Source: Trueperaceae bacterium (lineage in GTDB: Bacteria > Deinococcota > Deinococci > Deinococcales > Trueperaceae). Taken from it: a stretch of 64,000 nucleotides of DNA. Positions 1 to 64,000 of the stretch are shown piece after piece; position 1 is the stretch's first letter, and each line of letters begins with the position of its first letter. The stretch is from NCBI GenBank assembly GCA_023954415.1, contig JAMLIB010000006.1, positions 124,001-188,000 on the forward strand, read 5' to 3'. The translations under genes were made by a program, and so were the position numbers. A model generated the notes under the pieces. It had not been told where the DNA came from. It did no database searches and saw only the letters and a program-made list of their open reading frames with translations.

Positions 1-389
1 CCCTGGTGCGCGGGAGGCAGCGTGGTAGGCGTCGCGACGGGCCGCGCGGGCGTGGCCTGCCGACCCGCCGGAACCTGACCGGCGGGGCCTCTCTGCGTCG
101 CCTGCTCGGCCTCCGCCACCCGCCGCTGGATCTCCTCGAGCATCTCGCGGAAGGACTGCGGCTGCCGTCCGGACGCGCCGGCGTCGGCCTTGGCTCCCCG
201 GGCCTGTGGGGCGGTAGTCGCCGAGGGGCGCGTGCCGGGCACGCCTTGCCCGGCGCCCCCGGTCGCGGGAGCGTTCGGCTTGCGCGGCGCCTGACCGCCC
301 TGCTGGCCTTTCTTCTTCGTGAACAGCGGCATGACGAAGAAGAAGACGAAGAAGATCAGGCCGATGATCTCCTCGAAGCCGATGTTCAC
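1..389 (-). CDS. Partial small membrane-anchored protein after floA
   Basis: The gene begins with GTG at 389 and shares four bases (GTGA) with the stop of floA, so it is probably translationally coupled to it. Residues 8-23 form one membrane segment ([16 protein letters not shown]), followed by a basic KKK stretch and a Gly/Ala/Pro/Gln-rich linker. A more ordered, charged stretch ([18 protein letters not shown]) lies near residues 79-96. The frame stays open to the left edge, so only about 129 codons are visible. I do not recognise a family. Its place directly behind nfeD and floA suggests work at the same membrane microdomain, which is inference. Confidence 0.7.
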
Positions 390-1363
390 CCTCGGTCGCT
401 ACCCTCCTCGGCGGCCCTGCCGATGCTGCCGCGCATGGTGGTGTCCGACTGGATGTTCTGCAAGGAGTAGTAGTCCATGATGCCGAGGTTGCCGTCGCGG
501 AACGCCTGGGCGATGGCCTGCGGGACCTCGGCCTCCGCCTCGACGACCTTCGCGCGCATGGCCTCGACGTGCGCGCGGTTCTCCTGCTCGGCGGCCACGG
601 CCATGGCGCGGCGCTCTTCCGCCTTCGCCTGGGCGACGCGCTTGTCGGCCTCGGCCTGGTCCGTCTGGAGCTGGGCTCCGATGTTGCGGCCGACGTTGAC
701 GTCGGCGATGTCGATGGAGAGGATCTCGAAGGCCGTGCCGGAGTCGAGGCCCTTCGCGAGGACCGTCTTGGAGATGATGTCGGGGTTCTCGAGGGTGTGC
801 TTGTGGCTGTCCGTGGAGCCGATGGAGGAGACGATGCCCTCGCCGACGCGCGCGATGATCGTCTCCTCGCCGGCGCCGCCGACGAGGCGTTCGAGGTTGG
901 CGCGCACGGTGATGCGGGCCGTGGCGATGAGCTCGATGCCGTCCTTGGCGACGGCGCTCACGTTGGGCGTCTGGATGACGCGCGGGTTGACGGAGACCTT
1001 CACGGCGTCCAGGACGTCGCGGCCGGCCAGGTCGATGGCGGCGGCCCTGTCGAACGGGAGGGCGATGCGCGCCTTGTCGGCGGCGATGAGCGCGTCGACG
1101 ACGCGGTTGACGTTGCCGCCCGCCAGGAAGTGGGCCTCCAACTGGTTCTGGTTGACCTCGATGCCCGCCTTGTCCGCCTTGATGAGCGGCAGGATGATCT
1201 GGTTGGGCGGCACGCGCCGCAGGCGCATGGCGAGCAGCGAGAAGAGCGAGACCTTGACTCCCGCCGCGACGGCGGAGATCCACAAGCCGACGGGTATGAA
1301 GTTGAAGAGGATGATGAAGAAGAGGATTACTGCGCCGGCGAGGATCAGTAGCGGGATGTCCAT
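386..1363 (-). CDS. floA: Flotillin-like protein FloA
   Basis: This 325-residue protein matches the FloA (YqfA) family of bacterial flotillins, which build scaffold assemblies in membrane microdomains and affect membrane fluidity and signalling complexes. Residues 3-25 are a hydrophobic N-terminal membrane hairpin. An SPFH-type domain follows to about residue 170, with family motifs around [16 protein letters not shown] and [17 protein letters not shown]. Residues 225-300 are an Ala/Glu/Gln-rich coiled coil typical of flotillin oligomerisation. The ATG at 1363 is preceded by a good ribosome site (AGGAG). It lies 57 bases after nfeD, the standard nfeD-floA pairing, and overlaps the next small gene by four bases. 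Confidence 0.95.
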
Positions 1364-1420
1364 GTGCTCTCCTTGTGGCTGCTGCGCTCGTTGGCGGCGC
1401 TGGCTAGCGTGATTCCGGTT

Positions 1421-2782
1421 CTACTCGTCGCCCCGGGCGGCGATGGAGCGCCCGTCGACGGCGCGCACCGTGACGCGGTTGCCCTCGACGCGCAGGACCT
1501 TGATGGTGGCGCCCGCGTTGACGAACTCGCCTTCGCTGACGACGTCGACGCGCTCCTGGCCGAAGCGGGCCACGCCCGCCGGCCTCAAGTCGGACATGGC
1601 GACGCCCGTCTGACCAACCAGGTCCCTGCTCTCGCTGCGGAACTCGAGCCCGCCGCCGTCGGGCGTCGCTATGCGCGTCGTCAGGCGGAACGCGGCGGCG
1701 AGCCGGCTGTTGGGCAGGAGCCAGAGCAGGACGCCGAGGAGCACGCCACCGAAGAGGACGGTGTAGCCGAGCACGGGGATGGTCCCCTCCTCGAAGATCC
1801 TGACGAGGGCGATGACGATGGCGGCGAGGCCGAGGACGCCTGGGACGCCGAAGCCAGGGAGGAGGAAGACCTCCACGGCCAGGAGCACGATGCCGACCAC
1901 CAGGATGGCCACGTCGAACAGCCCGAGCGGGTCGGCGAAGTAGGCGGCCGCGGCGAACACGGCGAGCGCGCTGAGCCCGATGGCGCCGGGGATGCCGAAG
2001 CCGGGCGTGAAGGCCTCGATTAGGAGCCCGCCGACGCCGAGGACGATGAGGGCGGCCGCGACGAGCGGCCGCGCGAGGAGGGCGGCGAGCCGCTCGGCCA
2101 GGCCGGGCTCCAATCGCACCACGCGGGCGCCGGCGAAGCCGAAGGTGGCGAGCGCGGCGTCGAGCGTGGCGGCCTCCGCGTCGGCGATGCCGTACTCGAC
2201 GGCCTGGCGCGCGGTGAGGGTGATCAGCTCCGTGGCCGTCGAGAGGCCGGGGACCTCGACCTTGGGATCGACCATGCCTTCCGCGACGACGGGGTTGCGA
2301 CCGCGCGCCTCGGCGACGCTGCGGAACTCGCCGCGCAGGGCGGAGGAGAACTTCTCGTCGACCGTCTGGATACCGGTGGGGGTGGAGAGGATGGGGAGGG
2401 CGGCGCCGATGCTCGAGCCGGGCAACATGGCGAGGTGCTCGGCGCTCATGGCGACGAGGGCGCCGGCGCTGAACGCGTTCTGGACCACGGCGATGGTAGG
2501 GACGCGCGCATCGTGCAGGACGATGCCGACGATGTCCTGCATGGCCGCAACGGCCCCGCCCGGCGTGTCGAGGTACAGGACGAGGGCGAGCGGCTGGTCC
2601 TCGTTGGCCTGGTTGACGCGGTTGCGCACGAACGCGGTGGTGGCGGCGCTGATCTCGCCATCGATCGGCACGACCCACACTTCGTTGGTCGCCGCCGACG
2701 CGGGCGCGCCCAAGACCAACGCGGCGAGGAGCGCTACCAGGAACCTGGCCGGCCTAGCGGCGCGATGAGCGTGCTGGTTCAC
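1421..2782 (-). CDS. nfeD: NfeD membrane serine protease-like protein
   Basis: Long-form NfeD, a membrane protein with a ClpP-class serine protease domain that partners with FloA/stomatin-type proteins. From the GTG at 2782 it has 453 residues: a signal peptide (about 1-30), the protease domain (35-210) with Ser105 in the motif NAFSAGALVAMS and Lys144 where the Ser-Lys dyad is expected, a block of several membrane segments (about 230-370), and a C-terminal OB-fold. An upstream in-frame extension would run into tRNA-Trp and gives no better start. TATCCT ends seven bases before this GTG, so the mRNA is probably leaderless. It heads the nfeD-floA operon. Confidence 0.9.
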   Translation of the reverse strand: MNQHAHRAARPARFLVALLAALVLGAPASAATNEVWVVPIDGEISAATTAFVRNRVNQANEDQPLALVLYLDTPGGAVAAMQDIVGIVLHDARVPTIAVVQNAFSAGALVAMSAEHLAMLPGSSIGAALPILSTPTGIQTVDEKFSSALRGEFRSVAEARGRNPVVAEGMVDPKVEVPGLSTATELITLTARQAVEYGIADAEAATLDAALATFGFAGARVVRLEPGLAERLAALLARPLVAAALIVLGVGGLLIEAFTPGFGIPGAIGLSALAVFAAAAYFADPLGLFDVAILVVGIVLLAVEVFLLPGFGVPGVLGLAAIVIALVRIFEEGTIPVLGYTVLFGGVLLGVLLWLLPNSRLAAAFRLTTRIATPDGGGLEFRSESRDLVGQTGVAMSDLRPAGVARFGQERVDVVSEGEFVNAGATIKVLRVEGNRVTVRAVDGRSIAARGDE

Positions 2783-2789
2783 ACGCTGG

Positions 2790-2795
2790 AGGATA
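2790..2795 (-). promoter_or_regulatory. -10 element of nfeD, leaderless layout
   Basis: TATCCT read on the minus strand, seven bases before the GTG start of nfeD. There is no ribosome-binding sequence in between. No convincing -35 box is seen at the standard distance. Confidence 0.6.
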
Positions 2796-2860
2796 CCACG
2801 GGGGGTTGCGCGCTCTCGAAGCATGACGGCACCCCAGTACGCTGGGGTGCCGTGGCGACC

Positions 2861-2936
<76 letters not shown>

Positions 2937-3007
2937 CTGGGCGCTTCGCATGCCGTCCGGCGAGGTGACCGCGCCGCATGAGCGACACTCATCGCGCCGG
3001 CCGAAGA

Positions 3008-3036
3008 AGTATACCCGGCAGCCGGGCGGGCGTCCA
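3008..3036 (-). promoter_or_regulatory. Promoter of tRNA-Trp
   Basis: On the minus strand TGGACG (3031-3036) and TATACT (3008-3013) are separated by exactly 17 bases, a clean primary-sigma promoter. Transcription would start near 3001, about 65 bases before the tRNA. The -35 box closely resembles the TGGACA of the malE promoter. Confidence 0.7.
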
Positions 3037-3103
3037 GGCTCGGTGGGTGGCCTCGGCGGTCGCGGAACGTTCACAGGCGTCATCCTCCGGGGCATCGATG
3101 GCG

Positions 3104-3109
3104 TATCCT
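3104..3109 (+). promoter_or_regulatory. -10 element of the Fe-S carrier gene, leaderless layout
   Basis: TATCCT ends seven bases before the ATG at 3117, with no ribosome-binding sequence between them. Confidence 0.6.
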
Positions 3110-3116
3110 CTGCACC

Positions 3117-3509
3117 ATGTCACTGCCCACGCCCGACACCGACAGCCTGAGCCTGACCCCGGCCGGCGCCGAGAAGGCCGGTCAGTTGCTCAAAGGCAAC
3201 GAGAACGCCGCCATCCGGGTGTTCGTCAAGTCCGGCGGCTGCAGCGGTTACCAGTACGGCATGCGCGTCGACGAGCAGCGCCTGGACGGCGACCGGGTCT
3301 TCCAACAAGGCGACGTCAGGCTCGTCGTCGACGAGCGGAGCTGGCCCTTGCTGCGCGGCTCGAGCGTCGACTACGTCGAGAGCCTGCTCGGGGGCGGTTT
3401 CAGCGTCAAGAACCCGAACGCCTCGAGCGAGTGCGGCTGCGGTCACAGCTTCCGCACAGACGGCGCGGCCGCCCCTAGCGGCGACGGCTCGAGCGGCTGC
3501 TCCGCATGA
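3117..3509 (+). CDS. A-type iron-sulfur cluster carrier (IscA/SufA/ErpA family)
   Basis: A 130-residue HesB/IscA-family protein, which accepts Fe-S clusters from the assembly machinery and hands them to target enzymes in the cytosol. The three conserved cysteines are present: Cys42 in KSGGCSGYQYGM, and Cys106 and Cys108 in SSECGCGHSF. The stretch after about residue 112 is a short Gly/Ser/Ala-rich tail not needed by the fold. The start is supported by TATCCT seven bases upstream. It is transcribed alone and converges with gcvPB across a bidirectional terminator. Sequence alone does not separate IscA, SufA and ErpA. Confidence 0.92.
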   Translation: MSLPTPDTDSLSLTPAGAEKAGQLLKGNENAAIRVFVKSGGCSGYQYGMRVDEQRLDGDRVFQQGDVRLVVDERSWPLLRGSSVDYVESLLGGGFSVKNPNASSECGCGHSFRTDGAAAPSGDGSSGCSA

Positions 3510-3604
3510 CCCCTCCTTGGCAGGCGCTCTGCGTAACCTCTGCGTAACCAGGACCGCCCGCTCCTCTCGGCGCGCCATGCGGCGCGCGAAACCCTCAAAG
3601 ACTA

Positions 3605-3638
3605 CGGCGCCCCCGATCCCGACGGTCGGGGGGCGCCG
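3605..3638. terminator. Bidirectional terminator between the Fe-S carrier gene and gcvPB
   Basis: A strong GC hairpin with arms CGGCGCCCCCGA and TCGGGGGGCGCCG (one bulged G) and a nine-base loop lies between two convergent genes. There is no clear T-run on either side, so it may act as a mutual block or processing end. Just upstream an 11-base direct repeat, CTCTGCGTAAC, occurs twice in tandem. Confidence 0.6.
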
Positions 3639-3659
3639 CTCTAGCGTGGCGGGCTCGGT

Positions 3660-5120
3660 CTAGTCCTCGAAGTCGTACCGCAAGACCGGCTGGCGCGCGG
3701 CGCGCACCTCGTCGAGGCGCCGCACCGGCGTGGAGTAGGGCGCCCCGCGCAAGTACTCCGGTTCGGCGGCCGCGCGCTCGAGGATCTCGGCCAGCGTGTC
3801 GACGTAGGCGTCGAGCGACTCGAGCGACTCCGTCTCCGTAGGCTCCACCATGAGCGCCTCCTTGACGATCAGGGGGAAGTAGACGGTAGCCGGGTGCATG
3901 CCGTGGTCGAGCTGCGCCTTGGCGATGTCGAGCGTCCTGAGGCCGGCCGGCGGCTGCGCGACGAACTCGTGCATGTTCACGCGGTCGAAGGGCACGGTGA
4001 AACCGAGCTCCTTGAAGCGCATGCGCAGGTAGTTGGCGTTGAGGACCGCGTAGCCGCTGACCTCGCGCAGCCCCTCGCGCCCGAGGGAGCGGATGTACGT
4101 GTAGGCGCGCACGAGGTTGCCGAAGTTGCCGTAGAACGAGCGCATGCGGCCGATCGTGTTCGGCGCGTCCTCGTCCAGGAAGTAACGCTCGCCGTCCTTG
4201 GCGACGACCGGCACGGGCAGGAACTCGCGCAGGTGCGCCTTGACGCCCACCGGTCCGGTGCCCGGCCCACCCCCGCCGTGGGGCGTGGTGAACGTCTTGT
4301 GCAGGTTGAGGTGCACGACGTCGAAGCCCATGTCGCCGGGCCGCGCCCGGCCGACGATGGCGTTCAGGTTGGCGCCGTCGTAGTAGAGCTGGGCGCCGAC
4401 GGCGTGGGCGGCCTCGGCGATCTGGACTATGCGCCGCTCGAAGAGCCCCAACGTGTTGGGGTTCGTCAGCATGACGGCCGCGACCTCGGGCGTCAGGCGC
4501 GCCTTCAGGGCGGCGAGGTCGACCTCGCCGTCGGGGCCCGTCGGCACCTCGACGACGGCGTAACCGGCCATGGCGGCGGTGGCGGGGTTGGTGCCGTGAG
4601 CGCCGTCAGGGACGAGGACTATGCGCCGCTGCTCGCCCTCGCCGCGGGCGCGGTGGTACGCCCTGATCATCAGGATTCCGGCCAGCTCGCCGTGCGCGCC
4701 CGCCGCCGGCTGGAGGCTGACGGCGTCCATGCCCGTGATGGTCGCGAGGTCGCCCTGCAGTTCGAAGAGGAGCTGCAGCGCGCCCTGCACCGTCTCCTCG
4801 GCCTGGTACGGGTGGAGGTCCTGGAAGAGCTTGGCCGCCTCCTCGTTGACCTTCGGGTTGTACTTCATGGTGCAGCTACCCAGCGGATAGATGTTGGCGT
4901 CGATGCTCATCTGCCGGTGGGCGAGCTGCGTGTAGTGCCTGACCAGGTCGAGCTCGCTGACCTCCGGCAGGCGCGGCGGGGCCTGGCGGAGGTTCTCGGC
5001 GCCCAGGAGCGCGGAGAGGTCGGCCTGCTCGGGCGCGGGGGGTTGCGAGGCCCGGCGCCCGGCCTTGGAGCGCTCGAAGATGAGGGGGAGTTGCGCGTGC
5101 GCCTGGAACCGCTCAGGCAT
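3660..5120 (-). CDS. gcvPB: Glycine dehydrogenase (decarboxylating) subunit 2
   Basis: The C-terminal half of the glycine cleavage P-protein as a separate 486-residue subunit. It binds PLP and, with GcvPA, decarboxylates glycine and passes the aminomethyl group to the lipoyl arm of GcvH. The PLP lysine is Lys275 in [16 protein letters not shown]; the glycine-rich loop that follows is typical of the family. The ATG overlaps the end of gcvPA by eight bases, so translation is likely coupled. It is the last gene of the gcvT-gcvH-gcvPA-gcvPB cluster and ends at the hairpin shared with the Fe-S carrier gene. Confidence 0.97.
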
Positions 5121-6462
5121 TCCCGGCCTCCAGCGCGCGCACGCGCCCCTCGCCGCAGGCGACGAGCGCCGTAACCAGGGCGTCGATGTCCGCCGCCGTG
5201 GTGCTCTCGGTCGCGCTGAGGATGATCGCGTCGCCGAAGCCGTACTCGGCCGGCGCCTCCACCCCCGCGTGCACGCCCGAGCGCGCCAGCGCCGAGCGGA
5301 GCTTGGCCGGGGGCTGACCGACGGGCAGGACGAACTCGTTGAAGAAGCGCGCCTCGACGCGCGGCGCGAAGCCGGCAGCCTTCAGCGCGTCGGCGAGCTT
5401 GTGGGCGTTGACGACGGAGCCGACGGCCAGGTCGCGCAGGCCCGCCGGGCCGAGGGCGGCGACGTTGATGGCGGCCATGATGGCCGTCAGTTGGTGGTTC
5501 GAGCAGATGTTCGACTTGGCCTTCGACCGACGGATGTGCTGCTCGCGCGCCTGTAGAGTGAGCACGAAGGCCCGCTTGCCGTCGACGTCAACCGTCTCGC
5601 CGACGAGCCGACCGGGGAACTGCCGGATGAGCTCCTCGCCGACGACCATGAACCCGAACGCCGGGCCGCCGAAGTTGAGGGGGTTGCCGAGCGTCTGACC
5701 GTCACCGGCCGCGATGTCGGCGCCGTACTCGCCCGGAGGGGCCAGGACCGCCAGGCTCAGGGGGTCGACCGCGGCGACGAGCAGTGCGCCGGACGCGTGG
5801 GCGGCGCCGGTGAGCGCAGGCATATCCTCGACGTAGCCCAGGTAGTTGGGCTGCTGGGCGACGACGCAGGCTACGTCGTCCGTCACGCCGGGCGTCGGCG
5901 TCGTGTAGGGGTCGAGGTCGAGGAGCTCCAGCTCCAGGTCGAGGGCCGCAAGGTACGTAGCGATGACGGCGCGCGTCTCGGGGTGCACGCCACGGCTGAC
6001 GAGCACGCGGTCGCGGCCCGTCTGGCGCATGGCGAGGAGCACGCCCTCGGCCACGGCGCTGGCGCCGTCGTACATGCTCGCGTTGCTGACGGGCAGGCCG
6101 GTCAGCTCGGACATGATCGTCTGGTACTCGAAGGTGGCCTGCAGGATGCCCTGGGCCACCTCGGGCTGATAAGGCGTGTAGGCGGTGACGAACTCGCTCT
6201 GCATGGCGAGGTGGGCGGTGACTGAGGGCGTGAAGTGCCTGCGCGCGCCGCCGCCGAGGAAGTTGGGGCCCTCAGGCCGGTTCTTGGCCGCCAACGCCCG
6301 CAGGTGCGCGAGCAGGCCGGCCTCGTCCATGCCGGTCGGGACCTGGATGTCCGGGTCCTGCAGCGCCTGCGGCAGGTCCGCGAAGAGGGCGTCGATAGAA
6401 GGCGCGCCGACCTTGGCCAGCGCGCGCTCGACGTCCTCCCGCGTGTGCGGGATGTAGCGCAA
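5113..6462 (-). CDS. gcvPA: Glycine dehydrogenase (decarboxylating) subunit 1
   Basis: The N-terminal half of the P-protein of glycine cleavage (449 residues), a PLP-fold subunit that lacks the catalytic lysine and forms an active complex with GcvPB. The opening [19 protein letters not shown] and the stretch [15 protein letters not shown] are family signatures. The start is TTG at 6462: it sits one base after the gcvH stop, with GAGGAG seven bases upstream, and no ATG or GTG offers a better site. The eight-base overlap with gcvPB agrees with equal production of both subunits. Confidence 0.96.
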
Positions 6463-6463
6463 C

Positions 6464-6850
6464 TCAATGCTCCTCTGAGGCGCTCGCCGTGTAGGCCGCG
6501 GCGTCTAGCAGGCCGGCCAACTCGCTCGCGTCCGCCAGGCCGATGCGCACCAGCCAACCGTCGCCGTACGGGTCGGAGTTGATCAGCTCTGGCCGAGCGT
6601 CCAGCGCGTCGTTGACGGCCTCGATCACGCCCGAGACGGGGGCGTAGATGTCGGACGCCGTCTTGACGGACTCGATGACGGCCATCTGCTCGCCCTTCGC
6701 CACGCGGCGTCCGACGTCGGGGAGCTCGACGAAGACCACGTCCCCGAGCTGGTCCTGAGCGAAGTCCGTGATGCCGACCGTGGCGGAGCCGCCGTCCGGG
6801 GCGGCCCACTCGTGTGACTCGGCGTAACGCAGTTCTGTCGGTGTCTTCAT
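6464..6850 (-). CDS. gcvH: Glycine cleavage system H protein
   Basis: A 128-residue lipoyl carrier protein that shuttles the aminomethyl group between the P-, T- and L-proteins. Lys63 in [12 protein letters not shown] is the lipoylation site. The fold is complete at the usual H-protein length of about 125-130 residues. TAGGAG lies just upstream of the ATG. It stands between gcvT and gcvPA. No gene for the L-protein (dihydrolipoamide dehydrogenase) is in the window, so it must be shared from elsewhere. Confidence 0.97.
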
Positions 6851-6900
6851 GTCGGGCTCCTAGGTGAAGCGGCGCGCGGCCGCACGTGTACTGCCAAGCA

Positions 6901-7974
<1,074 letters not shown>

Positions 7975-8026
7975 AGCACGCACCTCGACGCCGTTCCGGC
8001 CGTCCAGGCGTGGTTCCGACTAACGC

Positions 8027-8617
8027 TCAGGCCTTCTGGGCCAGCTTCTCGAGGACCATGGTCGCGACGCCCCTGAGGGGCTCGAACACGCCCTCGAACT
8101 TGGCGGCGACGGCCTCGTAGAACTGCACCTTGCCCTCGCGGTCGAGCACGGCCTTCAGCGCGTCCATGCCTATCGCGTCGGGCACGTCGCGCTTGTTCGC
8201 CTGGATGACGTAGGGCACGTCGGCGAGGCGCAGGTTGTACTCCTGGAGGTTCTCGCGCAGGTTGCGCAGGCTCTCGGCGTTCGCTCGCAAGCGGGCCATC
8301 GACGAATCGGCCACGAACACGACGCCGTCGACACCGCGCAGGATCAGCTTGCGCGAGGAGTTGTAGAAGACCTGGCCCGGCACCGTGTAGAGGTGGAAGC
8401 GCGTCTTGAAGCCGTTGACCTTGCCGAGGTCAAGGGGCAGGAAGTCGAAGAAGAGCGTGCGCTCGTCCTCCGTGGCCAACGACACCATCTCGCCCTTGGC
8501 CTCGGCCGGCACCTGTTGGTAGATCTGCTTGAGGTTCGTCGTCTTGCCGGAGAGGCCCGGGCCGTAGTAGACGATCTTGAAGTTGATCTCGCGCGCGGAG
8601 AAGTTGATCGTGCTCAT
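8027..8617 (-). CDS. mglA: Ras-like GTPase MglA
   Basis: A 196-residue bacterial small GTPase. Together with its GAP MglB it acts as a cell-polarity switch; in other bacteria it directs type IV pilus placement and motility. Visible motifs are the P-loop GPGLSGKTT (residues 19-27), [12 protein letters not shown] (78-89), where the MglA-type TVPG replaces the usual DxxG, and the NKRD base-specificity motif (141-144). A large in-frame upstream extension exists but is only an artefact of the overlapping mglB frame; the ATG at 8617 overlaps the mglB stop by four bases (ATGA). pilT elsewhere in this window gives the pair an obvious context. Confidence 0.95.
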
Positions 8618-9114
8618 CTGTCCCTCGCACCGAAGAGACCGTCGAGGAGCGCCGTGGCATCCTGCTGGAACTCCGCGTCGAAGCGCATGCTCGGCGGCGC
8701 CTCCGTCGCGCCTTCCAGGGCGACCCGGATGGCGTCCGCGGCGTGCTTGGCCGCGAGCTTCACGCGCCCGAGCTGGGCGCTCGAGTCGAACACGGTCGCG
8801 AGGAGGGCCTCGCTGCCGAGCTCCTCGAGGTAGGTTCCGACCTCCGCGCCCTGCTGGACCGTCTCCCGGAACCCGGCCTCGCCGAAGAGGTTGGCGATGG
8901 CGCGGTTCGCCGCGTAGTTGGAGGCCACGAGGGTCGCGAACGAGTCGAGCGAAGGCGGCTTGGGCGCCCACAAGGCGCGCGCGTGCATGAGCACGAAGCC
9001 CTTGTGGTCGATGATGAGGGCGTAACGAGCCCTGCTCTTGGCGAGCAGCTCGCGCAGGATGCCGTCGACCGTATCGAAGGTGGTGCCGTAGAGGTCGAGG
9101 GACGGCTCGAGCAT
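8614..9114 (-). CDS. mglB: Roadblock/LC7 protein MglB (GAP partner of MglA)
   Basis: A 166-residue Roadblock/LC7-fold protein, the expected GTPase-activating partner of MglA, encoded immediately before it with a four-base overlap. The fold begins at [20 protein letters not shown], with the family-like [13 protein letters not shown] strand pair. The start is placed at the ATG at 9114 because TACAGT ends seven bases before it. A longer frame starting 15 codons earlier would cover this promoter element. The C-terminal 30 residues are a less conserved tail. Confidence 0.88.
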
Positions 9115-9121
9115 GGACGTC

Positions 9122-9127
9122 ACTGTA
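9122..9127 (-). promoter_or_regulatory. -10 element of mglB, leaderless layout
   Basis: TACAGT on the minus strand, seven bases before the mglB ATG. No Shine-Dalgarno sequence lies between. It probably drives mglB-mglA and possibly the gcv genes behind them. Confidence 0.55.
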
Positions 9128-9174
9128 ACAGCCGTGAGCTTCGCGCCGGGGTAGAACAATACACTTCGGCCCGG

Positions 9175-10503
<1,329 letters not shown>

Positions 10504-10506
10504 GCG

Positions 10507-11895
10507 TCACTCCTCGTTGGGCGCGCGGGAAGGCTCGCTTCGTAACACGACGATGGACTTGGCCGGCGCCTCCAGCTCGGCGCCGACGGTGTAGGCGGCG
10601 ACGCTCGGCCCGTCGAGCAGGTCGAAAGTGGCGTCGTTCAGCACGCGTACCTCGAACTCGGTCGGCGCGCCCGCCGGTAGCTCGAGCCCGACGCTGATGG
10701 CGTCCTCGGACCGGTTCACCAGCAGTGCGCTCATGGCGCCACCGTCGGTGACGGCGTAGGCCGTGAGTCCGGCAGCGCCCGCGACCGCCGTCTCGAGGAC
10801 CTCGCCGCGGAAGCCGGCAAGGAGCGCGTAGACGTGGTAGGTCGGCCGCACCCAGCCGCTCGAGTCGATCAGGCCGTGGCCCCCCATCGCCTGCAGGGCG
10901 AAGTAGTGGCTGATCGCCACGCCGCCCTCCGCCAGGCGGCCGAGCGTGTCGGCGAGCCAGAGGGCGGCCGGCATGTCCTCCAGGTGGCGGAAGTTGTTCG
11001 TGCGCCACGACAGCCCGAACTCGGTGACGCCGACCCCGATGGAGCGTTCGTGGCCGAGCGGGTTGGCCTCCGGGTCGGCGAGCCAGCCCCCTATGCGTTC
11101 GAGCTCGCCCGTGACGAGGTCGGCGGTGGCCAGCGCGGTTGCGTCGCTCCACGTGCCGTCGGTCGGGTAGACGTGGAAGGTGAGGATGTCGATGGCGTCG
11201 CCGCAGAGGCGCAGGACCTCGGCGAGGTAGGTCAGGCCGCCCGGCCGTGCGCCCGATACGCCGGGGCCGGCCAGGCGCGCGCCCGGCACGACGTCTCGCA
11301 GGGCGGCGCCGTGCTCGCGGAAGGCGGCGCAGTACCGCTCTGGCGTCCACGACGGGTCCAGTCGGTTGGCCGCGTAGAGGTCGGGCTCGTTGCCGATCTC
11401 CCAGAGCGTGACGTCGATGCCGGCCTCCAGGAGGAGGCGGGCGGACGCGGCCGTCTCGGCCGGGCTGCCCGTGAAGAGGTTCGCGACGAACGTGAGCTCC
11501 GGCTGGCCGAGCAGCTCCCAGTTCACCTTGAGCGCCGCGACGGCCGCGGCGTTGAGCGGCTGCTCGTCCGCCACGTTGCCGGGCGGGAAGCGCAAGGAGG
11601 TCAAGCCGAGGGCCGCGAACCGGTCCTCCCACCCGACGACGCGCATGGAGTTGCCGTAGTTGAAGCCGCTGAGCGCGTCTTCGGCGAGCCGGAGGCCCTT
11701 GCCGCCCCCGACGCGCACGGTGGCCTGGGAGTGAGCGACCGCGCCGAGGGCTAGCGCCGCGAGGAGGACCGCGGCCAGCCGCGCAGCCGCGCCGCGGGGC
11801 GCGCCGGGCCGCGGAGCAAGGACCGGGCTCACGCCGGCGTACCCAAGCGGTGCGCGTCCGGCAGGCACGTGCCCCGCGGGCGGGCGGCCCGTCAC
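10507..11895 (-). CDS. Secreted clan GH-A type glycoside hydrolase, family uncertain
   Basis: A 462-residue protein with a basic N-terminus and a hydrophobic signal segment (about 38-55) ending near GAVAHSQA, so it is exported. The body looks like a (beta/alpha)8 hydrolase of clan GH-A: LWEIGNEPDLY carries the expected acid/base Glu170 and GVTEFGLSW the expected nucleophile Glu292, followed by a beta-sandwich-like C-terminal part. It resembles GH39/GH79/GH30-type enzymes, but I cannot fix the family. GTG at 11895 overlaps the stop of the upstream permease gene by four bases. It likely trims an external beta-linked polysaccharide before uptake. Confidence 0.8.
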   Translation of the reverse strand: MTGRPPAGHVPAGRAPLGYAGVSPVLAPRPGAPRGAAARLAAVLLAALALGAVAHSQATVRVGGGKGLRLAEDALSGFNYGNSMRVVGWEDRFAALGLTSLRFPPGNVADEQPLNAAAVAALKVNWELLGQPELTFVANLFTGSPAETAASARLLLEAGIDVTLWEIGNEPDLYAANRLDPSWTPERYCAAFREHGAALRDVVPGARLAGPGVSGARPGGLTYLAEVLRLCGDAIDILTFHVYPTDGTWSDATALATADLVTGELERIGGWLADPEANPLGHERSIGVGVTEFGLSWRTNNFRHLEDMPAALWLADTLGRLAEGGVAISHYFALQAMGGHGLIDSSGWVRPTYHVYALLAGFRGEVLETAVAGAAGLTAYAVTDGGAMSALLVNRSEDAISVGLELPAGAPTEFEVRVLNDATFDLLDGPSVAAYTVGAELEAPAKSIVVLRSEPSRAPNEE

Positions 11896-12746
11896 CCTTT
11901 CACCGCCCCGGCCGTCAGGCCCTCGATCACCTGGCGCGAGGCGAAGAAGAAGAGCACGAGGAGCGGAACGACCGCCAGGGCGGTGCCGAGGATGACGACG
12001 CCCCAGTCCGTGTTGATGAGCCCTTGCAGCGAGCGCAGCGCGAGCGGGAGCGTGAACGTCGTGCGGCTGCGCAGGATGACGAGCGGCCCGAGGAAGTTGT
12101 TCCACTGCCCTATGAACGTGAGGAGGGCGAGCGTGGCGAGGGCCGGCCTGATGAGGGGGAGGGCGACGCTCCAGTAGATGCGGAACTCGGTGGCGCCGTC
12201 GATCCTGGCGGCGTCGAGCAGGTCGCGGTTGATGGCCGACGCGATGTACTGGCGCATGAGGAAGATGCCGAAGGCGCTCGCCATGCCGGGGAACCAGAGG
12301 GCACGCGGCGTGTCGAGCCAGCCGATGAAGTCGATGATGAGGTAGTAGGGGATGATGTTGAGCAGCTGCGGGAAGGTCAGCGACGCCACCAGGAAGCCGA
12401 AGAGCAGGTTGCGCCCGCGGAACTCGTAGAGGGCGAACGCGAAGCCGGCGAGCGAGCAGAAGAAGAGCGTGGTGAGCGTCGCCATGCCGGCGACGTAGAC
12501 GCTGTTCCACATGTTGCGCCAGAAGGGGAGGGTGGCGACGAGCCCCTCGTAGTTGCGTTGGAGCGCGTCGCCGAAGAGCAGCGGCGGCGGGGCGGCGAAG
12601 ATCGTCTCGCGCGTGTGGGTGGCCAGCACGAACATCCAGTAGAAGGGGAAGACGGTGAGGACGGCGAGCGCCGCCAACACGAGCAGGGTGAGCAGGCGTC
12701 CGGCGCGTGGCAGCGCCTTGTTGGCGACCGGGCGTGGCGTGATCAC
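11892..12746 (-). CDS. Sugar ABC transporter permease, MalG type
   Basis: A 284-residue inner-membrane permease with six predicted membrane segments and the EAA-like cytoplasmic loop (DLLDAARIDGATEFRIYWSVALPLI) that contacts the ATPase. The ending GLTAGAVKG is typical of MalG-type subunits. It starts with GTG after GGAGGGAG, one base after the stop of the preceding permease gene. No ATPase gene is in the operon, so a shared MsiK/MalK-type ATPase encoded elsewhere is expected. Confidence 0.93.
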   Translation of the reverse strand: MITPRPVANKALPRAGRLLTLLVLAALAVLTVFPFYWMFVLATHTRETIFAAPPPLLFGDALQRNYEGLVATLPFWRNMWNSVYVAGMATLTTLFFCSLAGFAFALYEFRGRNLLFGFLVASLTFPQLLNIIPYYLIIDFIGWLDTPRALWFPGMASAFGIFLMRQYIASAINRDLLDAARIDGATEFRIYWSVALPLIRPALATLALLTFIGQWNNFLGPLVILRSRTTFTLPLALRSLQGLINTDWGVVILGTALAVVPLLVLFFFASRQVIEGLTAGAVKG

Positions 12747-13760
12747 CTACTCCCTCCGTTCCAGGCCACGGCGGCCCGAGAGCAGGAAGTGCGCGATGGT
12801 GGCCGTCCCGATCACGAGGAAGAGCACCCAGGCCATGGCGGCCGCCGTGCCCATGTCGAGCCACTCGAAGCCCGTGCGGTAGAGGTACATGGCCAGCGTG
12901 AGCCCCGACTCGCTCGGCCCGCCCGTGCGGTTCGTGAGGATGAACGGCTCGTCGAAGAGTTGCAGGTTGCCGATGATGGTGAGCGTGACGGCGAAGAACA
13001 TCATGGGCCGCAGCAGCGGCAGCGTGATGTGCCGGAAGCGCTGCGCGGGGCCGGCGCCGTCCATCATGGCAGCCTCGTGGTACTCGCGCGGGATCGTGGC
13101 GAGACCGGCGCTGTAGAGCACCACGTTGAAGCCGAAGTACTTCCAGGCCACCAGGATGCTGATGGCCGGTTTGATGTAGGGCGCGCGCCCGAGCCAGTTG
13201 ATGGGCAGCGACTCCTTGATGCCCGCGAAGAGCCAGCTCGTGACCGGCCACGAGGCGAGGCCGTCGATGGTCCAGTTGAGGAGGCCGAACTGGGTGCCGA
13301 AGATGGTGTTGAAGACGATGGCGACGGCCACCGTCGACGTGATGTACGGCAGGAAATAGGCGGCCGTCAGCGGGTGGCGCAGGCCGTAGCGCACGCCGCT
13401 AACGAGGACGAACGCGAGCGGGATCGCGATGACGTGCTGGGGGATGCCGGACGCAAGGGCGATCCAGACGGTGTTGCGCAGCGACTTCCAGAACCACGGG
13501 TCGGTGAGGAGGAACTGGTAGTTCTCGATCCCGACCCAGCTCATGGACCCGAGGCCCTGAACGGGGTTCCAGGACTGGAAGGAGAGATAGATGGAGAAGA
13601 GGGTGGGGAAGAGCCCGAAGACGGCGAAGAGGACGAAGAAGGGGCTGACGAACAGGTACGGCGCCCAGCGGCGTTGCCAGCGGTGCCAGCGGAACGTGCG
13701 CGCTGGTTTGCCGACCGCGACGGGCGGCTTGCCGGTGGTGGCTCCGGAGTCGACGGCCAT
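12747..13760 (-). CDS. Sugar ABC transporter permease, MalF type
   Basis: A 337-residue inner-membrane permease. A basic N-terminal tail (HRWQRRWAPYLF) is followed by six membrane segments and the EAA loop (PREYHEAAMMDGAGPAQRFR). It forms a heterodimer with the MalG-type subunit encoded next. It is the first gene after a very strong hairpin that separates it from the binding-protein gene. Confidence 0.93.
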   Translation of the reverse strand: MAVDSGATTGKPPVAVGKPARTFRWHRWQRRWAPYLFVSPFFVLFAVFGLFPTLFSIYLSFQSWNPVQGLGSMSWVGIENYQFLLTDPWFWKSLRNTVWIALASGIPQHVIAIPLAFVLVSGVRYGLRHPLTAAYFLPYITSTVAVAIVFNTIFGTQFGLLNWTIDGLASWPVTSWLFAGIKESLPINWLGRAPYIKPAISILVAWKYFGFNVVLYSAGLATIPREYHEAAMMDGAGPAQRFRHITLPLLRPMMFFAVTLTIIGNLQLFDEPFILTNRTGGPSESGLTLAMYLYRTGFEWLDMGTAAAMAWVLFLVIGTATIAHFLLSGRRGLERRE

Positions 13761-13781
13761 GGCTACGGTCCTGGCACCCGG

Positions 13782-13820
13782 CGTGTCTGGTCGTCCTCAC
13801 AAGCAGGACGACCAGACACG
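13782..13820 (-). other. Large hairpin between binding-protein and permease genes
   Basis: A perfect 16-base inverted repeat, CGTGTCTGGTCGTCCT (13782-13797) and AGGACGACCAGACACG (13805-13820), with a seven-base loop, lies in the 83-base gap between the binding-protein gene and the first permease gene. There is no T-run. The position matches that of stem-loops that stabilise upstream malE-type mRNA and lower expression of membrane subunits; that role here is inference. Confidence 0.75.
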
Positions 13821-13843
13821 TTTCGCGCCGGGTCTCGGGCGCT

Positions 13844-15100
13844 CTACCTGGCGCGGCGGCTGATGAGCCGCTGGGCTTCCGCGAGTGCCTCGTCTATGCT
13901 CCTACCCTCGTCGAGCACCTGCGAGAGGGCGGAGTTCACGATCTCCTCGGCGATCTGGTCACCGGGGTTGGTGGCGCGGCCTTCGATGTTCTGCGCCACC
14001 TCGGCGAAGAGGAGCCTGGCCTTCTGACCGGCGAGGAACGGGATCTCCTCGTCGAACAGGGCGTCGCCGTACGTGCTCGTCACGGCCGGGAAGGCCCCGA
14101 TGCGCGCGAACGCGGCGAGCTGGATGTCGGGCCGGGTGGTCAGGAACTGCACGAGCTTCCAGGCCGCCTCCTTGTTCTGCGACTGCTCGGGGATGCCGTA
14201 GAACGAGCCGCCCCACGAGCCGTAGATGCCGTTGGGCAGGTTCGAGGCACCCCAGAGGCCCGCCGTGTCCGGGGCCATCCAGTTCTGCAGGTGACCGAGG
14301 AGCCATGCGCCCGTGAGCTGCGTCGCGACGGTGCCGCGCTTGAACGCCTCGTACCACTCGTTCGTCCAGGAGCCGATGCGGGCATCCAAGCCGGCGTCGC
14401 GGATCTCCTTGGCGACCCGGAAGGCTTCCTTGAAGCGGTCGGACTCGACGAGGGCGTTGCCGGCGGCGTCGAAGAAGACACCGTCTCCGGCGGCGATGTT
14501 GGCGCGCATGATGGCGCGGGCTACGTCCGAGGCGTCGGCAATCAGGAAGACGTCGACCTTGCCGTCGCCGTCCGTGTCGCGCGTCACCTGGCGACCGAAC
14601 TCGACGTAGGCGTCCCAGTCCTCGATGACGTCGTCGATGTTCGCCCCGACCTGCTCGAAGCGGTCGCGGCGGTAGAACATCACGCCGGGGCCGAGGTCGG
14701 TCGGCATGGCGATGAGCCTGCCGTCCGTGGTGCTCGACTGCAACCAGGCGTACTCGGCGAAGAGGTCTTGGTACTGCGACGCGTTGTAGGGCGCGGCGTT
14801 CAGGTCGACGAGACCGCCGTCCGCGACGAAGCGGGCGATGAAGCCGACGTCGATGGCGACGACATCGGCCGCGCCCGAGCCGGTGGCCAGGTTCGTTACG
14901 AGGGCCGTGTGGTGATCGCCGTGCTGGAGGACGCGCACCTCGACCTGGATGTCGGGGTTCTCGGCCTGGAACTGCTCGATGACCGCGTTGACGTGTGAGT
15001 CGAGGTCGGGGAACAGTCCGATGGAGATCTGAGTCTGCGCGAACGCGGTGGGGAGCAGCAGCGCTGCCGCCAGGAGGAACAGTCTTGCTTTCGCTTGCAT
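13844..15100 (-). CDS. Sugar ABC transporter solute-binding protein
   Basis: A 418-residue extracytoplasmic binding protein with a signal peptide (about 1-22, ending PTAFAQ) and no lipobox cysteine. The body fits the family 1 bacterial solute-binding fold (DLDSHVNAVIEQFQAENPDI near the start, then SWGGSFYGIPEQSQNKEAAW). The start is the ATG at 15100 behind GGAAAGGAAGG rather than the GTG just before it. It follows the LacI gene by 64 bases. Substrate is not readable from sequence; the GH1 enzyme in the operon suggests a beta-glucoside oligosaccharide. Confidence 0.93.
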   Translation of the reverse strand: MQAKARLFLLAAALLLPTAFAQTQISIGLFPDLDSHVNAVIEQFQAENPDIQVEVRVLQHGDHHTALVTNLATGSGAADVVAIDVGFIARFVADGGLVDLNAAPYNASQYQDLFAEYAWLQSSTTDGRLIAMPTDLGPGVMFYRRDRFEQVGANIDDVIEDWDAYVEFGRQVTRDTDGDGKVDVFLIADASDVARAIMRANIAAGDGVFFDAAGNALVESDRFKEAFRVAKEIRDAGLDARIGSWTNEWYEAFKRGTVATQLTGAWLLGHLQNWMAPDTAGLWGASNLPNGIYGSWGGSFYGIPEQSQNKEAAWKLVQFLTTRPDIQLAAFARIGAFPAVTSTYGDALFDEEIPFLAGQKARLLFAEVAQNIEGRATNPGDQIAEEIVNSALSQVLDEGRSIDEALAEAQRLISRRAR

Positions 15101-15164
15101 CACGCCTTCCTTTCCGGGGGTGCCGACACCTCTCGGGGAGGCGTGCCGGCGTCTCGAACCTGTG

Positions 15165-16163
15165 TCAGCGCGGCCGTGCGACCGACTGCCGGCTCACGAG
15201 CTGCGGATCGAAGCGGTTCCTCACCTCCGTTCCCTCGTTCGCCAACAGCGCGAGCGCGGCCCGAGCCGCGGCGCGGCCCATCTCCTCGAGTGGCTGGCGG
15301 ATGGTCGTGAGTGTCGGGTGGAGGTAGCGCGCGAGCAGCACGTCGTCGTAACCCACGACAGAGACGTCGTCCGGGATGTTGCGCCCCGACTCGCGCAACG
15401 CGGCGAAGGCGCCCGCGGCCATCTGGTCGTTGCCCGCGAAGACCGCGGTCAGGCCGGGGTCGCGTTCCAGGAGCTCGCGCATGGCGCGGAAGCCGCCCGC
15501 CTCCTCGAAGTCGGCCTCGATGACGAGCCGCCCGTCGGGTTCGAGCCCTACCGCCCGCATGGCGCCCTCGAAGCCCCTGCGCCGCGCGCGGCTGTCGGGG
15601 AAGCGCTCCGGGCCCGTGATGTGGCCGATGCGCGTGTGGCCGTGCTCCAACAGGTGTCGGGTGGCCAGGACGCCGCCCGCCTCGTTGTCGAGGTACACGC
15701 AGCGCTCCTCGTGGCCTTCCAGCTTGCGTCCCACGAGGATGAGCGGGGTAGGGCGCGCGAGGTACTCCGCCAGGGCGTCGTCCGGCATGGCCTCGATATG
15801 TGCGACGAGCGCGTCGGAGCGACGGTCGGCGAGGAACTCGAGGCCGGCGCGCTCCTGCTCGGCCACGGCGTGGCCGCTGGAGACGAGGAGGTGCATGCCC
15901 GCGGCCTCGGCCTCCGCCTCCACGCCGCGGATGAGCAGGCCGAAGTAGGGGCTGGCGACGTCGTTGACGCACACGCCGAGGCCGCCTGAGCGGTTGGTGA
16001 CTAGGCCTCTGGCGAAGGCGTTGGGGCGGTAACCGAGCTGCTCGACGGCCGCGAGCACGCGCTCCGTGACCTCGGGGGACACCGGGACGGTGCCGTTCAA
16101 GACCCTGGAGACGGTGGCGTTTGATACCCCGGCAAGCCGGGAGACCTCACGGATGGTGGCCAT
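15165..16163 (-). CDS. LacI-family transcriptional regulator of the glycoside operon
   Basis: A 332-residue LacI-family repressor: an N-terminal helix-turn-helix (MATIREVSRLAGVSNATVSR) with its hinge helix (GYRPNAFARGL), then a periplasmic-binding-type sugar sensor domain ending in the usual TTIRQPLEEMGRAA motif. It is the first gene of the operon encoding a binding protein, two permeases and two hydrolases, and is expected to repress it until the sugar is present. The ATG at 16163 is chosen because the domain starts there; further upstream the frame runs into palindromic operator-like sequences, pointing to autoregulation. Confidence 0.93.
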   Translation of the reverse strand: MATIREVSRLAGVSNATVSRVLNGTVPVSPEVTERVLAAVEQLGYRPNAFARGLVTNRSGGLGVCVNDVASPYFGLLIRGVEAEAEAAGMHLLVSSGHAVAEQERAGLEFLADRRSDALVAHIEAMPDDALAEYLARPTPLILVGRKLEGHEERCVYLDNEAGGVLATRHLLEHGHTRIGHITGPERFPDSRARRRGFEGAMRAVGLEPDGRLVIEADFEEAGGFRAMRELLERDPGLTAVFAGNDQMAAGAFAALRESGRNIPDDVSVVGYDDVLLARYLHPTLTTIRQPLEEMGRAAARAALALLANEGTEVRNRFDPQLVSRQSVARPR

Positions 16164-16178
16164 CTGAGCCCTTCGTGT

Positions 16179-16205
16179 GAAAACGTTATCTGAAAACCTT
16201 TTCAG
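16179..16205 (-). promoter_or_regulatory. Tandem LacI-type operators upstream of the lacI-like gene
   Basis: A perfect palindrome CTGAAAACCTTTTCAG (16190-16205) abuts a near-palindrome GAAAACGTTATC (16179-16190) centred on CG, the centre typical of LacI-family operators. TAACGT on the minus strand (16182-16187) could be the -10 box, so bound repressor would block the promoter. The start codon lies 15 bases further on. Confidence 0.65.
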
Positions 16206-16315
16206 CAAAGTAGCATGGGAGCGCGGGGGCGTCAATAGGGGCGTCGCGCCGTACGGGCGGCACCCCTGTCAAAAGGCAAGGGCGCGGCCTCCCTGAGAAG
16301 CCGCGCCCTTGAACG

Positions 16316-16392
16316 TGGTAGCGATGGACGGGATCGAACCGTCGACCTCACGATTATGAGTCGTGCGCTCTCACCAGCTGAGCTACATCGCC
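16316..16392 (-). tRNA. tRNA-Met (anticodon CAT)
   Basis: A full cloverleaf on the minus strand: acceptor GGCGATG with CATCGCT (G1-U72 wobble), D arm GCTC/GAGC, anticodon loop CTCATAA on stem CACGA/TCGTG, and an encoded CCA. The paired first base argues against initiator tRNA. A CAT anticodon could also mark the lysidine-modified tRNA-Ile, which I cannot exclude. Confidence 0.93.
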
Positions 16393-16453
16393 ACGCTACC
16401 GAGTCGATCGCCCGCCAAGCGCCGAGGGAGGCGCCCTGCCAGCGGACGCATAG

Positions 16454-16459
16454 ATTATA
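16454..16459 (-). promoter_or_regulatory. -10 box upstream of tRNA-Met
   Basis: A consensus TATAAT on the minus strand, about 60 bases before the tRNA. The -35 region (CTGGCG at 17 bases) is weak. Confidence 0.5.
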
Positions 16460-16511
16460 CCGGGTAACCAGCCTCGCGCCAGTCCCGATACCCAACCTAC
16501 CTAGCCGACGT

Positions 16512-16793
16512 TCACCGCTTCCGATGCTTCAAGGCCCCGACCTCGCCGCTCCAACCGCAGGCGTCGCAAGCCGCGGGCGTGTGATCGTCCCAGCCTGCGT
16601 CGCCGAGTTGCTCCGCGAGGACCTCGAGGTCTCGCACCATCAGCGCGTACTGCACGAGGTACTTGACCTCGACGGACGTATCGATGTGAACCACCGGGCT
16701 GCCGCAACTAGGGCAGAGGGGGGCCGGAGCGGGTTCGGGTTCGTCGGTGTGGGGAGCGGCGGAGGGCACGACGTCCCATGGTGTACCGCGCAC
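16512..16793 (-). CDS. Small zinc-ribbon protein of unknown function
   Basis: A 93-residue protein with two CxxC pairs, LCPSCGS and ACDACGW, about 50 residues apart, which could together bind one zinc ion. Between them lies a predicted helical stretch (VEVKYLVQYALMVRDLEVLA). There is no signal peptide. The GTG at 16793 is the only sensible start; no convincing ribosome site is seen. It lies between tRNA-Met and tRNA-Leu on the same strand. I do not recognise the family; the function is unknown. Confidence 0.6.
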   Translation of the reverse strand: MRGTPWDVVPSAAPHTDEPEPAPAPLCPSCGSPVVHIDTSVEVKYLVQYALMVRDLEVLAEQLGDAGWDDHTPAACDACGWSGEVGALKHRKR

Positions 16794-16919
16794 GCTCTTA
16801 CGCCGTTCTTATGCGCTGGGCGAGCCGTGACGCACTGCGCGGTCGGTGCGCCAGAGACGGGCAAGAGGAAGGGCGACTCGAAAGCCGCCCATTCGACTTG
16901 CGTCCTGGACGCCATCCCT

Positions 16920-17006
16920 TGGTGCCGGAAGCGGGGCTCGAACCCGCATGCCCGTGGGGGCGGCAGATTTTAAGTCTGCTGCGTCTACCGGTTCCGCCAT
17001 TCCGGC
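16920..17006 (-). tRNA. tRNA-Leu (anticodon TAA)
   Basis: A class II tRNA on the minus strand: acceptor GCCGGAA with TTCCGGC, anticodon loop on stem CAGA/TCTG with anticodon TAA, a long variable arm (GCCCCCACGGGC region), a T loop TTCGAGC and an encoded CCA. Confidence 0.96.
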
Positions 17007-17052
17007 GCGGTGCGGCCGCGTTCCCAAGGACACGCGCGCAACCAAGTATCGC

Positions 17053-18558
17053 TTACTCCAGGCCCCGACCGTCCACCCACCCCTTGGAGCGCTCCACCGC
17101 CTCCGCCCACCGCTCCTTGAGGGCGGCCCGGCGCCGCGGGGCTATCCGGGGCTGGAACCGGCGCCCGGCGCGCCACTGCGCGGCGAGCGCGTCGCGGTCC
17201 GGCCAGGCGCCGACTGCCAGGCCGGCGAGGTAAGCGGCGCCGAGGGCGGTGGTCTCGCTCTGCTCGGCGCGCAGCACGTCCACCCCGAGGACGTCGGCTT
17301 GGAGCTGCATCAGCTCGTCCGACCGGGAGGCGCCCCCGTCCACTCGCAACTCGCCTACCGGACCAGCGTCCGCCTGCATGGCAGCGACCACGTCGGCCAC
17401 TTGCAGGGCGATCCCCTCGAGGGCGGCGCGCGCGAGGTGGGCGGCGGTGGTGCCCCTAGTTAGGCCTACGACGGTGCCCCTCGCGCCCGAGTCCCAGTGC
17501 GGCGCTCCGAGGCCGGTCATGGCTGGGACGAACATGACCCCACCGGAGTCGGGCACGCCGGCGGCCAGCTTGCCAACGTCGCTCGCCTCGCGGATGATCC
17601 CCAGACCGTCGCGCAGCCACTGCACGACGGCGCCGGCCATGAAGATGCTGCCTTCGAGCGCGTACTCGAGCCGACCGCCCTCGGACCAGGCGACGGTCGT
17701 GAGCAACCGGCTGCGCGACGCCTGCGCTTCCGCGCCGGTGTTGAGGACGAGGAAGGCGCCCGTGCCGTAGGTGGCCTTCGCCTGCCCCGGCGCGAAACAC
17801 GCCTGTCCGAACGTGGCCGCCTGCTGGTCGCCGACGAGGGCAGCGATCGGCGCTCCGGCCAGCGGCCCCTCGGTGATCTCGGCGACGACCCCACTCGTAG
17901 GCACCACTCGGGGCATGAGCGCGCGCGGCACCCGGAAGAGCGCGAGCAGGTCGTCGTCCCAGTCGGCGCGGTGGATGTCGAAGAGCTGGGTCCTGGACGC
18001 GTTGCTGACGTCGGTCACGTGCTCGCGCCCGCCCGTCAGCTTCGCGCTCAGCCAGGTGTCGACGGTGCCGAACGCCAGCTCACCGGCCTCGGCGCGCTCG
18101 CGCGCGCCCGGAACGTTGTCGAGGAGCCAGGCGACCTTGGTGGCGGAGAAGTACGGGTCGAGGAGCAGTCCCGTCTTCGCGCGGACGAGCTCCTCCACGC
18201 CGTCAGCGCGCAGCCTCGCGACCTCGGCCGCCGTGCGCCGGTCCTGCCACACGACGGCGTTGGCGATCGGCCGTAGGGTAGAGCGGTCGTAGACGACGGC
18301 CGTTTCCCGCTGGTTGGTGATGGCGACGGCGGCCAGCCGCGCCGCGGGGACACCGGCGCGGGCCAACGCCTCGCCGGCCACGCCGACCTGGCTGGACCAG
18401 AGGTCGAGCGGGTCGTGCTCGACCCAACCCGGCCGCGGGTAGCTCTGCGGGAACTCCTTCTGGGCCGACGCCAGTACGCGCCCTTGCACGTCGAAAAGGA
18501 TGGCGCGCGAGCTCGTCGTGCCCTGGTCGAGAGCGAGGACGAGCGGGGAGGCGGTCAC
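17053..18558 (-). CDS. glpK: Glycerol kinase
   Basis: A 501-residue FGGY-family kinase that phosphorylates glycerol to glycerol 3-phosphate. Diagnostic motifs are [16 protein letters not shown] at the N-terminus, the substrate-loop [25 protein letters not shown], and the FGGY signature region [20 protein letters not shown]. The length is normal. The GTG start lies three bases after the SpeD-like gene, so it is probably in one operon with the malEFG-type genes upstream. No glpF or glpD neighbour is present. Confidence 0.96.
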
Positions 18559-18561
18559 GCG

Positions 18562-19032
18562 CTAGAGGGTGACGGGCTCGGCGGGGAGCAGCCTGAGCCT
18601 CGTGTACGAGCGCTGGCCACTCAGCATGCGGGCAAGGAGCGCGCGCTCAGAGGGGAAGATCAGCCCCCTGCCGCGCACGCCGCTCTGGTAGCGGCCGATG
18701 CCGAAGGCGGCCAGGAAGAGGTCCGTGACGTTGCCGGCGGGGACGTGATGGGGGGAGAAGAGCTGTAGCGCCACGCCCCTGAGCTCGAGGAACACGTGCA
18801 GGGTGGCGGACGTCTCGCCCGCGACGAGCGCCAGGCTGTAGCCGTCGGGTCCGGCGTCCACCGTGACCACCGAGGCGTCGGTCAGGTCGTGGCACGTGTT
18901 CTCGACCGCGGAGACGAGCTCGCTCACGAACCGCCTGGCACCCTCGACGTTCGCGATCGCGCCCGGGTCTGCCGAAGCGCCGTCGAGACAGACCTGCGTC
19001 CCGTAGCCGAAGCTCTCGTTAGCGCTAACCAT
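18562..19032 (-). CDS. SpeD-like small protein, activity doubtful
   Basis: A 156-residue protein whose pattern GYSLALVAGETSATLHVF, then LRGVALQLFSPHHVP, resembles the strand-turn-strand of AdoMet decarboxylase/SpeD-type proteins (normally ESHxxxHTWPE followed by a strand and a Cys/Ser). The serine that becomes the pyruvoyl group is not evident, so it may be a non-decarboxylating relative; this is tentative. I use the ATG at 19032 because TAGACT ends five bases before it. An ATG at 19047 directly after the malG stop is an alternative that would be translationally coupled. It is followed three bases later by glpK. Confidence 0.45.
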   Translation of the reverse strand: MVSANESFGYGTQVCLDGASADPGAIANVEGARRFVSELVSAVENTCHDLTDASVVTVDAGPDGYSLALVAGETSATLHVFLELRGVALQLFSPHHVPAGNVTDLFLAAFGIGRYQSGVRGRGLIFPSERALLARMLSGQRSYTRLRLLPAEPVTL

Positions 19033-19047
19033 GTGCGAGTCTACCAT

Positions 19048-20376
19048 TCAGCCTTTCACGCTCCCGGCCGTGAACTGGCCGGTCAGGGCGTTCTGGAACG
19101 AGTAGAAGATGACCAGGATGGGGACGCTGCCCAGCACGGCGGCCGCTGCCATGGCGCCCCACTGGGTGGCGAACTGGTTCGTGGAGAAGTTGCGCAGGCC
19201 CACCCCGACCGTCCACAGGTCCTGGCCGACGAGGATGGTGTTGGCGAGGATGAACTCGCTGTAGGTGCCTATGAACTGCTGCAAGAAGATGAACAGGAGC
19301 ATGGGGACGCTGATGGGCAGTATCACGCGCCAGAACGACCCCCAGCGCGTGGCGCCGTCCACCATCGCCGCCTCTTCCAGGCTGGGGCTGAGCGAGTCGA
19401 GGTAGCCCTTGAAGATCCAGGACGAGAACGCGATCGCGCCGCCGGAGTAGGCGAGGATGAGGCCGGTGAACGTGTTGAGTAGGTCGAGCCTGCTCATCAG
19501 GTAGAAGATGGCGACCAGCGCCATGAACGTGGGGAACATCTGCACGAAGACGAAGGCGAGCAGCGTGCCGTAGCGCCCCTGGAAGCGCAGCCGCGAGAAG
19601 GCGTAGCCGGCCGTGGTCGAGAGCAGCACGGCCATGACGCCCGTCACCCCGGAGACGAGGAGCGTGTTGCGGATGTACAGGGGCACCATGCCGCCGATGC
19701 TCGCGGGGAGCCGGGCGCCGTCGCTCTCGCGCACGCCGTAGAACTGCCCCGGTTGGACGGAGAGAACGAGCACGGCAGCGCTGACGAAGACGGCCCAGCC
19801 CGCGTAACCCCTGAGCCGCTCGGCGCGCGCGCTGGTGACGCCGAGGCGCGGCAGGGCGAAGCTCGCGACGAGCACGACTACGGCCAGCAGCATGATGCCG
19901 ACGAGCAGCCACTGGTAGCCGAACACGTGCGTCTGCGAGACGATCTTCGCGAACTGCGACGTGGAGAAGTCGGCAGGGTTCGGCATCACCCCTGCGCGCA
20001 CGAGGAGGTTGCCCGTGCTCGGCAGGGAGCCCGCCAGCGTGTCGTTGCGGTTGAGCGAGACGGAGAGCAGGTAGACGACCGGGTAGAACACGGCGCCGAT
20101 CACGAGCCAGACGAAGACGTGGGTGCCGGCCGTGACCGCGTACCTCGGCGCCCGCAGCGGCCGCGTCGCCAGGCCGTAGAGGTATGCGGTGCCGGCTACA
20201 CCCGCGACCGCGAGCACGAACGCGGCGAGGAAGCGTTGCCAAGCGCCGGGCACCACGAGCATGCGGTTCCGGGTGATCGCCTCGGGGGCGGTCGCGAAGA
20301 GGAGCGCGATGCCGCCGGCCACCACGACCACGAGAGCGACCATGCTCAGGTAGTGGAGCCGGGTGCCACGCGTCAT
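19048..20376 (-). CDS. malG: Maltose-type ABC transporter permease MalG, extended form
   Basis: A 442-residue inner-membrane permease, well above the roughly 280-300 residues of usual MalG. The C-terminal 260 residues are a normal MalG unit (FVQMFPTFMALVAIFYL, EAA loop EEAAMVDGATRWGSFWRVIL, ending LTGQFTAGSVKG). The extra N-terminal part adds several predicted membrane segments and a soluble loop (residues about 1-180). It overlaps malF by four bases. The ATPase subunit is not encoded nearby. Confidence 0.93.
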   Translation of the reverse strand: MTRGTRLHYLSMVALVVVVAGGIALLFATAPEAITRNRMLVVPGAWQRFLAAFVLAVAGVAGTAYLYGLATRPLRAPRYAVTAGTHVFVWLVIGAVFYPVVYLLSVSLNRNDTLAGSLPSTGNLLVRAGVMPNPADFSTSQFAKIVSQTHVFGYQWLLVGIMLLAVVVLVASFALPRLGVTSARAERLRGYAGWAVFVSAAVLVLSVQPGQFYGVRESDGARLPASIGGMVPLYIRNTLLVSGVTGVMAVLLSTTAGYAFSRLRFQGRYGTLLAFVFVQMFPTFMALVAIFYLMSRLDLLNTFTGLILAYSGGAIAFSSWIFKGYLDSLSPSLEEAAMVDGATRWGSFWRVILPISVPMLLFIFLQQFIGTYSEFILANTILVGQDLWTVGVGLRNFSTNQFATQWGAMAAAAVLGSVPILVIFYSFQNALTGQFTAGSVKG

Positions 20377-21986
20377 GCCCGCGCCCCCTCTTCCTTGAGC
20401 GCGCCCGTGACCTTGAAGTTCATCAGGCTGACGGCCAAGGTTATGACGAAGATCAGCAGCGAGATGGCCGAGCCGAACCCGTAGGCGTAGCCGCCCTGAC
20501 TACGGAACGCCTCGTTGTAGGCCCAGCTGATGAGGATGTCGGTGCCCCTCGCGGTGGCCGTGCCCCAGCTCACTGGCGGACCGCCGTCCGTCAGGAGGAA
20601 GACGACGTTGAAGTTGTTGAAGTTGAACGCGAAGCTGCTCAGGGTGATCGGGATGAGGGCCGTGCGCAGCAGCGGACCGGTGACGTTCCAGAACCCCTGC
20701 CAGACGTTCGCGCCGTCGATGCGCGCCGCCTCGTAGATCTCGTCGGGGATCGCCGAGAGCGCGCCGAGCGTCGCCGTCATGATGAACGGCAGCCCCAGCC
20801 AGAGGTTGACTACCAGGATGGCGGCGCGAGCCGCGGCCGGGTCGCCGGCCAGCCAGTTGATCGGCTCCGAGGAGATGTCGAGGAGCGCGAGGACACGGTT
20901 GATGGCGCCGAAGTTCTGGTTGAGGAAGCCGCGCCATACCTGGATGGTGATGACGCTAGGTAGCGCCCACGGCACGATCAGGAGCGTCCGGTACAGGTTC
21001 CTGAACCGCAGGGCCTTGTTGTTGAGCAGGACGGCGATGAGCACGCCGACGGCGGTGTTGATGAACACGGTGAGGAAGCCGAAAGATACGTTCCATAGGA
21101 AGACGGGGATGAGGGCGCGCGGCGCGGAGGCGATGACGCGGCTGAAGTTGCGCAGGCCCACGAACCCGAAGTCGTTGTAACGGGCGATGGCGGTAGGCTC
21201 GACGCCCTCGGGCAAGGGCTCGTCGAGCGTCAGGTGGGCGCCCGCCTCCGCGACGATCCTGCGCGAGATGGCGGCGCGGTCCAGCTGGACGCGTACGTCC
21301 GTAAGGTCGGGAGGCGAAGGCGGCGCCCGCTCGAGGGTGAGCACGTTGCCGTCGACGCTCGTCACCCGAAAGCTGAAGGCGATGCCGAGATCGGGCAGGT
21401 CGAGCTCTACGCCGATGACATCCCGCCCGGCCGGGAGCGGGCCGGCGATGACCAACCGCGTGCCTTCGATGGACTCGGCAGCGACGGTATCCATGCCGCT
21501 CGCGTACACGACGGCTCGCACGCCGTTACAGCCGTCGCGCAGGTCGGCGCAATCCAGGGTCGCCGGGTCCGCGACGGTCACGTTCACGCCGTCGACCGCG
21601 AGGATAGGCGTCTCGCTGCTGATGTTCAGCTCGCCGTTCCTGATGCCCGCGTAGTCGGTGAAGGCGAGGAACACCGTCAGGACGACGGGGAAGACGGTGA
21701 AGGTCAGGAGGAAGACGATCGCGGGGAGCAGGTAGTACCAGGGGATCAGCCAGTCGAACCGCCGCGCCAGGTAGCGCAGCATGAGCACCAGGGCCGCCGC
21801 CGCGATCGGGATGCCGGCGTAGGCGGGGGCCTCCGGGACCAGGAGCCGGAGGAGCGTGGCTCCGAGGAAGCCGATCAGGGTCGCGAGGAACAGCGCCGCC
21901 GTCAGGAGGCCGAGCGACTTGGCCAGGCCGCCGACCGTGGTGCGGCTGCGAGGCAGATGGTCCTTGACCGAGCGCGAGATATCCAT
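20373..21986 (-). CDS. malF: Maltose-type ABC transporter permease MalF with large periplasmic domain
   Basis: A 537-residue permease. Three N-terminal membrane segments precede a large soluble insert (about 125-270, starting near NISSETPILAVDGVNVTV) that corresponds to the periplasmic P2 domain of MalF, which contacts the binding protein. The membrane core follows, with the EAA loop PDEIYEAARIDGANVWQGFW. It is separated from malE by a big hairpin and overlaps malG by four bases. Confidence 0.94.
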   Translation of the reverse strand: MDISRSVKDHLPRSRTTVGGLAKSLGLLTAALFLATLIGFLGATLLRLLVPEAPAYAGIPIAAAALVLMLRYLARRFDWLIPWYYLLPAIVFLLTFTVFPVVLTVFLAFTDYAGIRNGELNISSETPILAVDGVNVTVADPATLDCADLRDGCNGVRAVVYASGMDTVAAESIEGTRLVIAGPLPAGRDVIGVELDLPDLGIAFSFRVTSVDGNVLTLERAPPSPPDLTDVRVQLDRAAISRRIVAEAGAHLTLDEPLPEGVEPTAIARYNDFGFVGLRNFSRVIASAPRALIPVFLWNVSFGFLTVFINTAVGVLIAVLLNNKALRFRNLYRTLLIVPWALPSVITIQVWRGFLNQNFGAINRVLALLDISSEPINWLAGDPAAARAAILVVNLWLGLPFIMTATLGALSAIPDEIYEAARIDGANVWQGFWNVTGPLLRTALIPITLSSFAFNFNNFNVVFLLTDGGPPVSWGTATARGTDILISWAYNEAFRSQGGYAYGFGSAISLLIFVITLAVSLMNFKVTGALKEEGARA

Positions 21987-22057
21987 GGTTTGAGGCTCAC
22001 CCCGAGCAGGCGGCTAGGAGTCGAGCGGCTCCTAGCCGAGGTCGTCACCGATTGCGG

Positions 22058-22116
22058 GCCTGCATGTCCGGCTCGCGGTCGGTCTCGCGACCGGACCGTG
22101 CGCCGGACATGCAGGC
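22058..22116 (-). other. Large hairpin between malE and malF
   Basis: A perfect 15-base inverted repeat, GCCTGCATGTCCGGC (22058-22072) and GCCGGACATGCAGGC (22102-22116), encloses a 29-base loop that can form a second small hairpin (CGGTC with GACCG). No T-run follows. The position mirrors the hairpin at 13782-13820 in the other sugar transporter operon. Confidence 0.75.
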
Positions 22117-22124
22117 TCCGTAGC

Positions 22125-23312
22125 TCACTGGCCCTGGATCTCGTCGACCGCCTGCTGCATTACGGCGGCCACGTCCGCGGAGGCGTCTTCCGTCAGGACG
22201 GTGAGGGCGTTGCCCATCGGGGCCCACACGGAGCCCATGGCGGGGATGTTCGGCATCGGCTCGGAGTTGAGGAGCGCGGCGCCGAAGCCCGCGATGATCG
22301 GATCGTCCATGACCTCGTCGAGCGCGGAGACGCTGGCCGGGATGCGGCCGGAGAGCTTGGCCATCGACACCTGGGCGTCCTTGCGGGAGAGCCATTTGGC
22401 GAAGTTGGCGGCCTCGACCTTGAGGTTCGTGAACGAGTTCACGAGCACGCCCTGCACGCCCATGAAGCCGGAGAACGGCGTGCCGTCGGCGAGCGGCGGC
22501 ACGGGGTGGACGCTCACGTTCAGGCCCGCGTCCTGGTACTGGCTGATGGCCCACGGGCCCGTGTAGATCATGGCGAGCGCGCCGTCGACGAACAGGCCGT
22601 TGGCGACGTCGTAGTTCGTACCGGACGGGATCAGGCCGAGGTCGTAACGCAGCGCGGCGAGCGCCTCGCCACCCTTGATCGCGCCCTCGTTGGCGAGGCC
22701 GATGTCGTTCGCGTCGAGCGAGCCGCTGGCGTCGCGCCCGAACACGTAACCGCCGTACGTATGCAGCCAGCCGTAGCTGAAGTAGAAGTTGGGGATGTCG
22801 AACATGAAGCCGAACGTGTCGGCCGTGGTGAGCTGCTGGGCGAGCGCCATCGTCTCCTCGTAGGTGGCGGGGACGCTCGGGACGAGGTCGTCGTTGACGA
22901 TGAGCGCCGGACCCTCGACGTACATGGGCAGGCCGAACAGCTTGCCGGCGAACGTGTAACCGAGGCGGGCCTGCTCGCTGAGGTCGGAGAGGTAGGCGGC
23001 GGTGGCGAAGCTGCTCATGTCGAGCAGGATGCCGCCGACGGCCATCTCACCGATCTGGTCGTGGGGGACGCCGGCGAAGACGTCGCCTGCCTCGCCCTGC
23101 GGGGCGGCGAGAAGGGCCTGCTGCTTCAGCTCGTTGACGTCCAGCCGCACGAGCTCCACATCGACCCCGAAGGCCGCCGTGAAGCTGGCAGCTTCCGAAC
23201 GAAGCCAGTCCAGGGTCTGATCCTGCCAGGTCGTCCAGACCTTGAGGGTCTGGGCACTAGCCATCCCGAGGCTCAGGGCTACGATCCCCAGGAACACCAT
23301 GTACTTCTTCAC
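22125..23312 (-). CDS. malE: Maltose/trehalose-type solute-binding protein MalE
   Basis: A 395-residue extracytoplasmic binding protein with a signal peptide (about 1-20, VKKYMVFLGIVALSLGMASA). The fold is that of MalE-type sugar binders (TLKVWTTWQDQTLDWL, YVEGPALIVNDDLVPSVPATYEE, YTGPWAISQYQ). The GTG at 23312 is preceded by GAAGGAG; longer frames upstream are non-coding in character. It heads the malE-malF-malG group, with speD-like and glpK genes behind. A good promoter lies at 23395-23423. Confidence 0.93.
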   Translation of the reverse strand: MKKYMVFLGIVALSLGMASAQTLKVWTTWQDQTLDWLRSEAASFTAAFGVDVELVRLDVNELKQQALLAAPQGEAGDVFAGVPHDQIGEMAVGGILLDMSSFATAAYLSDLSEQARLGYTFAGKLFGLPMYVEGPALIVNDDLVPSVPATYEETMALAQQLTTADTFGFMFDIPNFYFSYGWLHTYGGYVFGRDASGSLDANDIGLANEGAIKGGEALAALRYDLGLIPSGTNYDVANGLFVDGALAMIYTGPWAISQYQDAGLNVSVHPVPPLADGTPFSGFMGVQGVLVNSFTNLKVEAANFAKWLSRKDAQVSMAKLSGRIPASVSALDEVMDDPIIAGFGAALLNSEPMPNIPAMGSVWAPMGNALTVLTEDASADVAAVMQQAVDEIQGQ

Positions 23313-23394
23313 GCTTACTCCTTCCGGCCGCAGCGGCCAAACCACCTGAGAGACGATGGGGCTTCGACCCCCGTCTCGTGACATACGCGGCATC

Positions 23395-23423
23395 AGGATA
23401 GCTATCCGCCGCTCCCGTGTCCA
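23395..23423 (-). promoter_or_regulatory. Promoter of malE with palindrome on the -10 box
   Basis: On the minus strand TGGACA (23418-23423) and TATCCT (23395-23400) are spaced by 17 bases. A 12-base palindrome GGATAGCTATCC (23396-23407) covers most of the -10 box and could be an operator. Transcription would begin near 23388, leaving a leader of about 75 bases before the ribosome site. Confidence 0.7.
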
Positions 23424-23500
23424 CAGAACCCCGTCCCGCCCGGCGTCGGCGGAGCGCCGGCTGCGGGCGACCCAAGGCCCGGCCCGGAGCGAGGCTCTCC

Positions 23501-24718
23501 TCAACCGCGCCAGCGGTACCGGCCGCCGGCCGTAGCCGCGACGCGCCCGTCGAGCTCGAGAAGCGCCAGCGACGCGAGTAGCTCGGACGCCGGGAGACCG
23601 GTCACGCGGCTGAGCTGGTCCAGCGAAGCCTCGCCGCCTCGGAAGGCGTACTCCAGACCGACCGCGGCGATGCCCTCCAGGTCGGGCGACCCCGTCGGGG
23701 CGGCCGCCGCACGCGCCGCCGGAGCGGGCACGACGGCACTGCCCCCGCCGCGCCCGCGCTGATCGGCCTTCGGCGTCTCGATCATGGAAAGGCCGAAATG
23801 GTGCAGGAGGTCGCCCGCGTCGATTAGTGGGGCGGCGCCATCGCGGAGCAGCTCGAGCGCTCCGCGGTTGCGCACGTCCTGAGGGCGGCCGGGGACTGCG
23901 AGCACGGTCCTGCCGAGCTCCGCCGCATGGCTGGCAGTGTTGAGCGCCCCGGACCGGGCGCCCGCCTCCACGACACCGACTACCCGCGCGAGGCAGGCGA
24001 TCAGACGGTTGCGCCGCAGGAAGTGATGCGGCTGCGGGTTGACCGCCGGAGGCCACTCGGACAGGACTGCGCCGCCGTGGCGAAGGATGCGTTCCGCCAA
24101 GCCGCGATTGGCTGCGGGATGGAGCCGACCGTGACCGCCACCGAGCACCGCCACCGTGGCACCAGAACCGGCGGGCGCCTCCAACGCGCCCTCGTGGGCA
24201 GCGGAGTCCACCCCGAGCGCCAGGCCGGAGACGACGACGAGCCCGTGGTGCGCCGCTGCGCGCGCCAGGTCGCGGGCAAACGCAAGCGCCGGCTGCGACG
24301 CCCTGCGCGCGCCTACCAACGCGCAACTCGCCAGTTGGGCGAAGGGCCGCATGACCTGAGGCGGTAGGTCGCCGGCCACGAAGACCACCGGCGGCGCCGC
24401 ACGGTCGTCCTCCAGCAGGGCCGGCGGGTAAGCGGCATCCTCCCAGCACACGACCCGGAGCCCGGCCGCCCTGGCCTCGTCGACCTCGCGACGCGCGCGG
24501 CGCAAGGCAGCGGGCAGCGCGGCGGCGACCTCACGGGCGAGCCGTGTGAGTTGCGCATCCGGCCGCTCGAGGACGACCGGCTCGCCACCCAGGACCCCCG
24601 CGAGGCCACCGTAGGCCTCGACGAGGTCTCGGAGGCGCGCCGGACCGACGCCGGGCGTGGCCAACGCCGCCAAGTAGTGGGCTGCGAGCTCGTCAACTGG
24701 TTGCGCCGGCGCGTCCAT
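23501..24718 (-). CDS. dprA: DNA processing protein DprA
   Basis: A 405-residue DprA/Smf protein, which loads RecA on incoming single-stranded DNA during natural transformation. There is an N-terminal helical region (GVGPARLRDLVEAYGG), a central Rossmann fold (ALVGARRASQPALAFA, VSGLALGVDSAAHEGAL, AVLGGG, VVGVVEAGARSGALNTASHA) and a C-terminal winged helix (SLDQLSRVTGLPASELLASLALLELDGRV). The ATG at 24718 is used, with CATGCT six bases before it; a GTG at 24736 is the alternative. Confidence 0.93.
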   Translation of the reverse strand: MDAPAQPVDELAAHYLAALATPGVGPARLRDLVEAYGGLAGVLGGEPVVLERPDAQLTRLAREVAAALPAALRRARREVDEARAAGLRVVCWEDAAYPPALLEDDRAAPPVVFVAGDLPPQVMRPFAQLASCALVGARRASQPALAFARDLARAAAHHGLVVVSGLALGVDSAAHEGALEAPAGSGATVAVLGGGHGRLHPAANRGLAERILRHGGAVLSEWPPAVNPQPHHFLRRNRLIACLARVVGVVEAGARSGALNTASHAAELGRTVLAVPGRPQDVRNRGALELLRDGAAPLIDAGDLLHHFGLSMIETPKADQRGRGGGSAVVPAPAARAAAAPTGSPDLEGIAAVGLEYAFRGGEASLDQLSRVTGLPASELLASLALLELDGRVAATAGGRYRWRG

Positions 24719-24817
24719 GAGCCCAGCATGGTTCACGGTGCGCGGCCGATGGACGGGGTCTCGGGTTCAGCGCCTAGCTAAGGATGGGTCCGTGACGAGA
24801 TCAGACCGGCCACGGAC

Positions 24818-26242
24818 TCACTCCAGGCGCCACCTGCTCCCTTCTGCCGTGTCCTCGATGTTGACGCCCAGCTCGGCGAGCCGATCACGCAACGTATCGG
24901 CTCGCGCGAAATCGCGACGGTCACGCGAGCGCTGGCGCTCCTCCAACAGGAGCTCCATGGCGCCGTCCAGGACGCGGCCGGCGGCCGAGGCGTCCTGTTC
25001 CTCCAGGGGTACGCCGAGCACGCCGGCGAGCAGCTCCTCCAGCACGGCCGCCGCGCCCAGACGGTAGGCGCCGGCGGCGCCGTCCTCCAGCTCCTTGTTG
25101 GCGGCCTTCGCGAGGTCGAACAGCACGGCGATGGCCTGCGGGGTGTTGAGGTCGTCGTTCATGGCGGCGGCGAAACGGGAGCGGAACTCGCCGAAGGGTC
25201 GGTCGTCGCGTTCGGCCTCGGAAGCGCCCGCTAGCAACGCCTTGTAGGTCTCGCGCAGGCGCTTCAGCCCTTGAGCGGACGACCGGATCCCCTCCTCGCT
25301 GAAGTCCGACGTGCTCCGGTAGTGGGACCGGAGCAGATGGAAGCGGATGACGAGCGGGTCATACGCCTCGAACAGGCCCGCCAAGGTGACGAAGTGCCCC
25401 TTCGACTTCGCCATCTTCTCGCCCTGGAGCGTGATCATGTTCCAGTGCAACCAGACGCGGGCGAAAGGCTTGCCCGCTGCCCGCGCCTGGGCCAGCTCCG
25501 CCTCGTGGTGGGGGAACACGAGGTCGAGGCCGCCGCCATGGATGTCGAACTCGTCGCCCAGGTACTTGGTGCTCATCGCGGAGCACTCGATGTGCCACCC
25601 GGGGAAGCCGTCGCCCCACTGGCTGGGCCAGCGCATGATGTGGCCGCCCTCGGCGCGCTTCCAGAGGGCGAAGTCGCGAGGGTCGTCCTTCTCGGAACGC
25701 ACGAGTGTGCGCGTGCCTTCGATCTGGTGAGCAGGGTCGCGACCGGAGAGGCTGCCGTACTCGTCCCAGGCGGAGACGTCGAAATAGACGCTCCCGTCCT
25801 TCTCGTAGGCGAACCCCCGCGCGACGAGCTCCCGGGTCAACTCCTGCTGCTCGATGATGTGGCCCGACGCGCGCGGCACGATGCTTGGGCGTCTGACGCG
25901 CATGGCGGCCATGGCCTCGAAGTAGGCCCAGAAGTACTTCTCCGCGACCTCCATCGGCTCCAGACGCTCGATCTGCGCTCGCCGCGCGAGCTTGTCCTCG
26001 CCGTCATCGGCGTCGTCGACGAGGTGACCGACGTCCGTCACGTTCGTCACGAGCCTGACTACGAACCCCTCGTGCTCCAGCCAGTTGCGCAGCACGTCGA
26101 AGACGACGGGGCCGCGGGCGTGACCGAGGTGCGGGTCGGAGTAGACGGTGGGACCGCACATATAGATGCCGACGTGACCCGGTACGACGGGTTCGAACGG
26201 CTGTTTCTCGCGCGTGAGAGTGTTGTAGAACTCGAGCGCCAT
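24818..26242 (-). CDS. cysS: Cysteinyl-tRNA synthetase
   Basis: A 474-residue class I synthetase that charges tRNA-Cys. Key motifs: [18 protein letters not shown] (zinc cysteine and HIGH-type HLGH), WHIECSAM and HHEAELAQ (further zinc ligands), and [10 protein letters not shown] (KMSKS-type loop). The C-terminal anticodon-binding part ends with the typical [18 protein letters not shown]. The ATG at 26242 follows AAGGAG; a start seven codons earlier would lose that ribosome site. Confidence 0.97.
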
Positions 26243-26531
26243 AACGCTTACTCCTTCGAGCAACGCATCGAACGGCTCTCAGACGAGCCGGCGAAGGTGG
26301 ACGGGGTGCTTGTGAAGATACGGTCCGCGTGCCGTTGGCACGGTTCGACGCTTCAGAACAGTGACGCGCGACATCGCGGCGTGTGAGCGGCGACCGCCGC
26401 CTCGCCCTTGCGCCAGGCGCGAGGCGCAGGCATGCGGCCGACCGAGGCCGTGAAGTACGCGTGCGCGCTCATGCCTCGGGAGTCTAGCACGTGCCGGACG
26501 GGGTCGGGACGGCCTCGGGGTACAGTCCGGC
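26243..26531. other. Divergent intergenic region of cysS and yigZ
   Basis: This 289-base gap between divergent genes contains the ribosome site of cysS, a possible -10 element for cysS (TATCTT on the minus strand), a short palindrome (GTGCC and GGCAC arms), and the leaderless-type TACAGT of yigZ. I see no gene in it. Confidence 0.4.
26521..26526 (+). promoter_or_regulatory. -10 element of yigZ, leaderless layout
   Basis: TACAGT ends five bases before the ATG of the yigZ-type gene; no Shine-Dalgarno sequence is possible in the gap. Confidence 0.5.
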
Positions 26532-27176
26532 ATGGCGCACGTCACGGTCGCGGGGGAGGCGAGCCTCGAGCAGAGCATCCAGGGCTCGCGCTTCATAGCG
26601 TTCGTGTTCGAGGCCGACTCCCCCGAGTCCGTCCTCGGCAGGCTGGCAAGCGTGCGGGGCGACCACCCGGACGCCACGCACCACTGTTGGGCGTTCCGCG
26701 TCGGGCCCATCCAGCGCTTCTCGGACGACGGCGAGCCCGGCGGCACCGCGGGCCGACCGATGCTGGAGGTCGTCCTCAAGCGGGGCCTCGATCACGTCGG
26801 AGGCGTCGTCGTCCGCTACTACGGCGGCAAGAAGCTCGGTGCGGGCGGCCTCGTGAGGGCGTACTCCGGCACGCTGGCGAAGGCATTCGACCTGGCCGGG
26901 GTGCGAGAGGTGGTCGACGTAGTCAGCGTGCGGGTGTGGGTGCCCTTCGCGGGCACCGACGTGGCGCTGCGGCTCCTCGACGAGCTCGGGAGGGCGGAGG
27001 CTTTCAACCCGCTGGTCAGGGGCGCGCCCGGCTTCGACGAGCGCGGGATGAACGTGGAGGTCAGCGTGCCGGCCTCCGCCCTGGCCGAGTTGGAGGCTCG
27101 CCTGCAGGAGGCCACGAACGGCGCGGCTAAGGTGGAGGGCGGTCGAGACACGGGTCGCTCACCCATGGGAGCATGA
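26532..27176 (+). CDS. yigZ: YigZ/IMPACT family protein
   Basis: A 214-residue protein of the YigZ/IMPACT family. The N-terminal Impact domain carries QSIQGSRFIAFVF, HHCWAFRVG, FSDDGEPGGTAGRPMLEV and GVVVRYYGGKKLGAGGLVRAY; the C-terminal domain is an EF-G domain IV-like fold. The biochemical role of bacterial YigZ is not settled; eukaryotic IMPACT acts in translational control. The start is fixed by the -10-like element. A lipoprotein gene follows on the same strand. Confidence 0.93.
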   Translation: MAHVTVAGEASLEQSIQGSRFIAFVFEADSPESVLGRLASVRGDHPDATHHCWAFRVGPIQRFSDDGEPGGTAGRPMLEVVLKRGLDHVGGVVVRYYGGKKLGAGGLVRAYSGTLAKAFDLAGVREVVDVVSVRVWVPFAGTDVALRLLDELGRAEAFNPLVRGAPGFDERGMNVEVSVPASALAELEARLQEATNGAAKVEGGRDTGRSPMGA

Positions 27177-27265
27177 TCGACGTCGGCCCTTCCCGGAAAA
27201 CGTCCTTAGCCGGCCATGAAGCCCGCCTCACCGCGCCCGTGGCCCGAAGGTGGCACGATAGAGCC

Positions 27266-27886
27266 ATGATGAGACAGCGCACCAAGACCTGGCCGATCGT
27301 CATACTGCTCGGCGCGCTCCTCGGAGCGTGCGCGCCGGCGCGCACGCAAGGCGGCGCGGCGCTCGTCGCCGTGCTCAACGCCCCGGCGCAGTCCGTGCTC
27401 GGGGGGGCGGCAGAGGGGGTCCAGGACGTGCTGGAACGGGAGACGGCGCCCGGCCTCAACTACGTCTCGTCGTTCACGATGCGCTTCCTCGAGACGCACA
27501 ACGACCTGTTCCATAGTCGGGCCGCGCCGAGCGCTGCTCGGATCGCGCGTACGCAAGGGGCGGACCTGGCAGTGATGATCGGCGCGCCCGTGCTCGAGCG
27601 CAACGTCACGGCGTCGCGCGACGGTCGGAGCCGGAGAGTGGACGTGGCGGTGGCCCTGGAGGCACAGGTCGTCGACCCGCGCACCGACGCGGTGGTGCAA
27701 GTGCTACGCACCCGTACACTGCAAGGTTCCCGCGTCGAAGCCAACGACGGGGAGCTAGTGGCCATCGACCTGGACCCAACGGTGCAGGCCCTACGCGATC
27801 AGGCCGTCCCGGAGTTGGCCGCGGCCCTCAGCGCGGAGTTGCCGTACCTGACTAACAGTCTGCTCATCGGAAGTAGCGGCGGATGA
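27266..27886 (+). CDS. Putative lipoprotein, unknown function
   Basis: A 206-residue protein with a lipoprotein signal peptide (RQRTKTWPIVILLGALLGAC, cysteine near residue 22), so it should be anchored on the outer side of the membrane. The rest has alternating strands and helices (ALVAVLNAPAQSVLGG, GADLAVMIGAPVLERNV, VDVAVALEAQVVDPRTDAVV) that look like a compact alpha/beta domain. I do not recognise the family. Two adjacent ATG codons (27266, 27269) are possible starts. Its last 23 bases overlap the end of the convergent gene. Confidence 0.75.
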   Translation: MMRQRTKTWPIVILLGALLGACAPARTQGGAALVAVLNAPAQSVLGGAAEGVQDVLERETAPGLNYVSSFTMRFLETHNDLFHSRAAPSAARIARTQGADLAVMIGAPVLERNVTASRDGRSRRVDVAVALEAQVVDPRTDAVVQVLRTRTLQGSRVEANDGELVAIDLDPTVQALRDQAVPELAAALSAELPYLTNSLLIGSSGG

Positions 27887-29303
27887 TCTCCTGATAGCCG
27901 GCAGGGAGGTCGCCTTCGCCGACCGCCTCCTCGGCCGCCTCGGCGTACGGGCCGAGGGGCGTGCCTACCGGGAGCTCCACTTCGGAAGTGCCGGGCAGTC
28001 TGACCCGACCGGCGGGGTTCGTCGGCCCGGTCTCGATGACGCCGGGCAGCAGTTCCACGCCGCCGGTCACGAACGCGGGTTCGGCCCCCTCGGCGTTGTC
28101 ATCTAGCGGAACGCCCCCTACGCCGACGGCGCCGGCTTCGTCGGCCCCTTCGCCCTCTCCGGACGCCCCGCCTTCACCGCCGCCCCTGTCGTCATCGCGC
28201 GGCAGCTGCGCGCCCCCGCCACCCATGGCCTCTTCGCCCTCGCTGAGCCGGCGATCGCCTTCTGGCGCCTCACCGTCGGCGACCTGCGGCGCGGTCCCAT
28301 CGGGCGGGCGCGCCGCACCGGCATCGCCCGTCACCCCGTTCTGCTCTTCGGGCCGCGCACCGGCGGCTTGGGTACCGCCCGGGGTGCCGTCATCCGAGGC
28401 GTCGTCGGAGCCGGTCCCGCCGCCACCGTCGCCAGCGCCAGGCGGAGCGGCTTCGGCGGCCGCAGTGTTGGGCTCGCTCGTCCGAGGCGGCTGGTTCCCT
28501 TCGGCGCTCTCGCCGCCGCCAACGGGGGAGGATGCGCCGGAGCCGGCCCCGGAGTTCGGGGTGGCCTCTCCTTGGCGCAAGGCCTCGAGGAAGCGCGACA
28601 GCGCTTCGTTGCCCGCCTCCGTGCCGGGAGGCAGCGCGTCGCGGTCGTCCGTGGCGCCGCCGCCCACCTGGTCCTGCGCCGCGGCACCCTCCGCCCGGCT
28701 CGCGGCCTCGAGTCGGCCCGCGAGCTCGCCGGCGCGTTCGAGCGCCTGGTCCTCACCGCCCTCCCGCTCCGCCGGCAGCCCCGCCTCGGTCGTACGCGCG
28801 GTCGTCGAAGGAGCCGCGCGACGCGGGAAGGCGTACGTGAGCCCCAGCGTGGCCACGGCGAGCACGGCGACGGGCAGCCACCACGCAGGCGCCGGCGGTC
28901 GGCGGTAGTCGCGCACCGAGCGCGCACCCGCCTCCACGACACGGTCAGCGAGCCCGAACTCGTCGGGCGCGCCGCCTTCCGCCTCGCGTTCGAGCACGAT
29001 GAGGCCCGACTCGTAGGCAAGACCGGTCTGATCGGCGATGGTGTCGAGCGCCTTCCGCGCCAGCGGCGGCACCGGCAGCGCGGCGCCGACGGCGGCCGCG
29101 ACGAGCGTGAACCCGAGGTGCGCGAGCATCGGGAGCTCGAAGAAGCGGCTGAGCACGGCCCCGAGCAGAGCACCGCCCAACGCCCCGACCGCAGCGCGCC
29201 AGACGCGCCGGTCGAGCGCCATGCGCCGGGCCGCGGCGACATGCAGCGTGTAAGCGCCGACCTCGGGTGCGTTCGCCTGCCGGCGCCGACTAGGCGAGAT
29301 CAC
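27864..29303 (-). CDS. Membrane protein with long disordered linker, unknown function
   Basis: A 479-residue protein starting with GTG that overlaps the preceding gene's stop by four bases. It has two membrane segments near residues 37-75, a cytoplasmic stretch with a coiled character (LARKALDTIADQTGLAYESG), a third membrane segment near 140-160, then roughly 250 residues of Gly/Ala/Glu/Pro/Asp-rich low-complexity sequence. A folded C-terminal end (LPGTSEVELPVGTPLGPY, DLPAGYQEIIRRYFR) closes it. I do not recognise the family. It is the last of three overlapping membrane-protein genes. Confidence 0.8.
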   Translation of the reverse strand: MISPSRRRQANAPEVGAYTLHVAAARRMALDRRVWRAAVGALGGALLGAVLSRFFELPMLAHLGFTLVAAAVGAALPVPPLARKALDTIADQTGLAYESGLIVLEREAEGGAPDEFGLADRVVEAGARSVRDYRRPPAPAWWLPVAVLAVATLGLTYAFPRRAAPSTTARTTEAGLPAEREGGEDQALERAGELAGRLEAASRAEGAAAQDQVGGGATDDRDALPPGTEAGNEALSRFLEALRQGEATPNSGAGSGASSPVGGGESAEGNQPPRTSEPNTAAAEAAPPGAGDGGGGTGSDDASDDGTPGGTQAAGARPEEQNGVTGDAGAARPPDGTAPQVADGEAPEGDRRLSEGEEAMGGGGAQLPRDDDRGGGEGGASGEGEGADEAGAVGVGGVPLDDNAEGAEPAFVTGGVELLPGVIETGPTNPAGRVRLPGTSEVELPVGTPLGPYAEAAEEAVGEGDLPAGYQEIIRRYFR

Positions 29304-29947
29304 GGTTCGTCCCGCCCCGCCAAGGTGGGGCCACCCGGCGACCCCCGCCCGGGCCGCCACAAGATGAAAGCGCCGACCAGGGCGAACGGCAGCGACCAGG
29401 CCAGGTAGGCGGGCGAGACGACGCTCGGGGCGCTCCACGGGTTCAGGTGGCCTCCACCGGCGCTCACGTCCAGCCATACGACGAGGGCGAGCACCACCGG
29501 CACGGCGATGAACGTGAGCACACCCGCGTAGCGGCCCCGAAGCGCGCGGCCGACCAGCAGCCCGAGGCCGAAGTACGCCCCCAAGGTGAGGAAGGCCACG
29601 AGCGCGGGCCAGTAGCCGGGGACGGCGGGGTAGGTGGCCGCGCGCGCCGCCGCCTCGAAAGGCCACGTCAGGACCGCCACCGCGACGAGAGCCAAGAAGG
29701 TCACCCTGGCTTCGGCCAGCCTGCCGGGCGCGGCGCGACCCCAGATGCCGACGGCGTAAGCGAGCGCCAGCAGGGCCAGGAGGCTGTTGCGTAGCGCGAC
29801 CACCGGACCCCAGGCCTCGTTGACGCGAGCGCCGCCGTCCGGCCAGTTGACGTTGAGGGCGACGACGAGCACCGCGAACGTCAGGGCCGTGACCTGTAGG
29901 AGGTCGGCGCGTTGCAACCTGCCCGCTACCGTACCGAGCGCCCTCAC
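29300..29947 (-). CDS. Six-segment integral membrane protein, unknown function
   Basis: A 215-residue, almost entirely hydrophobic protein with about six membrane segments (for example LTFAVLVVALNVNW, VTFLALVAVAVLTWPF, YFGLGLLVGRAL, LTFIAVPVVLALVVWL). It begins with GTG and overlaps both neighbours by four bases (GTGA), so its production is tied to theirs. No transporter or enzyme motif is visible. Confidence 0.82.
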   Translation of the reverse strand: MRALGTVAGRLQRADLLQVTALTFAVLVVALNVNWPDGGARVNEAWGPVVALRNSLLALLALAYAVGIWGRAAPGRLAEARVTFLALVAVAVLTWPFEAAARAATYPAVPGYWPALVAFLTLGAYFGLGLLVGRALRGRYAGVLTFIAVPVVLALVVWLDVSAGGGHLNPWSAPSVVSPAYLAWSLPFALVGAFILWRPGRGSPGGPTLAGRDEP

Positions 29948-31500
29948 GGCGACCCCGGCTCCCTACCGCTCCCGCGGGGCGCGGTGGCCAACGCCTCGGC
30001 CGTACCCGCCTCGGGCGCCGCGCCGGTGCCGACGGTCGCGAGCCACACGACGCACCGCTGGTCGCCGACGCAGCCGCTGCTGGCCACCAAGGTCCCGTCG
30101 GGGAGCGCCGGTACGAGCGAGAGGTAGAGGTCGGGGTAGGCGCCGACCTCGCCCGGTATGAGGTCCGCGACCTGGCCGGGGGCGAGGTCGGGCTGCGCGC
30201 CGAGACCCGTGACGTACACCGACGTCAGTGGCACGCTCGAGTCGTTACGTATAGAGCGGCCGAGGACCGCCAAAGGGGCGCCGACGGCGCGCGGGGGCAA
30301 GCGCACCGTGACGGAGCGCCACGCAGGCGACGGAACGGTCACCGCCAGGGCGCTGCCGGAGTAGGCCTGTGGGCGCACCGGCGCCGCCCCGGCCGGGAAG
30401 TCGAGCACCGCGCGCGGCAGCGTCAGGCTCTCGAGCGCCTCGTGCATGATGGCGAGCGGACCACCGACCTGCGCCAGCGCCACGGCGCCGACGTAAGGCG
30501 GCGGGGGTGGGCGCAGGGCCCGCCAGGCGCCGAAACCGCTGAAGGCCGCCACGATGACGGAGGCCAGCAGGCCGGGGGCCCCACCGAGTCTGATGGCTAC
30601 GAGCGCCAGTACCGCGTAGGCGACGGAGCCGATCAGGATGGCGCCGACCGGGGCCTGCCTGGGGGTGGCGACGAGGGGTTGCGCCAGCACCGCGGCCAGC
30701 AGTTGACCCGGCCTCCCGAGGTTGCCGGCGCCACCGATGGCCGCGACCGCGGCTTCGGTCACCGGCAGGTCCATGACGGCGACGCGGCCGGCGCCGAGCG
30801 TCGCCACGCCCGTCTGCGGCACGAGCGCGGCCAGCGGGCCGGCCAACGCGTCGCGTCCACCGGCCAGGACGACGGAAGCGCCCGCGACGGCGGCGGCCAC
30901 GACGGCGTCCACCGGCGCGGAGCCCTCGACCGTGAGGCTCCTGACGCCATCGAAAGCAGCCGGGGAGACCGGCAGGTCCGAGAGGGAGACCTCCACCACC
31001 CGCGCCCCGCCCCCGACCGCGTTGGCGATGGCGGCGCGCGAAGCCGGCCCGCGGGATGCCAGGACCAGGTCGAGCGGACGCCCGTCGGTCTCACGGCCCG
31101 CGAGGCTACCGCTGGCCACGACCCGCTCCGCGGTGGTCACCCGCCAACTGAGGCTGCGGAAAGGGGGGACGAACAGCTCCGTCTCGAACGCGTTCACCCC
31201 GCCGCCGCCCGACAGCTCGAAGGTGAGCTCGACGGGCACCTCGCCGTCTCGCAGCGTGCCGACGTCGAGCAGTAGCGCGAGCGTGCTCCTCGGCAGGTCG
31301 CGGGTCTCGACGCGCAGCATGTTCCAGGCACCGATCACGACCTCGTCGGCGATCCCGAGCGTGAACCCGACCGCCGTGCCCGCCGCCGACCCTACGCCGC
31401 AGGCGACCAGGCAGGCGAGGAGCGCGAGCAGGCGTGCCACCGCGGCGGCACGCGAGCGCCCGGCCGACACGATCAGGTGCATGGGCCTCGTCGCAGGCAT
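29944..31500 (-). CDS. Exported membrane-anchored protein, unknown function
   Basis: A 518-residue protein with a signal peptide or N-terminal anchor (ARLLALLACLVACGVGSAAG, about residues 22-41), an extracellular beta-rich domain (about 45-280), two central membrane segments (about 285-330), and a second beta-rich domain. I do not recognise the family. It opens a three-gene operon of membrane proteins joined by four-base overlaps. The start at 31500 is an estimate; TACGCT lies nine bases upstream. Confidence 0.75.
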   Translation of the reverse strand: MPATRPMHLIVSAGRSRAAAVARLLALLACLVACGVGSAAGTAVGFTLGIADEVVIGAWNMLRVETRDLPRSTLALLLDVGTLRDGEVPVELTFELSGGGGVNAFETELFVPPFRSLSWRVTTAERVVASGSLAGRETDGRPLDLVLASRGPASRAAIANAVGGGARVVEVSLSDLPVSPAAFDGVRSLTVEGSAPVDAVVAAAVAGASVVLAGGRDALAGPLAALVPQTGVATLGAGRVAVMDLPVTEAAVAAIGGAGNLGRPGQLLAAVLAQPLVATPRQAPVGAILIGSVAYAVLALVAIRLGGAPGLLASVIVAAFSGFGAWRALRPPPPPYVGAVALAQVGGPLAIMHEALESLTLPRAVLDFPAGAAPVRPQAYSGSALAVTVPSPAWRSVTVRLPPRAVGAPLAVLGRSIRNDSSVPLTSVYVTGLGAQPDLAPGQVADLIPGEVGAYPDLYLSLVPALPDGTLVASSGCVGDQRCVVWLATVGTGAAPEAGTAEALATAPRGSGREPGSP

Positions 31501-31584
31501 CCGGTCTCGAGCGTACACGGGCGCGGGGGCCGGGGGCGTCGCACGCTAGGCCCCCGCCCAGCCGGCGGCGGTGAGGGGACGAGG

Positions 31585-33165
31585 TCAGCGGCCGGCGAGC
31601 GCCGGGATGAACACGACGGCGCTCACGACCTTGCGCTCCGTCTTGCGGTTCACGACCTTGCCGTCGACGACGAGCGTGGTGCTGCTGCCGCTGTCGAAGC
31701 GCATCGCCCGGTCAGCGCCCAGCTCGAGGAAGAGCCGCACCAGGTCCTGCGCGCGCATGGTCTCGGCCACCACCAGGAGCGTCGTACCGTCGGGCATCAC
31801 CCCGATCGCAGCCTGCTGCGTGAGCCCGTCCAGGATCCGCTGTCCGCTCGCGAAACCTTCCGAGCTGGGCTCGTAAGCGGCCACGCCGTCCCTGACGAGG
31901 AGCGGGCCTGCCTCGACCGCGTAGGCGGCGGCCTGGAACCCGGTCGGCCGCAGGCTCGTGTCGATGCTCACGCGGTCGCCGGTATCGAGCAGGGCGAGCT
32001 CCCTGTTGGTCGCCGGGTAGGCGAGGGCGAGGCCGTCCTCGGGCACCAGGCGCGGTCCGATCTTGTTTTCCTCGACCACTCCGCCCTTGATGACGAGGAC
32101 GCCTTGGCTCGGGGTGCCGGCGAGCGCGCCCGCGGTGGTCGTGACGCTCACCCCGTCCCCGTTCGCGGTGCCGACGCGCAGCACGCCGCGCGACGTGGTG
32201 ATGAGGACGTCCGCGTCGAGCCGGTCGATGAGCGGGCCGCCTTGGACGCCGAACGCGACCCCGGCGCGCCCGCGGCTCGGCAGGGAGAGTAGCCCGTGGT
32301 CGATCTTCAGGAGGCCGATGGCGGCGTAGTCGCTCGTATCGAAGTAGCCGGCGTTGAGGGCGACCAGGGCGCCAGAGGCTAGCTCGGTGACGCTCATGGC
32401 CACGCGGCTCTCGCCGACGACGCGGAACTCACCGCTGCCGGGCGCGACGCTCACGAGGTGCACGACGCTCGGGCCCGAGTCGGCGAAGACCCGGTAACGC
32501 CTGTACGTCACGCCGGGCGCCACCTCGCTCTCCACCTCGACGAGCTGACTGAGGTCGCGTTGCGGCGTCACGTCGATCACCAGGCGCGGCGGGTCCTCCA
32601 GCGGGAAGGCGGCGTAGTCGAAGGCGGGGCCGGTGAGGCGCAAGCGCACGCCCTCGTCGACCGGGACGAGCTCCAGCTCGAGGCCCGCCACGTCCTCCGG
32701 CGTGCCGGCCGGCAAGAGCAGCCGTGGCAACCGCAGCTCCAGGGACGCCCCGGCGTCGCGCGACCCGCCCGTTCGCAGCCCTGCGAGGGCCGCGGGGGAG
32801 ACGCCGACGAAGTCCAGGACGATGCGCACCTCGGCGCCGCCGGAGTAGCGGATCCCGGCCAGGCGCGGCTCCGAGACGCCCAAGGCGTCCAGGACGCTCG
32901 CGTTGACGAGGACGTCGTCGCCGCGCAGCACGGGCGGGTCGGCGGTCAGGTTCGACAGCCAGCCGAGGCCGGCCACGTAGGTCTCACGGTAGGGTCCGTA
33001 GACGATCGACACGGCGTCGCCGTTGACGGTGGCGCTGGCGCCCGGGAGCGCGTAGTAGGCCGTCTGCTCGGAGGCCTGACCCCTGACGACGCCGCAGACC
33101 GCGAGGCCAACGAGGAGAGCGAGCGAGAGGAACGGCCTCACCAGGCCTTCGGGTACCGCCGACAT
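31585..33165 (-). CDS. Exported phosphodiester glycosidase-family protein with AMIN-like domain
   Basis: A 526-residue exported protein with a signal peptide (FLSLALLVGLAVCGVVRGQA). Residues about 70-210 contain an AMIN-like beta domain (LAGIRYSGGAEVRIVLDFVG), which in other proteins binds the cell envelope. The C-terminal 300 residues match the NAGPA-type phosphodiester glycosidase family (VALNAGYFD, FGVQGGPLID, AAIGVMPDGTTLLVVAE, RFDSGSSTTLVVDGKVVN), whose bacterial members act on envelope or exopolysaccharide glycans. The start at 33165 is preceded by an extended -10-like TGcGAGACT seven bases upstream. It follows the AroE-like gene. Confidence 0.85.
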   Translation of the reverse strand: MSAVPEGLVRPFLSLALLVGLAVCGVVRGQASEQTAYYALPGASATVNGDAVSIVYGPYRETYVAGLGWLSNLTADPPVLRGDDVLVNASVLDALGVSEPRLAGIRYSGGAEVRIVLDFVGVSPAALAGLRTGGSRDAGASLELRLPRLLLPAGTPEDVAGLELELVPVDEGVRLRLTGPAFDYAAFPLEDPPRLVIDVTPQRDLSQLVEVESEVAPGVTYRRYRVFADSGPSVVHLVSVAPGSGEFRVVGESRVAMSVTELASGALVALNAGYFDTSDYAAIGLLKIDHGLLSLPSRGRAGVAFGVQGGPLIDRLDADVLITTSRGVLRVGTANGDGVSVTTTAGALAGTPSQGVLVIKGGVVEENKIGPRLVPEDGLALAYPATNRELALLDTGDRVSIDTSLRPTGFQAAAYAVEAGPLLVRDGVAAYEPSSEGFASGQRILDGLTQQAAIGVMPDGTTLLVVAETMRAQDLVRLFLELGADRAMRFDSGSSTTLVVDGKVVNRKTERKVVSAVVFIPALAGR

Positions 33166-33250
33166 CCCACAGAGTCTCGCAGGCCGACGCGAGAAGTTCA
33201 TGAGCGGGGCGGAGGGCGCTCCGCGCGGGCTCGTGGAGGCCGTGCAGACC

Positions 33251-34030
33251 TTAAAGGCCGTGGAACAGGGTCAGGATCGGCTCGAGCCCGATGCCGCCAC
33301 CCAGGATCTGGCTGAGAGCCAACTCGAAGCGGTGGGCCTCCACGTCGCGGCGGTTGAACGTGAGGGCTCCGAGGGCGATGGCGCGACTGCGCAATGGGGA
33401 CACGCGGGGATCGGCGAGGTCGATGATCGTCAGGTGCGGCCCGACGAACTCCTCGGGCACCCGCGCATCCTCGTCGAGGCGCACCACGAGGTCCGCCCGC
33501 TCAAGGAGCGTGTTGCCGAGCGGGTCCTGGTAGGTGCGGGCGTAGAACGTGGCCCCGGCCGCCTGCGGTCGGGTGCGCTCGGCCACCACACGGTCCTGGG
33601 CCAACACGGCCAGCGAGGCGACCCCGAGGCGCGCGAGCTCGCGCACGACGGCGCGCGCTTCGGGGCCGGCCCCGAGCACGACGGCGTGCGCGCCGGCGGC
33701 GTGCCAGCGGCGCGCCGTGAGCATGGCGCTCAGCGCCCTCCCGAACGTGTGGTCGGCCATGATGCCGGCTTGCGTGACCGTCAGGGTGTCCGCCACGCCC
33801 AGGTCGTCCGCGTCCAAGGAGGCGCGGTTGGCGAGCACCTTCGCCTCGGCCTGCCTCGCGTCGTCGAGCACGAGGGCGCCGGCGAAGTCGAGCCGCGGGA
33901 GCGCCCGCACCAGCTCGCTCATCGAGCCGTCCGGCACCGGGTGAAGCATGAACCGGCCCGCCTCGTCGTGGAAGTCGCGGAGCGCGTGCTTGAGGGTGGC
34001 GTCATCCGAGACGAGGGCGACCAGGTGCAT
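33251..34030 (-). CDS. Rossmann-fold protein related to shikimate dehydrogenase, probably not AroE
   Basis: A 259-residue protein with the AroE two-domain layout: an N-terminal alpha/beta part and a nucleotide-binding domain with AVVLGAGPEARAVVRELARLG. The AroE catalytic lysine motif (NVTxPxK) and the GxNTDxxG motif are not recognisable; the second site reads DHTFGRALSAML. It is therefore likely a divergent relative with another substrate or none. TATCCT ends seven bases before the ATG at 34030, which excludes longer starts. It is divergent from thrS. Confidence 0.7.
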   Translation of the reverse strand: MHLVALVSDDATLKHALRDFHDEAGRFMLHPVPDGSMSELVRALPRLDFAGALVLDDARQAEAKVLANRASLDADDLGVADTLTVTQAGIMADHTFGRALSAMLTARRWHAAGAHAVVLGAGPEARAVVRELARLGVASLAVLAQDRVVAERTRPQAAGATFYARTYQDPLGNTLLERADLVVRLDEDARVPEEFVGPHLTIIDLADPRVSPLRSRAIALGALTFNRRDVEAHRFELALSQILGGGIGLEPILTLFHGL

Positions 34031-34037
34031 GAGGACG

Positions 34038-34043
34038 AGGATA
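34038..34043 (-). promoter_or_regulatory. -10 element of the AroE-like gene, leaderless layout
   Basis: TATCCT on the minus strand, seven bases before the ATG at 34030. It stands back to back with the TAACAT element of the thrS leader, 35 bases away. Confidence 0.6.
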
Positions 34044-34078
34044 CCAGGAAGACCACGAAGAGCACGCGCTGGTCGTGC

Positions 34079-34306
34079 TAACATCCTCACCATGTTGCCC
34101 GCAGCATCAGCCGACGCACCGCGGTTCCGGCAAGGATCCGGGCAAGCGCGCATGAGGCGAACGCGTCGCTGAAGCGACGTCTACCCATGCCAACCATAGG
34201 CCGTTCCTCGGACGGCCGCTCGACCAGCCAAAGCTAGACCCGCCACAGCCAAGAGTTCGCACGCGGGAGCTGGACCGCTCCAGCCGCGTAGAGACCCAGG
34301 TGAACC
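34079..34306 (+). promoter_or_regulatory. thrS promoter and structured leader
   Basis: A -10-like TAACAT (34079-34084) starts a leader of about 215 bases before thrS. It contains a 26-codon ORF beginning seven bases after the element, a hairpin CGTCGCT/AGCGACG (34164-34179) that straddles the stop codon of that ORF, and a second hairpin GGCCGT/ACGGCC (34199-34217). No T-box core motif is seen. The layout suggests control of thrS by translation or structure in the leader, which is inference. Confidence 0.5.
34092..34172 (+). CDS. Leaderless 26-codon upstream ORF before thrS
   Basis: ATG at 34092 lies exactly seven bases after TAACAT, the same spacing as in other genes here. The peptide begins MLPAASADAPRFRQ and ends in a very basic RMRRTRR. 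Its stop codon sits in the loop of a hairpin. It has only one threonine, so classical threonine attenuation is not evident. It could be a leader peptide or a chance ORF. Confidence 0.4.
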   Translation: MLPAASADAPRFRQGSGQARMRRTRR

Positions 34307-36304
34307 ATGTTCGTGTTCCTCCCAGACGGTAGACGCCTAGACGTGCCTGTCGGCGCCGACGCAGCGAGCGCCACAGGCGCGGACGTGGCGAGCGCCATCG
34401 GCCCCGGCCTCGCCAAGGCCGCGCTCGGCATCAAGGTCGACGGCAAGCTCTCCGACCTCCAGAGCGCGGTCCCCGAGGGCGCCAAGGTGGCCATCGTCAC
34501 CAAGAAGGACCCGGAGGCCGTCCTCCTCGCTCGCCATACGCTCGCCCACGTCATGGCGCAGGCCGTCCGCGAGCTGTTCGTCGCCGAGGGCTTCCCAGCC
34601 GCCTCCGTGAAGATGGGGGTGGGCCCCGTCATCGAGAACGGCTTCTACTACGACTTCGACCTCCCGCGCTCGCTGACTCCGGACGACCTGGAGGCCATCG
34701 AGGAGCGCATGCGGGCGATAGTCAAGGCCGACCTGCCGCTCGCGAAGTACGAGCTGCCGCGCGCCGACGCACTGCGGCGCTTCGAGGAGCAGGGCGACCC
34801 GTACAAGGTCGAGCTGATCACCGACCTGCCGGCCGACGAGCCGATCAGCTTCTACGAGCAGGGCGGCCAGGCGGGCTTCACGGACCTGTGCCGCGGCCCG
34901 CACGTGCCCCGGACCAGCGTCATCGCGCCGCACTTCAAGCTGATGAGCGTGGCCGGCGCCTACTGGCGCGGCGACGAGTCGCGGCCCATGCTGCAACGCA
35001 TCTACGGCGTGGCGTTCGCGACCAAGGAGGAGCTGGACCACCACCTCTGGCAGCTCGAGGAGGCGAAGAAGCGCGACCACCGCAAGCTGGGCGCCGAACT
35101 CGACATCTTCGTGATCGACGAGGACGTCGGTCCCGGCTTGCCGCTCTGGCTGCCGCGCGGCGCGATCATGGTCGAGGAGATCGAGCGCCTCGCCAAGGAG
35201 ACCGAGGAGGCGGCCGGCTACCAGCGCGTGCGCAGCCCGCACCTCACCAAGGAGCAGCTCTTCCTGAAGTCGGGCCACCTGCCTTACTACGCCGAGTCCA
35301 TGTACCCGCCGATGGTCTTCGAGGACGGTGACAAGTACTACGTCAAGCCGATGAACTGCCCGTTCCACCACAAGATCTACGCCGCCAGGCCGCATAGCTA
35401 CCGCGACCTGCCGCTGCGGCTCGCCGAGTACGGGACCTGCTACCGCTACGAGGACTCCGGCGCCCTCATGGGCCTGATGCGCGTGCGCTCCATGCAGATG
35501 AACGACGCGCACATCTACTGCACGGAAGGGCAGTTCGAGGAGGAGTTCCTCAAGGTCATCGACCTCTACACCCACTACTTCGAGCTCTTCGGGATCGACG
35601 ACTACCAGATGCGCCTCTCCAAGCATGCGCCGGAAGGCCTTGGCAAGAAGTACGTGAACGAGCCCGAGCTATGGGTCAAGACCGAGGCGATGGTGCGCGA
35701 CGCGCTCGTCAAGGCCGGCGTGCCGTTCGTGGAGGAGGAGGACGAGGCCGCGTTCTACGGGCCGAAGATCGACGTGCAGATCAAGAGCGTCATCGGTCGG
35801 GAGTTCACACTGGCGACCAACCAGGTCGACTTCGCGCAACCGGCGCGCTTCGAGCTCACCTACATCGACGAGAACAACGAGCGCAAGACCCCCCTGTGCC
35901 TGCATAGGGCGCCGCTCTCGACCCACGAGCGCCTCATCGGCTTCCTGATCGAGCATTTCGCCGGGCACTTCCCGGTATGGCTCGCGCCTGAGCAGGTGCG
36001 CATCGTCCCCATCGCCGACCGCCACGTCGAGTACGCGCGTGGGCTCCAGGAGCGGCTGACCACTGCCGGGCTACGCGGCCGGGTCGACGACAGCAACGAG
36101 CGCATGAACGCCAAGATCCGCGACGCGGAGCTCTACAAGGTGCCTTACATCGTGGTGGTGGGCGACAAGGAAGCGGCGGCGGACGAGGTGTCGTTCCGGA
36201 GCAAGCAGGAGCCGGACCGGCAGGCGGTGAGCGCGGAGGCTTTCATCGCGCACCTGAAGGACGCCCACGCGCGGCGGCTCCTGAAGGTGAGCCCGCTCGG
36301 CTGA
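34307..36304 (+). CDS. thrS: Threonyl-tRNA synthetase
   Basis: A 665-residue class II synthetase. An N-terminal TGS domain (about 1-65) precedes the editing domain with HTLAHVMAQAV (first zinc-type histidine pair) and LCRGPHVPRTS. The catalytic core carries motif 2 (YRYEDSGALMGLMRVRSMQ), zinc ligand Cys in VKPMNCPFHHKIY, and motif 3 near LHRAPLSTHERLIGFL; the anticodon-binding domain follows. AGGTGA precedes the ATG. A bidirectional hairpin follows the gene. Confidence 0.97.
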   Translation: MFVFLPDGRRLDVPVGADAASATGADVASAIGPGLAKAALGIKVDGKLSDLQSAVPEGAKVAIVTKKDPEAVLLARHTLAHVMAQAVRELFVAEGFPAASVKMGVGPVIENGFYYDFDLPRSLTPDDLEAIEERMRAIVKADLPLAKYELPRADALRRFEEQGDPYKVELITDLPADEPISFYEQGGQAGFTDLCRGPHVPRTSVIAPHFKLMSVAGAYWRGDESRPMLQRIYGVAFATKEELDHHLWQLEEAKKRDHRKLGAELDIFVIDEDVGPGLPLWLPRGAIMVEEIERLAKETEEAAGYQRVRSPHLTKEQLFLKSGHLPYYAESMYPPMVFEDGDKYYVKPMNCPFHHKIYAARPHSYRDLPLRLAEYGTCYRYEDSGALMGLMRVRSMQMNDAHIYCTEGQFEEEFLKVIDLYTHYFELFGIDDYQMRLSKHAPEGLGKKYVNEPELWVKTEAMVRDALVKAGVPFVEEEDEAAFYGPKIDVQIKSVIGREFTLATNQVDFAQPARFELTYIDENNERKTPLCLHRAPLSTHERLIGFLIEHFAGHFPVWLAPEQVRIVPIADRHVEYARGLQERLTTAGLRGRVDDSNERMNAKIRDAELYKVPYIVVVGDKEAAADEVSFRSKQEPDRQAVSAEAFIAHLKDAHARRLLKVSPLG

Positions 36305-36349
36305 GCCGGAAGCGGCGACGGGTCGCCAAGGCCGCCGGACGGTAACGGC

Positions 36350-36380
36350 TTCGGGCCGCGGTGAGTGACCGCGGCCCGAA
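36350..36380. terminator. Bidirectional terminator hairpin between thrS and ppi
   Basis: A perfect 13-base stem, TTCGGGCCGCGGT (36350-36362) and ACCGCGGCCCGAA (36368-36380), with a five-base loop between convergent genes. The outer base pairs are T-A, so there is a minimal T-stretch on both strands. Confidence 0.7.
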
Positions 36381-36405
36381 ATGCACTCGGTGGAGCAGGA
36401 ACGTC

Positions 36406-36984
36406 TCAGCGCGCGTAGATCTCGACCTTCTCCATGACGTCCGGCTGCGCGCCGCCGCGCCTGCCCGGGTCGATGCGCTGGATGCGGTCGAGCACGTCGG
36501 CCCCGCTGACGACCTTGCCGAAGACGCTGTGCTTGCCGTCGAGCCAAGGGGTGTCGACGAACGTGATGAAGAACTGCGACCCGTTCGTGCCCTCGCCCCT
36601 AGGGCCTGGGCCGGCGTTGGCCATGCTCAGGACGCCCACGCCGCGGTGCCGGAGGTCGGGGTGGAACTCGTCGGCGAAGGTGTAGCCGGGGCCGCCCGTG
36701 CCGGTGCCGGTCGGGTCGCCGGTCTGGGCCATGAAGTCCTCGAGCACGCGGTGGAACACCACGCCGTCGTAGTAGTGGTTCAGGGCCAGGAAGACGAAGT
36801 TGTTGACCGTGCGCGGCGCCTTGTCGGCGTAGAGCTCGAGGACGACGTCGCCCTTGTTCGTCTTGACGGCGGCGCGGTACTCCTTGCCAGCCTGGTCGAG
36901 GACCTGCTGGGCCGCCGGGAATCGCGTCTGGCGCTCGGTGGAGAGGGGGGCGACGGGTTGGAAACCTGCGAGTGGGTCTGACAT
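36406..36984 (-). CDS. Cytosolic cyclophilin-type peptidyl-prolyl isomerase
   Basis: A 192-residue cyclophilin that catalyses proline cis-trans isomerisation. Conserved active-site stretches are [19 protein letters not shown] (catalytic Arg in FHR), [22 protein letters not shown] and the preceding [15 protein letters not shown]. There is no signal peptide. The ATG at 36984 follows GAAGGGAAG; 15 codons of upstream frame are dropped. Its paralogue, an exported form, is the next gene upstream on the same strand. Confidence 0.93.
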
Positions 36985-37061
36985 CGTTCTTCCCTTCGGT
37001 GTCTTCTCGGTGTGTTCAGCGTTGCTCACGAACAGCCGGGCTCGTTAGCGGGGGGGGCGCG

Positions 37062-38153
37062 TCAGCGCTGGCGCGCGGCTATCACGACGGTGAGTAGTTC
37101 GTCAGGTGCCGGCCAGAAGCCGAACGCCTGGTTGCCGCCTGCCGTTCCGACGACGGCGGTCTGGCCCGCGACCGCGAACGTCTGGCCCGCGAGCGGCAGG
37201 GCGCCCAGGAGCGCTTCGATCGCGTCCGAGACCTTCTCGTCGTCCGCTCCGGGGATGTCGACGCCTTGTTCTCTCAACTGCGCGAGCGTGTCGTCGAAGA
37301 ACGCGATGGCGGACGGCGTGTTCGGATCGATCCTGGTGATCTCGTCGAGCACGGGGTCGCCGGCTACGACGCGGCCGAAGATGGTGTGGTTGCCGTCGAG
37401 CCACGGCGTGGGCTCGAACGTCAGGAAGAACTGGGAGCCGTTCGTGCCGTTGCCTTGGGCGTCCTTGCCGGCGTTGGCCATCGCGAGCACGCCGCGGGCG
37501 TCGAAGGAGAGCTCCGGCGCGATCTCGTCGTCGAAAGCGTAGCCAGGCCCACCCCTGCCGGTGCCGGTCGGGTCGCCGGTCTGGGCCATGAACCCCTCGA
37601 GCACGCGGTGGAACGGCACGCCGTCGTAGTAGTGGTTGAGCGCCAGGAAGGCGAAGTTGTTGACGGTCTGCGGGGCGGCGTCCTCGAAGAGGTCGACGGT
37701 GATGTCGCCTCGGTTCGTGCGCAGCACGGCCGCGTACTCCAGGCCGGCGTCCAGCACCTGGCGGGGGGCGTCGAAGGCCTGGACAGGAGCCTCGCTCAGG
37801 TAGTCGACCTGCGTGTAGCCGTCCGGCAGCGCGACGGGGGCGAGCGGACCGGCCGCCGTGGCGTCCCCGTCCACACCCTGGTCCTCACCGGCTTCGGCCT
37901 CAGGTTCGGCGCCGTCCGGCACGGACGCCTGCCCTTCTTCCCCGACCTCCGGCGAGTCGGGGGAGGCCTCGGCGACGGCGGGGGCCTCCTCGACGGGCGC
38001 CTCCGGCGTGGCGGGCGTGGGCGAAGCGCTCACGGATGCGCCGGCGGCGTCGCTCGGTACCGAGCCGTTCGGGGTCGAGCGCTCTCTCGCCAGCCAGAAG
38101 CCGCTACCGACGATGATGACCGCCAGGACTACCAGCGCGGCTACGCGCGTCAT
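37062..38153 (-). CDS. Exported or membrane-anchored cyclophilin-type peptidyl-prolyl isomerase
   Basis: A 363-residue protein with an N-terminal membrane segment (AALVVLAVIIVGSGFWLA, residues 5-22), about 90 residues of acidic Pro/Ala/Glu-rich linker, and a C-terminal cyclophilin domain ([41 protein letters not shown]). A segment of about 60 extra residues (NTPSAIAFFDDTLAQLREQG onward) extends the domain. It probably folds proteins outside the cytoplasm. The ATG at 38153 overlaps the stop codon of a tiny upstream ORF (ATGA). Confidence 0.92.
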   Translation of the reverse strand: MTRVAALVVLAVIIVGSGFWLARERSTPNGSVPSDAAGASVSASPTPATPEAPVEEAPAVAEASPDSPEVGEEGQASVPDGAEPEAEAGEDQGVDGDATAAGPLAPVALPDGYTQVDYLSEAPVQAFDAPRQVLDAGLEYAAVLRTNRGDITVDLFEDAAPQTVNNFAFLALNHYYDGVPFHRVLEGFMAQTGDPTGTGRGGPGYAFDDEIAPELSFDARGVLAMANAGKDAQGNGTNGSQFFLTFEPTPWLDGNHTIFGRVVAGDPVLDEITRIDPNTPSAIAFFDDTLAQLREQGVDIPGADDEKVSDAIEALLGALPLAGQTFAVAGQTAVVGTAGGNQAFGFWPAPDELLTVVIAARQR

Positions 38154-38203
38154 GGCCGCCTCGGTTGGAGGCGGCGCGTTGGGATGATGGGAGCTCCGTT
38201 CAT
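38150..38203 (-). CDS. 17-residue upstream ORF coupled to the exported cyclophilin
   Basis: ATG at 38203 is eight bases after TACACT (38212-38217), close to the leaderless arrangement. The peptide MNGAPIIPTRRLQPRRP ends with TGA overlapping the ATG of the cyclophilin gene. Terminating ribosomes could re-initiate there, since the cyclophilin itself has only a weak ribosome site. Whether the peptide matters is unknown. Confidence 0.4.
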   Translation of the reverse strand: MNGAPIIPTRRLQPRRP

Positions 38204-38303
38204 GACCAGGCAGTGTAACGGTTGGCCGGATGAGAGCGGGTACCGTCGGTGGCGACGACCGCGCAAGAACCCCGTTAGAGCACGTGAGTATCGTATGAGA
38301 CAT

Positions 38304-39395
38304 ATGCACTTCAACGACCTGCTGCGACAAGTACTGGAACGCGGAGCCTCCGACCTGCACCTGCACGTCGGCCTGCCCGCCATGGCGCGCCTCGACGGTA
38401 AGCTCGTACCCATCACCGAGGCGCAACTGAGCCCCAAGGTCACGGCGGCGCTCGTCGACGCGCTGTGCAACGAGGCGCAACGGGCCACGTTCGAGGCGAA
38501 GCACCAGGTCGACCTGGCCTACTCGGTCACCGGTCTCGGGCGGTTCCGCGTCAACCTCTTCAGGCAGCGCGGCAGCGTCAGCGCCGTACTGCGGGTCATC
38601 AGCTCGGACGAGAAGGGCCTGGCGGTGGTCAACCTGCCGCGCGAGACCATCGAGCACTTCAGGGACCAGGAGAAGGGCCTCGTGCTCGTCACGGGCCCGA
38701 CGGGCTCAGGCAAGTCGACGACGCTGGCGAGGATCATCAACGAGATCAACGCCACGCACCCGAAGATGATCGTGACGGTCGAGGACCCCATCGAGTACCT
38801 CCACCGCTCGAAGCGCTCCGTCGTCGTGCAGCGCGAACTCGGCATGGACGCCCCGTCCTTCTCCGAGGCGCTCGTCGCGGCCATGCGCCAGGACCCAGAC
38901 GTCATCCTCATCGGCGAGATCAGGGACCACGCGACCGCGGCGGCGGCCATCAGCGCCGCTCAGACGGGCCACCTCGTCTTCAGCACGTTGCACACCCAGG
39001 ACTCCGTCCGCACGATCAACCGCATGATCGAGCTGTTCCCGCCGCACGAGCGCGACACGGCGAGGATCCTGTTCGCCGAGTCGCTCGTCGGCATCGTCTC
39101 GCAGCGGCTCCTGGCGCGCAAGGGCGGCGGGCGCGTCGCGGCGACGGAGATCCTCAAGGGCACGCTGCGAGTCAAGGACCTGGTGCGCGATCCCGATCGG
39201 ACCCCGGAGCTCTACGACGTGCTCGCCGAGGCGCGGTTGGACGGCATGCGCTCGTTCGACGATCACCTGGCCGAGCTCTACGGCGAGGGCGTGATCGACT
39301 TCGAGACGGGCCACGCCGCCGCGACGAGCGCGCAGGCCTTCAAGATGAAGGCCACGCAGATCGACGTCGGGCGCCAGGTGGCCGCGGCGGTCTAG
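38304..39395 (+). CDS. pilT: Type IV pilus retraction ATPase PilT
   Basis: A 363-residue secretion ATPase that depolymerises type IV pili for twitching and DNA uptake. The N-terminal PAS-like domain (ASDLHLHVGLPAMARLDGKL) is typical of PilT. The core has Walker A GPTGSGKSTT (131-140), the Asp box (TVEDPIEYLH), Walker B-type DVILIGEIRD and the His box LVFSTLHTQDS. A start three codons upstream is possible; TATCGT lies just before. It fits with MglAB and DprA in this window, all linked to pilus function or transformation. Confidence 0.95.
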   Translation: MHFNDLLRQVLERGASDLHLHVGLPAMARLDGKLVPITEAQLSPKVTAALVDALCNEAQRATFEAKHQVDLAYSVTGLGRFRVNLFRQRGSVSAVLRVISSDEKGLAVVNLPRETIEHFRDQEKGLVLVTGPTGSGKSTTLARIINEINATHPKMIVTVEDPIEYLHRSKRSVVVQRELGMDAPSFSEALVAAMRQDPDVILIGEIRDHATAAAAISAAQTGHLVFSTLHTQDSVRTINRMIELFPPHERDTARILFAESLVGIVSQRLLARKGGGRVAATEILKGTLRVKDLVRDPDRTPELYDVLAEARLDGMRSFDDHLAELYGEGVIDFETGHAAATSAQAFKMKATQIDVGRQVAAAV

Positions 39396-39426
39396 TCCTC
39401 GGTCGCACGAGGACGGGGCCCCTCCC

Positions 39427-42400
39427 TCAGAAGGGCACCTCGGCCTGCTCCTCGGAGCGGTTCGCCTGCCACGGCTTGACAGAGCGCTCGGCCAGGAGCA
39501 CCTGCCGGTCCAGCGTCAGCTTGGCTTGCAGCCACGGGCACGACCGCCTGATCTCGTCCAAGGCCTCCCCGGCGACCGCCGCGCCGTCGAGGCCGTAAAG
39601 CACGCGGTCGTCGTCGACCTCCAGCTCGAGCCGCACCGGTACGCGCCCCGCGTACTCGTCGAGGAGCGACCGGAGCTCGAGGAGCTGGTCCCACGGCACC
39701 TGCGCGACGGGGAACTGGAGCAACACCATCTCCGGCGCGCCGCCCTGGGAGGCCTCCCGCGTGTCCCAGCGGATGAGGCGCTCCACGACGGCGCGCACGT
39801 CCTCGCCCTCTTCGCTCAGCTCCACGACCGCCACGACGGGCGCATCCTCGGCCAGCAGCGGCGCCACGGCGTCGAACGTGCGACCGAACGCCAGCACCTC
39901 GCGGCTGCCCGACTCGTCGGCGACCTCGAAGCGCGCCATCATGCCGCCCTTACGGGTCGGGCGCTTGACCACGTTCTGCAGTAGTCCGGCGAGCACCACC
40001 TTGACGCGGCCGCCGAAGACGCCGTCCTTCTTCAACGTCCTGAAGTGCCGCTCCACGCCGTCCACCGGCACCGAGGCGGCCTCGGCCAGCCCCGGGTACG
40101 AACCCATCGGGTGGGCGCTCAGGTACAGGCCGAGGGCCTCCTTCTCGAAGCGCAGGAGGGTAAGGTCGTCGATGGCCGGCGCTTCCGCCAGGACGGGCGC
40201 GGCGATGTCGTCGGCGCCGAACAGGCCGAACTGGCCCGACGCCGCCTGCTCGCGCTCGGCCACGCCCCACTTCAGGGCCAGGTCGAGGTTGGCGAGCAGG
40301 AGGTGCCGAACGGCGGCGTCGCCACCGGCACCGGTCGACGGCACGAGGCCGTCCATGGCGCCGGACTTGATCAGGTACTCGATCGCCCTCCGGTTGACCA
40401 CGGTCGTGTCGATACGTTTGCAGAAGTCGAACAGGTCCTTGAACCGTCCACCGCGCTCGCGTTCGGCCAGGATATGGTCCACGGCCCCCTCGCCGACGTT
40501 CTTGATGCCGTACAGGCCGAAACGCACGAGCTGACCGACAGGCGTGAAGTCGGCGCGCGACGTGTTGACGTCCGGCGCGGAGACCTCGACGCCCATGTGC
40601 CGCGCGTCGGCCACGTACTGCGCCACCTTGTCCGAGTCGCCGCGCTCGACGGTGAGCAGGGCGGCCGCGAACTCCACAGGGTAGTGGGCCTTCAGATAGG
40701 CCGTTTGGTACGAGAGGATGGCGTAGGCAGCCGCGTGGGACTTGTTGAAGCCGTAGTTGGCGAAGCGCTCGAGGAGGTCGAAGAGCCGCCCCGACTCGGC
40801 CTCACCCACGGCGTTGGCCGCGGCGCCCGCCTGGAAGCTGGCCCGCTGCTTGAGCATCTCCTCGAGCTTCTTCTTGCCCATCGCCCGCCGCAGCAGGTCG
40901 GCCTGACCGAGCGTGTAGCCCGCCACCGCCTGGGCGATCTGCATGATCTGCTCCTGGTAGACGGGGATGCCGTAAGTCTCGGCCAGGATGGGGGCCAGGA
41001 GTCTCTCGGAGGCGGGGAAGTCGGTGTAGTCGATGGGCTCCTGCCCATGGTGACGCCGGATGTAGGCGGGGATGTTGTCCATCGGGCCAGGGCGGAAGAG
41101 CGCGCCTACGGCGATGAGGTCCTGGATGCGCCGCGGCTTGAGGCGCTTCAGGGTGTCGATCATGCCGGAGCCCTCGAACTGGAACACGCCCGCGGAGTCG
41201 CCCTTGGACAAGAGCTCGAAGACGGCCGGGTCGTCGGGTGGGAAGGTCGCCGGGTCGAGGTCGATGCCGCGCGACTCCTTGACGATGCGCACGGCGGCTT
41301 CGATGAACGACAGGGTCCTCAGTCCCAGGAAGTCCATCTTCACGAACCCGAGCTCCTCGATCGAGCCCATGTCGTACTGGCAGACGATGGGTCCGTCGCC
41401 GGTGCGGAAGACGGGGGCCAACTCCTGCACGTCGTGGCGCGCGATGATCACGCCGGCCGCATGCACCGAGGCGTGGCGGGTCAGACCCTCGAGCTGCCTT
41501 GCGACATCCACGAACGCGTTGGCGCCGGACTCGTAGGCCTCCTTCAGCTCCGGCACCTCCTTCAACGCCTCGTCGATGGGGATGCTGCGACCGTACTTCG
41601 TGGGAACGAGCTTGGCGACCTTGTCGGCCTCCGCGAACGAGACTTCCATCACGCGCGCCGCGTCCTTGATGGCCGCCCGCGGGGCGAGGGTGCCAAACGT
41701 GGCGATGAGGGCGACCTTGTCGTGGCCGTACTTCTCCCGCACGTAGTCGATCACCTCGCCGCGCCGCACATCCGAGAAATCGATGTCGAAGTCCGGCATG
41801 CTGACGCGGTCGGGGTTGAGGAAGCGCTCGAAGAGGAGCTCGAACTCGAGCGGGTCGAGGTTCGTGATGCCGAGGGCGTACGCCACGATGGAGCCGGCGC
41901 CCGAGCCGCGCCCTGGACCAACCGCGATGTCGTGGTCCTTCGCCCAGTTGATGAAGTCCGCGACTATCAGGAAGTAGTCGGGGAACCCCATGGCCACGAT
42001 GACGCCGAGCTCGTACTCGACCCGCTCCAAGACGGTTCGGGCGGTCTCGTCGAGACCACCGGCAGCCACGAACCGCTCGAGGTGCGCGTAGCGGTAACTG
42101 GGGAAGTTCTCCCCCTCGACCTGCGGCTGGACGCTGGCCTCGCCGGCGCGCGCGATGCCGAGCAGGACGGCACCGAGGTCCGCGCTCGCCACGTCCCGCA
42201 CGCCCGCCGCAGCGGCGTAAGACCGCCAGAAGGCCTCGTCGACGCCTGCGTAGCGCCGCATGAGGCCGCGGTAGGAGTCGACTCGGAGCTGCTCGGCCAG
42301 AGTCACGCCCTCCGGCAGCGGCAGCTCCGGCATCTGGTAGACGCGCTTCGAGCCGACCGGGAGCTGGACGTCGCAGAGGTCGGCCACGACGTTCGTGTTG

Positions 42401-43221
42401 CCGATGGCCCCCGGGTACTCGCTCTCCGGCAGCACGGCGGCCATCTCGTCGGGGCTCTTGACGTAGAACTCGTCGCATGGGAAGCGCATCCGGTTCTCCT
42501 CGCTCACCAAGGCCTTCGTGCCGATGGCGAGGAGGACGTCGTGAGCGTGCGCGTCCGTCTTGCGTACGTAGTGCCCGTCGTTGGTGGCGACCATGCCGAC
42601 ACCGTGCTTGTCGGCGAACGCCTTCAGGATCGGGTTCAGTCGCCGCTGCTCGTCGAGCCCGTGGTCCTGGAGCTCGACGAAGAAGTTCTCCTTGAAGATG
42701 CTCAGGTGCTCGAGCAGGACGCGCTCGCCCGCGTCGGGGCCGACGTCGAGGATCGTGCGGGGGATCTGCGCGCCCAGGCAGCCGGAGAGCGCGATCACGC
42801 CCTCCGAGTGCTCGCGCAGCAGCTCGAGGTCGATGCGGGGCTTCATGTAGAAACCCTCCAGGAACGCGCGACTGCTCAGGCGGCAGAGGTTCTGGTACCC
42901 CTTGAAGTCCTTGGCGAGGAGCGTGAGGTGGAAGTAGCCGCCGTCCAGTTTGCTCGATCCGCGCCGCTTCTCGAACCGCGAGCCTGGCGCGACGTAGGCC
43001 TCGAAGCCGATGATGGGCTTGACCCCGGCCCCCACGGCCGTCTTGTAGAACTGCACGGCGCCGTGCATGTTGCCGTGGTCCGTCATGGCGACGGCCGGGC
43101 GGTCGGGGGAGACCTCCTTGACCCACGAGATGAGGTCCTTGATGCGCGCGGCGCCGTCCAGGAGAGAGTAATCCGTGTGTTGGTGCAGGTGGGAGAAGCG
43201 CTGCGGTCCCTGGAGCGACAT
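39427..43221 (-). CDS. dnaE: DNA polymerase III alpha subunit
   Basis: A 1264-residue replicative polymerase. The N-terminal PHP domain (FSHLHQHTDYSLLDGAARI, AMTDHGNMHGAVQFY) is followed by the polymerase core with VGPGRGSGAGSIVAYALG and the catalytic aspartates in MPDFDIDFSDVRRGEVIDYV. The fingers (YGFNKSHAAAYA), helix-hairpin-helix region and OB-fold (VFGGRVKVVLAGLLQNV) follow. No intein is present. Extending the frame upstream would run into tRNA-Cys; TATCCT seven bases before the ATG at 43221 fixes the start. Confidence 0.97.
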   Translation of the reverse strand: MSLQGPQRFSHLHQHTDYSLLDGAARIKDLISWVKEVSPDRPAVAMTDHGNMHGAVQFYKTAVGAGVKPIIGFEAYVAPGSRFEKRRGSSKLDGGYFHLTLLAKDFKGYQNLCRLSSRAFLEGFYMKPRIDLELLREHSEGVIALSGCLGAQIPRTILDVGPDAGERVLLEHLSIFKENFFVELQDHGLDEQRRLNPILKAFADKHGVGMVATNDGHYVRKTDAHAHDVLLAIGTKALVSEENRMRFPCDEFYVKSPDEMAAVLPESEYPGAIGNTNVVADLCDVQLPVGSKRVYQMPELPLPEGVTLAEQLRVDSYRGLMRRYAGVDEAFWRSYAAAAGVRDVASADLGAVLLGIARAGEASVQPQVEGENFPSYRYAHLERFVAAGGLDETARTVLERVEYELGVIVAMGFPDYFLIVADFINWAKDHDIAVGPGRGSGAGSIVAYALGITNLDPLEFELLFERFLNPDRVSMPDFDIDFSDVRRGEVIDYVREKYGHDKVALIATFGTLAPRAAIKDAARVMEVSFAEADKVAKLVPTKYGRSIPIDEALKEVPELKEAYESGANAFVDVARQLEGLTRHASVHAAGVIIARHDVQELAPVFRTGDGPIVCQYDMGSIEELGFVKMDFLGLRTLSFIEAAVRIVKESRGIDLDPATFPPDDPAVFELLSKGDSAGVFQFEGSGMIDTLKRLKPRRIQDLIAVGALFRPGPMDNIPAYIRRHHGQEPIDYTDFPASERLLAPILAETYGIPVYQEQIMQIAQAVAGYTLGQADLLRRAMGKKKLEEMLKQRASFQAGAAANAVGEAESGRLFDLLERFANYGFNKSHAAAYAILSYQTAYLKAHYPVEFAAALLTVERGDSDKVAQYVADARHMGVEVSAPDVNTSRADFTPVGQLVRFGLYGIKNVGEGAVDHILAERERGGRFKDLFDFCKRIDTTVVNRRAIEYLIKSGAMDGLVPSTGAGGDAAVRHLLLANLDLALKWGVAEREQAASGQFGLFGADDIAAPVLAEAPAIDDLTLLRFEKEALGLYLSAHPMGSYPGLAEAASVPVDGVERHFRTLKKDGVFGGRVKVVLAGLLQNVVKRPTRKGGMMARFEVADESGSREVLAFGRTFDAVAPLLAEDAPVVAVVELSEEGEDVRAVVERLIRWDTREASQGGAPEMVLLQFPVAQVPWDQLLELRSLLDEYAGRVPVRLELEVDDDRVLYGLDGAAVAGEALDEIRRSCPWLQAKLTLDRQVLLAERSVKPWQANRSEEQAEVPF

Positions 43222-43228
43222 GGGGTTC

Positions 43229-43234
43229 AGGATA
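43229..43234 (-). promoter_or_regulatory. -10 element of dnaE, leaderless layout
   Basis: TATCCT on the minus strand, seven bases before the dnaE ATG; divergent from the tRNA-Cys promoter about 40 bases away. Confidence 0.6.
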
Positions 43235-43271
43235 ACCCCGGTGGTCCCGCCGCCCCGACTTCGAACGCGCG

Positions 43272-43301
43272 TTGACGTCCCCGACGGGCGCGTGGTACCT
43301 T
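43272..43301 (+). promoter_or_regulatory. Promoter of tRNA-Cys
   Basis: TTGACG (43272-43277) and TACCTT (43296-43301) are separated by 18 bases; transcription would begin about four bases before the tRNA. Confidence 0.7.
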
Positions 43302-43311
43302 CTGTGAGCTT

Positions 43312-43386
43312 GGCGCCGTAGCCAAGCGGTAAGGCAGAGGTCTGCAAAACCTCGATTCACCGGTTCGATTCCGGTCGGCGCCTCCA
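43312..43386 (+). tRNA. tRNA-Cys (anticodon GCA)
   Basis: Complete cloverleaf: acceptor GGCGCCG with CGGCGCC, anticodon loop CTGCAAA on stem AGAGGT/ACCTC, T loop TTCGATT, discriminator U and an encoded CCA. The anticodon GCA and U73 identify cysteine. Confidence 0.97.
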
Positions 43387-43540
43387 TCTCCCATCCGGTC
43401 GGCGCTCGCCTCGAAGGGGGCGCCGGACGAGGGGCAGCGGGAGGCCGGACCTGCAGGCAGGCGCGGGAACCGCACGGGAGCGAGAACCGCGGGGAGTTGG
43501 AACAGCTAAGGAGTGGAGACAGCGGGGAAGTTGGAGCGAA

Positions 43541-43614
43541 GGCGCGTAGCTCAGTGGGAGAGCGCTACACTGACACTGTAGAGGTCGACAGTTCAATCCT
43601 GTCCGCGCCTACCA
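43541..43614 (+). tRNA. tRNA-Val (anticodon GAC)
   Basis: Complete cloverleaf: acceptor GGCGCGT with CGCGCCT-side pairing, D arm GCTC/GAGC, anticodon loop CTGACAC on stem CTACA/TGTAG, T loop TTCAATC and an encoded CCA. The anticodon GAC reads valine. The 154 bases between this tRNA and tRNA-Cys hold no gene that I can see. Confidence 0.96.
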
Positions 43615-43647
43615 ATAAGGGATGAGCGTCACGGACGCTAAGTCGAA

Positions 43648-43678
43648 CGCCCCCGACCCTATCGGGGGCGTTTCCTTT
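43648..43678 (+). terminator. Rho-independent terminator after tRNA-Val
   Basis: A nine-base stem CGCCCCCGA/TCGGGGGCG with a five-base loop, followed by TTTCCTTT. It ends the tRNA transcript. Confidence 0.85.
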
Positions 43679-43775
43679 CGTCGGTTCCGTGGCTAGTCGA
43701 TGCTAAGGGGTACGCAGGGTGACGGGGCGCCCAACCCCGTCAAGCGCGCCACCGGCCTTCGAGTCGTGGTCCGGC

Positions 43776-44489
43776 TCAGGAAGCGTCTACCTCGGTGATG
43801 AAGCCCGGCAGCTCGACGGGCGGCAGCCTGAGCGCCTCCATCAGTCCGGGCGGCAGGGCGAGGTCGCCGACGAACAGCCTGCCGACGTGCCCACCCGGCC
43901 TCACGCCCACCTTGGGGAGAGCGACGCTAAGGGTCATGGTCGCGTGCACGACGTCGCCCGGCGTGCTGCCGTCGTCGACGTTGAGCCCGGTCGGGGTATC
44001 GAGCGAGATGACCATGCAGTCCGTCTGCGCGTGGTTGAGGACCGTGATGACGTCGAGCGTGCGCCCGCGGGGTGGGCCTTCGAGGTTCGTGCCGATGGCC
44101 GCATCTATGATGCAGCCGAACTTCATCTTCGGCAAGCTGGTGCGGACCTTGACGCGCTCGAAGTGGCGCAGGTGCTCGAGCTGCTCCTTCGGCGTGCCGG
44201 AGTAGTTCTCGGCCTCGTGGGTCGGGACGACCCAGACGCGCCTGCCCCGGGCCGCCAGGAGTCTGGCGGCCGCCAGGCCGCCGCTACCGTTGTTGCCACG
44301 CCCTGCGACGACGAGCACGGGCCCCTCCGTGCCGTAGGCGTCCACGAGCTCGACGAGGTTGCGCGCCGTATGCTCCACCAGGACCCGGTTGTCGAGCCCG
44401 AACTTGCCGGTCGCCAACATGATCAGCTGCTGCATCTGGTTCGCGTTGATGGCTGGCAGGTCGTCCCAGCGGACGTGCGGGAAGCTCAT
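43776..44489 (-). CDS. nnrE: NAD(P)H-hydrate epimerase
   Basis: A 237-residue YjeF_N-domain enzyme that epimerises damaged R-NAD(P)HX to the S form for repair. Motifs visible: VVAGRGNNGSGGLAAARLL (nucleotide-binding loop), CIIDAAIGTNLEGPPRG, SLDTPTGLNVDDGSTPGD and the closing TLSVALPKVG. The C-terminal dehydratase domain (NnrD) often fused to it is absent. GAAAGGG precedes the ATG at 44489. It follows the yebC-type gene by 18 bases and is probably in its operon. Confidence 0.9.
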   Translation of the reverse strand: MSFPHVRWDDLPAINANQMQQLIMLATGKFGLDNRVLVEHTARNLVELVDAYGTEGPVLVVAGRGNNGSGGLAAARLLAARGRRVWVVPTHEAENYSGTPKEQLEHLRHFERVKVRTSLPKMKFGCIIDAAIGTNLEGPPRGRTLDVITVLNHAQTDCMVISLDTPTGLNVDDGSTPGDVVHATMTLSVALPKVGVRPGGHVGRLFVGDLALPPGLMEALRLPPVELPGFITEVDAS

Positions 44490-44507
44490 GCACACCCTTT
44501 CTGCGGC

Positions 44508-45248
44508 TTAGCCGGCGGCGTCGACGCTCTCGCCGATACTGTCGAGGTCGGCGGTCGTGTAGACGTTCTGCACGTCGTCGAGGTCTTCTAGGCTCTCGAG
44601 GAAGTTCATGACCTTCTCGGCCTCGTGAGGGGTGAGCGCCGTCTGCGTCTGCGGCAGCTTGGTGATCTGGACGACGTCCACGGGGAGGCCGCGCGACTGC
44701 AGCCCTTCCACGACCGCGTAGAGGTCGGCCGCGGCGGTGTAGATCACCGAGGTGCCGTCGTCCGCCTCGAGGTCATCGGCGCCGAGCTCGATGGCGGCCT
44801 CCTCGACGGCGTCGCCGGTCTGCTCGACGGTGATCATCCCCTTCGTGTCGAACTGCCAGGCCGTCGAGCCGGACATGTTGCCGCCGTGTTTGCTGAACAC
44901 GTGCCTGACCTCGCCGGCGGTGCGGTTCTTGTTGTCGGTGAGGGCCTCGACGAGCATGGCCACGCCGGCCGGCCCGTAGCCCTCGTAGTAGACCGGCTCG
45001 AAGTTCCCACCCTCGCCGCCACCGAGCGCGCGTTCGATGGCGCGATCGATGTTGTCTATGGGCACGTTGTCCGACTTGGCGGCGGACAGCGCGTTCTTGA
45101 GGGCGAGGTTGGTGGTCGCGTCGCCGCTATTGCCGCTCCGCACGGCAGACTGGATGGCTCGGACATGCTTGCTGATGACCTTGCCACGCTGTTTGTCGTT
45201 GGCGCCCTTCTTGCGTTTGATCTGGGCCCACTTGCTATGTCCTGCCAA
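44508..45248 (-). CDS. yebC: YebC/PmpR-family protein
   Basis: A 246-residue YebC-family protein. Family members have been described as transcriptional regulators and, more recently, as helpers that resolve ribosome stalls at proline stretches. The N-terminal signature GHSKWAQIKRKKGANDKQRGK and the middle block YEGYGPAGVAMLVEALTDNK are intact. The start is TTG at 45248 behind GGAAAGGA, giving the canonical MAGHSKW opening. A TATAGAAT stretch on the minus strand near 45365-45372 may be its -10 region. Confidence 0.95.
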   Translation of the reverse strand: MAGHSKWAQIKRKKGANDKQRGKVISKHVRAIQSAVRSGNSGDATTNLALKNALSAAKSDNVPIDNIDRAIERALGGGEGGNFEPVYYEGYGPAGVAMLVEALTDNKNRTAGEVRHVFSKHGGNMSGSTAWQFDTKGMITVEQTGDAVEEAAIELGADDLEADDGTSVIYTAAADLYAVVEGLQSRGLPVDVVQITKLPQTQTALTPHEAEKVMNFLESLEDLDDVQNVYTTADLDSIGESVDAAG

Positions 45249-45461
45249 GACGGTTTTTCCTTTCCAAGGCGGGGCGTCGCCAACGCCCATCGCCGCTGCG
45301 TGCGCGCCGACGGTGACGCCGAGCTCTCACGCACGTCGCAGCGGGAACCCGCCACGGCCTTCTCATTCTATATCCCCCGCTCACGCGTCACGGCCCGCTT
45401 GGCGCGGGCCGTGGTTCGCAGGTTGGGTTGTGCAGGCGCACGGCGGACCATGCCGCCAGGC

Positions 45462-45968
45462 TCAGCGGATGTAGAAGTCCGTCTCCGCTACGTCACGCAC
45501 GGGGGAGGGGCGGATCTCGAGGGAGATGGCGCTCGACCATTCGCCGTCGCCGTAGCGCCCCACGTAGCGCACGTTGCCGTCGGTGGCAGTGGAGGTGAAG
45601 CTGGCGCGCACGCGCTGCAGGCCACGCGGCGGGTTGACCGTGTAAACGTGCCGAGCGCCCGCGAGGGGCAGATAGGTCGCCCCGGCCGAGACGGGGATGT
45701 TGCGTTCGAAGACGTAGATCCGACCGTCTGGGTCGAGCGCCGTCAGGGTCACGTAGCCGCTCTGGGTGGTGACGATGCGGAACTCCACGTTCTCGCCCGG
45801 GTAGTAGCTCGAGCCGGCCCCGCGCGTGGGCCTGAAGTCCTGGATGACGCCGCTCAGGGAGATGTCGTCGCTCACGAACCCGCCCGGCCGCACGTAGATC
45901 GTGCAGGCAGAGGCGAGGAGGGCGACCGCGAGCGCCACGAAGGCGAGGCGAAGCGTCTTGTATCTCAT
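45462..45968 (-). CDS. DUF4384-type lipoprotein
   Basis: A 168-residue lipoprotein with a classic signal and lipobox (LAFVALAVALLASAC, cysteine at 22). The body reads as one beta-sandwich with YYPGENVEFRIVTTQSGYVT and LTALDPDGRIYVFERN, the pattern of DUF4384 domains found in envelope proteins. AGGAGG precedes the ATG. The family's biochemical role is unknown. Confidence 0.85.
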   Translation of the reverse strand: MRYKTLRLAFVALAVALLASACTIYVRPGGFVSDDISLSGVIQDFRPTRGAGSSYYPGENVEFRIVTTQSGYVTLTALDPDGRIYVFERNIPVSAGATYLPLAGARHVYTVNPPRGLQRVRASFTSTATDGNVRYVGRYGDGEWSSAISLEIRPSPVRDVAETDFYIR

Positions 45969-45995
45969 GTGGGCCTCCTGGTGGTCACTTCAGTG

Positions 45996-46001
45996 AGTGT
46001 A
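45996..46001 (-). promoter_or_regulatory. Extended -10 element of the DUF4384 lipoprotein gene
   Basis: TGcTACACT on the minus strand, about 28 bases before the start codon. Unlike the leaderless genes, this one keeps a short leader with a full AGGAGG ribosome site. Confidence 0.5.
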
Positions 46002-46055
46002 GCAACGGACTCGTGAGCACAGGCGCGAAGCGCCTTAACCGTACCTTCGGCCAGA

Positions 46056-46400
46056 TCACGGCTGGCTCGAGACGTTGCGATCGTAGGAGGTGAGCAAGTA
46101 CGGGAGGTCGGTCTGGTGGTAGCGTCCGCGCTCGTCGTACCAGTAGATGTATGCGCCGAGGGACTGATCGCCTACGCCACCTTCGCTCGCGTTGCCGGAG
46201 CGCGTGACCTTACCGTCCACGAGGCCCGTGAACACGGCCTTGCCGTCGTACGAATAGACCGTTATGTACATCCGCTGGGCGGTGTACTCCTGGATGCTGC
46301 GGCGGATGCGGTTCTGAGCTTCGTTACGGCACGCCGTGGCGCATAGCGCCAGCAGCAGGATGCTCAGGGCCACCACGACCTTCTTAGAGGTGAACTTCAC
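46056..46400 (-). CDS. Small lipoprotein, unknown function
   Basis: A 114-residue protein with a lipoprotein signal (KKVVVALSILLLALCATAC, cysteine near 24), then a short basic helix and a beta-rich C-terminal part (MYITVYSYDGKAVFTGLVDG, GAYIYWYDERGRYHQTDLP). It begins with GTG behind a GGTGAGG-type ribosome site. I do not recognise the family. It lies upstream of the DUF4384 lipoprotein gene on the same strand and may share its role at the envelope. Confidence 0.75.
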   Translation of the reverse strand: MKFTSKKVVVALSILLLALCATACRNEAQNRIRRSIQEYTAQRMYITVYSYDGKAVFTGLVDGKVTRSGNASEGGVGDQSLGAYIYWYDERGRYHQTDLPYLLTSYDRNVSSQP

Positions 46401-46536
46401 GCCTCACCACCCTTCCTGGCCGAGGGCGCGGCTCACGCGCGGCCTCAAGGACCGAAGCGGTCCCTGACGCTCAGGCGCCCGAACGCATCAGGCCGACGCC
46501 AGGATAGCATCGCCCCGCTCGCCATCCAGACTTTAG

Positions 46537-46562
46537 TGCTTGAGGCTCAAGCAATGTATGCT
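46537..46562 (+). promoter_or_regulatory. dnaJ-hspR promoter with HspR-type palindrome
   Basis: A perfect palindrome TGCTTGAGGCTCAAGCA (46537-46553) lies four bases before TATGCT (46557-46562). The half-sites CTTGAG and CTCAAG are those of the HspR-associated inverted repeat, but with one base between them instead of the usual longer spacer. The start codon follows TATGCT by seven bases. Binding here would block the promoter of the operon that encodes HspR itself. Confidence 0.75.
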
Positions 46563-46569
46563 TCCTGGA

Positions 46570-47604
46570 GTGAGCCGCACCCTTCGCGACCCCTACGAGG
46601 TCCTCGGCGTCCAGCGCGACGCATCACCAGACACGCTCAAAGCGGCTTACCGCCAGAAGGCGCTGCGGTATCACCCGGATCGCAACCCCGGCGACCGCGA
46701 GGCCGAGGAGCGCTTCAAGGAGGTCTCGGAGGCCTACGCCATCCTGCGCGACCCGGACGCTCGCGCGCGCTACGACAGGTACGGAGCGCAGCAACCCGCC
46801 ACGTACCGTCACGACACGAGCAACGTCGACTGGCGCGACGTGTTCCGCGAGGCCGACATCCATGTCGATTGGGGCGGCCAGAGCGGGGTACCCCAGACGG
46901 GCAACGCGGTGTTCGACATGCTCTTCGGGATGATGTCCGGCGTCCTCCGCCAGGCCGGCATGGTGGCCGGACGCACTTACGAGGTACGGCTCGGGCTGAG
47001 CCTAGGGGCCTTGCATGACGGCACGGAGGCGACCATCGCCGTCCCCGGGCCCAGCGTCTGCCAGACGTGCAAGGGCACCGGGAGGGTCGATGCGAGCCAG
47101 GTCGGTGGCCGTTCGCCGGGGCCCTTCGAGGCGACGAGCGCCCCTCAGAGCGCCATGGTCGTGTGTCCGGACTGCGGGGGCCGGAGGGTAAGGCGGGCGG
47201 GGGTGAGGCTGAGCGTGAGGGTGCCCGCCGGCGCCGGCCTGGGCGGCAAGCTGCGGCTCGCGGGCGCAGGCGAACCGGGCAACCCGCCGGGTGACGTCCT
47301 CGTTCAGGTGGGCTGGGCTCAGCCGCAAGGCGCGAGCGCGAACGGCCTGGACGTGACGGGCCGGCTCACGCTCACGCCCATAGAGGCCGCGCGCGGCGCC
47401 GACGCCGAGTTCGACGGCGTGAGCGTCACCGTCCCGAAGGGTAGTCGGGCGGGCGACACCGTCGTAGTCCGCGGCAAGGGCCTGATCGGCCAAGGCGTGA
47501 GCGGCGACCTGAGGCTGACCCTCGAGACCGCTTGGCTGGAAGGGGCGGCTCGCGCCGCCGGCCGCTGGTTGCGTAAGCTGACGCAAGGAGGCGAGCGCAA
47601 GTGA
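46570..47604 (+). CDS. dnaJ: DnaJ-type co-chaperone with reduced zinc region
   Basis: A 344-residue J-protein that stimulates DnaK. The J domain (about 6-68) has the HPD motif in [10 protein letters not shown]. The central region shows only two CxxC pairs (CQTCKGTG and CPDCGGRR), so one zinc site instead of the two of classical DnaJ. The C-terminal substrate domain is intact ([40 protein letters not shown]). GTG at 46570 is preferred because TATGCT ends seven bases before it; an ATG 12 bases earlier lies inside the promoter element. dnaK and grpE are not adjacent. Confidence 0.9.
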
Positions 47605-48071
47605 GGATACGCATACACGAGCTACTGGCAGCCGCAAGCGCCTCTGGTGGCGGAGGCCACGGCAAGGACGACCCACACGCCGTGGACCAGGACAAGCCGC
47701 TCTACGTCATCAGCGTGGCCGCCGAGCTGGTCGACATGCACCCGCAGACGCTGAGGCTCTACGAACGCAAGGGGCTCATAGAGCCGAGCCGCAGCGCCGG
47801 CAAGACGCGCCTCTACTCGCAGCGCAACATCGAGCAGCTCCGCGAGATCAGGCGCCTGACGCAAGAGCTGGGCGTCAACCTCGCCGGCGTCGAGGAGATC
47901 ATCAGGTTGCGCCAGCGGCTCGACGAGTTGCAGGCCTCGATGGAGGGTCGCATCACTAACATCCAAGGGCAGTTGCGCGACCGCCTGGACGCCCTGAGGA
48001 GCCGCGCCCTCGCCATGCCGGACGACGAGGCCGGCGGCGAGCAGCCCACCGACGAGAACGACGAAGGCTGA
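47601..48071 (+). CDS. hspR: HspR-like MerR-family heat-shock repressor
   Basis: A 156-residue MerR-fold regulator. After a Gly/Ala-rich N-terminal tail comes the winged helix ([32 protein letters not shown]), matching HspR, followed by a leucine-rich helix. GTG overlaps the dnaJ stop by four bases (GTGA). The dnaJ-hspR order and the CTTGAG palindrome upstream of dnaJ together support a role as autoregulated heat-shock repressor. The C-terminal coiled coil ([20 protein letters not shown]) extends past the usual domain. Confidence 0.9.
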
Positions 48072-48083
48072 GGGTACCGGCGC

Positions 48084-51000
48084 GTGCGATTGGCGTCCCT
48101 GACGCTGCAAGGTTTCAAGAGCTTCGGCAACCGGGTGAGCATCGAGTTCGCGCCCGGCGTCACCGCCATCATCGGTCCGAACGGTTCGGGCAAGTCGAAC
48201 GTCATCGACGCGCTGCGCTGGACGACCGGCGGCGGCCGCGCGCGCGAGTTCCGCGCGACCGACAAGACCGACCTGATCTTCCACGGTGCCAGCGGCAAGC
48301 GCTCGGTCGGGCTCGCCGAGGTGGAGGTCGAGCTGAGGGACGGCGCTAGGAGCGTCAAGGTCTACCGCAGCCTCGACCGCGAGGGGACCACCCGGCTCAA
48401 GCTCGACGGACGCAACGCGAGGCTGCTCGACGTGGAGGACGCGCTGGCTGGGAGCGGTCTCGGGCGCTCGGGTGTGGCGATCATCGGGCAAGGCGAGGTC
48501 AGCCAGGTGTTGATGGCCGACCCGGCCAAGCTCCTGGAGTACGTGGCCGAGGCGGCCGGGGTGGCCCGGCTGGCCGGCCGTAGGGAGCAGACCTCGGCGC
48601 GGCTCGATACGGCCACGCAGCACCTGGCGCGGCTGCAGGACGTACTCGTCGAGCTGGCGGCGCGCGGCGCGGCGCTGGAGAGGGAGGCGAAAGACGCCGG
48701 CAGGCACGCCGGTCTGAGCGCCGAGCAGCTCGCGCTGCGCTATACGCTCGCCGCCGCTCGCGTGAGCACCTTGCGCTCCGAGCTGCGCGAGCTGGAGGAG
48801 CGACGCGGGCTGCTCGAGGCCGCCATCCTGGAAGGGCGGGAGTTGCTCGAGGCGGCGCGGGCGGCGACCAGGTCCGGGGCCACCTCCCGGGACGCCGCCG
48901 AGGAGCGGTACCGCGAGGCGTCGGCCCAGCTCGAGTACCGGCGGGGCAACCTGAGGCTCGCCGAGGAGCGCCTCGCGCGCCTGACGGAGCGCCTCGGCGA
49001 CCTGACCGATCAGGCGGAGCGCGCGCGCGCCGAGCTCACGGGCATCGAGGCGGCCATGCCACCTACGGAGCCGGAGGAGTCGCCGGACGCCGCGAGCAGG
49101 AGCGTCGAGACCGCCCTCGCGGCACAACGCGAAGCGGAGGCCGCGTTCGCCTCCGCCGTCGAGCTCGAGGGGGTGAAGCGGCAGGCCTTCGAACGGCGGC
49201 GCGCCGAGCACGCCGAGGCCGAGAGGGCGGCCGCGGCGCTTGGCTCGACGCGCGCGGCCATCGAGGACCAACTGGCGAGGGTGAACGAGCAGCTCGCCGG
49301 CCTGGCGGCCGACACTGAGCTCGCCGACCTGCCCGCGGCCGTCGCACGCCAAAACGCGGCCGCGGCCGAGCTGGCGCGCGTCGAGGCGCACGTCGAGACG
49401 CAGCGGGCGGCGCTCACGCGAGCGCACGAGGAGCATGCGCTCCTGAGCGCGGAGGCCGTCTCCCGCACCCGCGCCGCCGGCCGCAGCCGGGCGGCGTTCG
49501 AGGCCCGCCGCGGCTTCGCGCAAGGCCCGCGCAACGCCCTGAGCTCCGGCCTGCCCGGAGTGGTGGGGGCCGTGGCCGACCTCGTCAAGGTCGCCCCCGA
49601 GTATCAGGAGGCGATCGCGGGCGCCCTCGGCAGGCGCGCAGAGTACGTCGTCGTGACGGACGCCGACTCCGGCGAGGCCGTCATCGGCCACGTGCGGCGC
49701 GCGGGCGGCTTCGTGACCGTGCTGCCCCTCGACCTGCTGCGGCGCCAGCCCGAGCGCGGCTACGGCTCGTTCGCCACGCGCCGAGGCGTGGTGGCTCCCG
49801 CCTTGGAGCTCGTGAGCATGGCCTCGCAGTACCGGGTCCTGTTCGAGAACCTCCTCGGGGGGACCGTGGTGGTCGGGACGATGGCAGACGCCACCGCCAT
49901 CGCGAGGCAGGAGGCGCAACGCCCACGCCTCGTCACGCTGGAGGGCGACGTGGTGGAGGCCACGGGCGCCATGTCCGGGGGCAAACGCTCGCAACACGCC
50001 ACGGTCCTGGGCGCCGCCGCCGAGCTGGAGGAGGCGGAGGCCGCCGCTGCCACGGCGACCGCCGCCAGCGAGGCGAGCGCCGCGCGACTGACGACGGCGC
50101 AGGCGTACCTGCGGTCGCTCCTGGACGAGCAGCGCGCGGCCGCCGATGAGAACCGGGCCGCCGCACAGGCGCTCGCCGCCGCCCGGGAGCAGCACGCCGG
50201 GCACGAGCGGCTCGCCGCCGACCTTCAGGCGCGCAAGGAGCGGTTGATCTCAGAGGCGGCGGCGCTCGCTGCCACAGAGGTCGGAGACGAAGAAGGGCGA
50301 TCGGTGGCCGCGCTCGCGCTGGCCCTGGCGAGCGCCGAGGCCGACCTGTCGACCGCCGCCGCGGACCTGGAGACCGTCAGGGCGCTCGCGGAGGAGCGTA
50401 AGCTCGCCGCGAGCTCGGCCAAGCAGGCGGCCGCGCTCGTCGAGGAACGGTGGCGCACTTACCTCGACGCAGAGGCGCGCTTCGCCGCCGGCGTGCAGCG
50501 CGCGCGCGCGCTTCGCGACGCCCTGGCGACGACCGCCGAACGCGAGGCCGAGCTGGCCCGCGAGCTCACCGAGGCGCGCGCCGCTCGCGACCTCGCCGAG
50601 GCGGCCGTTCCCGCGAACCTCGACGCCGAGGAGAGCGCTCTCAAGACGGCGCGCGAGGGCCTGGCGGCGGCGGAGGCCGCCCTCGCCCGCGCGACCGAGG
50701 CGCAGGCCACACGCGCCCAGGAGCTGGAGGAGGCCAAGGTCCAGTCCGCCCGCCGCGAGACGGCGCTCGAGCTGGCCCAGGAGGAGCTGCGCGACTTCCC
50801 TGACGGCCTCGTAGCGCTCGACACGAGCGAGCGCGCCGCCAGGGCCCGCCTCCGCGAGGTCGGTGAGGAGCTCGAGGCGCTCGGCGCCGTCAACCACCGG
50901 GCGGTAGCCGACCTGGCCGAGGCGAAGGAGCGCCTGGAGAACCTGGAGGTCGAGGCGGTCCAGGCGACGCTCGCGGTGACCGAGCTCCAAGCGGCCCTTG

Positions 51001-51524
51001 AGCGGATCGACAAGGAGACGACCGTGCGCCTCGGCGGAGCCGTGGAGCGGCTCCAGGAGTCGTTCGGCCGCCACGTGCGCCAGCTGTTCGGCGACGACGG
51101 CCGCGGCGGCATCGAGGTCGAGGCGGACGGAGCAAGGCCCGTCGGCCTGCGCATCCGCCTGCAACCGCCGGGCAAGCAGACCCAGTCGCTGCACCTGCTC
51201 TCCGTCGGCGAGCGGACCATGGGGGCGCTCGCCTTCCTGTTCTCGCTGCTCTCGGCGGACGGGGCGAGCCTCCCGGTCGCGGTCCTCGACGAGGTCGACG
51301 CCCCACTCGACGAGGCGAACATCCGCCGTTACGGGTCCTTCGTCGAGCGCCTCGCCCAGCGCGGGACACAGTTCGTCCTCATCACCCACCAGAAGGCGAC
51401 CTTCGAGATCGCCGAGGCCATCTGGGGCGTGACGACGGAGCAGGGCGTCTCACGCGTCTTCAGCGTGCGCAAGGAGCCGGAGTCGGGCGCGGGGCAGCTG
51501 GCGGGCACGCTCCCCGTCCGATGA
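48084..51524 (+). CDS. smc: Chromosome segregation ATPase SMC
   Basis: A 1146-residue SMC protein for chromosome condensation and segregation. Walker A GPNGSGKSN is at 31-39; two long Ala/Glu/Arg-rich coiled coils flank a hinge (about 475-640, LPGVVGAVADLVKVAPEYQ, FVTVLPLDLL, AMSGGKRSQHA). The C-terminal head has the signature LLSVGERTMGALAF and Walker B VAVLDEVDAPLDEANI. The signature reads LSVGE rather than LSGGE. It starts with GTG 12 bases after hspR and overlaps birA by four bases. Confidence 0.96.
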   Translation: MRLASLTLQGFKSFGNRVSIEFAPGVTAIIGPNGSGKSNVIDALRWTTGGGRAREFRATDKTDLIFHGASGKRSVGLAEVEVELRDGARSVKVYRSLDREGTTRLKLDGRNARLLDVEDALAGSGLGRSGVAIIGQGEVSQVLMADPAKLLEYVAEAAGVARLAGRREQTSARLDTATQHLARLQDVLVELAARGAALEREAKDAGRHAGLSAEQLALRYTLAAARVSTLRSELRELEERRGLLEAAILEGRELLEAARAATRSGATSRDAAEERYREASAQLEYRRGNLRLAEERLARLTERLGDLTDQAERARAELTGIEAAMPPTEPEESPDAASRSVETALAAQREAEAAFASAVELEGVKRQAFERRRAEHAEAERAAAALGSTRAAIEDQLARVNEQLAGLAADTELADLPAAVARQNAAAAELARVEAHVETQRAALTRAHEEHALLSAEAVSRTRAAGRSRAAFEARRGFAQGPRNALSSGLPGVVGAVADLVKVAPEYQEAIAGALGRRAEYVVVTDADSGEAVIGHVRRAGGFVTVLPLDLLRRQPERGYGSFATRRGVVAPALELVSMASQYRVLFENLLGGTVVVGTMADATAIARQEAQRPRLVTLEGDVVEATGAMSGGKRSQHATVLGAAAELEEAEAAAATATAASEASAARLTTAQAYLRSLLDEQRAAADENRAAAQALAAAREQHAGHERLAADLQARKERLISEAAALAATEVGDEEGRSVAALALALASAEADLSTAAADLETVRALAEERKLAASSAKQAAALVEERWRTYLDAEARFAAGVQRARALRDALATTAEREAELARELTEARAARDLAEAAVPANLDAEESALKTAREGLAAAEAALARATEAQATRAQELEEAKVQSARRETALELAQEELRDFPDGLVALDTSERAARARLREVGEELEALGAVNHRAVADLAEAKERLENLEVEAVQATLAVTELQAALERIDKETTVRLGGAVERLQESFGRHVRQLFGDDGRGGIEVEADGARPVGLRIRLQPPGKQTQSLHLLSVGERTMGALAFLFSLLSADGASLPVAVLDEVDAPLDEANIRRYGSFVERLAQRGTQFVLITHQKATFEIAEAIWGVTTEQGVSRVFSVRKEPESGAGQLAGTLPVR

Positions 51525-52303
51525 GTTCGGTCCGGCGGATCGACTGGCGCGTCGAGCATCATGATGTCGTCGACTCGACGCAGGACGTCCTCAAACGCCG
51601 CCTCGCGGAGGGCGATGACGTAGCGTGGGTGGTGGTCCGCGCCGGAGCCCAAACGGCCGGCAGAGGCAGGCGGGGAGGTGAGTGGCGTAGCGGCGCGGGC
51701 GGCTCCTACTCGACCTTCGCCGTTCCAGAGCCGCCAGGGGTGGGCCCCACGCCCTTGCTCCCGTTGGCGGTCGGTGTCGGCGTGGCGGAGTCCCTGGCAG
51801 GCGCCGGCGCCCCGTGCGCAGTCAAGTGGCCCAACGACCTCTACTACCGCGGCAAGAAGCTGGGCGGCATCCTTGTGGAGCGGGCCAAAGGTCACCTCCT
51901 CATCGGGATCGGCATCAACGTCGACAACCCCATCCCGCCGGGCTCGGTGGCGCTGGCAGGCGTGTTGACGCGCGCGGCCGTCCAAGACCTCGTGCTCGAA
52001 GGCGTCGAGACGGCGCTGGAGCTGATCGCCGAGGCGTCGGAGTCGCTCCCCGACGACCTTCGCCGCCGGTTCGCCGCCCGCGACTGGCTGTTCGGCAAGC
52101 TCGTCACCGTCGAGGACGCCGTCGCCCTCGGCGGGATCTCCGCCTCCGCCGGACAGGCGGACGGCGTCGCTGGTCCCGCGCCCAACCGTAGTCTGACGGG
52201 CGTGGCCCGCGGCATCGCTGCCGACGGCAGCCTGCTGCTGCAAGTAGGGGAGAACGAGGAGCCGTACCGCGTGAGAGCCGGCACCATCGGCACGTACCGA
52301 TGA
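51521..52303 (+). CDS. birA: Biotin--[acetyl-CoA-carboxylase] ligase
   Basis: A 260-residue biotin protein ligase that attaches biotin to the carboxyl carrier protein. Core motifs: VDSTQDVLKRRLAEG, AQTAGRGRRGGEW (biotin-binding GRGRRG), VKWPNDLYYRGKKLGGILVE and IGIGINVDNP. There is no N-terminal DNA-binding domain, so it is a monofunctional ligase. The C-terminal SH3-like domain has an insert of about 20 residues. ATGA overlap with smc indicates coupling. Confidence 0.94.
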   Translation: MSSVRRIDWRVEHHDVVDSTQDVLKRRLAEGDDVAWVVVRAGAQTAGRGRRGGEWRSGAGGSYSTFAVPEPPGVGPTPLLPLAVGVGVAESLAGAGAPCAVKWPNDLYYRGKKLGGILVERAKGHLLIGIGINVDNPIPPGSVALAGVLTRAAVQDLVLEGVETALELIAEASESLPDDLRRRFAARDWLFGKLVTVEDAVALGGISASAGQADGVAGPAPNRSLTGVARGIAADGSLLLQVGENEEPYRVRAGTIGTYR

Positions 52304-52373
52304 ACGCCGTCCTACACGCCATCCCCGCGCTTGGCAAGTGAGTTTCGCCCCACACGACGTTCTTTGCCACAGC

Positions 52374-52379
52374 TATCCT
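52374..52379 (+). promoter_or_regulatory. -10 element of the receiver/HEAT/GT2 operon, leaderless layout
   Basis: TATCCT, seven bases before the ATG at 52387. It separates this operon from the hspR-smc-birA group. Confidence 0.6.
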
Positions 52380-52386
52380 TCTTCGC

Positions 52387-53244
52387 ATGCATCGGGACCT
52401 TCGGGCGGCCGATGGGGGCGCAACCGCGCTAGTAGTGCTTCACAGGGGGCGGGATCAGCAAGGGATATGCGGTGCCATAAGCGCCGCGGGCTGGCACGTG
52501 GTGGTGGCAGCCAACGGCGAGGCGGCAGTCGCGCAAGCGCGGCTCACACTGCCAAGGTTAGTGGTAGTCGACGCCAACCTACCGAGGTTGCGCGACGGAC
52601 GTCACCCGGCCCAGGTGCTCGGGCGCCTGCGCGACGGTGGCGAGAGGGCGGAGCTCGTGCTCGTAGCGACCCGCAACGACGCCTACGTCGCCGGGCTGGC
52701 CAGCGTCGCCGGGGCCAAACGCATACTCCTAGCGACGGACGGCACGGTGACCGGCTACGGCGATGCCCACGCGCGGCACGCCCCTGAGACCATCCCTGGT
52801 CCAGAGGTCTGGATCGTCGACGACAGCCCCGCCATCCGGCTGTTGGCAAGGAGCGCGTTCCAGAGGGCCGGTTGGCAACCGACCGAGTTCGAGGACCTCC
52901 ATTCTGTCCAGGGAGCGCTCGCCGAGGGGCCGGCTCCCGCCGCCGTCGTCCTGGACGTCTACCTGCCCGACGGCAACGGCCTGCACCACGCCAGGGAGTT
53001 CGTCGAGCGCGGGGCTGCCGTCATCATGCTCAGCAACCTCGCTGGACCCGAGCAAGTGGAGCAGGCGTTCGCGGCCGGTGCGATCGACATCGTCGCCAAG
53101 CCGCTCGACATGCGCAGCCTCGTGGCGCGCGTGGCACGGGCCGTCGACCAGGCGAGTGGAACCGACCGCCTCGGCGACGGGAACGCGGTCGGCCCAAGCT
53201 ACTCGCCGGCAACGAACGGAACAGCGACCCTCGAAGCCATCTGA
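52387..53244 (+). CDS. Tandem-receiver response regulator without DNA-binding domain
   Basis: A 285-residue protein with two receiver domains and no output domain. The second (about 139-255) is complete: acidic pair Asp145-Asp146, phospho-acceptor Asp190 in VVLDVYLPDGNG, Ser216, and Lys238 in VAKPLD. The first (about 12-115) keeps an Asp62 in VVVDANLP but has lost the acidic pair (reads LHRGRDQQG), so it is probably a pseudo-receiver. No histidine kinase gene is adjacent. It is the first gene of a tight operon with a HEAT-repeat membrane protein and a glycosyltransferase, so it probably acts by protein contact on them (inference). Confidence 0.9.
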   Translation: MHRDLRAADGGATALVVLHRGRDQQGICGAISAAGWHVVVAANGEAAVAQARLTLPRLVVVDANLPRLRDGRHPAQVLGRLRDGGERAELVLVATRNDAYVAGLASVAGAKRILLATDGTVTGYGDAHARHAPETIPGPEVWIVDDSPAIRLLARSAFQRAGWQPTEFEDLHSVQGALAEGPAPAAVVLDVYLPDGNGLHHAREFVERGAAVIMLSNLAGPEQVEQAFAAGAIDIVAKPLDMRSLVARVARAVDQASGTDRLGDGNAVGPSYSPATNGTATLEAI

Positions 53245-54509
53245 TGCGCCGGGCGAAGCTGATCGTCATCTTCGTCCTGATACTCGCCGCCTCCACCACC
53301 GTCGCCATCACCATGGGCGCGCTCCTACTCAGGTACGGCACTACGGGTGCCGACCAGTCGGTCTCCTGGCGTTCGCTCGTCGTGGCCATGACCGGCGTCG
53401 GGGCAGCCATCGGCCTCATGACCATCGCCCACCTGTCCTTGTTCGCCGCGAGGCAGCTCGGCGCCGAACGGACGTCCAAGCGCACCGAGGCATGGTTGAG
53501 GACGTGGAGCGCGGTAGCGGCCGGTGGCGAGCCACCGGCGGTCGCGAAAGGCGAGTTGGTCGCGGCCTCGGAAGGGGCCTCTCTCCTCATGCAGGAAATC
53601 GAGGGGCGCGAGGCGGTCCGTCTTCGCGCGGCCCTCGACTCCGCCGGCGTGACCGGGAACGACCTACGCATCGCGGCAGCCGGAGGCACCGGGTCGACCG
53701 CGGGAGCTTCCGCCGCTCTCGAGCGCCTGGCCTGGGCCGCCGTGCCCGCCGCCATGCCCCTCTTCCGCAAGGCGGCTACCAGCCCGGAACCGCGCGTCGC
53801 CCAGGCGGCTTTGCTCGGCGCCTGTCGTGTGCTCGGAGCGCAGAGCGTTCCCGAGCCGCTCGGCCGCGACGTGGTCGCCGCCATCGTGGCGCATGCCGCC
53901 TCCGCTCGTGAACCGTACGGCTCACGAGCGTTCCTCGCCGCGGCCATGGCGACGACCGGCCGCCATCAGGCGTGGCTGGCGGCGACGCTGCTCGGGCGTC
54001 AGGCGCCCGAGGCCGTCAGGGCAGCCACGTTGGACGCCGTCGGGATAACACGCACGAGCGAGGCCGGAGCGGTCGTGTCCCAGTGGCTCGGCTCGAACCG
54101 CGGCTCCAGGCGCGCGGTCGAGGCCGAGGTCCTGTCCGCCGCCCTCAAGGCGCTCGCCCGTCTAGGGCATCTGGACGAGGCCGCCGAAGAAGCGGCCGTG
54201 GAGGCCACGCGGCACGAACGTACAGGCGTGCGCGTCCAGGCGGCGCACGCCCTCGTGGGTGCCACCCCGGAGCGCGCTCTGCCCGCCTTGTGGGAGTTGT
54301 TGGCCGACAAGGCGTTCGACGTGCGTCTCGCGGCCGCGACCGCGCTCACGGCGTGCGGCTCCACGGGGGAGGCGCTGCTCAAGCGCTGCGCGACGTCACA
54401 CCGCGACCCGTTCGCGATGGACATCGCCAGCCTCATGCGTTCCCGACGCGCGCCGGCGGCGCTCGAGACCTCCAAGCCGGCGGCGACCTACGCCTCGAGC
54501 GGAGACTGA
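53244..54509 (+). CDS. Membrane-anchored HEAT-repeat protein
   Basis: A 421-residue protein with two N-terminal membrane segments (LIVIFVLILAASTTVAITMGA, about 5-27; a second about 46-68) followed by a long alpha-solenoid of HEAT/PBS-type repeats (about 135-400; units such as EPRVAQAALLGACRVLGA and RTGVRVQAAHALVGATPE). The repeats should face the cytosol and bind partners. Its ATG overlaps the stop of the response regulator gene by one base (TGATG); the glycosyltransferase gene follows three bases after its end. Confidence 0.88.
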   Translation: MRRAKLIVIFVLILAASTTVAITMGALLLRYGTTGADQSVSWRSLVVAMTGVGAAIGLMTIAHLSLFAARQLGAERTSKRTEAWLRTWSAVAAGGEPPAVAKGELVAASEGASLLMQEIEGREAVRLRAALDSAGVTGNDLRIAAAGGTGSTAGASAALERLAWAAVPAAMPLFRKAATSPEPRVAQAALLGACRVLGAQSVPEPLGRDVVAAIVAHAASAREPYGSRAFLAAAMATTGRHQAWLAATLLGRQAPEAVRAATLDAVGITRTSEAGAVVSQWLGSNRGSRRAVEAEVLSAALKALARLGHLDEAAEEAAVEATRHERTGVRVQAAHALVGATPERALPALWELLADKAFDVRLAAATALTACGSTGEALLKRCATSHRDPFAMDIASLMRSRRAPAALETSKPAATYASSGD

Positions 54510-54512
54510 GCC

Positions 54513-55901
54513 GTGTCGCTGTCGGAAGTACTACAGCTCTTCGTCCTCCTCACCTTCCTCGTCATCAACGGCGGCAACACGGCCGCCATCGTCCTCGCCG
54601 CGAGGGCGAGCATGCAGCGGGAGCGGCGCGTCTCGACCCTCGAGGAGAAGGTCCTCATGCGCTCCGCGACCTACTTGCCCGTGAGCTTCCTAATCCCGGC
54701 CTACAACGAGGAAGCGACGATCGTAGAGAGCCTCCAGAGCCTGCTCGCCATGCACTACCCGGAGTTCGAGGTGATCGTGACCAACGACGGCTCCAAGGAC
54801 GGCACCATGGCGGCGATGGCGGAAGCCTTCGAGCTCGTCCCGTGCCTGCCGAGCCCCCGGCGGTTCACCTCGCATACGACCGTGCGAACGGCGTACCGCA
54901 GCAGGACGCGCTCCAACCTGTTCGTCCTCGACAAGGTGAACGGAGGCCGAGCCGACGCGCTCAACGCGGCCCTCGAGCAGGCGCGCTATCCCGTGGTCGT
55001 GCTCACGGACGCGGACAGCCTCATCGATCCCGAAGCGCTCCAGCGCGCAGGCACGCGTTTCCTGGACGAACCCTCGCTCGTGGCGCTCGGGGGCACCATC
55101 AGGGTCGTGAACGAGGCCGACGTGGTCGACGGGGCGGTGGTGCGGCCGCGCACGCCGCGCAACTTCATCGCTCGGTGGCAGCTCCTCGAGTACCTGCGCG
55201 CGTTCATCACCGCTCGGGCCGCCATGAGCCAGGTCGGCTGCCTGATCTCGGTCTCAGGGGCGTTCGGGATCTTCCGTCGGAGCGCGTTGCTGAGCGTCGG
55301 CGGGCTGCGAACGGACACCGTCGGCGAGGACCTGGAGCTGACGATCAGGCTTCACCGTCACTTCCGCGACCTGAAACTGCCGTACCGGATCGAGTTCATG
55401 CTCGACCCGGTGTGCTGGACGCAGGTTCCGGAGGAAGCCAAGGTGCTTGCCAGGCAGCGCGACCGGTGGCACCGCGGCCTGTTCGAGGCGCTGTGGGCGC
55501 ACCGCGGCATGCTGTTCCGCAGGAGCTACGGTCTGATCGGCAGCATGGCGCTGCCGTACGCCTGGTACGTGGAGGGCCTCTCGCCCGTCCTCGAGGTCTC
55601 CGGCTACCTGACCATCATCCTCATGGCCGTGCTCGGGACCTTGGACTGGCCGTTCGTAGGCGCCTTCCTGGCGCTCTCCGTCGGCTACGGCACCCTGGTC
55701 GGCCTCGCCAGCGCCGCACTCGACCAGACGCTGCCACACTCGCCCAAGAGCGCCGGCGACCGCTACCGGCTGTTCATCGCCGTGATGACCGAGAACCTCG
55801 GCTACCGCCAGTGGCTGGCCGTCGTGCGGGTGCTGGCCATGTTCAAGATCAAGAGCAGCAGGGGCAAGTGGGGGGCGATGACCAGGCGGCGGTTCAGTTG
55901 A
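54513..55901 (+). CDS. Processive membrane glycosyltransferase, family GT2
   Basis: A 462-residue inner-membrane polysaccharide synthase of the PgaC/HasA/BcsA type. One N-terminal membrane segment (about 6-30) precedes the GT2 catalytic domain with the complete motif set: Asp92 in NDGSKDGT, DAD at 166-168, GED at 271-273 and Q315-R-D-R-W319 (QxxRW). Several membrane segments follow (about 345-425). No PilZ domain is present. The start is GTG. It is the output gene of the receiver-HEAT-GT2 operon and probably makes an exopolysaccharide; the sugar is unknown. Confidence 0.9.
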   Translation: MSLSEVLQLFVLLTFLVINGGNTAAIVLAARASMQRERRVSTLEEKVLMRSATYLPVSFLIPAYNEEATIVESLQSLLAMHYPEFEVIVTNDGSKDGTMAAMAEAFELVPCLPSPRRFTSHTTVRTAYRSRTRSNLFVLDKVNGGRADALNAALEQARYPVVVLTDADSLIDPEALQRAGTRFLDEPSLVALGGTIRVVNEADVVDGAVVRPRTPRNFIARWQLLEYLRAFITARAAMSQVGCLISVSGAFGIFRRSALLSVGGLRTDTVGEDLELTIRLHRHFRDLKLPYRIEFMLDPVCWTQVPEEAKVLARQRDRWHRGLFEALWAHRGMLFRRSYGLIGSMALPYAWYVEGLSPVLEVSGYLTIILMAVLGTLDWPFVGAFLALSVGYGTLVGLASAALDQTLPHSPKSAGDRYRLFIAVMTENLGYRQWLAVVRVLAMFKIKSSRGKWGAMTRRRFS

Positions 55902-55977
55902 GCACGGGGTCGGCAGGGAAGACCGCCTAAGTCTTCGCGAACTGCGTCGAGCACGCGGCGAGCGGGGAAGGCCCTCC

Positions 55978-57027
55978 TCACCAGTCCTCGATGTCCTCCC
56001 CGATGGACTGCGCGCTGATCTTGGCGTAGATGCGCGTGGTCTGGATGTCCGCGTGCCGCAGATGGGCCGCGACCCTGCCGAGGTCGCCGGTCTGACGGTA
56101 GTAGCGGGTACCCGCGCCGTGGCGCAGGCCATGCACGCCCGCGCTCGCGTACTCCACACCGGCCAGAGCGCAGACACGCTTGAACCTCCGCCTGGCGTGG
56201 TCAGCCGCCCAAGGCAGCACCAGGCCCGGGTCTCGCTGCCTGTTCTTGCCGTTGTGACCGGACATATCGACGAGCCTGAGGTCAGAAAGCGCGTCCCTGA
56301 GGCGCTTAGTGAGGCTGACGGTCGCGGCCTTGCCGCCTTTGCCGGAGCGCACGCGCAGCTGACCGCGCTCCAGGTCGAGGTCGGTCCACCCGAGGTCGGT
56401 CATCTCCGAGATCCGAAGGCCGGCGTGGGCGCCGAGGAGCACGACGACCTTCTCGGCCGGGTCGGCGAACTCCAGGAGCGCCTCGACCTCGTCGTCGCTA
56501 TAGGGGCGGCGTTTCTCCCACGCCGGCGTCGGGTCCTTGGCGACCCTGACGTCGTCGAACGGGCGCGCTTCCGTCGCGCCCGCCCAGCGCAGGGCCTTGT
56601 AGAGCGTGCGAGCCGCGGCGAGCTTCACCTGTAAGGACGCCGGGCTGAGCGGTTCGTCCTTGGCGCCGTCGGGTGCACGCTTGGTCTTGGCGGGCTGCAG
56701 AGCGGCCGGCGGCGGCCCGGCCTCGAGGCGCCGCATGTAGACCACGCCGGCGTCCCGGCTCGGGCGCAGGAGGTTCTCGCCGGCCCAGGCCTCGACGAGG
56801 TCGAGGACGCCGCGCCGGTACGTGCGCAGCGTGTGCCGGCTGACCTTGGCGCCACGCGAACCGTGCAGGAAGAGGTACGCTTCGGTCAGGGCCCAGAGCT
56901 GCTCGGCGTCGCGGTTAGCGGCCGCGCTGGCGGCTCTGCGCTTGAGCTCCTCGGGCGGCAGCGCGGCCCAAGACTCGGCGCGGGCGAGCGTGTCGGTGCT
57001 GCGGGCGACTTCGATCTCCGGTCTCAT
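55978..57027 (-). CDS. Tyrosine recombinase/integrase
   Basis: A 349-residue tyrosine recombinase. An N-terminal SAM-like core-binding domain (about 40-150) precedes the catalytic domain with all active residues: Arg205 in GLRISEM, a lysine near 232, His299-x-x-Arg302 in HGLRHG, His325 in HLRHAD and nucleophile Tyr334. It could be a XerC/D-type resolvase or the integrase of an element; location at the edge of the accessory region favours the latter but no att duplicate was found. TAAACT ends six bases before the ATG. Confidence 0.92.
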   Translation of the reverse strand: MRPEIEVARSTDTLARAESWAALPPEELKRRAASAAANRDAEQLWALTEAYLFLHGSRGAKVSRHTLRTYRRGVLDLVEAWAGENLLRPSRDAGVVYMRRLEAGPPPAALQPAKTKRAPDGAKDEPLSPASLQVKLAAARTLYKALRWAGATEARPFDDVRVAKDPTPAWEKRRPYSDDEVEALLEFADPAEKVVVLLGAHAGLRISEMTDLGWTDLDLERGQLRVRSGKGGKAATVSLTKRLRDALSDLRLVDMSGHNGKNRQRDPGLVLPWAADHARRRFKRVCALAGVEYASAGVHGLRHGAGTRYYRQTGDLGRVAAHLRHADIQTTRIYAKISAQSIGEDIEDW

Positions 57028-57033
57028 GGTGGG

Positions 57034-57073
57034 AGTTTAGCAGAGTCTGATAAGACGAGTTATCAGGTTTTTT
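57034..57073 (-). promoter_or_regulatory. Integrase promoter with palindrome
   Basis: TAAACT on the minus strand (57034-57039) ends six bases before the integrase ATG. Upstream, a palindrome CTGATAA (57047-57053) / TTATCAG (57060-57066) covers the spacer and -35 region and may be an operator. On the plus strand it is followed by GTTTTTT, so it also has the shape of a terminator for transcripts from the left. Confidence 0.5.
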
Positions 57074-57298
57074 ACTCGGGTCGCTCTCCGCAAGCCCTCG
57101 TGTTCGAACCTCCCCGCTCCCGTGAAGCGGCCGTCAGACGGATTACCCATTAGTGACGATTGCGCTACAGTGTCACCCTTCTTCATGGTTACCTGATGGC
57201 AGGCTGCTTGGAGAATTCGGCGAGGTGCTCGACGCCGGCCCGCAAGTGTTGGCCATTGAACGTCACATAGAGGTCTGAGTCATAACTTTGGGACTGAA

Positions 57299-58708
57299 AT
57301 GAATGATCTTGCTGCTAGGCATCTGCGAGAACTTGACCTTGAACCGACCGCAACAGTGTCCGATATCAAACGGGCATTTAGGCAGCTGGCACTCGTATGG
57401 CATCCCGACCGCTTCTCTGGCAATGAGCAGTTGCGGGCCGCGGCCGAGCGAAAGATGGCCAGAATCAACGCGGCTCGGGCATGGCTTCTTGACAACCTGA
57501 GCGAATGGGGACCTCAGGCTCAGGAACCGCGACCAAGCCATACCTCTGGTCCGCACGCCGGGGCAGGCAAGCCGCATGCAGCACAACCTAAGACGGGACC
57601 TCGATACCCGGGATCGCATCACCCGCCAACCCAGCCGAGCTCCACAACGTCCAAACATCCATCGAAGCGAGGACCAAGCCTCGGCGGTATTCTTTTCATT
57701 GTCGCACTCATTTCTGTCCCTACGATTCGAGCACTGTCAGGCAGTGGATCCAACTCGGGGACCACGTACCAGCCCGCTCCTAGATCAAGTACTACGCCGT
57801 CAGCCGTGCCGCGGGCTCGGTTTCCGACCAACACAGTCCCCACAATGCCTACCTTCCCATCGACCAGTGGAGTTCAGCCCACCGTCGGGCAATCGGCTTC
57901 AGAAGTCACACCGGCGTCTTCAAGTACCCTCGCCACAGAGCCAGCGCCGTTCGGGTCGTCTTCGACTGCCCAAACTCACTCTGTAGTCGTGGTTCCCGGA
58001 GACTCGCTTTGGCAGATTGCTCAGGCCAATGGTGTCGCAGTAGACGACATCATTCGGGCTAACGGTCTTACCAGCACTGTCATTGTGCCAGGGCAAGTCT
58101 TGAACGTTCCGAGTCGTGAGGCACAAGCGTCAGTACCCCTCCAACCTTCTTCAGGTGACAGTGCAGTTCGTCAACCAGACGCATCAAGCCCAAATAGTCT
58201 GCAGCCAATGGCAACAGAGTCCAGTCCTCCGGTCGCTACCGAGGCACTTCCGTCCGTGCCGTCCCAACCTGCTGAGCCCCAGGCTAGCAGTACTCCTCCA
58301 AGTGTAACAGTCGCGCCGCTTGGTGAGCCCACTGAGTCCCCGCCTGCAGGCCTCCCGATTGCAGGGACCGCGAGTGACTCCGCATCACCGCCCGTGGGTG
58401 CAAGGGCCGCCCAGACTGCTCCCAGTAGCCTTCTCGATTCGAGGACTTCTGAAGCAGTTCCTCTTGGAGATGCCGCAAGTAGCAGCGGAGTACCTGCCGC
58501 AGGGACCGCTGCATCGGCGGCAGGGGCTGAGTCGACTATTACGCCGGAGTCGCCATCCGCAATTGCGGCTGCCCTCTCCCCCGACCTCTCAAGCTTCACC
58601 GCAGAAGAACGCCGCATCATCGAAAGCCAATGCTCCAGCGCACGGTCCCTCCGAGGCCTAGCCGCCTACAACCAATGCCTAATCAGTCAGTTGACCGACC
58701 TTCAGTGA
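57299..58708 (+). CDS. J-domain/transmembrane/LysM fusion protein
   Basis: A 469-residue protein of unusual architecture. A J domain (about 5-65) with an intact HPD motif (His35 in VWHPDRFSG) faces the cytosol. A Pro/His-rich linker leads to one membrane segment (129-146, GGILFIVALISVPTIRALSG). Outside lie Ser/Thr/Pro-rich linkers around a LysM peptidoglycan-binding domain (227-271, VVPGDSLWQIAQANGV). The last 35 residues (FTAEERRIIESQCSSARS then AAYNQCL) form a small conserved-looking module with two cysteines. Codon use is clearly less GC-biased than in the left part of the window, suggesting acquisition by transfer. Confidence 0.85.
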   Translation: MNDLAARHLRELDLEPTATVSDIKRAFRQLALVWHPDRFSGNEQLRAAAERKMARINAARAWLLDNLSEWGPQAQEPRPSHTSGPHAGAGKPHAAQPKTGPRYPGSHHPPTQPSSTTSKHPSKRGPSLGGILFIVALISVPTIRALSGSGSNSGTTYQPAPRSSTTPSAVPRARFPTNTVPTMPTFPSTSGVQPTVGQSASEVTPASSSTLATEPAPFGSSSTAQTHSVVVVPGDSLWQIAQANGVAVDDIIRANGLTSTVIVPGQVLNVPSREAQASVPLQPSSGDSAVRQPDASSPNSLQPMATESSPPVATEALPSVPSQPAEPQASSTPPSVTVAPLGEPTESPPAGLPIAGTASDSASPPVGARAAQTAPSSLLDSRTSEAVPLGDAASSSGVPAAGTAASAAGAESTITPESPSAIAAALSPDLSSFTAEERRIIESQCSSARSLRGLAAYNQCLISQLTDLQ

Positions 58709-58943
58709 CGAAGCGAGTTCCGCATAGCAACGTTGTGGCACTCATGGAGCCGGCTTCACGCTGAGGGCCCGGCAATCTTGTACAGTCCAACAACGATAGT
58801 CTCGAAGACTCAGTTGCGAGAATCCAGTAAGGAGCGCCCATGAGCCTGTAGGAATGGGACTAAGGAGAAGTCGCGTTTCGGCAGCCAGACGGCTATCACT
58901 GTCGTAGAACATGGAGTGAAGTAACCGAGTACTAGAACATGTC

Positions 58944-59093
58944 GTGCATGAATCGTCGGCCAGCTTAGGCTTCACCGCCAAGCTCTGGGCTGCCGCTGGC
59001 TCCCTGCTCAACGACATGGACACTGCCCAGTAGAAGCACGACGTCCTCGGCCCCGCCTTCCTCGAGTGAATCTCCGAGGATTTTGCAGCCGAG
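58944..59093 (+). pseudogene. hsdM: Remnant of hsdM N-terminus (type I methyltransferase)
   Basis: One reading frame gives the typical HsdM opening ASLGFTAKLWAAAGSLLNDM, then DTAQ, KHDVLGPAFLE and ISEDFAAE, interrupted by stop codons at 59031-59033 (TAG), 59067-59069 (TGA) and 59094-59096 (TAA). HsdM proteins normally read through these points (YKHxVLGLxFLKYIS). The rest of hsdM, hsdS and the front of hsdR are missing. The preceding bases 58709-58943 hold no gene I can support. Confidence 0.8.
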
Positions 59094-59159
59094 TAAGGAG
59101 TTAGCTCCCCGGAGGTGGGACGATGGGTTTTGAGAGTTGGTTGTCGGAACTGTTTGACA

Positions 59160-61013
59160 AGGACGTCTCTGATCGCCGGGGAGGAGCGAACGCGCGAGGT
59201 CTTCGGCGATTACGTGTCGATCTACAACTTCCGCCAATCCATCGAGGACAAGGCCACCGTTCCCCTCTACTACGAGAACCGGTCGCCTGAGGTGCAGCTC
59301 GTCAACCCCGACTTCAACCGCGACATGGAGAGGATCCTCGAGGAGGCCGCACTCGACCAAGACCAAGAGCAGCGCCTGGCCCGGGAGTTCGGGCGTGAGT
59401 ACCACCTGATTACCGACGACGACCGGCTCGACACTATCGCTACCGACCTGGTCGACCACTTCGTGTCGCGCGGCTACCATGGCAAGGCGATGGTGGTCTC
59501 CATCGACAAAGCCACCGCCGTGAAGATGTTCGACAAGGTTCAGGCGGAGTGGCAGCGCCGTATCGACACGCTAAGTGCCGACGTCAGTGCCGCCGCAGGT
59601 GAACATCGCCAGGCACTAACGGACAAGCTGTTCGAGATGACCGACACCAACATGGCGGTAGTGGTCTCCCCTTCCCGGAACGAGATCGCCGACATGAGGG
59701 CCAAGGGCGTCGACATCGAGCCGCACCGCAGGCGGATGGTGGCAGAAGACCTCGACGGGAAGTTCAAGGACCCCAGCGACCCGCTGCGGATCGTGTTCCT
59801 GTGCGCCATGTGGCTGACCGGCTTCGACGCACCCGCCACCTCGACCATCTACCTCGACAAGCCGATGCGCAACCACACCCTCATGCAGACCATCGCACGC
59901 GCCAACCGCGTGATGGCCGGTAAGCAGGCTGGCGAGATCATCGACTACATCGGCGTGTTCCGCAACTTACAGGACGCGTTGGCACTGTACGGGTCCGGGT
60001 CTGGCGGGGGCGTCGAGCCGGGTGACCTTCCCGTGGAGGCCAAGGAGGAGCAGGCAGAGGACTTAGCAGGGATGCTCGCTGACGTCGAAGATCATGCCAG
60101 TGCCCACGGCGTGAACCTCAAGCAGGGCATCGGTGTAGCCGGGTTCGACTGGGTCGCGTGGCTGGCAGGAGCCGCCGAAAAGCTCCTCGTCTCCGACGAG
60201 GTTCGCAGGGGCTTCCTCGCCCGCGCGGACCTATGCGCCGGCCAGTGGAAGGCGGTCAAACCGCACCCAGCCGCCACCGACGCCCAGCCGCTCATGTCCG
60301 TCATCGTGAGGCTGGCCCAACGGATCCGCATGGTGACCGGCAAACCCGACATCTCTGGGGTCATGGCGTCTGTCGAACGGCTGCTCCAGGAATCGGTCGA
60401 CGCGATGCCGTTCGTGATCGACCCAGCAGAAACGGCACGGTTCGACCTGAGCGAGGTCGACTTCGACGCCCTCGCCGAACTGTTCGCACAGGGCAAGCGG
60501 CACACCGCGGCAGCACCCCTACAGGCCACGCTCGAGCAGCGCCTCGCACGGATGGTGCGCGAGAGCCCAAGCCGGATCGAGTTCGCCGAGAAACTACAGG
60601 AGGTCATCGACCGCTACAACGAGGGTTCCAAGAACATCGAGTCGTTCTTCGAGGAGCTCAAGGCTCTGGCGGGTTCATTGAGCGAAGAGGATCAGCGGGC
60701 GGTACGGGAGGAGCTTTCAGAGGAGGAGCTCGCCGTGTTCGACCTCCTCATCAAGCCAGACCCGACCCTCACCATGGCGCAGGAGGCGATGGTCAAGAAG
60801 GTCGCCCGGGACCTCGTCTACAAGCTCAAGTGCGACCTCCCCGTGCTCGACTGGAAGCAGCGGCAGGCGACCCTGGCTGCCGTGAAGGTAGAGACGCTCG
60901 ACGAGTGCCTACCAGACGTGTACGACCGGGCGCTGTTCGCTCGGAAGTCGGCCGCTGTGTTCGAGCACGTGTTTGCGGCTTACGAAAGTGGCGGCCGGTC
61001 CATCTATGGGTAG
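59160..61013 (+). pseudogene. hsdR: 5'-truncated hsdR (type I restriction subunit)
   Basis: About 615 codons of the C-terminal part of a type I restriction subunit. The similarity begins abruptly at LIAGEERTREVFGDYVSIYN, which normally follows the helicase TGTP motif. The second RecA domain (RIVFLCAMWLTGFDAPATS, HTLMQTIARANRV) and the C-terminal helical region are present, ending naturally. The nuclease domain and the Walker A/B helicase motifs are gone, so it cannot restrict DNA. A possible GTG start at 59115 precedes non-homologous sequence; the frame itself is undamaged, so a fragment could be made. Confidence 0.85.
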
Positions 61014-61202
61014 GCGACTTCGATGTAGGGAGCCGTCGCTGGAACGCCCCCGGCCGTCGGGAAGCGTTCGGGATCGTGGCCGCACGCGCCCAACGCCTTC
61101 CGCGACTGCAAGTACCTGGCGTACGGGAACTACGCCATCGACTACGATTGCGCCACCCGCACCATCCGCTGGTTCGGCGCGAACGCGAATGTGCCGCCTC
61201 GG

Positions 61203-61222
61203 GGGAGTCGAACTCGACTCCC
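61203..61222. repeat. Perfect 9-base inverted repeat downstream of hsdR
   Basis: Arms GGGAGTCGA and TCGACTCCC with two bases between. Such a tight repeat is a better fit for a protein-binding site or element end than for a terminator; no T-run follows. Confidence 0.5.
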
Positions 61223-61334
61223 TAGAAACCACTGAATATCCAGGCCGGTCGGCTGATGTCGACTGTCCGCGTCAGCTGCCGCTGTTGCCGGCGCAACTCG
61301 ATGGATGGAATCTGCATTCGATGCGCAAACGTTC

Positions 61335-61340
61335 TATCGT
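61335..61340 (+). promoter_or_regulatory. -10 element of the frameshifted gene, leaderless layout
   Basis: TATCGT ends five bases before the ATG at 61346. Confidence 0.45.
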
Positions 61341-61345
61341 CTAGC

Positions 61346-62024
61346 ATGGCTGACCCAACGAACGACGATGACCAGAATCCTTTCGATCGGGATCCATACG
61401 ATGATAAGCACTATGAAAGCGTGGAGAGCTTCGTGAGCCTTCTTAGAGCCTTTGGTTACCTAGTCCAGGATGGTGAAGACTCGGCATTTACTGTCGTAGC
61501 CGATAGCGATCAACCGCCTATCGCGATCTACACTCTTGGCCAGTTCGTACATGAGGCGGTGAACCGGGGATTGTTTGACGGTGAGGTCGCGGGTTCTGAC
61601 GGCCACGGCCACCCGCTCTCGGCAACTCTGTTCCGTAGCAACAATGCTCGTAACATCTCGCATAAGACTCCGCTCTGGCAGTTGGCCAAGGAACCCGTCG
61701 ACTATTTCCGGCCTGTCAACGACTTACGAGTGGTCATCATCAGCTTCGCTTTCGATACTCCCGAAGGAATCCTTTCCGGTTCGAGTCGACGAGCAAGATG
61801 TGCTGGAATCCGATCTTGAGGACAGCGATCTGAGACAGGTGTGGCTCAACATCTTCGACCTCGAGTTCGACCTGGCGCGTGGCTTGGCAGACGAGCACAT
61901 CATCGTGCACTGCGTTTCGCCTAAGGACAAAGGCTATCCCGGGGACCGTCAGTACTTCCTCATGGAATTGGATGCCTTCGAAGCGCTAAGAATCCCGGAC
62001 GAGTGGCGAATTGGTGTGAACTGA
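61346..62024 (+). pseudogene. Hypothetical gene with probable frameshift
   Basis: The first frame runs from ATG 61346 (MADPTNDDDQNPFDRDPYDD) through protein-like sequence (IYTLGQFVHEAVNRGLFD, NDLRVVIISFAFDTPEGIL) and then turns into unlike sequence and stops at 61819. The next frame takes over at about 61775-61785 with FPVRVDEQDVLESDLEDSDL and continues protein-like (VWLNIFDLEFDLARGLADEH) to 62024. A one-base shift near CCTTTCC joins them. I do not recognise the family. It could be a real mutation or a sequencing error. Confidence 0.6.
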
Positions 62025-62180
62025 CCCTTGACCGCCTCAAGCGACCGCGCGGCGCCACGGTTTCTCTAAGAGGGCGTTCGGCGCCGGCTCCAGTCCGGTC
62101 TCAATCGCGTCTGCAGGAGTGCGGGCAAGGATAGAAGCCTAAAGAAGCCCGGCAGCTGACGAGCTCGCCGCAGATCTGAT

Positions 62181-62199
62181 GTAGCCTATAGGCTACGTT
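62181..62199 (+). promoter_or_regulatory. higBA-type operator and -10 element
   Basis: A perfect 16-base palindrome GTAGCCTATAGGCTAC (62181-62196) overlaps TACGTT (62194-62199), which ends six bases before the toxin ATG. Antitoxin bound here would cover the promoter, the usual autoregulation of such modules. Confidence 0.75.
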
Positions 62200-62205
62200 T
62201 GCGGG

Positions 62206-62502
62206 ATGCGCCTTGAGTCTACCCGCGAGTACCGGGCCTGGTTAGAGGGTCTGGCCGACGTTGAAGGTCGGTGGAGGATTCTCCGGCGGATCAACCGGCT
62301 CATCGAGGGTCACCCGGGCTCGCATCGGTACTTAGGGAAGGGGTTGTTCGAGTTGAAGATCGACGTTGGCCCCGGCTACCGCGTCTACTATTCGCTCCAC
62401 GGTTCGAGCCGCCTGGTTCTACTCGCAGGTGGGGACAAGAGCACCCAGACCAGAGACATCGCAAAGGCGACGGAGTTGAGTCGCCTGTTTCGGGAGGCGT
62501 AG
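62206..62502 (+). CDS. higB: RelE/HigB-type toxin (addiction module killer protein)
   Basis: A 98-residue toxin of the RelE/ParE superfamily, in the HigB-like group in which the toxin gene comes first. Family features: REYRAWLEGLADVEGRWRIL at the start, then YLGKGLFELKIDVGPGYRVY and LVLLAGGDKSTQTRDI. Members usually cut mRNA on the ribosome; that activity is presumed. The antitoxin gene begins two bases after its stop codon. Confidence 0.9.
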   Translation: MRLESTREYRAWLEGLADVEGRWRILRRINRLIEGHPGSHRYLGKGLFELKIDVGPGYRVYYSLHGSSRLVLLAGGDKSTQTRDIAKATELSRLFREA

Positions 62503-62504
62503 GC

Positions 62505-62855
62505 ATGGCGATTCCCAGCAAGAAGGCTATAGAGGAGCTTGGGCTTCTCCCGTACGACGTTATCGATTACTTGCAGACGCCGGAGGATCGCGCGGGGTAC
62601 CTAGACGTCTGGCTCGAAGAGTCCCCCGAGGACATTCGAGGCCTATCGCGTGTCATCGGAGACATTGCCCGTGCCAAAGGAATGACCGAGGTCGCGGCCG
62701 CGGCTGGCCTGAACCGCGAGAGCCTCTACCGCGCGCTCAGCGAGAAGGGAAACCCGAGCCTGGCAACCGTCATGAAGGTACTGATCGCTTTGGGGATCCG
62801 ACTGAGGGCCGAGGTGGTGAGCCCGGAGAGCCCGGACCCCCCTACCGTCAAGTAG
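62505..62855 (+). CDS. higA: HigA-type antitoxin
   Basis: A 116-residue antitoxin. The N-terminal part (PYDVIDYLQTPEDRAGYLDV) is typical of antitoxins paired with this toxin group and probably wraps it; the C-terminal helix-turn-helix (MTEVAAAAGLNRESLYRALS, then GNPSLATVMKVLIALG) binds DNA, presumably the palindrome at 62181-62196. The two-base gap to the toxin gene implies one transcript. Confidence 0.9.
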   Translation: MAIPSKKAIEELGLLPYDVIDYLQTPEDRAGYLDVWLEESPEDIRGLSRVIGDIARAKGMTEVAAAAGLNRESLYRALSEKGNPSLATVMKVLIALGIRLRAEVVSPESPDPPTVK

Positions 62856-62980
62856 CTCGCTGGTCACGTGCCCCGCGTAGCAGGGTCAACCAGCCCGGCT
62901 TTCCCGGCGAGTCACCGAGAAGCAGACCGGGGCATCTTGAGGTGCCTCCACAAGACTCTGTCCTCGTCTCACTCTTTACC

Positions 62981-63002
62981 GTCTACCAAGATTTGGTAGA
63001 CT
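62981..63002 (+). promoter_or_regulatory. vapBC operator and -10 element
   Basis: Perfect inverted repeat with nine-base arms GTCTACCAA (62981-62989) and TTGGTAGAC (62993-63001) around GAT. The second arm overlaps TAGACT (62997-63002), which ends six bases before the vapB ATG. A third half-site, TCTACC, directly precedes the start codon. This is the expected target of VapB or the VapBC complex. Confidence 0.75.
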
Positions 63003-63008
63003 TCTACC

Positions 63009-63287
63009 ATGAGCCTCAACATCAAGAACCCCAGGACCACAGCCTTGGTGCGCGAGCTCGCTGAGCGCACGGGCACGTCCCAAACGCAAGCCGTGGAGGC
63101 CGCCGTCATCGAACGGCTCGCCGCGCTCGACGCAGACCATGCGAACGGCTCTGCGACCAAGGAGGCGAAGCTCCGAACCGCTTCTGCCCTGCTGAACCGG
63201 ATCCGCGACGACCTCTCCGAAGATACCCGCAGCGAACTGCGATCCGCGGAGTCGGAACTCTACGATGAAGCCGGCCTTCCCAGATGA
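63009..63287 (+). CDS. vapB: VapB-type antitoxin
   Basis: A 92-residue antitoxin of the VapB class with an N-terminal ribbon-helix-helix-like DNA-binding part (MSLNIKNPRTTALVRELAER then TGTSQTQAVEAAVIERL) and a C-terminal toxin-binding tail rich in charged residues (SELRSAESELYDEAGLPR). It overlaps vapC by four bases (ATGA), and its palindromic operator lies on the promoter. Confidence 0.92.
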   Translation: MSLNIKNPRTTALVRELAERTGTSQTQAVEAAVIERLAALDADHANGSATKEAKLRTASALLNRIRDDLSEDTRSELRSAESELYDEAGLPR

Positions 63288-63697
63288 TCCTCGACACGTC
63301 GGCGATCTTGGCGATCATCCGAGGCGAGGCTGGCGCTGAGCGCCTGGAAGAGCTCATAGCCGCCCAGGCAGCACCTCGCATGTCCGCGGCCACCGCGGTG
63401 GAGCTCAACGCCGTCATCACGCGCCGCCTGCCACCGGAGAAAGTTCGTCTGGTAAGTCGCCTGCTACGGGCCTGGAACGTCGAGATCGTGTCGTTCGACG
63501 AGGAGCAGTCGAAGATCGCGAGTCGCGCGTACGCCGATTACGGTAAAGGCAGCGGGCACCCCGCCCAGCTCAACCTCGGCGACTGCTTCTCTTACGCGTT
63601 GGCAGCCGCGACAAGCTTGCCCCTACTGTTCGTCGGCTCGGACTTCAGCCACACCGACGTGGAGCCCGCCTATTCGACCCCAGCAGACCCGCTGTAG
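63284..63697 (+). CDS. vapC: VapC-type PIN-domain toxin
   Basis: A 137-residue PIN-domain ribonuclease, expected to cut tRNA or rRNA when free of VapB. The acidic metal site is complete: Asp4 in MILDTSA, Glu40 in TAVELNAV, Asp100 in NLGDCFSYA and Asp120 in VGSDFSHTD. It is coupled to vapB by a four-base overlap. Confidence 0.93.
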   Translation: MILDTSAILAIIRGEAGAERLEELIAAQAAPRMSAATAVELNAVITRRLPPEKVRLVSRLLRAWNVEIVSFDEEQSKIASRAYADYGKGSGHPAQLNLGDCFSYALAAATSLPLLFVGSDFSHTDVEPAYSTPADPL

Positions 63698-64000
63698 CCG
63701 CGAACTGGCGGTCCGCGCCGGCTAGGTCGGCCGCTACATGGACCGCTGCGGCTCCGCGCGGTTGGCTCGCCTCTGCACGCCGACGCCAGCCGCGAGCGAA
63801 GCGAATAGGGCTTGGCGCGTTCAGGTCCATGCGGAATGTGCAACGCGAGCGACCGATCGACATAGCAAGACATCGCAAGAACACCCACCTACTAGCATCG
63901 CTCACCCCCTCATTCAAGTATCACGTCGACCCCGACGACTTGCACAGGATGCAGTGTTGTCTGCAGCATGGGTGGCGGCGTGAGCGCACACTAGGCTTCT
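63698..64000. other. Right-edge stretch without a supported gene
   Basis: After vapC there is no gene I can support. One plus-strand frame open to the edge (from about 63890; FKYHVDPDDLHRMQCCLQHG) reads somewhat like protein but has no clear start or family, and may be the beginning or a remnant of a gene beyond the window. Confidence 0.35.

Follow-up and report, generated by a model that had tools for sequence, protein, structure and literature searches.

A receiver, a HEAT-solenoid membrane protein and a GT2 synthase in a Trueperaceae bacterium belong to a widespread and apparently unnamed gene module

The window, a 64,000-nucleotide stretch of contig JAMLIB010000006.1 from a Trueperaceae bacterium, carries three adjoining genes on its forward strand that encode a response regulator (RR), a membrane protein built on a HEAT solenoid and a GT2 glycosyltransferase. 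The genes and their features are as follows.

52387..53244 (+): RR gene, 285 aa, ATG start (ORF call; Pfam Response_reg, 3.9e-21)
52411..52776 (+): degenerate receiver 1, spanning residues ~9-130 (from the alignment of 78 partner receivers)
52801..53151 (+): canonical receiver 2, spanning residues ~139-255, with D145, D146, D190, S216 and K238 present
52954..52956 (+): codon of Asp190, the predicted phosphoacceptor (Asp in 72/78 partner receivers)
53244..54509 (+): HEAT-solenoid membrane protein gene, 421 aa, ATG start (ORF call; HEAT_2, 3.6e-9)
53247..53453 (+): two hydrophobic helices at the N terminus (residues ~2-32 and ~41-70), predicted to form a transmembrane hairpin (hydropathy)
53538..54470 (+): alpha-solenoid spanning residues ~99-409, its repeats best supported at ~291-400 (model, PDB fold matches)
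54513..55901 (+): GT2 synthase gene, 462 aa, GTG start, no PilZ (ORF call; Pfam)
54828..54911 (+): clade-specific insertion 1, GT2 residues about 106-133 (anchored interval; alignment A3)
55110..55154 (+): clade-specific insertion 2, GT2 residues about 200-214 (anchored interval)
55455..55469 (+): QRDRW, residues 315-319, the QxxRW of processive GT2 synthases (sequence)

The packing is as tight as the initial annotation had claimed: base 53244 is common to the TGA stop of the RR gene and the ATG of the HEAT gene, a one-base overlap, and three bases separate the HEAT gene from the GT2 gene. Pfam assigns the window neighbours to SMC, biotin-protein ligase, receiver, HEAT, integrase and DnaJ-LysM proteins. 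A simple scan found no promoter or terminator at the locus and no histidine kinase adjoins the triad; 12 HisKA matches above cut-off are present in the window's genome. A tyrosine recombinase gene (window 55978-57027, reverse strand) adjoins the triad and is kept there in four relatives (L114, L115, L116 and L118). The single ORF at 57299-58708 unusually combines DnaJ at its N terminus (8e-9) with a stretch rich in Ser, Thr and Pro and a LysM domain (1.3e-14), and the type I restriction HsdR-like protein at 59115-61013 starts within its SWI2/SNF2 ATPase domain, at profile position 150 of 221, and therefore looks 5'-truncated.

The RR consists of a degenerate pseudo-receiver, a canonical receiver and a 30-residue tail, with no output domain. 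Its earlier description as a tandem receiver was correct as to the presence of two receivers, but only the second is canonical. In the alignment with 78 partner receivers, receiver 1 retains Asp at the phospho-site; it is classed as a degenerate pseudo-receiver because the acidic pair is missing and a gap falls at the lysine position. The best Response_reg stretch (RR residues 141-249) lies in receiver 2, where the set of phosphorylation residues is complete. Pfam detected no HTH, PilZ or other output domain in the three window proteins and, above cut-off, nothing except receivers in the RR, in agreement with the proposal of a phosphorylatable receiver without DNA-binding output; with complete phosphorylation residues and no output domain, the protein is a single-domain response regulator. 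It resembles the CheY/Spo0F type in both of these respects, but it is encoded with a synthase, carries a pseudo-receiver and has a target that is putative. Among the partner receivers, the Lys is kept in 75/78, alongside the phosphoacceptor Asp in 72/78, and 72 of the 78 nearest partner receivers lack an output domain. Most relatives from other genera have one receiver per protein; three relatives of the window's own genus share receiver 1, and G092 and G082 have a single receiver.

The second protein matches HEAT_2 (3.6e-9) and HEAT in Pfam. Its AlphaFold2 model is all-helical and of moderate confidence (pLDDT 69.4), with N-terminal helices at residues 2-32 and 41-92, and these observations, together with the two N-terminal hydrophobic helices, support the suggestion that it is a membrane-bound HEAT solenoid. 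The predicted hairpin would place the solenoid in the cytoplasm. As the PDB fold matches are generic solenoids (alphaRep, importin-alpha and PP2A-type) and the model is of moderate confidence, they support a fold class and not a partner.

The third protein matches Glyco_tranf_2_3 (4.4e-24) and Glycos_transf_2 (1.3e-21) in Pfam and has the broad characteristics of a processive membrane GT2, namely, D166/D168, E272-D273, QRDRW at residues 315-319 and flanking membrane helices; Q315, R316, R318 and W319 are invariant in GT2 alignment A1. The AlphaFold2 model is good (pLDDT 89.2, pTM 0.89), with helices at 3-48, 337-373, 379-404 and 414-444, and its PDB fold matches are hyaluronan (leading), cellulose and chitin synthases. 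No PilZ domain was matched by Pfam and the protein ends right after the membrane helices; the view that this is a complete GT2 synthase without PilZ was upheld, the DxD, ED and QxxRW motifs and the membrane helices all being present. A GT2 that is not a polymerase, transferring single sugars onto lipid or protein while the HEAT protein acts as an acceptor-presenting scaffold, seems distinctly improbable to us. Some related GT2 families are non-processive, and no dedicated precursor genes adjoin the window copy, but the QxxRW motif, the membrane helices flanking the catalytic domain, the hyaluronan, cellulose and chitin synthase folds and a best NCBIfam match to PgaC/IcaA all point to polymerization, as do the YaiO barrels and nucleotide-sugar genes that adjoin copies elsewhere.

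The PgaC/IcaA match (TIGR03937) reached 136.9 bits against a cut-off of 422.3, CelA reached 48.1 bits against 699.1, and the window GT2 also fell below the NodC cut-off. With PgaC/IcaA it shares the character of a membrane GT2 with DxD and QxxRW; in contrast, it lies in a separate clade with two insertions and has a HEAT partner in place of PgaD/IcaD, and neither a PgaB deacetylase nor PgaD/IcaD was recognized among the window neighbours. Hyaluronan synthases (chlorella virus and Xenopus structures) are the best PDB fold matches, with a TM-score of about 0.6, but identity is 13-17% and the likeness is one of fold; hyaluronan synthases are single-chain enzymes, whereas the window GT2 has a dedicated HEAT partner. 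BcsA cellulose synthase has the same processive GT2 fold, and its direct control after translation provides the analogy; the window GT2 lacks PilZ, the locus lacks BcsB, and a receiver and a HEAT protein stand in place of c-di-GMP.

The HEAT-linked GT2s are set apart as one clade by a branch that has an SH-aLRT value of 100 and a long stem, insertion columns having been excluded. A first tree with all long-branch outsiders required two changes for the clade label; when the set was reduced to contain fewer long branches and a mixture model was applied, one change was enough. The window GT2 falls in a 10-row set (support, 99) with the copy on a Deinococcus radiophilus plasmid (L134) and further sequences from its own group. 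Across 99 members and 64 outsiders, the anchored interval of insertion 1 measures 41-45 residues in the former and 13-23 in the latter, and that of insertion 2 measures 20 residues in every member and 5-12 in the outsiders, so that the two divide members from outsiders with no overlap and are unique among the sequences compared. That these insertions contact the HEAT protein is a guess. A subclade made up of L142, L260, L261 and L269, which includes Legionella adelaidensis and has HEAT-GT2 and YaiO-type barrels but no receiver at its loci, branches apart in the tree.

The initial annotation had staked its reading on the three genes being conserved together in relatives, a check that this reading passed and that supports it in part: we found linkage of HEAT and GT2 to be near-absolute within the clade and lacking outside it, and that of the receiver to be frequent. 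Among 98 clade loci with wide flanks, a HEAT gene lies directly upstream on the same strand in 92 and is fused to the GT2 in 4; in L255, HEAT and YaiO are convergent, and L122 has a GT2 but no HEAT. Short-flank loci (n = 101) gave 89 with HEAT adjacent, 8 fusions and 4 cut by a contig end. No HEAT gene was found near any of 74 more distant, outsider GT2 loci. In 78/98 clade loci, versus 2 outsiders, a receiver gene is located within 4 kb upstream and in the same orientation. Fisher tests of these contrasts gave p < 1e-39 for HEAT (with a conservative 68 controls) and p = 3e-25 for the receiver, values that only rank the contrast because the outsiders were not matched by taxon, some of their flanks were short and the clade loci are related and hence non-independent. 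The window locus, with both insertions and a HEAT gene directly upstream, belongs to the module that these features (or a HEAT fusion) define.

In the close relatives L114-L118, the triad is unchanged in order and strand, and in four of the five it is preceded by SMC and biotin-protein ligase genes. The GT2 proteins of triads are 70-99% identical within the genus and 32-48% identical when the triad, its gene order unchanged, comes from a distant phylum, which argues that the triad does not result from chance. A chance neighbourhood, or a PgaC/IcaA-type locus of the ordinary kind whose neighbours are unrelated, could appeal to PgaC_IcaA being the best NCBIfam match, but the score of less than a third of the cut-off, the separate clade with its own insertions and the near-constant linkage to HEAT across phyla make this explanation extremely improbable.

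HEAT and GT2 are also joined covalently. In eight Bacilli genomes (L212-L219), the GT2 frame extends upstream, by ~480 residues in seven of the eight, into an N-terminal hydrophobic helix and a HEAT-like helical-repeat solenoid continuous with the GT2. Pfam does not name this extension HEAT; it nevertheless aligns with the stand-alone HEAT family over ~320 positions, from membrane helix through solenoid (hmmsearch within a set of 7 sequences, 1.9e-18; hhalign, probability 97 across 332 columns). L127 was considered as a further fusion and rejected, as two overlapping frames suggest a frameshift in its HEAT gene. The four fused loci with wide flanks (L284-L287) have a receiver just upstream in which Glu replaces the phosphoacceptor Asp; phospho-control is therefore not universal, and receiver control may be locked in the fused lineage.

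HEAT-GT2 loci with no nearby receiver, comprising the four of the Legionella adelaidensis lineage and several others, put the receiver outside the minimal machine; judged by gene content, the core is HEAT-GT2 and the receiver is a frequent but optional addition. Histidine-kinase matches lie within 6 kb of 33/98 clade loci, and Hpt genes adjoin the Mesorhizobium and Devosia copies. In many diderm copies, YaiO-type beta-barrel proteins share the gene string, an arrangement fitting putative export; no YaiO match was found in the window's genome. The downstream genes, sulfatase-like in 5 of 79 cases, YaiO in 4, histidine kinase in 4 and epimerase in 3, form a mixture from which no polymer can be named.

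This is not a single odd operon but a widespread module. A scan of contigs and plasmid records found receiver, HEAT and GT2 genes, with or without a beta-barrel gene, in Cellulomonas, Burkholderiales, Woeseiaceae, Syntrophomonadaceae, Melioribacter, Mesorhizobium, Erythrobacter and haloarchaea, and HEAT-GT2 without a receiver in Planococcus, Legionella adelaidensis and Bacteroides finegoldii. Profile A1, built from 25 GT2 sequences of that scan and then searched in sampled genomes, matched 64/247 Bacteroidota, 37/198 Actinomycetota, 14/274 Gammaproteobacteria and 5/240 Alphaproteobacteria, as well as 9/247 genomes from the phylum of a Methanomicrobiales genome, 9/195 from that of an uncultured Bacilli genome and 1/151 from that of an Anaerolineae genome, each sampled group being named after the genome at its centre. 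In the window's own group, searched as its phylum, 38/111 genomes had a GT2 match at E <= 4e-66. GT2 relatives by profile thus occur in Deinococcota, Bacteroidota, Actinomycetota, Bacilli, Alpha- and Gammaproteobacteria, Chloroflexota and haloarchaea; the module was detected in about one-quarter of sampled Bacteroidota, one-fifth of Actinomycetota and one-third of the window's phylum and reaches haloarchaea too.

Sequence evidence strongly supports the constant HEAT-GT2 pairing with its fusions, the processive-type fold and the intact, output-less receiver. Beyond these, we infer complex formation, docking on the insertions, receiver binding, a direction of control, a polymer and its export. 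Hyaluronan and cellulose synthases polymerize at the cytoplasmic face and pass the chain through their membrane helices; similarly, the GT2 would polymerize a nucleotide-activated sugar at the cytoplasmic face and the chain would pass through its own membrane helices. The HEAT protein would be anchored beside it by the N-terminal helices, its cytoplasmic solenoid serving as an obligate partner subunit and perhaps docking against the clade-specific insertions. Phosphate would reach Asp190 from a histidine kinase or a phosphotransfer protein whose gene lies elsewhere, and the phosphorylated receiver would alter contact with the HEAT-synthase pair, turning synthesis up or down without recourse to transcription or c-di-GMP. 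The prevalence of output-less receivers (72/78) is consistent with contact rather than transcription, and PilZ is lacking. Taken as a whole, the best explanation, and one that we consider probable, is that the synthase has in HEAT an obligate partner on the cytoplasmic side and that the receiver controls the pair by contact.

The HEAT protein could alternatively be a structural or assembly subunit, concerned with stability, oligomerization or export coupling, while the receiver acts elsewhere or merely marks co-expression with a signalling locus. The near-invariance of HEAT-GT2, the absence of the receiver from a sizeable minority of loci and the fusions, in which HEAT is fixed to the enzyme, would all suit such a role; no other additional partner is as common as the receiver, however, which occurs in several bacterial phyla as well as archaea, mostly within the same gene string and output-less, and we consider a purely structural subunit rather unlikely. 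Contact control of the HEAT-synthase pair remains the reading that we favour, and because the pair is kept together, usually with a receiver, across diverse bacteria and some archaea, it looks like a general, direct polysaccharide switch. More tentatively, and with somewhat less conviction than doubt, we suggest an ancient synthase class of bacteria and archaea in which the HEAT subunit would let the phosphorylation state of a stand-alone receiver set the activity of the synthase.

The best-known switches for bacterial synthases of the GT2 type are c-di-GMP and transcription, and on this more tentative reading, the receiver-HEAT module would be a two-component counterpart to the c-di-GMP/PilZ control of cellulose synthase. 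NfrB and the MshEN/EpsE-domain GT2 synthases, such as Sfz2, likewise combine a GT2 synthase with a dedicated control module. Sfz2 of Zetaproteobacteria has an N-terminal EpsE-like domain and a partner, Sfz1, with c-di-GMP-binding motifs (PMC8250860); a HEAT protein or receiver partner is not among the features described for Sfz in the part of that account consulted, and the sfz cluster was rejected as a published form of the module, being a different system. The open-access literature searched contained no description of a receiver-HEAT-GT2 module, which bears out the remark that no named system has this composition: the kind of enzyme is known, and the module, with its dedicated HEAT subunit and usual receiver, appears to be unnamed. 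A whole GT2 clade thus has a near-obligate scaffold of its own and, in most of the loci analysed, an output-less receiver. Should receiver control be confirmed, two-component signalling would act directly on polymer synthesis, and many genes annotated "HEAT repeat protein" or "glycosyltransferase" would acquire a role open to testing; compact experimental systems are available in the fusions and in versions with a single receiver.

Two copies have distinctive surroundings. In Planococcus maritimus (L140, 888-5838), HEAT-GT2 lies after genes for polyphosphate-polymerase-domain, DUF4956 and CotH-kinase proteins, and a receiver is lacking. In Halosolutus (L135, 8555-11529), a sugar-phosphate nucleotidyltransferase gene and glmS come after the triad-like genes, a hint that the precursor there may be an amino sugar.
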